Origin: Tetrahymena thermophila SB210 | Lineage: Eukaryota > Ciliophora > Oligohymenophorea > Hymenostomatida > Tetrahymenidae | Length of the DNA: 64,000 nt | Direction: 5' to 3' | NCBI RefSeq assembly: GCF_000189635.1 | Contig: NW_002476391.1 | Coordinates: 1 to 64,000 of the forward strand | Shown: in pieces, positions 1 through 64,000 of the stretch | How the letters are laid out: every line of letters begins with the position of its first letter | Position numbering within the stretch: position 1 is the stretch's first letter | The notes under the pieces: generated by a model | Told to the model about the DNA's origin: nothing | The model's database searches: none | Seen by the model: the letters and a program-made list of their open reading frames with translations, nothing else | Program-made: the position numbers and the translations under genes

Positions 1-1094
1 TAAATTTTAATAAAATGAATAAAAATCTAATTAAATATAATTAATTTTTTGGAAAAAAATAAATCTCTTTTTTCCTCTGATAGATAAAATAGAAAAACTA
101 ATACATGTTTAAACTTAAGAGTTAAAAGTAAATATTCTCACAAATATATTTCTTATAGATTAAAAATTAAAGTAATTACTGTTCATGTTTTATTTGAAAA
201 GCTCGAATTTTAGTATTTTCAAATAACAAATAATTTTAAAGTTTTGATAAGACAAATATTTACTGCTTGGCTGATTAATCTTTAGAAATAAAAGCATGAA
301 TCGAAAAAATTTAACATCTTATCCAAATACTATTCGAAAATAAGCAAACATAAAATTTTCATTCAAAATACTTAATAAAATTTAATAAAGCCATCATAAA
401 TATAAAACTCATTATCTTTTGTGTTTTTAAAATGTTTTTTTTTGATAAAAATTTTATTCAAAATAAAGTATTTTTCTAAGATTATTTATTTTATTACAAA
501 TTTATTTTTATATAAAAAAATAAAAGTATGATGATTAATTTTAATTAAATAATATAAATTTGAAGAATCTAATAATATTAAATGCTATTCTCAACTAGTT
601 TACATATTTTTTATTTATAAGATTGATAACAATTCTAAAGATATATGGAAATTAAAATCCTTCATAGCAAGTTACTTGGTATACTGAACATATTTTAAAA
701 CATAAGCATGAATTCAGAGAAATGATGAATAAATCTAATATTATAGAGGAAGCTATAACATCTAAGATTTTAACAGATAGAATCCAGTTTCTTTGATATT
801 ATAAATAGTATGAATATGATTAGTGATTTAAGCAAAGTTATATTGAAATAAATGCATTATTGATATTATTAAATTTTTCTAATGCCTACCTACATACATA
901 CCTACCTACCTGCTATCAACTCTAATATTTAAAAATCCAAAAAATATTCCGTTTTGCATCATAATTAATTTTTATTGATATTAAATAGTTAGAATTAAAT
1001 AATTTAGCTAAAAGACATCATATAAGTTTGATTAAGCAATTAAATTTAAAAAAATAATAGAAGCTTTAAATATAATTATAATTAAAGAATTAAA
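1..1094. other. AT-rich intergenic DNA upstream of the phosphodiesterase gene
   Basis: No complete gene is visible. The stretch is AT-rich, with a short CCTA/CATA tandem repeat near 886-911 and one coding-like fragment (674-796, listed separately). The last 100 bases are the likely promoter and leader of the gene starting at 1095. Confidence 0.6.
674..796 (+). pseudogene. Possible coding remnant ending at a TGA
   Basis: One frame reads about 40 codons with protein-like composition, including HILKHKHEFREMMNKS and IIEEAITSKILTDR, and ends at a TGA at 794-796. There is no convincing start or upstream exon. It could be the decayed 3' end of a gene or a chance open frame, which is common when only TGA stops translation. 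I do not recognise the family. Confidence 0.2.
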
Positions 1095-4000
1095 ATGGCC
1101 TGCTCTTTTATAGGAGGAGATTAGTCTTCCTTAGAAAAATCATTTGCAGAGAGTATACTTTTGTTGAACACTCCCAGCAAGTAGGATTAGATTGTCTATA
1201 ATTTTGAAATTGAAAAGTAGAAAGAGCAAACAATCATTAACCTACCAAGAGGAGGAATCATCATTAAGACTTCAATTGGAAATATCCAATATGGATTCCC
1301 TCCTGAAACTGTTAAAGATTCAATTAATATGCAATTAAAAGTTCCTACTCATTTCATAGTTCCCTCTTAAAGGTTTGATAAGCAAGCAAACTTAAATGTT
1401 GCAGAGTTTGAATTCCCAGCATATTACAATTACTTCATTCACAAAAAAAAAATTAATTTGATTTGTGATGCAGAATGCAAATCAGCCATTAGAAATGCTT
1501 TCTAAGAGACTCTTTGCGGACCCCTCAGCCATGATGTAAACTCAAACTTAACAAATATATATAAATATCTTATAAAATACTCATTTTTAATATAAATTGA
1601 GGATTTTTAAATTGAAAAGTAATTCAAAATTAAGCATTCATATGAACTTCTTTTAAAATATAGAAACTATAAGATGATTTCCATTTTTCTTATCCTAAAT
1701 CAGGTTATCCAGACTTCTTCAAGGAGAGATCAATATTATCAGGGGTAAGAATAATTAAAAAATTAAATTTAAAATTTCATAAATTTTAATTTTATTTTAA
1801 GGCTATTCAAGATCCTAGCTTTCACACGGAAGTAGATACTCTGTTAAGTTTTAGTTTATTTGACCATAGCAATAGTGTAGAACTTAAGTAAGATTAAAAT
1901 GTTGTCAAGATATAGAGAGTGCATAATTTAGAATAGGATGTTAATTACTTTAAAATAATCGATAATGGTAAAGAAATTACAAGTATCAAGGATTAGTGTA
2001 ATTTAGTTTGCTAAGAGCTTAAAATGGATAGACACAGTTCACTAGAAGATTTGGAGGATATTTTGAAAGATCTAAATTCAAATAAAAAAGTTAACCCTAA
2101 AATTGGCTCTGGCTTGGAGTTAGAAGTAATTCCTAATATAAGAGATACTTTTTAACCACCTGATTTTGGTGTTACAGTTTTGGGAAGCAGTCATGGTAAA
2201 TTTAATTAAAATTTCTTGATAAAAAAAAGATTACTCTTGATGTGAAATCAAATAAGATTAAAAATTTTGATAATAAATTTACATTTTTTTTTATTGAGCA
2301 ATAAAAAAATATTTATAAGTTTTTTTGTAAATTATTAGGTTTCGACCCTTGTGGCCACACAACTGGATTTGTAATTTGGTGCTATGGAAAAGGTATCATG
2401 GTTGATCCTCCACCATTCTCAAATGATTACTTGAAAAAAATGGGTATTAATCCTGATAAAATATCTGCAATTATCATCACTCACTGTCATGCAGATCACG
2501 ATGCTGGTGCATTTGAAAAAATTTTATTAGAAAAAAAAATAGAGGTAACTTATTTATCAAATATTTTGAAAATTTTGTAATTTAATCCTCTAATTGAATT
2601 TTTTTTCTTTTTTAATTATCAATTAATTGATTTTTTTCTAGTAAAATCAGTTAATTTTATCATATATATTTTAATTAAGGTAATTACTACTAGAACCATA
2701 ATGAATTCATTTTTGCGTAAGTATTCTAATGTAACTGGTATGAGAAGAGAGGAAATTAGAAAGCTTTTTGTGTTCCGTCCAGTAGTTATTGGAAGTAGGA
2801 TGAAAATATTTGGTGGCTCCTTTAACTTTTTCTACTCTTTCCATGTCATTCCTTGCATCGGATTTGACATTGAGCTCAATAAAAAATCACTCTATTTTTC
2901 CGCAGATACTTTTTACTGCCCAATTAAGTAAAAAGATATTTATTATTTTTTCATAAATTTTTTGTTTACACTTATAATAAATTAAATTACAAAAAAACAA
3001 TAAATAATATTAAATTTAAAGGCTCAAAAAATACTTTGAATGGGGTTACTTATAGCAAGAGAGATATCAATAACTAGCAAATATTGATTTTGATAAGTTT
3101 GATCTTATATTACATGAAGCAGGCGTACCTCCTATTCATACAGCCTAGGAATCTTTTATGCATCTTTCTGCTAAAGCTAAATAGAATTTATACTTAGTGC
3201 ATATTGCAAATAAAGACCTAAAAAAGGAACTAGGATTGAAAATAGCTAAATCAGGAATAGAACATACTATTGTCTTAATACCTGCTAACGCAAATAAAGA
3301 AATGACTTAATTAAAAAGATTAGATCTTGTATCTAATATTGATATATTCTAGTCTTTAACTATTAAAAATGTTAGATATTTGCTAGATTGCTTAGAGATC
3401 TTAGAAGTTAAAAAGGGTGAACTTATTTTCCCTGAAAACTCTATAGGTAACAAATTCTTTATTGTTGAATGCGGATTGGTCAAAATAGTCTCAAGAAATA
3501 ACAAAGATTTTGAAAGCTTTATAGGTCCTGGAGATTATTTTGGAGAGATAAGTCTTATCGATGAATCACATACTAGAAAAGCAAGGTATATTAATTAATA
3601 TTAAATAAAAAAATTTATGCCATTTCTTTCAGGGCAAAAATCTTAGATTATTTTTTCTTGTAAAAGAATCTCTTTAAAATAAGATAAGCACTTTTAATTA
3701 AGCTTAAAGCATAATAACTTTTGATATTATTATTGCATACAATCAATTTAATGCCATTTTTAAAAACTTGAATTCGCTCTTAATCAAATAAATTTATTGA
3801 TAATTTTATTTATAAAGTGCTTTTGCTGAAAAAGATTGCGTGCTTTTAACTTTAGAAAGACATGACTTTTAATTTTTATTTGGAGAAGAAGATGGCTCTG
3901 GTGAAGTTCTAAAAAGATTAAAAGAATTAACTGAAGCAAGAAAAAAATTCGTTATTGTTTATCTTGAAAAGTAAAAATCCTTTTTAATTTTATGTTTTTA

Positions 4001-4381
4001 AATGTTTTATAAATATATAGGAATTCTTTGTTCAACTAGCTTGAAAAAAGTTAAAAAGTTATATTAGAAATGATAGTAAAAGAAAAGAAATTTTTGAAAT
4101 CTGAGTAAATTTGGAAGAAGGGAGAAAAACCTTATGGAATCTATATTGTTAAAGAAGGAGAGTGTATTTATGAAAAATAAGATATACCAGCTAAAATTGT
4201 TAGATAAGGAGAATTTATTGGAGAGACTTTATCTATTTAAAGAAAATAGGCAGTCAATACATCTCTAAAAGCATTAACTAATTGTACACTCTTATTTATT
4301 GACTCTTAAAATTGGATTGAATTCTTAGATAAAAACCCAGGATTCAAAGTGCTAATTGATGATAAAGTATACTTCAAATGA
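1095..4381 (+). CDS. Class II cyclic-nucleotide phosphodiesterase with two cNMP-binding domains (GbpA/GbpB type)
   Basis: Eight exons join in phase: 1095-1535, 1664-1744, 1802-2195, 2339-2544, 2680-2927, 3022-3585, 3818-3970, 4021-4381 (815 aa). The N-terminal third is a conserved region typical of this family. A metallo-beta-lactamase fold follows: HCHADHD near residue 355 is the HxHxDH metal site, SADTF gives the bridging Asp, and HEAGVPPIHT a later metal His. Two cyclic-nucleotide-binding domains come next (about 580-680 and 710-810). The first has GDYFGEISL followed by RKA; the second keeps GEFIGE but lacks the usual Arg-Ala pair, so its ligand binding may be weakened. The order MBL-cNMP-cNMP is that of the Dictyostelium cGMP-stimulated phosphodiesterases. 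By analogy it hydrolyses cAMP or cGMP and is controlled by cyclic nucleotide; substrate is not deducible. Confidence 0.85.
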
Positions 4382-6215
4382 AAATTAAATAAATGTTTTA
4401 TCTATAGTCAGGGTGTTTTTGGGTTGTTAAAACTGCTATCAAAAAATAAACATATTTTTAATATATAACCCGTTCTTGTTGATATATTCAAAGATTTTTA
4501 ATATTTATATTTTTTAAAATAAAATTTCAAATTGAAACAAGATTTAGTATTGTTTAAAGTTATTGATTAATTACTTTAAAAATAATTTATTAAAAAATTT
4601 ACTAAAACACTTTATCCTAAATTTTAGAATTTTGAAAATTTTCTTTAAAAAATAATAATAATTTGCAAAAATTTTATAAAAGCAGTTAACATTTCTTAAA
4701 ATATATTTATAATACTTATTTTTAGTTTAATGAAAAAAATATATAGCTGTTCCTGGTATTAAACTTTCATGAACTAGGTTGCCAGATATTTCAATATAAG
4801 GATTTATATCAATTAAAATAGAATTGAAAATTTGTTAATAATTTAAAAAGATTTAGCATAGTTCGTAATCTTACAGAATATTGATTTAATTAATTTTTAC
4901 AATATATTATATAAAAAGTGCACAATAACAATAATGAACAATAATATAAATAATTAGTAATTTAGACTAAAAATAAATTATCTTTAAAATAAATAATTCT
5001 GAATTGTAATTTATTGTAATTAGTTAGTATAAGCTCAATAAATTTCTTTTTAAATTATGTTTAAATAATAAACCAATTGAGAGATTGTCAGTTTTAAAAA
5101 ATATATTCGTGTTACAAAGTATTAACAAATTATATCTGATGTTCATTTTTTCTTGAAGGAAATAAGGATTAATTAATATTTTTACAAATAAAAATAACCT
5201 TAAACTTTACATAAAAAAAATATAGATAATTAGTAAATCTATAAAAAGTAAAATTTGACCTAATCTAATACTATATTTGTTTAAGAAAAATATTAAAGAA
5301 GAGGAAATTTAATTTGATATTTCTTTTCTAATAAATAAGGTAAAATTACAAAAATGTGAATTTATTTAAGTTTGATGATGCTTTTATTTCATTTAATTTC
5401 TTTAATTATTTTTTACTTTTTAATTAATTTATTTTTATATTTGCTAATTAATTTTTTATTTAGTTATTTGTTTATTTGTTTATTTTTTTATTTATTTATT
5501 TATATATTTTTTAATTTTTAATTTTTATAGAGGAGGTTTTATTAAAATCTAAAAGAAAGAGAAGCGTAGCAGCATGATAGTTTAAATATTTTTTTGTTTT
5601 TGTTTTTGATAATACTTTACGATATAATAAGAGAGAGCTTTTCAATCTCATATTTCTCGATTTTAAAAATTGAAATAATAAAATAATTATGAATATCTGT
5701 TGAAATTATTTGGGATATTTGGTATTTCTTTATGATAAAGTGCATTTATCAAAATGAAATAGAATAAAAACATCTACCTAATACTAGGTAACCGATAATC
5801 AATGTGATGTTTTTAATTTATTCTATTACATGGCTTTAAAAACTAAGTTGATATTCATACTATTAAAGTTATTTCTTTTTTTTGTTGATTTGATTTTTTT
5901 TAATTATTTATTTAATTATAAATTTCTTCCAAGTTCTTTTTCGTTTAACTTATTTTTGAAATAATTAGTTGGGGAAAGTTAGTGAATTAATTAATTTTAT
6001 TCATTTGTTAACATATTAAATATTTTGAATAGATTTGAAAAATGAATGAGTGTTATTTGCTTGCTTTGATTAAATATAATGAATATTTTTGCTTCTTTGT
6101 AAAAATAACTCTTTAAAATAAAACTTATAAAGCAAAAGAGTGAAACTTAATTCATATATACATATAAATTATTTGGTATTGAGGATAGATTGATATATAA
6201 ATACATACATAGAAA
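4382..6215. other. Intergenic, 1.8 kb, with two nested hairpins
   Basis: Very AT-rich, no gene seen. It holds the paired hairpins at 5733-5827 (listed separately) and, at its right edge, the A-rich leader of the next gene. Confidence 0.6.
5733..5827. other. Cluster of inverted repeats, possible structured RNA or cruciform
   Basis: TGATAAA (5733-5739) pairs with TTTATCA (5745-5751) around a GTGCA loop. Directly after it a 17-nt arm (5758-5774) pairs with 5806-5827, apart from a four-base insertion. Inside that arm pair is a third hairpin, TACCTA-ATAC-TAGGTA (5775-5790). Three stems in about 95 bases stand out from the surroundings. No known RNA family is recognised. Confidence 0.35.
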
Positions 6216-6950
6216 ATGAATAAAAAGGTTTTCAAACTATAAGAGGAATTACTAGAAAAATAATTTTAGCTAGAGGAAGAATACTACTTCTAAGTGCGTG
6301 AGACAGAAAAATATTGGGATAGAGATAGCAAATGTGCTTTAAAGATATAATCGATTTATAAAATGTTTACATTAAGATAGAGATTCACAAAATTAAAAGA
6401 GTCAGTTATTAAAATTCAAACAAGATTCAGAGGGTTTTTATCGAGAAAGAAATTTTAAAAGAAGAAGGAGGATAATATTAATTTGATGAATGTAAAGTAC
6501 TTTTCTCAGCAGGCTATTACTATTCAAAAGATATTTAGAGGCTTTTACTAGAGGAAATTTACTCACGATTTCTATGCACGTAAGAAATTCTTGTAGGAGT
6601 TGGGTGACTAAAACACTCGCTTCTAAGGAGAAATGAATTAAATTGCAGATGAAGAAAAAGTAGAAGAAAAGAAAAGATAAGAAGCCTAAGCAAGAGAAGA
6701 ATTTACTTAATTAGCTTCAAATTTACATCATTTAGCCAGTACTCATTAAATACCAGGTGTTTACAATCCTCCTTATGCTATATCTAAACCAACAGCCTTC
6801 AACATAGAAGTTGAAACTCATTTAAAAGCTACTTTTAAGGCAAATTATGCATGGAAACCACCTACACGCAAAAGCATTGCAACATTTTAAATAAAATAAA
6901 ATAAAAAAATAATTAGCACTTAATCTTCAATCAAAGTGAATCAAAAATGA
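6216..6950 (+). CDS. IQ-motif protein, SPATA17-like ciliary/flagellar protein
   Basis: A single exon of 244 aa without introns. Three IQ motifs bind calmodulin-like light chains: ALKIQSIYKMFTLRQRF, VIKIQTRFRGFLSRKKF and AITIQKIFRGFYQRKF, all in the first half. A charged helical stretch rich in Glu/Lys follows, then LASNLHHLASTHQIPGVYNP, which matches the conserved C-terminal signature of SPATA17. SPATA17 homologues occur in organisms with motile cilia and are linked to the axoneme, so an axonemal role is inferred. The start is the ATG after an A-rich leader; the next in-frame ATG lies about 50 codons further on, inside the first IQ motif. The TGA stop is followed by AT-rich DNA. Confidence 0.75.
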
Positions 6951-8325
6951 TAAGAATTTAATAATAAATACTAAGAAAATATACATAAGTACATACCTAC
7001 ATACATACAAAAAAAAACAAAATCTATCTAAACTAATTGGAAAAAGTAAGTAAACACATAAAACAAATAATAAGTAAAATTTATATAATATATTTTTAAC
7101 ATGGCACACTTTAAAAATTAGTGTAATTTAATTATTCAATCATCTACTTGCTGCTTGCTCTTATTGTTTTTATATTCAATAAAATAATTTCTTCTTCATC
7201 TTCATCCATACACCCATTTCAAATCAATTAAATATGTAAAGTTTATTTTTTAAATAATATACAGAATATTTGTAATATCATCATTGATCTACTCTATCTT
7301 TTACCATTTTTATTAATTATTAAAGGTGAATTTTACCTTTATATCAAAAAGAATTTTTATTTTTTCTTGTTAGAATATTAATTAAATTTTACAAATTTAT
7401 TAAAATTATTTTGTAATTATTAATTTATAGAAAAAAATATTAAATGAACTAGCTTATATTTTAAATATTTTTAATAAATTTGTAAAATTTAAAAATCCAA
7501 TAAACCACAAAAATAATATATTAAAGTTTTAATATTTACAATTAGATAAATGTAATTCAATAATCCAAATAATAAAAAGAATTTGAATTTATTTATTATT
7601 TTTTATTTAAGTCCAATAATAAAGAAAATCAGTTTTTATAAGATTTAAAATTGGTTTAAACGCATTATTTCGGCCAAAATAAGTAATATTTTTAGATAAA
7701 TTATGAAAGTCAATTTAATCTTAGATGAATAAATGTTCATTAAAAAATATTTATTTTATTATGAATTTAAAAAAAGATTTCAGTCAATATTTATTTACTT
7801 ATTTTGTTTTTTAACAATAAAAATTGAAACCTAATGATTTAAAGGCCTTTAAACACTCAATTTTATTCAAAATATAAGAAATCTTCATAGTTATTTTTTA
7901 ATTAAATCAGGCTTGTATAATGAGTTTGTCTATAAAAAAATTACTTTATTAAAAAAAGAGATTCACCAAAAATATTTTTGAAGCTATTTATTGTGAATAT
8001 ATCAAACGGTGAGCATTTAAATAGAAAATAATTAGAAGTTAAATAAAATGAATCTTTTATTGTGGCGGCGTTTTTAATAAAGATCAATAAATAGTAATCG
8101 AGGACCAATTATTTCTTACCTTATATATTTAATAATTAATATTGAAAATAGAAAAGTTAGACACACATAAGGGAAATTTAATAAAAAGATATATTTGATA
8201 AATAACTTAAGATAAAAAGTAGAAAGCAATCACTATATCTTTAGGATTATACAAACTAATTATATTTTTAAAATATTAAGCAAGCTCTAAAATTTATAAT
8301 AAAATTATACATATCTAAAAAACAA
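6951..8325. other. Intergenic, 1.4 kb
   Basis: AT-rich DNA with a short CATA/CCTA repeat near 6985-7010. No gene or RNA seen. The right end should hold the NF-YB promoter. Confidence 0.6.
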
Positions 8326-9103
8326 ATGGACGGAGATTCTGGATAGCAAGATAAGTAAAGAGATAAAATATTTATATTCAAAAGCTTAAATTCAATAATG
8401 ATTTAAAATCATGCATATCTTAAAAATAGATTAATTTGTTTTAATTAGATTTGCAAACCAAAAAGAAAATTTAAAAATTAAAATATTTAAACCGTTATTT
8501 TAAAAGCAGATAGGTACCAAACTATAGCAGATTTTTGCCTATTGCAAACATCAGCAGAATTATGAAAAAAGCATTACCAGAAAATGCTAAGATAGCTAAA
8601 GATGCTAAAGAAACTGTGTAAGAATGTGTATCTGAATTTATTAGTTTTATTACAAGCGAAGCTTGCGATAAATGCAAATCAGAAAAGAGAAAAACTATAA
8701 ATGGAGAAGATTTGTTGCACTCAATAACAACTCTTGGCTTTGAAAATTACTACGACATACTTAAATTATACTTATATAAATATAGAGAAGTAATAATTTT
8801 TACAAAGCACTTTCTCTTAATTTTGAAATTTAATATATCTATCAAATTTTTTTTTTTAAACCTAATTAAAGAATGTTGATATTTTACACGCATATTATTA
8901 ACAAAAATTATTATTTTATATTTAACTAACCTAAAATTTTTTCTATATAGGCTGTTAAGGCATAAGAAAGCAAAGAAGGAGGTACAGTTAAGAAAACATA
9001 GAAAAAGGCAAAGGAAGAAGAAGATTATGATGATGATGACGATGATGAAGATGATGATGACGAAGAAGAATCTTAAGAATAACTTGCATAAAACTAAAAC
9101 TGA
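8326..9103 (+). CDS. NF-YB / HAP3 subunit of the CCAAT-binding factor
   Basis: Three exons join in phase: 8326-8354, 8510-8789, 8951-9103 (153 aa). Exon 2 encodes a complete histone-fold domain that begins [20 protein letters not shown], the signature of NF-YB, and continues with [19 protein letters not shown] and [18 protein letters not shown]. The family partners with NF-YC and NF-YA to bind CCAAT boxes in the nucleus. Exon 3 is a Lys-rich segment then a long Asp/Glu run, an acidic tail that is not part of the conserved domain. The first exon is only 29 nt (MDGDSGQQDK); it is chosen because it splices in phase directly before the domain. The histone-fold identity is firm, the first exon less so. 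Confidence 0.85.
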
Positions 9104-9994
9104 ATAAATTTAAATATTTAAATAGAATTCTTGTTTAAATATCTTGTTTCAATTTTATGAAAAAACTTTACTTTCTTTTGGATGAATTGAGAAAGCATAA
9201 CTTTCGTTATCTAAAATATAAAAATTTCAATACTATATGGTTTTAATTTGTTCTATCAATTCCTCGTTTATTAAATATTTAAACATTAACAATGAGCTTA
9301 AAAATAATATTTTAAATTATTTTTTTGTCATATTTTAATTTTTTCTAAGATTTGCTCACTTTTAGAATAAAACAATATGTAGTTTGTTGTTTTTAATTTT
9401 ATAATGTGCTATTCAACAAATTCTTTATTTGATTGATTTTTAACTACCTCTAAATTACTTCAATAGCTAATAAATATTTAATTATTTTTACTTGGTAAAT
9501 TTTTGATCTACACTTATATTATATAAAAAAACCTATTTATAAATCTTAGATCGTCCATTTTTATAAATCTATTATATAAAACATTTTTTATTTTTTATTT
9601 TTAGAATTTAAAATTTGAAAAGAAGTGTTGTAAAATTTTAGCTTAGGTGTTTTTGATAATTCTTAGTGATGATTTGAGAAATAATAGCTAAACAATAAGT
9701 TTATAAAGATTATTTCGGTAAAAATATATTAAAACATTTTTGAGAGAATCAAATTGGTTAAAAAAAATAGAATATACTTAATAACTACTAAATTTGATAA
9801 TTTTTTACCTACCCTTATACACTTATATTATACAAAAAACATATTATTAATTTTAAAGAATAATTCTAAATAAACTTTTTATTTTAAACTTGTTGCTAAG
9901 CTTTGAGATAGATAATTAATTAATCTAATTTAATAGCCGTTATTAAAATTTAATTAAATTATTTATTTATTTCTTTTATTTATTTATTGTTTGA
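9104..9994. other. Intergenic between convergent genes
   Basis: 3' regions of the NF-YB gene (plus strand) and the EF-G gene (minus strand). AT-rich; no gene or structured element seen. Confidence 0.6.
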
Positions 9995-12806
9995 TCAATC
10001 TTGACCTTTATCCTTTCTTCTAATTTGATATTGTTTCTTGACTTCTTCAGCTTGGGATGGATCAATAGGTTCATGACTCTTGTATTCCATAGAGAATTCA
10101 CCCTATTATTCATATTATATTTTTTAATTACTTTTAAAATTAACTATTAACTTACTTGACCTGATGTTAAACCTCTCAATTCAGTAGCAAAACCGAACAT
10201 TTAAGAAAGAGGACAGTCAGCATTAAGAATGAAAATATCACCTCTTGATTCAGTGTTAGTAATTAAACCTCTTCTTTTAGAAATGGCAGCCATAACAGAT
10301 TGCTATTTTTTTAAATAAAAAGTTCTTATTTTTGTTTTTATTTTTTTAAAGTGAATTTACATATTCAGCAGCGGCGCAAGTAACTTCAACATTCATAAAA
10401 GGTTCAAGAATAACAGGACCAGCATCATTGAAGGCCTTGTTGAAAGCATATTTAGTAGCAATCATGAAAGCATTAGAAGAAGAATCGACAACGTGAGTTT
10501 GACCATCTTCTAAGACAAACTTCATGTTGACGACAGGATAACCAGTTTGAGGACCCTTATCAATAACATCGTAGAAAGATTTTTCACAAGCAGTTACGTA
10601 TTCATTAGGAACATTGGTACCAATAACCTTGTTAACGAATTAGCAGCTAAAATCTTGGGGATCTTCAGGATTGACCATTGGTTCAACAAAACCTAAATTC
10701 AATTAAATTAAATAGTTAATAGTAAGGATTAATTAGATAATATTAAAATAGTCTTATTACCGATAACTCTGGCAAATTGACCAGCACCACCAGATTGTTT
10801 CTTATGGAGATAATCAAAGTGAGCCTTTTAAGTGATAGTTTCTCTGTAGTTGACAGTGGGATTACCAAGAATGACATCAACGTCGAATTCTCTTCTCATT
10901 CTTTCAGCATAGATTTGTAAATGCAATTCACCCATACCAGAAATAACAATTTCTTCACTTTCTTTATCAATGCTAACTCTGAAGGTGGGATCTTCTCTAG
11001 AGAACTTCTTCAAGGCTTTATTAAACTTAGCACTTGACTTGTTATCCTTGGGCTTAATACTCAAGTTAACGACTGGAGCTGGGACGTGCATACTACTGCA
11101 TCTAGCCTAAATAAAAATAAAATTATTTATAAATATTCTGAATTTAAATTAATAAATAATTACTGTGTAAGACATATCACCTTCGCAAAGGGTATCACCA
11201 GTAGCGCATTCAACACCAAAAATAGCGAAAATTTCACCAGGACCAGCTTCATTAATTTCTTCCATCTAATTGGCATGCATTTTAATCATTCTGGAGATTT
11301 TCATTCTCTTTTTGACAGTAGTATTATAAACATTATCACCTCTCTTAAGCTTACCTTAGTAAACTCTAACGTAAGTCAATTATCCGAATTTGCTTTCTTC
11401 AAGCTTGAAGGCATAACCAACAAAAGGAAGTTTAGGATCAGGAATAAATTCAATCTTTTCTTCAGCTTGAGTATCTTCTTTTTATAAAAATCCAACGTTC
11501 TTTCTTTCATCAGGCTTAGGTAAATAATCTCTAACACCATCTAAGGCTAATTAAACACCCTATCATTTATTAAATTTATAATAAATTAATTTTGCTTGCT
11601 TAAAATGTATTTTTTCTTTCTGTTTAAACTATCATCTATTTTTTATTAGAATTTCGTAAAATATTTTTTAATAATTACTTTGTTCTTGAATGCAGATCCC
11701 ATGAAAACAGGGGAGAATTTCAAGGCAATAGTCTATCTACGAATAGCAGCCTTGATTTCTTCAGCAGTGAGTTCTTCTTCAGCGAGATACTTTTCTTCGA
11801 TTTGATGATCGATTTCAGCTAAGACTTCAATAAGTTCGTGTCTTTTTTCTTTAGCAAGTTCTATCAAATTAGCAGGAACATCTTAAACGTTCAAAATTTC
11901 ACCACTTTCACCTTCAAAAATAATAGCCTTCATTTCAACAATATCAACTAAACCTTTTAAACTTTGATCAATACCAATAGGAATTTAGACAGCAGCAGCG
12001 TGGATGTTAAGTCTCTTTCTGACACTATCAATAGCAGCCCAAGGATTAGCACCCATTCTGTCAAGCTTGTTAATGAAAATGATACGAGGGACTTAATATC
12101 TAACCATTTGCTTAAAAACTGTGAGTGTTTAAGGTTGAACACCTGCAACACCGCAAAGAAGTAAGACACCACCATCGAGCACTCTAAGAGCTCTTTCTAC
12201 TTCAATAGTAAAATCTACGTGACCAGGAGTATCAATAACGTTAATACTGGTATTGCCCCATTTTAAATGTGTAGCAGCACTTTAAATAGTAATACCCTTT
12301 TTTTTACAAACATATTTTAAAATATTATCATAATAAATTTATTTAAATTTTAAGGAAAACAAATAAAAGCATAGCTTAGAATGATATTAATTTAAATAAC
12401 TTAAGTTTTCAATTAAAATATTTTCATGTTAATTCATATATTTTTGTTAAACTAAATATATTTTATGGAGTGGAGTAATCATTCTAGCAATCATTTTGCC
12501 AAAAGAAATTTTAATTTTTACCTTTTCTCTTTCAAGATCCATGAAATCCATGGTAGCACCTACACCATCGGTACCCTTGACATCGTGGATAGCATTAATT
12601 TTACCAGCGTAGAAAAGAACTCTTTCAGTAAAAGTAGTTTTACCAGAATCGATATGTGCTGAAATACCAATATTTCTTAAGCAGAAATTATAGTAGGGGT
12701 TGAAGGAGAGAGCATTAAACTTGTTAGCAAATTAAATATTGCTGTGCTAGTATTTTTAAGCAGCTCCAATCAACTTAGATTGATGGGCAAATAATCTACC
12801 AAACAT
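9995..12806 (-). CDS. GFM1: Mitochondrial elongation factor G1 (EF-G1mt)
   Basis: Seven exons on the minus strand: 12522-12806, 11679-12296, 11164-11559, 10761-11106, 10361-10692, 10156-10302, 9995-10102 (743 aa). It is a translational GTPase for ribosome translocation. The G1 motif reads AHIDSGKTT (residues 50-58). The Ser before Gly is typical of mitochondrial EF-G1, unlike bacterial AHIDAGKTT or eEF2 [17 protein letters not shown] and NKLD follow; domains II to V are complete, including [27 protein letters not shown] and [10 protein letters not shown]. The first 43 residues are basic, Asn/Gln-rich and free of Asp and Glu, as expected for a mitochondrial targeting sequence. Codon use is richer in GC than neighbours, as in a highly expressed gene. 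Start: ATG after an A/T-rich leader, in phase. Confidence 0.93.
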
Positions 12807-13670
12807 TTTATCTATTTTAATTATGAATTGATTTTTATATGAACCTTGCTATTTATATCTGCTTGTTTATTAATACAAATATGCTTGATTTTTATTTTTT
12901 TTTATAATTATAATATCTTTTAAAGATTTTTTTTTGAAAAAGCTCTCAAAATAAATAATAAGTTAAGATTAATTTATTTCTTTTTGTATCTTGTCCAATA
13001 TTATTCCTTAATTAAAAATTAACTAGGGCCTAAAATCAAAATGAATATTTCAGAAATTTCTAATTGATAATTAAATCCCATTTATCAAAAATTAATTATT
13101 GTTTCCAAATCAAATAAATCAAATCAAAATGAACTCACTGTTTTAAATAAAATGATAAAGAGAGACCCCTCCAAAAGATTATTTTTTAACAAAAATTAAA
13201 ATTCTTTCTAAAAAGTTATATTTTTAATTAATTTTTTTTTCAAATTTAATCAAATTTGTTTAAGTTTTACATAAAATATTTTAATGAAAGAGTTAAATTA
13301 AAATTAGAATAAAAATTAATAATAAAAACCTTAAATTAAATTCAATACTATATTTAGGAAATTCATCATATAAAATGCAATTAGTTTTTAATTATTTATT
13401 TAATTTTGAAATATTAGAAAACTTTATTAATTAATTAAATAAATAAATTAGCTGTTAATTTTGCAGATTCATTTAGCGAAAAAAAATTTAACATTTTGAA
13501 TTTGTAATTTGTTATTAACAAAAAAACAAACAAAATAAACCTTTTTAAAAAAATTAATATTTTCTTGGTAATTAACCTATTTTATAAATACACATAAAGT
13601 AGTTCATTTGTTAAGATTAGCAAGTAAAGAAACAAATAATAAAAAGAAAATTCTTAGTTTGTTAGGCTTA
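12807..13670. promoter_or_regulatory. Bidirectional promoter region
   Basis: Divergent spacer of about 0.86 kb between the EF-G1 and pseudokinase start codons. It is AT-rich with long A and T runs; one CCAAT box is visible near 12993. No gene seen. Confidence 0.4.
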
Positions 13671-16600
13671 ATGGGGAACACAACTCATACAGGACATATT
13701 TAGAATAATAAAATAACTTTCTTAAGGGATAAGTATATGAAATCTTTTGGAAATGTAAAAATTTATGAAGTTAAGCATTTTAACAAATAAGTGGTAGGTA
13801 TTCCTTGTTTACTACCTGTCTCTGATCCTTAAAAGCGCATAGGTATTTAATTAACTACTTTAAAATCTTCTTAAATAGATTGTTAAAATAATTTTCAATA
13901 AATATCTGTAAAAAGATTTAAGACATCCTAATTTATTAAATGCACTGGCTTTTGAGCATTAATTTATGGAAGTATTTGGACTAAGTAGCAATAATTTAAT
14001 TTACTTTTTTGAGCATGTTGAAATTTAATTGGCTCAAGTTCTTCATTAAAGAATTTCTCTAAATTCGAGGTTTCCTGAAGGAGATATAATCAGGATTGCT
14101 ACAGAAGTTCTTAATTGTTTAGTGTATTTACAGAAATATGATATTGTTATGGGTAATATAGAACCGTGTACAATATTCCATGATACAAATGAAAACTGTA
14201 TTAAAATGTATGACGCAACTTTAATCTTAGGTGAACATCCAGTTTATAAAATGGCAAAAAGCTAATTTTAAGGAAGAAAACCTTATTATACACCTGAAGT
14301 AATTTATGCTCTGACTTTCCATTAAGAAGAAGTACTGTCTAAGTATAAATTCTAAAGTGATATTTTTTAACTTGGCTTAACTCTGTTAGAACTTTGCTCT
14401 TTTTAAGATTCTACATAATTATTTGATACTGACAAGAAAAAAATCAATACACAGGAAATGGATTTAAGATTATAAAATATATGTCCAACATATTCCCATA
14501 AGTTGTAATAAGTTATAAAATCTATGCTTAATTTGGATCCAAGAAAGAGACCATCAGCGCAGGATTTATTAATCTAAATGCACTCTTCAACAATCTAACC
14601 AGCAGTGACACCTACACCATTTTAATCTAATTCATAAACTTAGCCTAGCATGAAAAGAGCACAGACTCCTAACTCTTCTACTCACTACCTCAATTAACAA
14701 GTACCAAATTCGCCTAATATAATTTAACACAGTAATAACTACCATACAAGATCTGTAAGTCCTGTAAGTCCTATTATAAAATAAAGAAGTGCTCGATTTG
14801 AATAATTTACTTAAAGAAATCCATCTCAAATAGTTTTTCCATAGCAATAAGAAAATGGCATATAAAATTACTCCTCTAATATTTAATGTAATTTTAACTT
14901 TTTCATAAAATATTTATTTATTTAATAAAATATATAGTAGATAATAATAGCTCGCATAATAATAGCTTTATAACATATACAAATAGCAACAATTAAAGTT
15001 TTTACAATAATAAAAATAACAATCTTTCAAATGTAAGTTTCTAATAATTTTAATAGATAACTCATAATTAAAATGCTAGTTAAGGTTAAATTTATCATAA
15101 TTAAATAATTCAATAATAAATTCCAACACAAAAAGTTCGGTTTGATGAGAGATCTATAAGTCCTAGCTAGTAGTTCTAACATTATTATAAACCAAATTAT
15201 AAAAATGCAAATTCATTTGTAACTCAATCTAGAAGTTAAAATGTCTCACCTGCTAGAAGTACAAGCAATAACTCTTCGTTTGTTGTACATAACAACCAGG
15301 TTCCAAGCTCAAAATCTAATCTAAGCTTTGCATCTCTACTCTAGAATAAATAAGAGATTTTCAATACCCATAAAATGATAAATCAAAAAAGCAAAGAATA
15401 ATTATTTGAATCAAAACAATCAGAATGTAAAGAAGTTAACAGTTAGTAATCTCGTATTACTTTAGCTGATAAAACAAATTAATTTAACTAAAGAAGTAAT
15501 GTTATATCTAAAGCCTCTCCCTTCTAAAAGCAAAATAGCAATAACAATATTTCTATTGCTAATAATGAAACTTCTGTTTCTAATAATTCTAGCTTTGTTT
15601 AACAAATTTAGAATCCCTCTTATTATTTCTTTCAAAATTCTTCGAATCAGCCAAATTATGAAATTAATTCTGACTTAAATAACAAGAGCAGATCTAATAA
15701 TTTATCATAAAATAACAACATCATCAATAACTACTCTAGTAAGAACATAAATATAATTAATCAAAATGACTCTTAGTTTTTAAACGAAAATAGTTTTATT
15801 TTAGATTAGAAACAATACCAATTACAACATAATAACAATCACTATAAATAAGCAATTAAGCCATCACCTATGCTCTCTAGAATAATCAATCCAGTGAATC
15901 AAAAAATAACTAATCCTATCCCTAAAATAACAGTAATAACTTCTACTCATTAAAGGTCTCTTTCTCCGATAGTAGGAAGAATAACTAAACCCCCAACGAT
16001 ACTACCTCCATAAATCTAAATAACTCCAGTAATTCCATCAGTTATGACCAACTACAACTCACCCATTCATTAATTAAATAAAATTAATATATAACCTCAC
16101 ATTTAGTCTCCTTAAGCAAATGATTTAATAAATCAATAACACCTAACATAAAATAATACATATACTCCAGTTTCTTAATTTGAAAGTGAATCTTAGAATA
16201 AAGAAAAACTTATTAAATTAATAGATGCATAATAAATAGTAATAAATGAAGAATCAGATAAGCAGTCTATTGCTAGTTTCAGTCATCCCTAATAGTTTAT
16301 ATAAAAGCCCATAAATTAAGTTCAATAAGAATGTGATAAGAATGACTAATACATAGAAAGATATACTTTCAATGAGTTAGGCTCTACTCCAACTAATTCC
16401 GATTAGCAATAAATCTATAATTAAAATGGAAACTCTGAAGAATTTATTTAAACAGGAGGAGATTTATAAAATAATAAATATAAAAAGCTCACAGAAATGA
16501 ATTTGTTTAAGTTTTTTGATTAGCCAGATTAGATAGATCCAGAATTGACTGCTATGGCAAGCCCAACCTCTTAAAATATACCACAGTTTAATTAATATAA

Positions 16601-16865
16601 TAACTCATAATTAAATCCATAGAATTTAAATAAGCCAATCGAACAGTTTAATGAAAATCAATACTTCAATTAGAACCCATAAAATTTGAATGATATTAAT
16701 TATGATAATTATGATGAAAATAAGTTTTATTTAAGCGATTTATAAAATTAAAAATATGACTAAACAGTTTAGAGAATATAAAATAAACTTAATCAAATGG
16801 GAAACCTAGAAGAGAGATTATAGAATTTGATTTAAAAAAATTATTAACTTTAATAAAATGACTGA
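13671..16865 (+). CDS. Pseudokinase with a long Gln/Asn/Ser-rich tail
   Basis: Best model: exons 13671-13842, 13916-14887, 14938-16865 (1023 aa). The first intron is uncertain; the acceptor at 13915 was chosen because it restores the frame before DLRHPNLLNALAFEHQF. Residues up to about 310 form a protein-kinase fold. The glycine loop and VAIK Lys are not recognisable. The catalytic HRDxKxxN is replaced by VMGNIEPCTI, so the catalytic Asp and Lys are gone. DFG is replaced by YDA. The activation-segment YYTPEV, the F-helix DIFQLGLTLLELC and the DPRKRPSAQDLL motif remain, so the fold is kept but catalysis should be lost. The remaining 700 residues are low-complexity Asn/Gln/Ser with SPxxP-like prolines. 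MGNTTH at the N-terminus could be myristoylated. Role unknown; scaffold or regulator is inferred. Confidence 0.75.
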
Positions 16866-17741
16866 ACTAAAATATATTTTTATAAAATTTATTAAAATTT
16901 AAATAATTTTTATAAAAAAAATTAAAGTAAACTCATATAAAGCAGCTTATATTAACGAATTTTAAACTTTTAATTAATATAATTATCCTATTAAAATAAT
17001 ATCAACTGTATAAAGTACATAATATTTTTATAAAAATTCATTTATATTTTATGATATAATCCATCAAATGATCAAACAATACTACATTTTTTCAAAAATT
17101 TTTAGTTTAAAAAATATTTTATTACATCAAATGAATAAATGCTCAACTGCAAAATTTGAGATGAATTTAATTTCAAAATTTAAAAAATATATTTTTTGAA
17201 TTAAAGAATAATAATATTAGTTGATTTAAAAATTAATATGTACTTATAATTTAATAAGGAATGAATAAAAAATTAATTAAGATTAGGTATACGATCATAC
17301 AAATTAAGCTTATTAAATTAATTGTCTTTATCCTGGTCAATGTTAAAAATAAACTAATTGGGGGTTACATAATTAAAAAATTATTTAAGAATTTTTTCTA
17401 TGAAATATGAATAATTTTACATTTAATTTACAAATGAAAATTTTACCTGAATTTGATTCTGATAAGATATATGATCAGGTCTAATTAATTAAACAACTCA
17501 TAAATATCTAATAGAAGAATATCTTTTGTTTGCAAAATTACTAATCTAGTCTCTAATTAAATTTTCTTCAAATAATTATATGAAAAGGGATTTATTATTG
17601 ATAAAAAATAACAACATTTCTTGTGTATTTTAATTTCATCTTACATTTCTTGTGACCAACTGCTTAAAAAATTACTTCTGACTAACCGAATAATGATTAA
17701 ATAAATAAAAATTATAGATAAAATAATAAAATAAAATAAAA
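16866..17741. promoter_or_regulatory. Upstream region of four-TM gene 1, duplicated with the gene
   Basis: The part from about 17222 onward is nearly the same as 19389-19895 before the second gene copy. Shared sites include TAGGTATACGATCATA near 17285 and GATAAGATATATGATCAGG near 17460. The rest is AT-rich with no gene. Confidence 0.5.
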
Positions 17742-18741
17742 ATGGACAACCAACTTTTATTATCTTAAACTAAGGACTTTAAAGTTCAATTCAGAGAGAC
17801 TCATAAAAATTTTCTCAATTTTGTTTATGCTTTTAGCTTTATGTTAGGTGCATTAGGAATTCTCTCTGTAATTTCTTCATTACTGCTTCACTAAAAAGAG
17901 TACCATAAGTATTTATAAATCTCTATACTTATTACATCTTGTGTTATGATAGCTTTTGTAATTATTACTGTTTACCTACTCTGTAATATGAAAGGTAGTA
18001 GTGCAAGCTTTGTAATTGTTAGCTTGCTCATTTTTTTGATCATAGGACTTATCTGCCTCTTAACTTTTTTAAGTTAGATTTACATGATATTTGATACTTT
18101 TTGCAGTAAATTATTTTAATTAAAAATTATATTTTATTGTAATTTTTTTAAATATAGATTATAACATCACCCATGATGGCTATTATGATGGTTATTATAT
18201 AATAGGTCATTTATAAAGTTCTATTTATTCAAATTGTAGTTAGATAGGCAATTCAGATGAAACTTCAGTAGTTTATAATTTGGCTTTAAATTATCTTTAA
18301 GTTTAATGCAACGGTGTTAATTCTTGCATAGATTTATCTTCTTTACACGTATATTATGTAAATAATGAAGCATCATCTTAATTGGCTGCTTTAATAATTG
18401 GATGTTTTTTGGATATATTATATATAGCAGTAATAATAAAAGTTAGAAAAGCAGTAAAATAGACAAATGAAACAATAGCTAATAACGCTCTCATCAAAGA
18501 AGTATTAGTAGTTTAAATTCCAAACTAAAACTAAAATGTAAACACTTAACCTATTTAAGTTCCACATTAAATAAACTCTCCTATAAGTATGAATAATAAC
18601 TAACCTCTGCCCAACTAAAATTATTTCAACAACCAATAAAATAATCTTTATAATTATCCAAGCAACTTACCATAATAGTAAAACTTAAATCCTGGTATGC
18701 AATATTAAAATTAACAACATTCATATCAGTATTACTAATGA
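17742..18741 (+). CDS. Four-transmembrane protein, copy 1 (tetraspanin-like layout)
   Basis: Exons 17742-18105 and 18158-18741 (315 aa). Three hydrophobic segments lie at about 24-50, 58-82 and 88-117. A loop of about 80 residues follows with cysteines (SNC, CNGVNSC), then a fourth segment LAALIIGCFLDILYIAVIIK at about 197-217. The C-terminal 95 residues are Asn/Gln/Pro-rich and end in QHSYQYYQ. Four segments, a large Cys-containing second loop and cytoplasmic ends resemble tetraspanins. The diagnostic Cys-Cys-Gly is absent, so I do not assign the family. The single intron sits just before the large loop in all three paralogues. Function unknown; a membrane location is well supported. Confidence 0.75.
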
Positions 18742-19895
18742 TAAGAAATGATGAAAAGCTTATTTAATTATTAAAATGTTTAATTTTTTTTTTTTCTCTA
18801 TTGTATGATCTTTAATAATGTTATTTGTCAAAAATATAGTATATTTAAAATCAAAAATTTTTTATAAATAAATAATGAAGATTTATTGTTTTTACTGGAG
18901 CTTACTTACTTATTATAATTAATTTATATAAATAATGTAAAGCTTAATTAAAAATTAGTTTACAATAGGTTAAATCTGCTTTTTTTAAATCTTTAAAAAT
19001 GAAAAAAAGCGATTTTATGCTAATTTATTGATTTTATAAAAATTTAATTAATAATATAGTCTAACTTGTATATTTTGGAATTTATTGGACTTATAAATTT
19101 GATAATATTTAGCAATACCCAATGTATAGAAAATTTTAATTAAAATAACCTATTTTATATGAAAACGGCAGAAAAAAAAATTTGCTCATGAGAAAAATTC
19201 TGATTAAAAATTTTGGTAAACTAATACTATAATTAATTTTTATTAATTTTGTATTTAAAATTAAAATCAGTTAAAAATTAATTTTATAAAAATTGATTTT
19301 TTGGATAATTTTCATGATAAAGGAAGAATAGTAAAACTTACAAAAAAAAAATTAATTTTCTTTGAATTAAAGAAAAATAAAATGAGTTTATTTTAGAAAT
19401 TAATATATACTTATAATTTAATTAGGAATGAATAAAAAATTAATTTAGATTAGGTATACGATCATAAAAATTAAGTTTATTAAATTAATTATCTTTATCC
19501 TGATAAATGCTAAAAGTAAATTAATTGGGGATTACATAATAAAAATATAAAAGAATTTTTATTATTAAATATTAATTATTTAACATTTAATTTACAAATT
19601 AAAATTTTAGCTAAATTTGATTCTGATAAGATATATGATCAGGCTTAATTAATTAAACAACTCTAAATATCAAATAGAAGAATATCTTTTGTTAACAACA
19701 TTACTAATCTGGTCTCTAATTAAATTTTCTTCAAATAATTTTATAAATAGGGATTTATTAATGAAAAATAACAACATTTCTTTTGTATTTTAATTTCATC
19801 TTAAATTTTTTATGAATGCTTAAAAGCTTACTCCTTATAAATAATAAAGATTAAATAAATAAAAATTATAGATAAAATAATAAAATAAAATAAAA
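18742..19895. other. Spacer between four-TM copies 1 and 2
   Basis: The first part (to about 19150) matches the DNA after copy 2 (20896-21290). The last 500 bases match the upstream region of copy 1, including TAGGTATACGATCATA near 19453 and GATAAGATATATGATCAGG near 19625. The tandem-duplication junction therefore lies near 19385. No other gene seen. Confidence 0.55.
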
Positions 19896-20895
19896 ATGGA
19901 TAACTAACTTTTATTATCTTAAACTAAGGACTTTAAAGTTCAATTCAGAGAGACTCATAAAAATTTTCTGAACTTTTTTTATGCTTTTAGCTGTATTTTA
20001 GGTGCATTAGGAATTCTCTTTGTAATTTCTTCATTACTGCTTCACTAAAAAGAGTACCATAATTAATTATAAATCTCTATACTTATTACATCTTGTGTTA
20101 TGATAGCTTTTCTAATTATTACTATTTACCTATTCTGTAATATGAAAGGTAGTAGTTCAAGCTTTGTAATTGTTAGCTTACTCGTTTTTTTGATCATAGG
20201 ACTTATCTGCCTCTTAACTTTTTTAAGTTAGATTTACAGGATAGTTGATACTTTTTGCAGTAAATTATTTTAATTAAAATTTATATTTTATTGATAATTT
20301 TTTAAATATAGATTATAATATCACCCATAATGGCTATTATGATGGTTATTATATAGTAAGTCATTTATAAAGTTCTATTTATTCAAATTGTAGTTAGATA
20401 AGCCATTCAGATGAAACTTCAGTAGTTTATAATTTGGCTTTAAATTATCTTTAAGGTTAATGCAATGGTGTTAGTTCTTGCATAAATTTATCTTCTTTAC
20501 ACGTATATTATATATACAATGAAGCATCATCTTAATTGGCTGCTTTAATTATTGGAGGTATTTTGGATATATTATACATAGTAGTAATAATAAAAGTTAG
20601 AAATGCAGTAAAATAGACAAATAAAACAATAGCTAATAACGCTCTCATCAAAGAAGTATTAGTAGTTTAAATTCCAAACTAAAACTAAAATGTAAACACT
20701 TAACCTATTTAAGTTCCACATTAAATAAACTCTCCTATAAGTATGAATAATAACTAACCTCTGCCAAACTAAAATTATTTCAACAACCAATAAAATAATC
20801 TTTATAATTATCCAAACAACTTACAATAATAGTAAAACTTAAATCCTGGTATGCAATATTAAAATTAGCAACATTCATATCAGTATTACTAATGA
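19896..20895 (+). CDS. Four-transmembrane protein, copy 2
   Basis: Exons 19896-20259 and 20312-20895 (315 aa), the same layout as the gene at 17742. Substitutions are few, for example NFFYAFSCILG for NFVYAFSFMLG in the first membrane segment, and HNGYYDG for HDGYYDG at the start of the large loop. The reading frame is intact, so both copies are probably functional. The high identity suggests recent duplication or gene conversion. Confidence 0.75.
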
Positions 20896-21360
20896 TAAGA
20901 AATGATGAAAAGCTTATTTAACTATTAAAAAGTTTAATTTTTTTTTCTATTATATAATCTTTAATTATGTTATTTATCAATAATATAGTATATTTAAAAT
21001 CAAAAATTTTTTATAAATAAATAATGAAAATTTATTGTTTTTACTAAACTGGCTTATTATAATTAATTTAAATAATGTGAAAACTTAATTAAAAATTAAT
21101 TTACTATTGGCTAAATCTTCTTATTATTTAGCTCTTTAAATCTTTAAAAATGGAAAAAAGTAAATTTATGCTAATTTATTGATTTATAAAAATTTAATTA
21201 ATAATACAGTTAAACTTGGAAATATTTGCATTTATTGGACTTATAAATTTGCCCAATATATAGAAAATTTTAATTAAAATAACTTATTTTTTGAAAGTAA
21301 AAATAATATTTTTGTTCTTCTCAATTAATTTTTTTGGAAAAAAGCATAGTAATTTTCACA

Positions 21361-21591
21361 ATACAATATGGCTTTTCTATAAATTCAATAACCTATCCAA
21401 ATATCTTACTTTCTTTTTGCTAATCCCAATCTTTAAAATTAACCTAAGTTTTTCAATATGATTTTACTATGGACTGTAAGGTGTTAGGTAAATTTGAGGC
21501 ACATATCGCAAAATAGTCTCTCAAGAAAAGCACAATAGAGGATATTGAGATTATCTATGACTAGTGGTGTAATATAATCTTTTTGGCTTGA
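21361..21591 (+). pseudogene. Coding-like fragment, unknown
   Basis: The frame ending at the TGA at 21589-21591 reads FTMDCKVLGKFEAHIAKQ, SLKKSTIEDIEIIYDQWC and NIIFLA, with protein-like composition and GC content above the surrounding spacer. There is no good start codon or A-rich leader, and no exon that joins it. It may be the tail of a decayed gene. I do not recognise the family. Confidence 0.25.
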
Positions 21592-21962
21592 GCATAAGCT
21601 TAAGCTTACAATCCATGATATATTCTTACATTTAAAAATTTTTCAGCCATTTGCACTTTTTCTAATTTTGATTTTCTATTCTAAAATTATTGTAATTTTT
21701 TTGTTTCAAAAATTTTTAAAAACATTTTAAATTTTCTTATTAAAAAAATGGATAAAAATTAATTACAACAATGTATATTATCTTATATTTTTAAATGAAT
21801 AAATAACAAATAAGTCACTTAACTTTAAATTAGATTTGCTTCCTTTTCATAAAATAAAGGCAGAAAGATGAATAATAAACAAATTTATAAAAAAAAATAA
21901 TTTTATTTAACATACCCCTTCAAAAAATAATATCACCTATTTATTTTTTAGCAAATAAATAA

Positions 21963-22301
21963 ATGCAAATTATTAATTTAAATAAGAAATTAACAAATTA
22001 GATATAATCTATAAAATAATTACCATTATATCTGAGTAAATACTTCATCCAAACTTTTTCAATGGTCAAAAGATTGGTCTTGGAAGATAAGAGGCCAAAG
22101 CAAATAAACTGCCTATAAAAGTTTTTAGACAGACATAATTATCCTATGTCTCCCATTCACAGTCTTCCAGGTCCAGATCAGGCTGAAGTGGGTAAAATAT
22201 TTTATGTGAGAATTCAATATATTAGATAGTCAGATACCACATCAATTTTCCTCCTTATTTTATCCAAAATTTAGATAAATCAGAATTTTTCAAACTATTG
22301 A
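21963..22301 (+). CDS. Small open frame, hypothetical protein
   Basis: ATG at 21963 opens 112 codons to the TGA at 22299-22301. The central part (MVKRLVLEDKRPKQINCLQK, FLDRHNYPMSPIHSLPGPDQ) lies in DNA that is clearly less AT-rich than the spacer. A GTAAAA just after the PGPDQAEVG segment could be a donor site, so the last 30 codons may be intron. A second frame over the same DNA is also open for some length, so the reading frame itself is uncertain. No family recognised. Confidence 0.3.
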
Positions 22302-23332
22302 GTTTTATCATACTAAAAATTTTTTAATATCTAAAGTTATTTAAATGTTGAAAAAATTAAATATAAAATTATTTTACCCCTAGAAGAACGATTAGAGTTG
22401 AAAATTTGAAAAATTGGGGCACACCTAATATTTCTACTTGAATATAAATAGAATTAATGATTTTATTAATTCATACTTATTTTACTAAATACTAGTATTA
22501 ATATTTTTTAATAGATATTTAGTCCTAAAACAGAAATATTTTTCTATTATATTTAAGTAAATATTTATCAAAAATATTTAAACTTATTAATATCACTTCC
22601 TCAAATCCATATAATAATTTCTCAATATAATTAATAAATATTAGGTATATGATCAGATAGTTGTTTTAGATTGTAAAATTGATGAATCATAAATTACTAA
22701 ATCATGATATGATTTTATTTATTAATTTATTTATTGAATACAAAATAATAAACATATAAAATAATTATTAATTTATCTAATAAGAAATATTTGCCTTTTC
22801 TTTTATCAAAAAAATATAGATCATATTAGTCTTTAATTAGAAATATGATAAGAAATATTATTAATAAATTCATAAATTGAAAACGAGTATACTTTTTATT
22901 TACTACATTATTAACCATTTCTTTAATATAAATTTTAACAATATGAAATTGAATACTAATTTACTTAATTAAATGTTAATGTATATGACATTTCTTCTTT
23001 ATTATAAACATATTTTTTAATTTATAAGATAAGAAGTATTTGCATTTTTTTAATCAAGAAAAGATATAGACGAAATTGGACCCCGATAAGAAATATGATC
23101 AGAGATATAATTAATATGTTAATATTTAGAAACTAAGTATACATTTTGTACATAATATAAATTGTAACAATATGAAAAGAAATTTAATACTAACTAGTTA
23201 ATTAAAAGTAAATTTATGTGGCCTTTCTTATGTATATTAATACATTTCGTGATATATTTTTTTTGAAAAAAAAACTAAATTCATAACAATCTAATAAAGA
23301 TAAAATAAATATCAAATCTTTATAAAATAAAA

Positions 23333-24320
23333 ATGGAAAACCAACTTTTAATATCTTAACCTTTGGACTTTAAAACTTAATTCAGACAAGATCATAAAAA
23401 AGTTCTCAATATTTTTTATGCTTTTAGTTGCATTTTAGGCATATTTGGTATTCTATTTATAGTTTCTTCTTTATTGCTTCACTAGAAAGGATACTAATAG
23501 AATTATCAAATGATTATTATTATTTTTTCTTTTACATATATAGCTTTACTAATTACCACTGTTTACATACTCTGTAATATGAATGGTAGTAGTTAAATCT
23601 TTACATTTATTAGTATAACAATTATCTTAATTATAGGAACTATCTTCCTCTTTGCTTTATTAAGTTAGTTTTTAAGAATACTTTAAACTTTTTGCAGTAA
23701 ACTATTTTAATTAAATTAAATTAAATTTTTTATTTATTATTATTTTCAATGTAGATTATAATGTTACACACTCTGGCTAATATAGTGGTAGTGAAATAAT
23801 AAGTGTTTTATAAATTCATAATAGTTCAATATGTAGTTCTATAAGCCATTCAGATGAAACTTCAGTAGTTTATAATTTGGCTTTAAAATATCTTTAAGAT
23901 TAATGTAAAGATGATAGTTCTTGCATAAATTTACCTTCTTTGCATGTATATTATATCTACAGTGAAGCATCCTTATAATTGGCTGCTTTAATAATTGCAG
24001 GTATTTTGGAATTCTTATACATAGTAATAATAATAAAAATTAAAGGAATAGTAAAATAAACAAATTAAAAAATAATTAATAATGCTTTCATTAAAAAAAT
24101 GTAAGTAGCTTAAACTTTGAATTAAAACCAAAACGTTAGCAATCAACCTATTTAGGTTTCCTCTTAAATAGTTCCTGGTGTAATTGTGAGTAATAACTAA
24201 GTTCTGCCAAATTAAAACGGTTTCAACAACCAGTATAGCAATCCTTATAATTATCCAAATCATGGACAATAATAATAAAATTTAAATCTTGGTATGTAGC
24301 ATTAATAATATTACTAATGA
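23333..24320 (+). CDS. Four-transmembrane protein, copy 3 (diverged)
   Basis: Exons 23333-23696 and 23755-24320 (309 aa). Exon 1 has exactly the same length as in the other two genes; exon 2 is shorter by six codons. The membrane segments keep their positions but many residues differ (for example SFTYIALLITTVYILC for the second segment). The loop SDETSVVYNLALKYLQ is the best conserved part, with NSC/DSC cysteines retained. The C-terminal Asn/Gln-rich tail ends in QYYQ. It is an older paralogue than copies 1 and 2, probably with the same unknown membrane role. Confidence 0.72.
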
Positions 24321-26045
24321 TAAGGAAGGGTCCATAAACTCATTTAAGTATTTATAAATGAAATTATTTTTTTAAGTTAAATTATATTATCTTGAAATAA
24401 AATATTTAAATATATTAAAAAATAATTATGTGAAATACTAAATATTTTGTTAGTTAATAATAGTTTATTTGTATTGATATTTAAAAACTCTTTTTTTATA
24501 CCTAATTGATATAGATCAACTGTATTTACTTACTGAACTTTATTAAAAAATATTTTAGTTCATTTATATCATGATTTTACTTTTTAAATTTTATCTAAAT
24601 TTTTTATTTGTATAAATAAATTAAATAATAAGTAAGAATAAAATGATTTGAAATACTGCTTATACTTTTTGTGCACTGCTCTTAACTTACAGTTGTAATT
24701 TTTTACAAAACTAAATTGATAAAAAAAGAAAGAATTCTTAAATAAATTAAATTCTTTATATTAAATATATAACTTAAGAGTTTTTATAGATTAAAATTTT
24801 ATGAAAAATACTGAAATTATTGTATTTTAAAAAATATAATTAAGATTGTTATTAATTAAATACTTTTTAATTAATTATTAGGTTGATTAATAGTTTTTTA
24901 ATTTTAATAAATCTTTTTTCTTACTCTTTAAAATAAGCCTATAGATTATATTTATTATTTTAATCAATCATATGCATATATTGGCAAAGATAATCTAAGG
25001 ATTTTAAAAATTCCTTCATTAAAACTATCTTAAAAAAATATTATTTTTTAAAAATGTCATATTTATTTTTTTAAGTGTATTTTTATTATTTGATTTGTCT
25101 AAATAAAAATCAAGATATTATTTTTATTAAATATTTTATTTATTTATTTACTTTTATTAGTTATTTACAAGAACATTAAGATAGACAAAACAAAATGAGT
25201 TAAACCTAAATAGTATAAATCTAAGCTAAATAAAATTTTAACAATATTGAGTAAATATTAAGGAATGCAAATAGAAACCCACAAGCAAACCAATAAATAA
25301 AAATATATTTTGAAAAAATTAGCTTTATATTTGTACTTAAGTATAAGCATTGTTATTATACCTATAAATGTTTCTATATTAATTAAGATTGTCTTTTTAT
25401 CATAAAATTATAAAATTTATAGTTTTAAATTATTTTTTTTGTTTCTTATTTTCAAAATATTTATTAATAATTAAACAGATAAAATAATAATTTTATTTAT
25501 TTTGTGTTAAATTTTATCCTTAAGCTTTATATCATGATTGCTTTAGATAATAAATAAATATCTTAGTTAATAAAGTTAATTATTGTCATAGCATTTAGAA
25601 TAAAGTTAATTTAAGTCTATTTTTTATTTTTAAAGAAAATTCAAAAAACAAAATTTTGAAGTATAATGAATGAAATGTAAATAAAAAATAAGTAGCTAAA
25701 TTTTAAATAAAATTAGATGTTACTGAATTTTTATATTAGGGTATTTAAAAATGACGATAGGGATAGATTAATGATCCTAAGTAAAAAAATTTGATCAGAT
25801 TGATTTCTTAGAAAAAATAAAGAAAGAAAGCAAAAGTTAAATTTAATCAATAAAGTTATTAATAGCTATAGATTTAATATAGCAGAAATTTCTTTAGATT
25901 CATTTACAAACAAAAAGAAAATTTCTGATTAATTTTGATCTTAATCACTTTTAATCAAAATGCAAAAATTACATATCAATTTATCAATATAATAATTAAA
26001 ACTCAAAAATAAAATACTAAGTGAATTACTAATCCTCCAATTTAA
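24321..26045. other. Intergenic, 1.7 kb
   Basis: AT-rich. An open frame from the ATG at 25195 starts MSQTQIVQIQAKQNFNNI after an A-rich leader but soon becomes low-complexity AT-rich translation; I cannot support it as a gene. Weak coding-like pieces occur near 25735-25930 with stops in frame. The promoter of the ABC transporter should lie at the right end. Confidence 0.5.
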
Positions 26046-30534
<4,489 letters not shown>

Positions 30535-31147
30535 TCTGATTAATTTTATTTTTAAATTTACTTAAAAAATATCTAAATATTTTGTATTCCATATGGTTGT
30601 ATAAATATAAATTTAACATTTGAAACTTTTACTAGAAATTTTTAAGCTATCTAATATTATTCTATGTAAAATTACAAATGAAATAGTAATGAACACTCAA
30701 CTGTTTGTTTAAATCAAAACAAAAAAAAGAGGGTATAATATTTATTATATATGATGTCAGCTTCAAATAATATTATATAAGAATAATTAATGATGATTGG
30801 AGAGAAGAATTAGTTATGTTCTCCATAAGATGATATGTAAAATTAAGGTGTAAGAATTCTTAGGAATTAACAAAAATGATGTTACAATTATAATTTTAAA
30901 ATTCTTATTTAATTTATTGTTTGTTTTTGGGAAAGTATAATAAATAATTTACTATATTAATCGTGCTAAATGGATTAAAGATACATACATAAATAAATAT
31001 CAATCTTTAATAAAAATAAATAACAATAGCTTAAAGGCTAAATCAAGTTGAATAAATTCAAGAAAAGTAAAACAAGATTTATATATAATATTATTATTTA
31101 AAATAGAACTATCATAAAATATTATTAGAAAATAAATTAAGTCCTCA
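30535..31147. other. Intergenic, 0.6 kb
   Basis: 3' flank of the transporter and promoter of the desaturase-like gene. AT-rich, no gene seen. Confidence 0.6.
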
Positions 31148-32471
31148 ATGGTTTATTGGCTTATTGCTGAATAGTTAGGTTATTTTAATGTAGATAGAGT
31201 TAAGGTGATGCAAGATGCCAAGGATCACATTAGCTCTTCACTCAGATTGATTTAATTAGATAAATTATTCCCTACTTTCTCAAATTTTATTCTAGATTCT
31301 GCTGGTTAATAAATTGGTAACATAATTATAGAATATATTTGCACTCTGATTCATACTATAGTTTTCGCTTACATCCTCTACTTCACTGCAGCTACATCCT
31401 CCTACTTTTATTTCTTTGTGTAAATTTTTTTAAAAAGTAATTAAGCAAATAAGAGTTAAAAACTTCATAAATAGGTACAAGAAAAAGAAATATTTGCCTG
31501 AATTTAAAGGAGATTTAAAAATTGCATTTGATATCAAATGGTCTTGTATTAACATTTTTGTTGAATCATTTTTAGTATCTGCATTAAGATTAGCTATGCC
31601 CAGATTCTCTATGATCTACTATGATATCAATGATCATAGTTGGCTCTACATCCCTTTTAGCATTTTATTTCATATGATGTTTGATGAAACCCTAACTTAC
31701 TGGGTTCATAGATGGCTCCACACCTTCCCTTATTTATATACCAAAGTATTTTCTTTTAACTCTTAATCATTTTAACAAACTGATTAGCTTTTTTAAAGCA
31801 TTAACAAGATAACTACTTTATAGAATTAGATTTAATTAGATATTTTATTACCAATAGAAATTAAATAGATCTAACTATCTATCAATTGATATCTCAATAT
31901 TTAATTATTTTTTTGCAAATCTGATGAATTCAAATTTTAATAATATAATTAAATGTTTTTTTAATTAATTACAAATATCTTTTGTATTAATTTCATAATT
32001 TATAATTAGTTGCATGTAGTTCATCATAGATCAAAAGATGTTACACCCTTCTCTGGCTTTGCTTTCCACCCACTTGATGCTTTTGCCTAAGCTGTCCCCA
32101 CTTTTGTAAGCTGTTATTTCTTCCCTCTCCATATTAACATCTTGCTTGGATTCTCATTAATTACCACAATCTGGGCCATTTCTATTCACGATAATGTTCC
32201 TCTAGTGCCTTGCAAGCTCTTTTTGTACAGTACCCACCATTCTATCCACCACGAAGCTGGAAGAGGTTAAATGACTAACTATGGTAAATTTACTTCTGTA
32301 TGGGACAGAATATGTTAAACTTACTGGGATCCTGACAGGGTTTATTTTGGATGGGATGAATGGAAATAAAGAAAAGGAATATTCAGTAAATTCAATAGCT
32401 TTTATAGCAAAATAGTACCTGATAAAAGCTCAGAAGAACTAAACAAATAAATTAAACAAAAAAAGAATTGA
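31148..32471 (+). CDS. Sterol C5-desaturase-like protein (fatty acid hydroxylase superfamily)
   Basis: Exons 31148-31419, 31475-31745, 32010-32471 (334 aa). The three histidine boxes that bind the di-iron centre are all present: HRWLH in exon 2, HVVHH at the start of exon 3, and HHSIHH later, with an additional His in SIHDN. FAFHPLDAF after the second box and TSVWDRI after the third match sterol C5-desaturases (ERG3/lathosterol oxidase) more than fatty-acid hydroxylases. Several hydrophobic segments (about 60-95 and 105-165) agree with an ER membrane protein. Ciliates modify dietary sterols, which fits, but substrate assignment is an inference. The exon 2/3 splice falls between the first two His boxes and restores the family spacing. 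Confidence 0.85.
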
Positions 32472-33230
32472 TATTATATTACATTATCAAAGAATCCGTT
32501 TTAATTATAGTTAAATTTTATAATAATTTATGTATGTTTATCAGTCTTTTTCATGGGAATATATTTTAAATTAATTTTTTGCTGATGTTTTAAATTCATT
32601 TAATTGTAGGTTGATGTAAATACAATTTAAAATGTATTTATTTATTCAATAAAAACGATTATAAATTTATAAAACAATTTAATTATCAAATTTATGATAT
32701 GAATTTGTTTTAAATTAAATTTTAAATATATTATTTTGTAAGCTTAATTATTCGCTTAATTATTTGATGAATCAATTTAATAGGTATATTAAATTATGGT
32801 TTTTTTCTGTAAATTATGTTAAGATATTAAGTTATTTTTAATTAAATTTAAATTATGCTTTAAAAAATATAAGATCTTATAAAATGTTAAAAAATGAATT
32901 AATTAATTAAATTAGCTCCAATATTTTTTTAATAAGACATTAAAATAAAGACTTACTTTTCTGTTTTTAAAAGTAAAATATTTAATAATGTAATTAGTTA
33001 CAAAATTTCGCATATATTTCCTAAAAAATATTTTAATTTTAAAATTTTAATTATTCATTTTTCAATATTATATCAAAATTTGCATAAAGATTTTTTTATT
33101 TGAATCAATTTATGATGCAAATTTCAATGAATTATTGATTAAAGTTTGGGCCATTACTTTTAAAGTTTAATTCAATTTACTTACAAATTTCACATAAATA
33201 TTTTTTTATAATAATTTTAATATTGCTTTT
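32472..33230. other. Intergenic between convergent genes
   Basis: AT-rich 3' flanks of the desaturase-like gene and the amidase gene. Nothing else seen. Confidence 0.6.
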
Positions 33231-34289
33231 TCAATACCATTTTTAAGCATTGTAATAATTTGTTTTTGGACACATTATATCAGTTGTAAGAGTTGAAGAA
33301 TTTAAATTAGGGTATTTATCTAATACATCGAAGATATTAGCTTCATTGAAATTAGCAGGTAATTCTTCCATTCTTTCTTCAGCTACTGTTCTTCTAGGAT
33401 CATTTTCAGGGTCAGGAATATCTCTATCGTAGTTTGTTTAAACAAGGAACCAATTTTGTTCAGTTAAGTAATAAATAGCATGAGAATCAGCTCTATTTCT
33501 TTCTATTACAGCTCCTTCATTTCCTTGTAATCCACTAAGAATAAAATAAGTATTGGTAGCAATCTTTGTTTTGCTCAGAGCTTCAAGAGCTTCTTGATAA
33601 GTCTATTTTTCACGAAGAACTTAATGAATCAAGTAACATGGAGGAGTATATTGTGCAATTAAAAGATAATATAAATTCCATGATCCACCTTTAAATCTAT
33701 CATTTAATGTTATACCAAATCCATTAAATCTTATTCCACTAGCTATAATTAAGGTACCCATTATCATATCAGATTAGTAAACAGGTTATCCATTTTTAAT
33801 AAAAGTGACTGATGCCATCATTTAAGGTAAATAATTAGTAAAACCAAAGTCCAAATTACGAGCATGAATAATTCTATTTTCTGAGTTTCTTGCAACAATA
33901 CTAGTGCAAGCTAGGATAGTTGATAGTTCATTAAGCCAGTTTAGAGAGAGAGCCATCCCAAAATCAACTTCAGCTAATTCTGCTATAGCTCTAACTTCTT
34001 CGATAAATTCTTGGTCATGATAAAAATGGCTACCGAAAAAAGCTAATCCTCTAGATAATTTACTGACAACTCCAGCTTTATCAACATAATTGAAAAAGCT
34101 TTAAATAGCAGGTTTATATATTGAAATAACATCTCTCCATCTATCCTTAAATGGTAGATCCATATTTATTGTATGCAAAGGTACAGGTGTGGGTTAGTTA
34201 GGTTCATCTCTAAGTTCAACATAGCAAATAACTTTGCTTGTATAAAGTAATACCAGTAAGCAAAATGTATTCAAATATAATTTTCTCAT
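33231..34289 (-). CDS. Acid ceramidase / NAAA-like secreted amidase (Ntn hydrolase)
   Basis: A single exon of 352 aa on the minus strand. An N-terminal hydrophobic segment, LYLNTFCLLVLLYTSKVIC, is a likely signal peptide. The core begins CTSIVARNSENRIIHARNLD, which matches the start of the catalytic beta subunit of acid ceramidase and N-acylethanolamine acid amidase. Cys128 is the expected nucleophile, exposed by self-cleavage. The conserved Arg and Asp (ARNLDFG) and the later GxGITLNDR and EGAVIERNR segments are present. Such enzymes cleave the amide bond of ceramides or N-acylethanolamines in lysosomes. Which lipid is used cannot be told from sequence. The stop is TGA at 33231-33233. Confidence 0.82.
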
Positions 34290-36186
34290 TTTAAATGAAA
34301 ATATCAACCAATAATAATTATGTTTATAAATATTTTAAATTAATTATTTATTTATTTATTTTTTGATAAAGATTATCTCTAACACTATAAATTATAAATA
34401 TGTAAATGATATAATAAGTAAGCTTACTACTACATTTAACATCTATTTTTTAAAAACTCAAAAATTATATACGTCAATAAGTAAGTAAAGAAAAATAAAT
34501 GTAATAAAAATTCTTTTATTAGATTATTCTTATTATTTCAAGAATTAGAAAATGTAAATAAATCAATTTGTATAAATCTTTTTAAAGCATTAAATTTGAA
34601 ATAAATCTATAAATAATCATAAAGCAATTTTAGTTTTTTAGCAAAATCGTTTGAAAATAAAACAATTTGTGTTTTAGTATTATGAATGTAAAAAATATTT
34701 GTAAACATTTTTTTTAGTGGTAAATTAAGAAGTATTTTTTTTAGTTATCTTAGAAAATCATCACTAATACTCTTAAATTAATATAAAGTGACGCTTAAGG
34801 ATAGTGCAGAGTAGCTTAACTTTAACTTAAAAAAATTTGTTACTCTCTTAGATGATAATTAGTTTTTTTTCTAAATAGTATTAAGTAAGAAATATTATAA
34901 AATCAATAGTCATATTGTTCTAAAATCTTTATTATTAGTAACTTAAAATAAATTAGAATAAAAGTAAAAAGAAAATATCTAAGGCTTATTCAGAATTACA
35001 ATTAATATCTTTTTTAATTTATCTTTAAAAAACTAACCAATAAAAATAAAGCATTTTTAAACAATTAAATAATATATTATATTTATTTAAAATTAATAAA
35101 AGTTATCAAATTCTTGATAAATTATTTTAAATAAATAACATTTCTTCTATATAAATTATTAAATATTTTATCAATAAATTTTATCTTAAAGTAAAAAATT
35201 ATTATTATTTCATATTTATCTGATAATTTTATAAATTTGTTTTGCACTTTCTAATTTTAGAATTTAATAATCCAAATAAATAATCAAGAATATTTCAATA
35301 TGTTTGCGTATTCATTGGTTTATTTATAGTTTTTTAAAGTTTTTAGAATTATATCTTTACTTTTTTCTTCATGTAGAATTTAAATAATTTTAAATCTCTC
35401 AAAATATTTTTTAATTAATTATTTTTAAATGTAAAAAGAAATTCTTAAAAAATTAAAATAGAAAATAAAATTCACAATGATTTCTTATTAAATTTAATTT
35501 TATGTAAAATATTTATTAAAATATAACAAATCATGAAATATCATTTTAATAAAAATAAAATAAATAATATGAAGATTTCTTTTATTTTTTATTTTTTTTA
35601 TAATATTAAATAAAATAAAATAATTAAAAGATTTTGGAAATTAATTTTTCTCATAAATATCTAATCAGCTAACTTATTAACAAATAGATTAGATATAAAA
35701 AATTGTTTCCTGTAAATATATTTTTTTAACTCTTTAGCATTATATGAATTGCCTTTAAATAAATAAAAATTAAATTTGATATGTTTTTATTTTTGTGTTT
35801 AGAAAAAAAATCATTTACAAATTTAGACTAATAAAGAAAATACTAGTAAAAAACGTATGAAAATCAATAACAGATAAGTTAAATTTAAAATAAAATACTA
35901 ATTATTATAATAACATAGGAATTAAAAATAAATGTTAATTTTTAAAATTTAATAGTTATTGATAAAAATTAATAAATTTATGTAAGGTGTTATCTATTAT
36001 ATATTAAATTGGTTGGGTTATTATTAGCCATTGTAAAAACAGCTATTACTATATATTTTGTTAATTCTGATTTTACTTGTAACTAATGATTGCTTGTTTG
36101 CTTGCTTATATATTTTTAATAGTAAATATTTAATACTTTGTAATTCAGTTTTTTATAAATTTGTGAGCAAATAATCTACATAGTAA
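34290..36186. promoter_or_regulatory. Divergent intergenic region, 1.9 kb
   Basis: Lies between two start codons on opposite strands, so it must hold both promoters. Extremely AT-rich with many poly(A) and poly(T) tracts; I see no gene or clear motif. Confidence 0.4.
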
Positions 36187-39100
36187 ATGTATTAATAATA
36201 AGCACAAGATAATAAATAAGGAAATACTAATAGGCTAGTACCTCATAATGGCCATGTTAACAAAATTATTCGTTCAAAGAATATACTTAATAGTATAGCT
36301 AAAGAAGATTAAATGAATGACTAGTATGCCAACTCTCCTATTTCCACTCCCTTTAAAAAAATTAGATATTCTACATTGAGATCTGAGCAACTAAGCTCAC
36401 CTGAATAAACTACACTTAATTTATCTCTTACTAATAACTAGAATGGAGTATTTTCTGGGACATTTTATGGAGGAATGAATTCATCACAAGTAAATAATAG
36501 CAAATAAACACTAGAAAATGTTAGAACTGAATATTTTTAGCATAATGCATAAAATTAAAGCTCCATTTAATAAAATACTACCTAATCTAGGGTAAATTCC
36601 TTTTAAAATGAATAAAAAGGAGTTCAATAAAGCAAATCAAATAATTTAGTTCCTTAATTAAGATTAAACAAAGTAATTAGCGGTTATGCCAATTAAGTTA
36701 ATTCTATAGAGAGCTTAGATATAGATTCATCTTCTTGTACAAAGTAAGTTCATTTATTTGATTGCGGATTCATTTTTAAAATGCTCTTTTTTTTATATAG
36801 CAGAGCTTCAAAGGAAAGGAAACGAAGCATTGAAAATTTCAGGAGCAAGATAATTATTAATGGATTTTTTACTGAGAGATAATCATGCACTTCAAGGTGT
36901 GAAGATCATCGAAAAGGTAGAGAGATTAGCCCACAAACAAAGAGAGTTCTGAAAGAAAAGGATACTAATAAAAAATTAATAACTCTTAAATAAACTTCTC
37001 ACTAAGTATAATAAGTTAATGATAAAAAGAATACTTTTTAATAACCTAAAACAAAAGACGAAAATACTAAATTATGGGTTAATAAAACAGACAAGATTTA
37101 AGAAGAAGAATTTTCTAATCCTCAACTTGAATTTGAGCACTTGAATCAAAGAAGACTCTCTATGAAACCTATTTTTAATAGAGAGTCCGAATAAGCATAA
37201 AATATACAAAGGTCTTAAGATAATATTATTGATGGATATTATTCACCTATAGCTTCATAAAATTAAATAAATATATAGTAATAGATGAGCAGGCATTCCA
37301 TCAGTACTGCTTATGAAAATAAATAAAGAAAGACTTCAAAATAAAATTAGGATGGAATTCTTCATTCAAGTCAGGTGAGCGATTAGCAAAAAAACATTAT
37401 TGCCACTATAAAGAATATTTCTACTAATTTTTAGTAGCACTCGTAATTAAAATCTAGCTTAAAATAAAGCAAAAATCAAAATTAACAAATTTCTAAATAG
37501 CTAACCAGTTTAGCAATTAAGAAGTGCGTATCTAATTAAAGTTAGCAATAAAAATCCCCAACTCTCTCTTCAAACAATTCTAAGAGGGAAAAATTAAATT
37601 TGAAAAAAGAAGATACCTTAAACAACTAATCTGTCAAAATACCAGATAGATAAATTTTTTTCTTAGATTAAAACGAAAAAACTATCTAAGATGGAGCGTT
37701 TTTAAAATACAAAACTGAAAGTGACTTATACAAGCACGCTACATCATCAAACTAGAAAAACACTATACAATTTAATCTCTCAGCAGTTGCATAGGAAAAA
37801 TAAGATGAAATGAACTAAAATTCAAGTGGTGACTTAAATGATAAGCAAAAGATTCTTATGACCAAAAGTGTTCCTAACTTAGATAAAATGTATAAAAATA
37901 ATTTATAAAAAATAGTTAATACTATTTAAAAGTAGCAAAATATTTCGAAATAATCAAGACTTTAATAATTTTTAGAAAATTAAGCAACAAAAAAGTCAAA
38001 CAAAATATATATTTCTAAAGGATTAAATGTAAAAAACTAAGGAGACTTAATAGAATTTTGGAACACATTAAAAGAAAAAATATATGCAAAAAATAATGTT
38101 GAGTTAGTCTTTAAAAAAAATAAATTCGAATAAAAATGCTTGAATGCTATGATGGAAATAGTAGAAAATATCAATTAATTAACTTCAAATGACAATGCTA
38201 GCTTTTGGCAATATAATCAATTTATTGATTTCTTAGGCAACATAATTAACTTACTTTAACAAAATTAGCAGTTTTCTTATTACTTTTTGATTAGACTATA
38301 TTCAATTTAAGGAAAATTCTCATACTAATGTGGTAATATTTATAATGCACTGAAGTCTTTCTTGGCTGCCAAACGACTAGCCAATTAATATAAAGATTAT
38401 AAATTTAAGTTAAAAATGCACAAGCATTTGGGTTTATGCTTTAAACTTATCAAAGACTTACGCTAGGCCAAATCTTAATTTATGAAAATGCTGCTACTTT
38501 CATGGTTTCTTGATGACAGGGATTCTGAACTATAATCATATGATGAATTGGGAATTGTTTTTTATTATGAGTGTGATATTCCCTTAGCTCAAAGATTACA
38601 TTAAAGACTGTGCTTTGATATTGTAGAAGGTGAAGACTCTAAAGCTAAACAGTCAGCTGTTGATAACTTTAAACAAAAATTGAAGTACAGTGACTAATAA
38701 AAAAATATCGAGTTTACAGAAGAGTTTTAGGAAAAATTGAAAAAAACTAAAAAGATTCGCATGAAAAATCAAAACACTGACATAGAGGAAGTAAATTTCT
38801 CAGACTCAAGTGACGAAGAGCCTGATTATTATTTAAGAGAAATATTGTAGCAAGACCTTTAAAAATAAGAACAGAGGGAAAATGAAAGAATGGAGCAATT
38901 AAAAAGTGAAAATTCATAAAGAAACATAAAATTACGCTATTCTAAGTTTACTTAAGAGCGAGAACATTCTAAAGAGTAGGATCAAATATACTAGCGTATA
39001 TAAAATTCTTTACTATTTTCACAAAATAATGAACCAGAAAAGAAAAAAAATCCTACAATTTTAATATCTCATTTAAGTCGTAACAGAAGCAGCAATAATT

Positions 39101-39498
39101 ATAAAGAAACAACTGTTAAAGAATATCAGTATTTTCATTGGAAGAAATATTAGGATCATATTTAGGAAATAAAAAATTAATAATAATCCCAAGTTAATCC
39201 TTCTATAGTATAAAACTTTAAAAGAAATTCTGTTATCCGATTTAATGATGAATAAACTCCTGTAAGTCTTACAAACATTAAAACTTAAAATAATATATAA
39301 CAACTCCCTATAGAAAATTCCCAGGATGCTAATTTATTTAGATTCGTGGTTTCAAATCACAATCTAAAGATCCTAACAGTCAGTCTTGAAAAATTGAGAA
39401 AATAAATATTACTGCTTTTAGAAAATATAGAAAGATATGAATCTAATTTGAAAAATTAAAATGTTCCAGCAAAGAGGAATGGATTTTTCTTTCATTGA
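36187..39498 (+). CDS. Large ciliate-type protein with a TPR-like region
   Basis: Exons 36187-36743 and 36801-39498 (1084 aa). The first 600 residues are low-complexity, rich in Gln, Asn, Ser and Lys. A helical region follows at about 620-830, with repeats such as KFSYQCGNIYNALKSFLAAK, HKHLGLCFKLIKDLRQAKSQ and YDELGIVFYYECDIPLAQRL. The last is the YDxxGxxYYYxGDIxxAxxxH motif that I recognise from a large ciliate-specific protein family. The repeats look like tetratricopeptide helices, suggesting protein binding. A charged region with SDSSDEEPDYY and a Gln-rich end complete the protein. Function unknown. The ATG at 36187 is the first in frame after an AT-rich leader. Confidence 0.7.
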
Positions 39499-39870
39499 AA
39501 ATATAACTAACTCAATATATTCTTTACAAATAAATGTTATTTATTTATTAATTACATCATAATCAAATATTTATTATTAAAAATTTGAAAATGTGAATTT
39601 AAAAATTATTCCATTAAAGGATTATTTTGATTTTCAAATAAATATATTTTTAATTGAGCAATGAAAATTACAATTAAAATTTATTCCTAAAAATTTTCTT
39701 AAAATTAATGATAATAAAATTAGATTTATTCTATTAAGATTTCATCTTTAACCAAATGATTTACTTTTTAAAAAGAAAATAAATACTAAGTATATAAATT
39801 TTTAACTTGAATACTTTATTTTTAAATATAAATTTCTATGAAAAGATATAGCAATTTACTATTTTAAAAA

Positions 39871-39901
39871 TGCTTGATCGCTGATAATGAGTGATCAAGC
39901 A
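39871..39901. other. Strong 12-bp hairpin
   Basis: TGCTTGATCGCT pairs with AGTGATCAAGCA (one G-U wobble) around a loop of seven bases. It is much richer in GC than the flanking A/T runs. It is about 370 bases after the stop of the TPR-like gene, too far to be a simple 3'-end signal. No known element recognised. Confidence 0.45.
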
Positions 39902-40062
39902 AATAAATTTATTAATAAAAAAAATAAAATTTCATATTAATTTAAAATAGATTTCTAAAAACAAAATAAAAAAAATTAATGATAATTTATTTTGATTTTT
40001 AATAGTGCGTGGATTCAAAAAAATTAATAAAAATTACAAAAACTCTGCTCAAAATATAATTT

Positions 40063-40083
40063 TTGACAAAAGCCATTTGTCAA
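40063..40083. other. Perfect 8-bp hairpin
   Basis: TTGACAAA pairs with TTTGTCAA around AGCCA. It is about 160 bases after the hairpin at 39871 in the same spacer. Such short perfect arms can arise by chance in AT-rich DNA. Confidence 0.3.
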
Positions 40084-41012
40084 TTATAAAATCTAATATA
40101 TACCCCTGATTATAATCAATAAAATATTTGTCGTCAACATCAAATTAAAAATTCATTCAAAAACTTATAAATTAGATGCAACAAAGCACAAAAAAATATC
40201 AAAATTTTTCATAATTTTTATTTAATTCCATTTTAGCAAAAACAGAAAATACTTCCTAAAATATTGTTTATTTTTGATAATTATGTATTTGAACAAATAA
40301 ATAATCACCATTTCAAAATAAATGATTTAACCAAAATTAAAAGTTTTAAGTGTAAGATAATTAAAATTATATAATTCAATATATATTTTTAAGAAGATAA
40401 AAGTAAAATTTTAATAGTTATTGTGCCTTTAAAAAAAGAAAAAAGAAAGAAAGAAATAAATTAGTTTTAGGTTTTAGGAATACAAAAGCTTTTTTTCGTC
40501 ATTTTTTAGCTATAACATAAACTAAATTAGTAATTATTTTTTTCTAGTTAAGTACGTCATTACCAAGATATTTTAGCTTAAAAGCAATAAATTATCTATA
40601 TATCACATATTAAGATACTCTCAAATGAGTTATTTTCATTACTATAAATCTCCATTTGAAAATAGAAAGCTACGCTACATTCTTCAAAAATATGTTTTTA
40701 TATAAGAACAGACCATTTTTTACCAGCTTCATCTTATAATTTTATTCTTTTTAATAGCTTTTGTGATAAATTATATTTAATTTTATCTCAAATAAACTAT
40801 TTCTTGCCTAAAAAATGTGAAATAAAATTGATAGTTTTAATTAATTTTTTGGAAATAAATTTATTGAATCATCCAATATTATTTTATCAATGATGTATTT
40901 ATTATATGAAGACCTATTCTAATATTTAATTCCATTTATAATAAACCTTACATTTCCTCTTAAAATAAAAAGGAAAACAAAATAATTTATCAATACATAA
41001 TATACTTAAATT

Positions 41013-41836
41013 TTGAGATAAAATTCTTTTGTCAAAAAAGTTAAGTAAGTTTTCTTTCAAATTTACAATATTGATTAAAATCTTTTTAATAAATAAAAAT
41101 AGATCAAACACAATTTTTATCAGGAAAAGATATTTAATTGAGATATGAAGCACTTATTGTTTCTACTTAATTACAAAAAAATTAATTAAAAATTTGTGTA
41201 ATATCTTAAATCAAGATTCTTCCTGAATAGAAAATAGCTCAAATTTTAAAATAATCACCAATCAATGTTAGAATTTTATAAACAATAAGCTTTGGATGAT
41301 TAAAAATTCATTGATAAATATGCTTGGTAAAATAAATATATAGTGTTAAAAGAAAATATTTGCCGGTCATTGTTAAAAATTCAATATTTTAGTTTTAATT
41401 TTTATTCTACCTATGTATTCTATTTGTATGTAGCCTTGAAAAAGACAGTACTCTAGGGTACTATACTTATATATATAAAAGAAATAAAAGATGAAATGAT
41501 TTGTTATAAATTTTATTTGCTTAACTTAAAACTTGAGATAAAAATTTTTATTTATAAGAATAATATGTGAAATTTTATTGATTGAATTTTTATTATTTAT
41601 TGTAAGATAGATTGTATGGTTGCACAAAATTGTAATAATTATTACGTCTATTAAAAATCTGAGATAAAACACTTTTATTCATCAGAATAGTATTTACACT
41701 TACATTTTCTTAATTAAATTTGTTTGTTGATTTTGATTGGTAAATTGACCTTCCTATTAGTGAAATAAACATATAAAATTGAAAATTATTTGATAGATTA
41801 TTACTTCTAATTAAAAGTTTGAGATAAAACACTTTT
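41013..41836. promoter_or_regulatory. Motif cluster upstream of dynamin-related copy 1
   Basis: Four copies of a motif close to TTGAGATAAAACACTTTT: 41013-41030 (AATTC variant), 41532-41549 (weaker), 41659-41676 and 41819-41836. The same motif recurs before the other three paralogues, in the same orientation, which suggests a shared regulatory site rather than simple AT richness. Confidence 0.5.
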
Positions 41837-41973
41837 TTAAAATAAAAAATATTTGGTATCTTACATTTTATTTTTTGGATATTTTTTTTATTATAAAAAG
41901 AGATAAAAATAAATAATAATGATTAAATATTTTAAAATAAAAACAAAAAGAAAAAGAAAAAAAAAGCATAAAA

Positions 41974-44130
41974 ATGACTAGCAGTGTTTCTACAAATAGC
42001 TTTCAAAACATTAAAGAAGTTATCAAGGTTGTAAATAATCTTAGAGATTTTGGAGTAGAATCTGATAAAATTGAGCTTCCTAAAATAGTAGTTATTGGTG
42101 TTTAATCTTCTGGTAAGTCTTCACTTCTAGAGTAAATTGTCTAGATAGACTTTTTACCTAGAGGTACTGGAGTAGTGACTCGTTGTCCTTTAGAAATAAG
42201 ACTCATTGAAGTAACCAGCTATGCTAAAGATTTTAAGCCCTACGCTTACTTTTTTGAAGAAAGAAGCAAAACATATGAAAATTTTGAAGAAGTAAAAAAA
42301 AGAATTGAAACAATTACAAAGGAGCAAGCTGGAGTAGGTAAAAAGATTGTTGATCAAGCAATAACTTTGACTATCTTCTAGACTAAATGCCCTACTTTGA
42401 CTTTAATTGATTTACCAGGTATGACTTTGAATTCTATCGAAGACTAGGTCGATGTAGAAAAAGTTACTCAAGACATGACTTTAAAATACATCAAAGAAGA
42501 AACCACAATTATCCTTTGTGTTATTCCTATCAACTAGGATTTAGAAAACTCTCTTGCTTTGAAGCTTGCTAGAAATGTTGACAAAGATGGTAATCGTACT
42601 ATCGGAGTACTTACTATGATAGATATAATGAATCCAGGCACAAATTGTGAGAAAGTGTTAAGAAATTAGTAAATTCCACTTAAGCATAGATATTATGGTA
42701 TGAAACCTCGTAATTAAAATGATATAAATAACAATATCTCAGTTGAATAAGCTATACAAAATGAATAAGAATATTTTTCAAACCATGAAGTTTACAAAGA
42801 GTTTGCTGATTATACTGGTACAGCTGCCCTAACTCATAAACTTTCTACATTTCTGGATAGCCACATTCGTCACTTTTTGCCAGATATTTTTAAAAAGATC
42901 TATTCTACTCTTCTTTAAAGAATAGAGCAAAGAAAAAAATTAGGCAATCCTTTCCCTACTGATATCAACAAATAGTAAAAAGAGCTGAGAGATATAATTA
43001 ACAAATCTTTAAATATTTTCAAGCAAGCTATATAAGACTTTGATTTAACTGAAGTTGAAAATATTGAAAAAATCTAAGTTGGAGAAAGAATGGGTAGAAA
43101 TTATGTTGACTATTTAATGGATCATTATTCAGAATAAAATAGAGAATTATTCATTCATTCTCTCAAAAATGTTGATATGAAAAAAGTCTAGCACGAACTT
43201 TAGAAGTTTAGAATTCCTGTTAACGGATTTATTCCTTTCTAGGCCATCCAATCTTAAATAAGATAGTATGTAAGTAATTATGAGCACAAAGCCAAGGAGT
43301 TGCTTGAAAGTATAAAGGAATATTTAAAGAAAGTACTATATTTCTGCATTGATTAGTATCCTTATCCTAACCACTTTATCAAGAAAATGATTTAAGATCT
43401 ACTTTCAAAGTATATTACAAAAGAATTTAAATTAACTAAAGCTCATATCGAAACAACATTCAAGTGCTATAAAGAATCCATATATTCAAAAACTATTGAT
43501 GTTCATGGATCTGAAACTAAGATAAAATAATCTTTTGTTATTAATTAATCAGACGCTAATTAGAAAAAATCTCTTTATGAATATATTACTAAAAACAAAA
43601 ATTTCATGAAATGGACTATTTTTGATGTAATGCATAAATCAGAATAGCTGTCTGATAAAACCATTCTAAACTCAGAATATAATGATGCTATATTGAAGAC
43701 TGATGAAAAATACAATACTGACGAAATTATGAGATATTCTATCATATTTTTTTAATATATGGATAACTTTAGAAAATAGATCAGTGATCAAATTCCACAA
43801 TTCATATAGACTTTATTTATCAGCAGTCTATGTAATTCACTCTTCTTAAATGTTGTAAACGATATTTTCAGCAACGAATGCAAAGAAGCTATGGAAAAAA
43901 ATCTTAAAGAAGATGCTAGATTGACTGAAGAAAGAAAGATTGTAGCTTAATCTCTCAAAAAACTTAAAAAAGCTTACATAACACTTAAATCCCTATAAGA
44001 AAAAAGCTTTGATTACTATTCATCAAGCTCTGTAACTTGTGAAAGTGAAGATCTTGTTTTACATTTTGAATGTGAAGACACCTATTATGATGATGAAGAT
44101 GATGAAGATTCTATCACAACTGTGTTTTGA
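41974..44130 (+). CDS. Dynamin-related GTPase, copy 1
   Basis: An uninterrupted exon of 718 aa. The GTPase domain shows G1 GVQSSGKSS (residues 42-50), switch Thr69 in PRGTGVVTRCP, and G3 DLPG (146-149). The G4 position reads LTMIDIMNPGT (Thr214-Met215-Ile216-Asp217) where dynamins have TKxD, so the Lys that stacks on guanine is replaced by Met. The middle domain (HRYYGMKPR, LSTFLDSHIRHFLP) and a C-terminal GED-like helix (MRYSIIFFQYMDNFRKQISD) are present. There is no PH or proline-rich domain. The end is acidic (YYDDEDDEDSITTVF). It belongs to the expanded ciliate dynamin-related proteins, which remodel membranes. Regulated probably by the shared upstream motifs. Confidence 0.88.
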
Positions 44131-46323
44131 TTAAAAAAATTTAATAATTTTAAATTGCTATTATTTAATATTACTATTAAAATATTAAAATGTTTTTTAT
44201 TTTAAATATTTCATAAATTTTTTTAATAAACCTGAATATTTTTAAAAATTGTTTTATTTTTTAGAAATATATTTTTTAAACAAGAAACTTTTCTTACTGA
44301 GAAATTTCTCGATTCATTTAACAAAGATAGAGTAATTAATAGTAAATAAATATATTTTGATATTATTACTCATATCTTACAATAGCTTACTACAACCTAC
44401 CTTAAAATGTTAATACTATTATTATGATAACAATTTAAATATTTTGAAATTTGAACTTAACACTTTTAAATTAAATTAAATTATTTAACTAAATGCAAGA
44501 TATAATAAAAAATATAATACAATATATATTTTTCAGAAGATAAAAGTAAATTTTTGAAAGTAACTATGCATGAAAGAAAAAAATATAATTGTTTTAGGAT
44601 GAAAAAAAGATATTTTTTTTTTATTTTTTAGCAGATAAAATAAACTAAATTAGCAATTATTTTGTTTCTAATTAAGTTGGTCATTACGCCAAGATATTTT
44701 AGCTTAAATGTAATAAATTATTTTATATCACATTTTAAGATACTCTCAAATAAGTAATCTTAATCAATTAGAAAATATTTCCATTTGTAATAAAAAAGCT
44801 TTTTATTTATTCCTCAAAAATGTGTTTTTTTATATAAGTATAGATCATTTTATGGCAACTTCATCTGATAATTTTATACTTTTTTATTGCTTTTGTGATA
44901 AATTATTTTTATTTTTTTCAAATGATCTATTTCTTGCCTAAAAAATGTGTAATAAAATTGATAATTAATTTTAGTAAAAATGTTAAAACGACTGAAGCTT
45001 TAATTATTTTTTGAAAATAGCATTATTTAATCATCCAAAAGATTATTTTATGAATGATTTATTTATCGTATTAACCCTATTATAATATTTAATTCCATCA
45101 TAAATTTCGTCTTAATGTAAAAAGCATTACAAAATAATTTATGAAATAATAAAAACAATTCAAAGTTGAGATAAAATACTTTTGTCAATAAAATCAAGTA
45201 ATTTTTCTTACATAGTTATATGTTCTTCATTAAAATCTTTTTGATAAATAAACATTGATCAAAGATTATTTTTATCAGGAAAAGATATTTAATTTAAATA
45301 TGAAGAAATTATTATTTCTACTTAATTACAAATGAATTAATTAAGAATTTGTATTTATTTCATAAATCTAAATTATTCGTGCAAAGAAAATAAATCAAAT
45401 TTTAAAATTAATTTGCAAATAGGTATTAGTATTTTATAAATAATAAATAAGCTTTTGATTATTAAAATTTTTTGATAAATATGTTTTGCAAAATAAATAT
45501 ATGGTGTGTCAAGAAAATATTTGCAATTGAAAAATACAATATTTCATTTTTAATTTTTATTGCTATATCCAACATTCTAATTTTTTATTAATTAGACAAT
45601 TCATCTTTTCCTGACACCCTATATTTAAGTAATTTTAAATCTATTTTTTTTATAGAGTATCATTCATTCAATATTATGAATAAATAATTATATAATTAGC
45701 ATAATAATTTCTATTTTTATATTAGATTCTCTAGATAATAATATGCTCTTAATAAAAATAGAGACAAATATTAAATGGTTTGTAAAAAAAAATATTTGCT
45801 TAACTAAAAATTTGAGATAAAAACTTTTTAATTAAAAGGAAAATATATAAAATTTTCTTGATTGAATTTTTATTTTTATCATATGATTGCATAGTTGGGA
45901 AAATAGGAAAAAAGACTTAATTTTGATATAATAAAATACAAAATAATTTGAATATTTTGATATGCTAGCGTATTTTTTATTGCAAACATTTTTATTTCTA
46001 TTAAAAAATCTGAGATAAAACACTTTTATTATTAAGAATAATATTTACACTTACATTTCCTTAATTAAATTTGTTTAGTTAACCATAATTGGTAGATTAA
46101 ATTTCCTATTAATGAGATAAACTTATAAATTCCGAATCATTTGATAGAATCATTATTTCTAATTAAAAACCTGAGATACAACACTTTTAAAAAATAAAAA
46201 ATATTTGGAGTCTTACATTTTCTATTTTGGATATTTTTTTTATTTTAAAAAGAGATAAAAATAAATAATAATAATTAAATTTTTAAGAATAAAAACAAAA
46301 AGTAAAAAAAAAAAGCAAAAAAA
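44131..46323. other. Spacer between dynamin-related copies 1 and 2
   Basis: It begins with a 3' flank (through TACAACCTACCTTAAAATG near 44391) that recurs after copies 2 and 3. From about 44560 it repeats the promoter block seen before copy 1, with many small differences. No other gene seen. Confidence 0.6.
45166..46188. promoter_or_regulatory. Motif cluster upstream of dynamin-related copy 2
   Basis: TTGAGATAAAATACTTTT at 45166-45183, a variant at 45812-45829, CTGAGATAAAACACTTTT at 46010-46027 and CTGAGATACAACACTTTT at 46171-46188. Order and spacing roughly parallel those before copy 1. Confidence 0.5.
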
Positions 46324-48480
46324 ATGACAAGCAGTGTTTCTACAAATAGCTTTCAAAACATTAAAGAAGTTATCAAGGTTGTAAATAATCTTAGAGATTT
46401 TGGAGTAGAATCTGATAAAATTGAGCTTCCTAAAATAGTAGTTATTGGTGTTTAATCTTCAGGTAAGTCTTCACTTCTAGAGTAAATTGTCTAGATAGAC
46501 TTTTTACCTAGAGGTACTGGAGTAGTGACTCGTTGTCCTTTAGAAATAAGACTCATTGAAGTAACCAGCTATGCTAAAGATTTTAAGCCCTACGCTTACT
46601 TTTTTGAAGAAAGAAGCAAAACATATGAAAATTTTGAAGAAGTAAAAAAAAGAATTGAAACAATTACAAAGGAGCAAGCTGGAGTAGGTAAAAAGATTGT
46701 TGATCAAGCAATAACTTTGACTATCTTCTAGACTAAATGCCCTACTTTGACTTTAATTGATTTACCAGGTATGACTTTGAATTCTATCGAAGACTAGGTC
46801 GATGTTGAAAAAGTTACTCAAGACATGACTTTAAAATACATCAAAGAAGAAACTACAATTATCCTTTGTGTTATTCCTATCAACTAGGATTTAGAAAACT
46901 CTCTTGCTTTGAAGCTTGCTAGAAATGTTGATAAAACTGGTAGTCGTACTATTGGAGTACTTACTATGATAGATATAATGAATCCAGGCACAAATTGTGA
47001 GAAAGTGTTAAGAAATTAGTAAATTCCACTTAAGCATAGATATTATGGTATGAAACCTCGTAATTAAAATGATATAAATAACAATATCACAGTTGAATAA
47101 GCTATAAAAAATGAATAAGAATATTTTTCAAACCATGAAGTTTACAAAGAGTTTGCTGATTATACTGGCACAGCTGCCTTAACTCATAAACTTTCTACAT
47201 TATTAGATAGTCACATTCGTCACTTTTTGCCAGATATTTTTAAAAAGATCTATTCTACTCTTCTTTAAAGAATAGAGTCAAGAAAAAAATTAGGCGATCC
47301 TTTCCCTACTGATATCAACAAATAGTAAAAAGAGCTGAGAGATATAATTAACAAATCTTTAAATATTTTCAAACAAGCTATGTAAGACTTTGATTTAACT
47401 GAAGTTGAAAATATTGAAAAAATCTAAGTTGGAGAAAGAATGGGTAGAAATTATGTTGACTTTTTAATGGATCATTATTCAGAATAAAATAGAGAATTAT
47501 TCATTCAATCTCTCAAAAATGTTGATATGAAAAAAGTCTAGCACGAACTTTAGAAGTTTAGAATTCCTGTTAACGGATTTATTCCTTTCTAGGCCCTCCA
47601 ATCTTAGATAAGATAGCATGTAAGTCACTATGAGCACAAAGCCAAGGAGTTGCTTGAAAGTATAAAGGAATATTTAAAGAAAGTACTATATTTCTGCATT
47701 GATTAGTATCCTTATCCTAACCACTTTATAAAGAAAATGATTTAAGATCTAGTTTCAAAGTATATTACAAAAGAATTTAAATTAACTAAAGCTCATATCG
47801 AAACAACATTCAAATGCTATAAAGAATCCATATATTCAACAACGATTGATGTTCATGGCTATGAAACTAATTTAAAGTAATCTTTTGTTATTAATTCTTT
47901 GGTCGCTAATTAGAAAAAATCTGTTTATGAATATATTACTAAAAACACAAATTTCATGAAATGGACTATTTTTGATATAATTCATAAATCAGAATAGCTG
48001 TCAGGAAAAACCATTTCAAGCTCAGAATATAATGATGTTGTATTGAAGACTGACGAAAAATACAATACTGACGAAATTATGAGATATTCTATCATATTTT
48101 ATTAATATTTGGAAAACTTTAGAAAATAGATCAGTGATTAAATTCCATAATTCATATAGACTTTATTTATCAACAGTCTATGTAATTCACTCTTCTTAAA
48201 TGTTGTAAACGATATTTTCAGCAATGAATGCAAAGAAGCTATGGAAAAAAATCTTAAAGAAGATGCTAGATTGACTGAAGAAAGAAAGATTGTAGCTTAA
48301 TCTCTCAAAAAGCTTAAAAAAGCTTACATAACACTTAAATCCCTATAAGAAAAAAGCTTTGATTACTATTCATCAAGCTCTGTAACTTGTGAAAGTGAAG
48401 ATCTTGTTTTACATTTTGAATGTGAAGACACCTATTATGATGATGAAGATGATGAAGATTCTATCACAACTGTGTTTTGA
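46324..48480 (+). CDS. Dynamin-related GTPase, copy 2
   Basis: 718 aa, the same length as copy 1 and almost identical to it in the GTPase domain. The differences are scattered, for example DKTGSRT for DKDGNRT near residue 206 and YETNLKQSFVINSLVANQ for SETKIKQSFVINQSDANQ near residue 520. All motifs, including the unusual TMID at the G4 position, and the acidic C-terminus are kept. There is no in-frame TGA, so the copy is intact. The near identity over the first 200 codons, many at DNA level, suggests recent duplication or gene conversion. Confidence 0.88.
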
Positions 48481-49050
48481 TTAAAAACATTTAATAATTT
48501 TGAAATATTTGTTTTTTAATTTGCTAATATAAAATTAATTTTAATGTTTTTATTAAATATATATTTTAAAATGTTTTGTTTTAAATATTTGATAAATTTT
48601 TTTAATAGACATGAATATTAAAAAAAAATGTTTTATTTATTAGAAATATATTTTTTAAACAAGAAACTTTTCTTACTGAGAAACATCTCGATTCATTTAA
48701 AAAACACTGAGCAATTAATAGTAAATAAATATATTTTGATGTTTATTACTCATATCTTCCAAAAAACTTACTACAACCTACCTTAAAATGTTAATACTAT
48801 TATTGTGATAACTATTTAAATATTTTGAATTTTTGAGCTTAAATAACCAAATAACAAATAACGAAAATTTAAATTTAAGAATAGACGTTCTATTGCTATT
48901 TGTGGTATATTTTTTCTGTAACTAACAATCTGCCTGTAAAATTTATTTTTAAATTATTTTAATAACTTTTAATGAGTAATTGAAATTTTTATTTTATTTA
49001 ATAAAAATTAAAAAATAACTTATTAATTAGTTAAAAATTAATATTATTTT

Positions 49051-49091
49051 TTCTTTCTTTCTTTTTTTCTTTCTTTCTTTCTTTCTTTTTT
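49051..49091. repeat. CTTT microsatellite
   Basis: An imperfect run of CTTT units on the plus strand, interrupted by a longer T run. It lies in the spacer before dynamin-related copy 3. Confidence 0.8.
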
Positions 49092-49969
49092 TATTTATAC
49101 AGATTAATTAATTTATGAAAAAAGAAATTATTAATGTTTATAATTTTATTCATAATTCATTTTTAAATTCATTGTTTCTCAATATTTTTTAATTTAAAAT
49201 AAAATTTTTACTTTATTTTTTTTTATGCTTAAATTTTACATTTTATTTTTTATTCTTTTCACAAATATACATGCAAGTATACAATTAATTTTTGCAAATA
49301 AAAAAATTAACTGCCAATTTTTAGTGGATATTTCTGAAATGAGTCTCTCTTTAATGTGTCTAATAGCTTTCTGTTCTTTTTTAGTTAGTTTTTAGTGTAT
49401 TTTCCTCTTTTATGGATAAAAAAAAAATTTATTTAGTCATTTTTCATCTGATGACATAAACGATGACATAAAATAAATTAGCAATTATTTGTTTCTAAAT
49501 AAGTTCATCATAATCCCAAGATATCACATTTTAAGATACTCTTAAATAAGTAATCTTCATCAATTAGAAAATACTTCTATTTGAAATTAAAAAGCTATTT
49601 ATTTATTACTCAAAAATATGTTTTTATATAAGTTATTATCATTATCTGGCTACTTCATCTGATAATTTTATGTTTTTTTATTGCTTTTATAATAAATTAT
49701 TTTAATTGTTTTCAAATTATTTATTTCTTGTCTAAAAAATATGAAATAAAATTGATAATTAATTTTAGTAAAAATGCTAAAATGATTTAAGGTTTAATTA
49801 CTATTTAGGAATAGTGCTATTTAATCATCCAAAAGATTATTTTATGAATGATTCATTTGTTGTATTACTGTCTATTCTAATTTTTAATCCCATCAATGAT
49901 AAATCATACATTTCTTCTTAATGTAAAAAGCAATACAAATAATTTATGAAATCATAAAAATACTTCAAA

Positions 49970-49987
49970 TTGAGAGAAAATACTTTT
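49970..49987. promoter_or_regulatory. Motif upstream of dynamin-related copy 3
   Basis: TTGAGAGAAAATACTTTT, one mismatch from the form before copy 2. The closer copies of the motif, present before copies 1 and 2, are missing here because the promoter block is shorter. Confidence 0.4.
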
Positions 49988-50641
49988 GTCAATAAAATCA
50001 AGTAAGTTACATATTAATTATTAAAATTTTTTTGATAAATAAAAATAGATCAAAGATTATTTTTATCTGGAAAAGATGTATTTGAAATATGAGGTACTCA
50101 TTATTTCTACTTAATTACAAATCAATTTTATTTCTTAAATCAAGATTTTCTCTGCAAAGAAAATAACTGAAATTTGAAAATTAATTCACAAATAGATATT
50201 AGCATTTTATAAATAATAAACTTTTTATAATTAAATTCTTTGATAAATATACTTCACAAAATAAATATACAGTGTGTCAAGAAAATATTTTCAAGTCAAA
50301 AATACAATATTATATTTTTATAGTAATATCTTTTCCTTTTTCCTGAGACCTTATATTTTAGTAATTTTAATTTATTTTTTTATAGATTACCTACTTTCAA
50401 TATTATACATAAATAATGATGTAATTAGCATAAATTTCTATTTTTATATCATCAGAACAAATATTTTTTAACAAATCATTTAATATTTAATTTCTTTTTC
50501 TATAAATAGGATATTATTTATAGTAATAAAAAAAATTTGGAGTCTTACATTTTCTTTTTTGGATATTTTTTTATTATAAAAAGAGATAAAAATAAGTAAT
50601 AATAATTAAACTTTTAAAAATAAAAATAAAAAGTAAAAAAA

Positions 50642-52795
50642 ATGACTAGCAGTGTTTCTACAAACAGCTTTCAAAATATTAAAGAAGTTATCAAGGTTAT
50701 AAATAATCTTAGAGATTTTGGAGTAGAATCTGATAAGATCGAGCTTCCTAAAATAGTTGTTATAGGTGTTTAATCTTCAGGTAAGTCTTCACTTCTAGAG
50801 TAAATTGTCTAGATAGACTTTTTACCTAGAGGAACTGGAGTAGTGACTCGTTGTCCTTTAGAAATAAGACTCATTGAAGTAAGCAACTATGGTAAAAATT
50901 TTAAGCCCTTCGCTTACTTTTTTGAAGAAAGAAACATAACATATGATGATTTTGAAGAAGTAAAATAAAGAATTGAAATAATTACAAAGGAGCTAGCTGG
51001 AGAAGGTAAAAAGATTGTTGATGAAACAATAACTTTGACTATCTTCTAGACTAATTGCCCTACTTTGACTTTAATTGATTTACCAGGTATGACTTTGAAT
51101 TCTATCGAAGACTAGGAAGATGTAGAAATAGTTACTCAAGAAATGACTTTAAAATACATCTAAGAAGAAACCACAATTATCCTTTGTGTAATTCCTATCA
51201 ACTCAGATTTAGAAAACTCTCTTGCTTTGAAGCTTTCTAGAAATGTTGATAAAGTTGGTAGTCGTACTATTGGAGTACTTACTATGATAGATATAATGAA
51301 TCCAGGTACAAATTGTGAGAAAGTGTTAAGAAATTAGTAAATTCCACTTAAGCATAGATATTACGGTATGAAACCTCGTAATTAAAAAGATATAAATAAT
51401 AATGTCACTGTTGAATTAGCCATACAAAATGAGTATGAATATTTCTCAAACCATGAAATTTACAAAGAATTTGCTGATTATACTGGTACAGCTGCCTTGA
51501 CTCATAAACTTTCTACATTATTGGATAGCCACATTCGTCACTTTTTGCCAGATATTTTTAAAAAGATCTATTCTACTCTTCTTTAAAGAATAGAGTCAAG
51601 AAAAAAATTAGGCAATCCTTTCCCTACCGATATCAACAAATAATAAAAAGAGTTAAGAGACATAATTAACAAATCTTTAAATGTTTTCAAGCAAATTATA
51701 TAAGACTTTGATCTAGTTGAAGTTGAAAATATTGAAAAAATTTAAATTGAAGACAAAATGGGTAGAAATTATGTTGATTATTTAATGGATAATTATTCAG
51801 AATAAAATAGAGAACTATTCATTCAATCTCTCAAAAACGTTGAAATGAAAAAAGTCTAGCACGAACTTTAGAAGTTTAGAATTCCTGTTAACGGATTTAT
51901 TCCTTTCTAAGCCTTATAATCTTAGATTAGATAGTACATAAGCAACTATGAGCACAAAGCCAAGGAGTTACTTGAAAATATAAAGGAATATTTAAAGAAA
52001 GTACTATATTTCTGCATTGATTAGTATCCTTATCCTAATCACTTTATCAAGAAAATGATTTAAGATCTACTTTCAAAGTATATTACAAAAGAATTTAAAT
52101 TTACTAAAGCTCATATCGAAACAACATTCAAGTGCTATAAAGAATCCATATATTCAAAAACGATTGATGTTCATGGCTCTGAAACTAAGATAAAGTAATC
52201 TTTTGTCACTAATTCTTTAGACACCAATTAAAAAATGTCTGTTTATGAACATATTACTAAAAACACAAATTTCATGAAATTGACTATTTTTGATGTAATG
52301 TATAAATCAGAATAGCTGTAAGGAAAAACAATTTAACACAAAGAATATAATGATGTTGTATTGAAGACAGATGAAAAATATAATACTGACGAAATTATGA
52401 GATATTCTATCATATTTTATCAATATATGGATAACTTTAGAAAATAGATCAGTGATCAAATTCCATAATTCATATAGACTTTATTTATCAACAGTCTATG
52501 TGATTCACTCTTTTTAAATGTTGTAAACTCTATTTTTAGCAATGAATGCAAAGAAGCTATGGAAAAAAATCTTAAAGAAGATGCTAGATTAACTGAAGAA
52601 AGAAAAATGGTCACTTAATCTCTCAAATAACTTAAAAAAGCTTACTCAACACTTAAATCCCTATAGGAAAAAAGCTTTGATTATTATTCATCAAGCTCTG
52701 TAACTTGTGAAAGCGAAGATCTTGCTTTACATTTTGAATGTGAAGATGCATATTATGATGATGAAGATGAAAATGATTCTATAGATGTGTTTTGA
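50642..52795 (+). CDS. Dynamin-related GTPase, copy 3
   Basis: 717 aa, one codon shorter at the acidic tail (DENDSIDVF). It shares G1 GVQSSGKSS, switch Thr, DLPG and the LTMID variant with copies 1 and 2 but has more substitutions, for example NYGKNFKPFAYFFEERNI and KELAGEGKKIVDETI in the GTPase domain. The frame is intact. It is the oldest of the three tandem copies. Its promoter has fewer of the shared motifs, so expression may differ from copies 1 and 2 (inference). Confidence 0.86.
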
Positions 52796-53559
52796 TTAAA
52801 ACATTTAATAATTTTGAATATTTGTTTTATTTTTGCTAATATAAAATTAATTTTAATATTCATATTAAATATTTTAAGATGTTTTGTTTTAAATATTTCA
52901 TAATTTTTTTAATAAGCCTAAATATTTTTTTACAAATTGTTTTATTTATTAGAAGTATTTTATTCACAATAACAAACTATTCTAGCTGAGAAATAAATTG
53001 ATTCATTTATCAAACATAGAGTAACTAATTATGAATAAATTTATTATGATGTTAGTTTTTGTGGTTACTAATATCTTCCAATAGTCTACTACCTACCTAA
53101 CCTACCTTAAAATGTTAATAATTTAATTGTAATAACTATTTAAATATTTAGAATTGAAGAGCTAATAAAAATTTTAGTCCAAAATTTACAATATTATAAA
53201 TCAAGTAGATGGTTTAATAAAAAAAACTATTTTTAATCAAGTATTTTTTATTTAATCACTTTTTTACTGATTGTTATTAAATTTCACTTGAGTGAATATT
53301 CACAGTAAACTGATTTTCATATTTATTTTATTAATATTAATAATTTAAAGAGAATATCTATTTCATTAATATTCTTCACTAAATAAATCCTTCGATTGTC
53401 ACAATTGTTCCATATTTTCTAATTAATGATGATTATAAAAAAAAAGAAGAATTAAACTTTAATCTTTTTTTTTTTATTAATTGTGTTTTACACTTTTAAT
53501 AATAATCAATTCAACAAAATTAAAAGAAATACATTCACAAATAATAACAAAAAATAAAA
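52796..53559. other. Intergenic, 0.76 kb
   Basis: The first 350 bases are the array's repeated 3' flank (CCTACCTTAAAATG near 53099). The rest is AT-rich and ends in the A-rich leader of the next gene. Confidence 0.6.
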
Positions 53560-53916
53560 ATGGGTTGATGCTTTAGCTGCCAGAACAACAACAACAATTG
53601 TAATTCTTATCAATAAGTTAATTCAAATAGAAACAAGGTTTTTATGGTTGAAATAGAATATTGGTAAGAAGGAGGATATGAAGTTGATGCTTCTTAAAAA
53701 ATAAACAATATTAAATAAATGTATCCATTTATCCACTATTAATTTACTCCAGTTTCTAACGAAAAAGCTTTCAACATCTACTTGAGTGACATTAATAATT
53801 CCCAAAAAAGGTTTTTGTTTTATTCTCGTTAGGAGCATAAATTGTGGGATGGAAGCCAAACTACTAATTCACAGTATCTAAACTACTTAAAACAGTTTGT
53901 AGATGCTAACTTTTGA
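53560..53916 (+). CDS. Candidate selenoprotein: TGA at codon 3, then a SelW/Rdx-like domain
   Basis: The frame from the ATG at 53560 reads Met-Gly-TGA-Cys-Phe-Ser-Cys-Gln, then an Asn-rich stretch, then about 90 residues to the TGA stop at 53914-53916 (118 residues if codon 3 is selenocysteine). The A-rich leader supports this ATG. The domain starts KVFMVEIEYWQEGGYEVDA and goes on with KQMYPFIHYQFTPVSNEKAF, FYSRQEHKLWDG and YLNYLKQFV. In spacing and hydrophobic pattern this resembles the thioredoxin-like Rdx fold of SelW (VxVxYCxxUGY... FP... P...F.V... HSK... FLK.V). The CxxU site is replaced by WQEG. A SECIS-like hairpin lies downstream. Alternatives: translation starts at the ATG at 53644 (90 aa), or TGA is a mutated or misread Cys codon, which would give an MGCC acylation motif. 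TGA is the normal stop in every other gene here. Confidence 0.6.
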
Positions 53917-55745
53917 ATATTTTATAAATCAATTTATTATTCCATTTAAAAATGAAGATAAAAACTAAAAAGACTCACATGAAGGAGAGTATCTAAAAAC
54001 AAGTATGATACAATCCTGAAAAAATCCAAAAAAGTCTCTTTTTTTTTCTTTCTTCAACATAATAAATGAATAAAATTATAAATAAAATAAAAAACTGTAA
54101 TTTTGTAATTGATAGTCAAATATATATTTCACAAGTATTAATTATAATCTCTTCAGTTGTTAAAAATATTTAGTCTTTATAAATGTTAGAGTTAAATATC
54201 AAATAAATGTATCATAAAATAGATTAAAATATCATTAATGATGGACATTTTACTTTTTATTTTATTTATAGTATATTAATTAGTATCTTTAATTCTTCAA
54301 AAAAAAAACTTCAATTTAATATTGATACAATATTAATTTTTTTTATGATAAGTCGCCTAAAACTAAAATATTCTTCTTTACTTATATATCTTAATATTTA
54401 TTATGATCAAAGTTTTTATAGAGTCATCAAAATTGCCAGCTTATTAAATTTTAACTGCAATTTTTTTAGAATTTTACACTTTGGTTTTTTAATTAATAAA
54501 AAACAAACAAACAAATTTTTGCAAATTTTTTGACCAAACTAAATTCAATTAAAGTAAGGAAAATTCGAATAAATAAATAAATTTGCTTAATATTTCATTA
54601 TTTTCTTAATGCTTATTTTTTCTTTCACTCTTCTTTATTTAATTAAAGCTAAATATTTTTAAAAAAATCAATTATATTTTGCAAGTAGAATATTTTTTTA
54701 ATAGATACAAATTTTATTTTTTAGTGGTTTAATAATAGTAACTTCAAAATAATGATAGCCTTTTATGGGCATAGGCTTAAATTTATCATAAATATGAAAT
54801 GAAATATTATGATTTCTTTATTTTATTTAAAATTTTCTATTAAAAAATTATGGTACATAAAAAATTTATTATTACTTTTAAAACTAAAATATCTTTATTG
54901 AAAGGTTTGTTTTATTTTAGGTTAATTGTAGTTATAAAGAGTATATTTTTATAAAATACATGGTAATTGTATGAATAGTACATTAGGAGAAACTTGACCA
55001 TTCCTTATAAATTTGGGTACTGCACACTCTATTCGTACAATACAGTAGAAACTTCAGATTTATTATAGAGAACAAAATGCAATATCTTGTGTATCCTATT
55101 AATTTTGCAAGAAATTTTTTAAAAGTTAAAATTGAGAGAGCTTAAATCTCTAATTTTCACAAAAAAAGAGATTAGAGTAATTATTTTTTTTATCATTTGA
55201 AAGTTTTATAAATGAATGAATCATAGAGTTGTGAGTAAGCTAGAACAGCTTTTAATTAATTTTTTGTATTGAAATCTTCAAAATGAGTTAGATAAATATA
55301 AAGCAAAGGATAAGTAAAAATAAAAAAGCAAAAATAAAAATTGAAATTAATTTAATTAATAATTGTGTGGTTTTATATAAAATAATGAGAAGGAAGATGA
55401 TAATAGCTAATTATTATAAATTATTTTTCCTTTGAATTTTTATTATTCTCTAACTTTTATAGCAGATATATTTGGTATCTTTTAAGCTAAAGAAACTCTA
55501 GTTATATCTTTTTTTTACTTTTTATCTTACAAATTATCGTTTTAAATACTAATGTTTTCAAAATTAGCTTGATAATAAATTCTGTAATTTAATCAAGAAA
55601 TTTGAGTGGTTTGAAATAATTCTCAAAAAAAAAAAAAAGAGAAGAGAATTTTTTAAATTTGAAGGTAAGTTCAAAAATTAATCAATCAATCAATCAAAAT
55701 TATAAAATTAAGAAATTGACAAACAATTAAAATTGATTAATAATT
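53917..55745. other. Intergenic, 1.8 kb
   Basis: Contains the SECIS-like element, AT-rich DNA, and near 54970-55070 a short segment of higher GC content with ACAGTAGAAACTTC, which looks like an end of a Tc1/pogo-type element (see findings). The right end is the promoter of the kinase gene, with a CAATCAAT run near 55681. No further gene seen. Confidence 0.5.
53971..54037 (+). promoter_or_regulatory. SECIS-like element in the 3' UTR
   Basis: It starts 54 nt after the stop codon. ATGA (53979-53982) faces GA (54018-54019), giving the tandem G-A quartet. Above it AGGA pairs with TCCT, then a GA/AA mismatch, then GTATC pairs with GATAC. The apical loop (53994-54006) starts T-AAAAA, so the first loop A is separated from ATGA by 12 nt, as expected for eukaryotic SECIS elements. 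Below the quartet AGACT (53971-53975) pairs with AGTCT (54033-54037) across an internal loop. All features were found by eye; folding energy was not computed. Confidence 0.55.
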
Positions 55746-57332
55746 ATGGACGCTGTAAATTAAGCTATAGAGTTAAAAGCAAAAGAATTCTTAAAGGAAA
55801 AAGGATATACTGTTTAAGTACTTCTTGGGAAGGGCTCTTTTGGTAGAGTATATAAAGCTCATGACTTTTAAAATAATAGGATTGTAGCTATTAAAGCTTT
55901 GATTCCAGATTATTAAAGAGATGAAGGGGTTTTGCTTAATTTAGTGAAATCTTTTTAAGAGATCTAAAATGCCTCTTCGATTAACTCTGAATATGTAGTA
56001 AAGATTTATGAATCCTATCTAGATAAAGATCTCTTTGTTATCTTCATTGTTTAAGAATTCTGCTCGAGGGGTAATCTAGACAAATACATGTAAGGAATAC
56101 CAAATCTTACATAAAACACTTTAAAAAATATCATCATTTAGATATTAAAAGGGATAATAGATATTCATAAAAAGCAGATTATCCATTCAGATATTAAACC
56201 TGAAAATATACTTGTAGATGAAAGAGAAATTATAAAGATAGGTGATTTTGGAGAAGCAAAACAATTAAAAAAAGATAAAAACTAGACTTAAGCAACAGGA
56301 GCTTCTCCAATATTTGCTGCTCCAGAGGTAAATGATAAGAGTTTAATTTCTTTCGAATCTGACTACTACTCTGTAGGAGCGGTAATATGTATTATTTCTG
56401 GCCTGTAATATAAAGATTTGTAAATGATACAAGTTGGAGTATTACCAGATGTTAGAAACTTAAATAATAAGAATTTATTACTTTTAGCTTTTAATATGAT
56501 GTCAATAAGTCCTAATAAGAGAGCTCCTTGTTCTTAAGTTTTATAGATACTTGAGTAGACAAGTAATATGAGCAGTTTTGATGCTCATAGTAGTATACAG
56601 GATTTATCAACCCAATATAATGATAGTGTTTTAGTTTTTTTTAAGTAAAATAACCATGTAGTATAAATATAATAAAATTAGAACCACTTAATAGAATTCC
56701 CTAGACCATAACTTCAAAACAAATGTTTATCCTATTTATTCTGGACAATATGGATATTATGCCCATTATTTTTAGCAGGTAATTCTATTTATTTCATGAC
56801 AAAATCATGTTTTATCTTCTAACATTTAATCTTTGTAATAATCTGCTTATTGCTATCCTACTTCTCTGGTACCTCATTGTTAACAGCTGCCCTTGAATTG
56901 CCTCCAAACAGACCAAACAATATTATAGAATTTGTTTTAAACCTCGCCTTTTTTGTGTGTGGATGCCTAATTTCCTATTTAGTTCTTTTGCCATTTCCTT
57001 GTATTAATTTGTATGTATGCACATCATTTATTGATGTACGATTTAGTGAAATAGTTTACAATAGATATAATACTACTGATACTAGTGAAAACATAACTAA
57101 TAAATTCTACTCAATTTGTAAAAGTGAAGAACCTGACAGAAGATATAGTCTAGAAAAGTATTTCGAATAAAATTACAGCCCTGAAATTCAAATTCAATAT
57201 TATTCTGGAATATCATGGCAATAATTTCCTTTTATTATATCTACAGGTGTCATGTTTTTATGGATTTTATTACGTCTAAAATGGTATTTTTGCCCTTAAT
57301 GTAAGTTTTCAAGAATCTTTAAATGTTCATGA
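55746..57332 (+). CDS. Membrane-anchored protein kinase with C-terminal transmembrane segments
   Basis: A single exon of 528 aa. The kinase domain is complete and active-looking: glycine loop LGKGSFGRVYKA (27-38), VAIK Lys50, catalytic IIHSDIKPENIL (Asp149; Ser replaces the usual Arg), DFG at 167-169 and AAPEV in the activation segment. Loss of the HRD Arg is typical of kinases not activated by loop phosphorylation. After the domain (about 285) a short linker leads to several hydrophobic segments near 327-350, 352-375, 392-420 and 495-510, between which is a hydrophilic region of about 75 residues. So the kinase is on one side of a membrane and anchored by a multi-pass C-terminus. Family and ligand are unknown. 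It lies between dynamin-related copies 3 and 4 without sharing their motifs. Confidence 0.82.
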
Positions 57333-58045
57333 TTAAGACACAACTTTTAATAACAAATTGTGCGTAATTTAAATAAACTTAAATATATTTTAGAAATATC
57401 CTTTCTTATGGAAATAAACTACTTTTATAATTCTATATAATTGTATTATATTTCCGATTTTTATAAATATATTTTCAAAATAATTTTTACATAAACCTTT
57501 TCATAAGATATGTAGAAAAATAAATTTACTAAGGAAATTAGTTAGTTAGTTAGTTAATTAGTTAAATGAATAGATAAATAGATTGTTGTGATTCTTTTCA
57601 AAATAATAAATATAAAATAAAATAGTTTTTTAATTAACTTAAATAATAATACTGCAATAAGTGCCTATATTATCATAAGAATTAATCAATTCAATATTTT
57701 TTAAAAGAATTTGGGAATTACTAATTTTTTTAAATAATTAATATTTCCTTTTATTATTAAGTTCATATTTAATATAATAAAAATTTTATATTTGAATAAT
57801 TTAAAAAATCATAAAACAGATATTTTCTTATAGAAATTAAAATAAAATTGCTTATTTATATATTTTGCTTTATAGTAAATACAGGAATTAAATTCTTGGG
57901 TTTTAATCAGCAAAATTTAAAACCACGTAGTTGTATTAAATATACTCATTCTCTAATAGCCAATAAAACAAATAAAAATATTTACTCATAATTTGTATTA
58001 ATTTAGCTTAATTACTTGAAAAATTCATAAACTGTTTGTTTTTTC

Positions 58046-58134
<89 letters not shown>
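58046..58134. repeat. (ATCT)n microsatellite
   Basis: About 22 perfect ATCT units without interruption, so probably young and length-variable between strains. Confidence 0.95.
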
Positions 58135-59323
58135 AACTCATTCATATTTTTGATTTGATATAAAATGAAGTAAAGTATAAAAATAAAAAGTTAAATATTT
58201 AAGAAATGAATCAGTTAAATTATTTTAGAATTTCTTAAATATAAATTAATTAATTTATTTTAGATAAAAGTTGAAACCATATAGAAGATATTCATTAATA
58301 TTTTTCTTAATTTATTAATTTTGTTTTTTATAAAAAAAAATAAAAAGTAAATGTATGTTAATTTCTTAAATTATTGTGTAAATTTAGTTTACAAAACTTC
58401 AATATAATAAGTATAAAATATTAAAATTTATAATATATCTAAGAAAGCACTTACAAAAGCTTTAGATAATTTTTAATTTTTATTAAAAAAAAAAAAATTA
58501 AATATATATTATTATCATTTATCTAAACTCATGTTCTTAAATAATTTATAAAATATTTATTTTATACTAAAACTTGATATAAATGTAATTAAAAAAATAA
58601 TAATCGTTAAATAATTTTTAAGCTGAAATAATTGAGGTAATTTTTAATTTTATCCTTAAAATGTAAATTTAGTCTAAAAGAATAGAACTAACTAGTGAGA
58701 ATCTAAACAAAAATTTATAAATTTTTAAATTTCAATAAAAAATTATGAAATAATTACTTCCTCTTAATTTTACTACTTCTTTTATTTTAATTATTTTAAA
58801 TTTAAAGTTCTAGTTTTACTTAATTAATTTAGTTCTATAATTAATTTTTGCTCTTTTGCAAATCTATCAAATGTTTACTTTTTTTGAATGATCAGAAAGC
58901 TACTACAGTGAAACCTGCGTATAAACTGGAGCCTACAGTACCAAAAATTTGCCCCAAATACCATGATAAGCGCAAATGAATAATAAACAATATTATTAAA
59001 TAAATTAATTGACTTAAAACAATAAATAGAAAAAGGTTATTAAATTACCAAATTATTTTGGTTTTTTTTTTGAGAAAAAGAGGAAACATATTATTATAAA
59101 TAATCAAAAATTAGATATTGATTGAATTATTAAAAGTTAATAATTATGAAAACACCTAAAAATAAATAAAATATATATATATAAATACAATAAAAATTAA
59201 TTTTAAGATGTATTCTGAGTGTATTTATATGTGCGAGTTTTTCTATTCTATTCCAATACAAGAATACCCAGTTTATAGATGACTTTTATAATAAAAAAGA
59301 GTAAAGTTTGGATAAAAAATTTA

Positions 59324-59740
59324 TTCATTTTGTAACAAGTGCTCAATAAATACAGATACCCAGTTTAATAAAATTTACCTTACTATAAATTAAAATTATA
59401 CAAAAAAAATTAATTTATGATATATCTCAAATTGAGATAAAATACTTTTCTCCCTAATTTAAATAAATTTTAATCTTACTATTTTGAGATTAAAAATATT
59501 TATCAAATTAGTAGCTAATTTTATATTTATATTCTTTTTTTAGCAAGTGCTCAATAAATACTGATACCTAGTTTAATAAAATTTACCGTACTATTAATTA
59601 AAATTTTTCAAAATTAATTAATTTATCATTTATCTCAAATTGAGATAAAACACTTTTCTCCCTAATTTAAATAAATTTTAATCTTACTATTTTGAGATTA
59701 AAAATATTTATCAAATTAGTAGCTAATTTCTATTTATATT
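59324..59740. repeat. 208-bp tandem duplication in the promoter of dynamin-related copy 4
   Basis: The segment starting with CAAGTGCTCAATAAATAC near 59336 recurs from about 59544, offset 208 bp, and stays nearly identical to TTTATCAAATTAGTAGCTAA (end near 59728). Each unit carries one motif inside a short palindrome, ATCTCAAATTGAGAT. Confidence 0.8.
59432..59657. promoter_or_regulatory. Two motif copies upstream of dynamin-related copy 4
   Basis: TTGAGATAAAATACTTTT at 59432-59449 and TTGAGATAAAACACTTTT at 59640-59657. They match the sites before copies 1 and 2 exactly although the rest of this promoter is not alignable by eye, which argues for function. Confidence 0.55.
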
Positions 59741-59824
59741 CTAAATCTTTATATTTGATTTTAAAATAATTAATTAATTGTTAAAATAAATCTTAAAGAA
59801 TAATAAGTACTCAAGTAAATTAAA

Positions 59825-61957
59825 ATGACTAATACAATCGTACCTGCTAATAACTTTCAAAATATCAAAGAAGTTATCAAAGTTGTAAATAAGCTTAGAG
59901 ATTTTGGAATTGAGTCTGATAAGATATAGCTTCCAAAAATTGTTGTCATTGGTGTTTAATCTTCTGGTAAATCTTCGCTTCTTGAATAAATTGTACAACT
60001 AGATTTTTTACCTAGAGGAACTGGAGTTGTCACTCGTTGCCCTTTAGAAATAAGACTCATAGAAGTTACTAATTAAGACAGTGATTTTAAGCCTTACGCT
60101 TACTTTTTCGAAGAGAGGTAAAAAATCTTTCATGATTTTGAACTAGTGAAAAAAGAGATTCAAAAGATTACAAATGATTTTGCTGGTCCAGGTAAAAAAA
60201 TAGTAGATAAAGTTATTACTTTAACTATCTATTAGGCCTAATGTCCTACTTTGACTTTAATCGATTTGCCTGGTATGACTTTAAATTCTGTAGGTGACTA
60301 GAAAGATATTGAAAGAGTTACATAAGATATGACTAAAAAGTATATCATTGAAAAAACAACAATCATTCTTTGCGTTATTCCAATTAATTAAGATTTGGAA
60401 AACTCACTTGCTTTAAATCTTGCTAGATCTGTAGATGAAAATGGAGAACGTACTATTGGTGTTCTTACTATGATTGATATAATGAATCCTGGTACAAACT
60501 GTGAGAATGTGTTGAAAAATAGATAAATTCCCCTTTTGCATAGGTATTACGGTATGAAACCTCGTAGCTAAAAAGACATCAACGAAAATGTTTCAGTATA
60601 AGAAGCAATCTAAAGAGAATAATTATATTTCACTTCACATTAAATTTATTCGATGTATCCTGAGTACACAGGTACAAATGCTTTAACTAATAAGTTATCA
60701 ACTTTGTTAGACAGTCATATTCGTACTTTCTTACCTTCAATCCATAAAAAAATAAAGATGACCCTTTCTGAAAGAATAAAAGAAAGATAACAATTGGGAA
60801 ATGAGTTTCCTACTGAAGTTACTTAGTAACTATATGAACTAACAAATATTATTAACACATCCTTGAATTTATTTAAGCAAGCAATGACTAACTATGACGC
60901 TAGCGAAATTCAGAATATCGGTAAGATTAAAGTTGATGAAAGAGTTGGTAAAAGTTATGCAGACTTTCTGTTTGATAAGTATTTATTAATTTGTAAAAAA
61001 ATATCTGAAGAATAAGTTTTTAAGGTTAAAATGAAAGACCTTATCAAGGAGCTAGGAAAATTTAGAGTTCAAGTTAATGGATTCCTTCCTTTTGAAGTTT
61101 TTGAATCTTAAATAAAGCAAAAAATAAATTTATATGAAACAGAGGCTATAGTAATTTTAGAGTAGCTGAAAGAGCATGTAAGGAAAGTATTAAATCATTG
61201 CATAGATTTATTTCCTTTCCCAAACAATAAAATAAAGAAAATAATGTAGGATATACTTTAAAACTTTGTATAAACAGAATATAATTTCACATCATCTCAC
61301 ATAAAAACTGCATTTTATTGCTACAAAGATTGTATTTGTTCAAAAATGATAGATATTCATGAGACTGAATCTAAATTGAAATAAAATCACGTATACCTGC
61401 AGAATGATAACCAATAGAAAAAAGTTTTATATGAGTATATTTCTAAAAATAAATCATTTATGGAATGGACTGTTTAAGAAATAATGATAAAAGCAGAAAA
61501 TTTATGTAATGTTCCTATTACTATGAGTGATTTATAGAATACTTACACAAAGGCAGAAGAAAAAGTATAAAACACAGATGAAGTTTTGAGATATTCAATT
61601 ATTTATTATAAATACATGGATAATTTTAGAAAATAAATCAGTGATCAAATTCCATAGTGTATTCAATCTTTATTCATTAATAGCCTTTGTAAGAATCTCA
61701 TGGTAAAAGTTTTCTAAGCTATTTAGAGCAAAGAATACAAAGAAATTATAGAAAAAAACCTAAAAGAAGATGAAATAATTGCAACTAAAAGAGCAAAGGT
61801 AATTTAATCTATCTAAAAATTAGCTAAAGCAAACGATAGGCTGGAACGTTTAATCGATTAAGGCTAAAATTGCAATCACATGCTATCCACAACTTATGGT
61901 GATGAAGAAAATTATATTCACGAGTCTTTAGAAGACTCTGATGGTATTGATGATTGA
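59825..61957 (+). CDS. Dynamin-related GTPase, copy 4 (diverged paralogue)
   Basis: An uninterrupted exon of 710 aa. The GTPase domain is close to the tandem copies (FQNIKEVIKVVNKLRDFG, GVQSSGKSS, PRGTGVVTRCPLEIRLIEV, DLPGMTLNS) and again has LTMID at the G4 position. The middle domain and GED are much more different, though MDNFRKQISDQIP is unchanged. The acidic tail ends EDSDGIDD. The uneven divergence fits constraint on nucleotide handling with freedom in the assembly region. It is separated from copy 3 by the candidate selenoprotein and kinase genes, so it is an older duplicate or those genes were inserted later. Confidence 0.87.
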
Positions 61958-62408
61958 ATATTATACAGTTTCAAAATATAATAAAATCAGATTATAAAAT
62001 ATTTTTTCTTTGTAATATTTTTAAATTTTATTTTTATTTTATATTATTACCTAAATATTTGGTTTCATTTGTAAAATATTTATTTTAATAATATATTTTA
62101 AACACTTATCATGATTTAATTTCAATTTTTTTTTGTATTTTGGTCTGAATTATTTACCTATTCTTAGCTATGGATTGTTCATAAAGTGTTAAATTTAATT
62201 GATTATATAATTATTAGAAATTAATATTTAAGCAATTAACAAAATTATATAAAACTTAAAATTATTGGTTTAATTTTATTTTTGCTGTTTAATATTCTGA
62301 TCTAAACAAACAATAAAATGAAATGAATAAATTTGGTAAATATTAACTAAAAATAAATGATACTTTTGACTATAAATAATACATTTTTATACAAATTCAA
62401 AATTAAAT
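61958..62408. other. Intergenic between convergent genes
   Basis: 3' flanks of dynamin-related copy 4 and the TPR gene. AT-rich, nothing else seen. Confidence 0.6.
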
Positions 62409-63975
62409 TCAATTATTTTTGTAAGAGTTTAGTAAATCAGTAGCTTCTTTATGATTTGGATTGATTGAAAGGACCTTTTTACAAAGTTCCATGGCTTTTG
62501 ATTTATCATAAGTTAATTTATAAACTTTGGCTAAATTATATAGAAAATCTGTGTTTTCTGGTGCTTCTTTAAGAGCATTAATGAATGTATCTATTGCTTC
62601 TTTATAATACTTTTGTTTGATTTATAAAATACCTTTTTATAAAATAGCGGAGCTATTTTTTGGTTAAAGGACAAGACCTTTTTCATAGTAATTAATGGCT
62701 TATTCTATATTTTTAGAGAGGTTGTATGACACAGCAATATTGAAGTAAATTTATGCTTCCTCGTTGTTAATTTCTAACGCCTTAAAAAATATCTCTTAAG
62801 CTTTTGCAATATCTCCTTTTTACAAGTAAATAACACCTATTTAATTATAAACTAATGGCGAGAGATTAGCTACATCGAATTCAAGACACTTTTCCAATAA
62901 TTTTTAAGCTTCGTCTAATTTATTTTAAACTTATAACATTTTAGCTTCGTAAAAGAATTTTTTGCAGTGAGAGTTTTCAATTTACTCTGCTTTTTTAAGA
63001 TATTCTTGGCTTTTTTCTACATTTCCTTTTGTAAAATATAAATATCCAAGTTCTACAAGCACATCAAATTAGTCTTAATTTTATTCTAAGCAATTTTCTA
63101 AGGCTTCTAATTCTTTTTATTGATCACCTTTTAAATTATAGAATCTAGCTAATTCAAAGTATATATCTTTAAGATGAGAAGGGCAATTTTGTTTAGCTTC
63201 TTCTAACATTTTGATACCTGCGTCAATCTAATTGCTACGAATATAAATATCCTTTAATATTGTGTAAGCTAAGAATCTATTAGCCTCATTTTAGAAAGAA
63301 GAAGTGTTAGCTAAGATATTTGGAATCATATTGATTTAATCTTCTTCCATCAAACTCATTAAAGCAAAGGCTACTATTTATCCTTCGTCTTCTTAATTGT
63401 GTTCAATAATTCTCTGTTATATTTTATCAATTTAATCATCTACATCATCTTCTAGCTGTTCCAAAATTTCCATTATCAAAATATTTGTTTCAATATCACC
63501 AGGTTATATCTAAATAATCTTTTCTAATGTTTTTAAACCTTTCTCATACTCTGTTTGCTAAATGTATGCTTTGGCTAGAAGTTTAAGGTAATTCAAATCA
63601 GTAGAATTGCCTGCTTAAATTTGGTTTAATTTTTCTAAAGTCTTTGAATAGTTCTCCTATCTAAAATGGCAATAAGCAGTAGTGAAAATATAGTTTGGAT
63701 CTTGCTAAACTGAACAGAAAAACCTATTTTTTAATAAGTACTTAGTATTTAATCTCATCATCATGAGTGAGTTGACATTTTTTAGAGCAAACATATTTTT
63801 TAATTTCTTTTTTTATAAAATAAAGAGCTTTAACCTACTTTTGTATCAATATTTCTTGAATATTCTGCCAAAAATTCTGCAAAAAAGTAAATAAATTCAA
63901 AGATTAAAAACCTAAAAACTAATAAATTTTAGAGGTAATTGAAAAAAATTTACTTTGCATATATTTGGCTTTCAT
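62409..63975 (-). CDS. TPR-repeat protein (start near the window edge)
   Basis: Minus-strand exons 63954-63975, 63835-63876 and 62409-63709 (454 aa) join in phase and begin MKAKYMQKFLAEYSRNIDTK, then VVQQDPNYIFTTAYCHF. At least nine tetratricopeptide repeats follow, for example VYNQIGVIYLQKGDIAKAQE, IYFNIAVSYNLSKNIEQAIN and FLYNLAKVYKLTYDKSKAME. Such repeats form protein-binding solenoids, often in intraflagellar transport, mitochondrial or chaperone complexes; which one is not evident. An alternative start at the ATG at 63794-63792 would avoid both introns but gives a less conserved-looking N-terminus. The frame is open to the window end upstream of 63975, so a further exon outside the window is possible. 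Confidence 0.75.
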
Positions 63976-64000
63976 TTAAATTTCTTTTAAAAAAGTAAGT

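Follow-up and report, generated by a model that had tools for sequence, protein, structure and literature searches.

Can a UGA codon located only two codons downstream of a start codon be read as selenocysteine (Sec) in Tetrahymena thermophila, where UGA is reported to be the only stop codon (PMC2612030)? The question arises from a gene present on the + strand of the window, which is the whole stretch of 64,000 nucleotides analyzed here. The ATG at 53560-53562 opens a frame of 118 codons in the ciliate code (table 6), ending with a TGA stop at 53914-53916. The occurrence in this frame of a TGA at codon 3, directly ahead of a Cys codon, was pointed out in the earlier note and was borne out by the analysis: the TGA at 53566-53568 is followed by TGC TTT AGC TGC, and the frame then remains open as far as the stop. 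The gene comprises:

53560..53916, + strand: coding sequence of 118 codons and a TGA stop, translated by table 6 with Sec for codon 3
53566..53568, + strand: in-frame TGA, codon 3, proposed selenocysteine, the sole in-frame TGA ahead of the stop
53560..53643, + strand: N-terminal tail MGUCFSCQNNNNNCNSYQQVNSNRNKVF, of which residues 18-28 align with selenoprotein W2 (SelW2, see below) and residues 1-17 have no counterpart
53644..53913, + strand: putative SelW/Rdx-like domain (SelW similarity, models), with WQEG at residues 35-38 in place of CxxU

The predicted protein (118 aa) continues from this tail into MVEIEYW.... The nearest upstream TGA in frame lies at 53311, there is no in-frame ATG between 53311 and 53560, and the GC content in 60-nt windows increases from 0.13 at 53500 to 0.33 at 53560. 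The scores of codons 4-28 are coding-like, being equaled by 1.2% of the noncoding windows; since the +1 frame scores as more coding (7.15 versus 4.08 for the proposed frame), they are consistent with coding but leave the choice of frame undecided. Codons 4-14 include three Cys codons, which was matched by none of the 6308 noncoding 11-codon windows. The UGA overlaps an out-of-frame ATG (TGATG, window positions 53566-53570), and this stop-start overlap could matter if Sec insertion fails. Elsewhere on the + strand of the window, ORFs of 718, 718, and 717 codons are present at 41974-44130, 46324-48480, and 50642-52795, the first and third of which belong to the dynamin family according to Pfam.

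The genome carries Sec machinery. A tRNA-Sec gene was found at C396:319831-319916 (68.6 bits, Rfam), the only one above the cut-off among the 10 places listed, and eEFSec, selenophosphate synthetase, and an SBP2-like protein are reported for T. thermophila in PMC7409322. This tRNA-Sec gene (L031) was left uncalled by ARAGORN in its bacterial setting. A survey from 2008 counts six selenoproteins, namely two GPx, three TrxR, and SPS2, and mentions that others may exist (PMC2612030), and a 2020 paper gives five (PMC7409322). Among the matches listed in searches on ciliate selenoproteins, SECIS, SelW, SelT, and N-terminal Sec, no title dealt with the window gene, and the strings MGUCFSC and GUCFSC were absent from the literature searched, most subscription journals lying outside it.

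Downstream of the stop, in the putative 3' UTR, there is a type I SECIS-like hairpin, the core of which starts 62 nt past the TGA; a distance of about 60 nt had been noted previously.

53979..54019, + strand: SECIS core composed of ATGA, a 12-nt arm, an 11-nt A-rich loop, a 12-nt arm, and GA (stem rule, covariance models, shuffles)
53971..54037, + strand: whole hairpin with the lower stem AGACT/AGTCT (folding)

In this core, ATGA (53979-53982) faces GA (54018-54019), the arms extend over 53983-53994 and 54006-54017 with 9 of the 12 positions paired, and the loop (53995-54005) opens with AAAAA exactly 12 nt after ATGA; below it, AGACT (53971-53975) pairs with AGTCT (54033-54037). All the elements described in the earlier note (ATGA opposite GA, a stem of 9 base pairs, an A-rich loop 12 nt after ATGA, and the lower stem) were thus recovered, and the likeness to the eukaryotic SECIS plan also stood, in the form of a type I element with an ATGA/GA core and, some 12 nt beyond it, A's in the loop. 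This architecture, with 12-nt arms and A's about 12 nt after ATGA, is common to most of the T. thermophila SECIS examined. Taken alone, the folding energy of the hairpin is weak (z -1.17 over 82 nt; z -2.36 over 71 nt, with 4 of 200 shuffles as good). The Rfam model SECIS_1 did not report the candidate hairpin, yet it reported only three of the eight reference SECIS, all of them below the gathering score, and was rejected as a detector since it is too insensitive in this case.

These eight references are the six published SECIS plus those of SelT (L002) and SelW1 (L005), two genes found here with Pfam Rdx. Both genes are outside the six of the 2008 survey: SelT occupies L002:1501-2060 on the + strand, with CIGU and a SECIS whose ATGA is at 2009, and SelW1 occupies L005:1474-1884 on the + strand, with CGGU and a SECIS whose ATGA is at 1841. 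A stem rule (ATGA, 12-nt arm, A's, loop, 12-nt arm, GA) gives the candidate a score of 22 and six of the eight references scores of 20-22, while TR486500 obtains 14 and SPS2 is missed. The candidate is the best of the 227 rule matches in 368 kb of strand, the next best scoring 17; when the set was widened to 468 kb of strand, a score of 21 was obtained at a single further place, in L009. When the 300-nt 3' flank was shuffled with its dinucleotides preserved, a score of 22 was never reached in 20,000 trials and a score of 18 was reached in 29. The hairpin exceeds chance by both the stem rule and the flank shuffles.

Since the stem rule was drafted after sight of the references and the candidate, covariance models were also built. 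The first, R1, is based on five reference SECIS with shortened loops, without SelW1 and without the candidate; it gives the candidate 21.4 bits, while three held-out references obtain 24.4, 23.9, and 23.0, and the candidate is its top match in 184 kb. With R2, which is R1 plus the SelW1 SECIS, the candidate obtains 24.5 bits and exceeds two held-out references (23.9 and 21.1), the best background value being 22.9. Covariation over seven elements, the candidate included, amounts to 30 double-change cells versus 10.8 in shuffles. In comparison with the SelW1 SECIS, arm positions 7 and 9 have changed on both sides with pairing kept, and positions 5 and 6 have changed on both sides and are unpaired in the candidate. 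The L009 hairpin obtains 22.2 bits with R1, which is above the candidate's 21.4. It is located at L009:2889-2934 on the + strand, has a GC content of 13%, scores like the real ones but lies within no visible 3' UTR, and is apparently a product of chance. L009 also carries, at 1489-2235 on the - strand, an ORF named by eye as SelT-like, with HCSSH at the expected site of a Sec motif.

The hairpin bears on the possibility that codon 3 is really TGC, TGT, or TGG and that the TGA results from an assembly error or a strain variant. Each of these codons differs from TGA by a single base, but a reference-like SECIS would then be left unexplained, and the core strings of all six published T. thermophila SECIS are present exactly in the 101-Mb genome assembly holding the window. 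An error or variant at this point is considered very improbable.

The domain downstream of the tail was compared with selenoprotein W. In addition to SelW1, a second SelW gene, SelW2, was found at L040:1435-1945 on the + strand. It encodes CGSU and begins with Met-Gly; a single intron, of 52 nt, was inferred in it, and a SECIS-like hairpin lies at 1893. This hairpin, whose arms are uneven, has a z of -2.71 and obtains 17 by the stem rule; it was unlisted by R1 and R2 at the cut-offs used. SelW2 is a selenoprotein W absent from the published list. A look-alike stretch, FFYNK, in unspliced SelW2 was dropped because it is intronic.

In a single BLASTP comparison, the window protein matches SelW2 with an E value of 4e-5 (30% identity between Gln18 and Ser81), and the two share the pattern NxN..F.V.IEY....GY; direct comparison with SelW1 gives an E value of 0.003 and 24% identity. 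A four-sequence HMM built here gives the window protein an E value of 0.017 (set size 10,000) and ranks it above all the 9999 shuffles. The CxxU or CxxC expected after the first strand in the SelW/Rdx family is replaced by WQEG at residues 35-38, and the alignment with SelW2 reads as TGC to TGG and TGA to GGA at this site. None of the Pfam and NCBIfam families match the window protein. When the genome was searched with the window protein, only this protein was retrieved at E values up to 10, and a search with SelW1 retrieved SelW1 itself together with SelW2, the window gene being absent; a sequence search of the PDB gave two weak matches, both unrelated, none of the 591 matches of a pattern search for SelW relatives in the genome contigs was confirmed, and no orthologues were detected in the viral contigs. 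An early match to L007 (IEYWQ) was rejected because it read into an intron, the score falling from 56 to 39 after splicing. At the level of sequence, the window protein is apparently a distant relative of SelW which has lost the CxxU site.

The similarity to SelW2 starts at Gln18, i.e., upstream of the alternative start at ATG 53644 (Met29). The alignment score is 63 with the full protein (reached by 1 of 5000 shuffles) and 37 from Met29 onward (reached by 341 of 20,000); shuffling residues 2-28 alone never restored 63 in 20,000 trials, and when residues 4-28 were replaced by intergenic translations, 3 of 8172 did so. Because the score falls in this way and few substitutes reach 63, residues 18-28 are probably translated. 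With this similarity running from codon 18 onward, the UGA appears to lie inside a coding frame, although the stretch ahead of the UGA, two codons, is too short to assess; the match spans Q18-S81 only and leaves out the Sec-bearing part of the tail.

These data have to be weighed against the reading that the UGA is a true stop, with translation starting at ATG 53644 to give a SelW-like protein of 90 aa and the SECIS being a relic of a SelW ancestor. The CxxU site is indeed gone, a start at Met29 would cost little of the domain since the first predicted strand covers residues 28-35 in the three-sequence model described below, and certain ciliate GPx genes have been suggested to carry relic SECIS (PMC7409322). 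However, the SelW2 similarity extends upstream of Met29, and the stem is intact despite the low identity (24-30% in the aligned parts) between the protein and its relatives. Moreover, ATG 53644 is preceded by TTT, as is none of the 13 listed ORF starts, whereas ATG 53560 is preceded by AAA, as are seven of them. A true stop at codon 3 is accordingly regarded as unlikely. The earlier note had looked to orthologues for a start at 53644 with no conservation upstream; similarity does reach upstream of this ATG, which counts against that outcome, but it is with a paralogue, SelW2.

The UGA might also be removed by splicing.

53564..53617, + strand: possible GT-AG intron of 54 nt, GTTGAT...ATAAG, frame kept, TGA removed, GC 0.333

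The protein would then begin MVNSNRNKVFMVEIEYW... without any UGA, and the SECIS would be a leftover. The removal keeps the frame, the spliced form retains most of the SelW2 score (57 versus 63), the length is close to the mode of Tetrahymena introns (56 bp; PMC5014332), and the GTTGAT donor is permissible since GT and AG are the only terminal intron nucleotides reported as conserved in this group (PMC5014332). On the other hand, a GC content of 0.333 is reached by only 133 of the 6224 noncoding 54-nt windows, and the introns placed by homology in L007 and L040 have GC contents of 0.108 and 0.135 and both start with GTAA. Introns divisible by three are reported to be under-represented at 45-62 bp (PMC5014332), and splicing would lose the Q18-V20 match and the Met-Gly start and leave the SECIS without a target. 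An intron at this place seems about as improbable as a stop. Attempts to call introns de novo from the codon scores gave unusable results.

The ATG and the TGA could alternatively both be intronic, if an unseen upstream exon were joined to an acceptor located past the TGA but ahead of codon 18. A fair acceptor can be picked out by eye (TTTAG at 53572-53576, for example) and the upstream DNA is AT-rich and intron-like, but the 60-nt windows that start between 52800 and 53490 are mostly negative in coding score and peak at 3.2 bits (53040), and there seems to be little chance that such an exon exists.

The predicted fold was examined using AlphaFold. From the single sequence, the model has a pLDDT of 40.7 and the strand/helix order b-a-b-b-b-a, as in SelW; its Foldseek matches were unrelated proteins, none of the 50 matches listed being a SelW. 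When rows for SelW1 and SelW2 were added, the best of five models reached a pLDDT of 63.4 (the other four, 52.1-40.4), with block means of 71-82 over residues 31-90. Among the first 14 PDB matches of this three-sequence model, five chains are selenoprotein W-related and three are putative Se-binding proteins, judging by their titles; the remaining six, which come from structural genomics and bear no family name, are taken by us to be SelW-like. The TM scores (target) are up to 0.81, two matches have E values of 0.001 or less, and mouse SelW occurs at rank 30 with a TM score (target) of 0.67. As the SelW rows in the input bias the model, it indicates that the window protein is compatible with a SelW-like thioredoxin fold and is not proof of it.

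Taken together, the resemblance of the hairpin to T. thermophila reference SECIS and the SelW2 similarity upstream of ATG 53644 support the selenoprotein interpretation put forward in the earlier note. We consider it probable that this is a selenoprotein gene in which translation begins at ATG 53560 and codon 3, a UGA, is read by tRNA-Sec, directed, by analogy with known systems, by the type I SECIS past the stop. The product would be a SelW-like thioredoxin-fold domain which has lost its own CxxU center; since this center is now WQEG, codon 3 is the sole in-frame UGA left for the SECIS. The only Sec would sit in the short N-terminal tail Gly-Sec-Cys-Phe-Ser-Cys, where it might form a redox pair with Cys4 or Cys7, which is a guess. 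N-myristoylation follows the motif MGxxx[ST], and MGUCFS of the window protein, as well as MGANIT, fit it by eye. We speculate that the tail may be N-myristoylated at Gly2, which would place the redox group at the membrane surface, and the fact that SelW2 likewise starts with Met-Gly and has a tail ahead of the domain also suggests acylation. A search for other AAAATGGGNTGATGY-type starts gave two places, the window gene and L030; the latter was rejected as a second case, as it has a further TGA at codon 6 and appears to be unrelated.

Whether Sec has been relocated within the family, which would be an uncommon shift for a selenium center, is more doubtful: a SelW duplicate may have lost CxxU by point changes, Sec being placed at codon 3 in an acylated tail, and we put this forward as a tentative possibility. 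Selenocysteine is normally fixed at the catalytic site of a family. A gene which has lost this site and kept its SECIS for a UGA elsewhere would show that Sec can relocate, in this case to a position used elsewhere for S-acylation or redox pairing. Whether the full protein is made or translation stops after Met-Gly would then depend on selenium from the earliest steps of elongation, and codon 3 would be an extreme test of how early the SECIS machinery can act, in a laboratory model organism with UGA as its only stop. In Euplotes SelW constructs, position 85 was more favorable for Sec insertion than position 9 (PMC3737529), which was counted against such an early position.

As regards known systems, the closest are the members of the SelW family (Rdx family, PF10262, TIGR02174), which the window protein resembles in the strand/helix order of the models, the PDB matches, and the similarity to two T. 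thermophila SelW genes, and from which it differs by having WQEG instead of CxxU, a proposed Sec at residue 3 in a tail, and no Pfam or NCBIfam match. With SelW2 (L040) it shares the Met-Gly start, the N-terminal tail, the sequence pattern, and a downstream SECIS-like hairpin, whereas SelW2 still has CGSU, contains neither Sec nor Cys close to its start, and is interrupted by one inferred intron. MIEN1/C17orf37 (Rdx12; PDB 2ljk), which SelW1 matches with an E value of 1e-6, is an Rdx relative, but it has CxxC and no Sec. It is lipid-anchored via a C-terminal prenyl anchor. In Euplotes crassus SelW, Sec occupies the usual site of the domain and not a tail. This protein is nevertheless comparable in being a ciliate SelW with a Sec near its N-terminus, at position 9 (PMC3737529).
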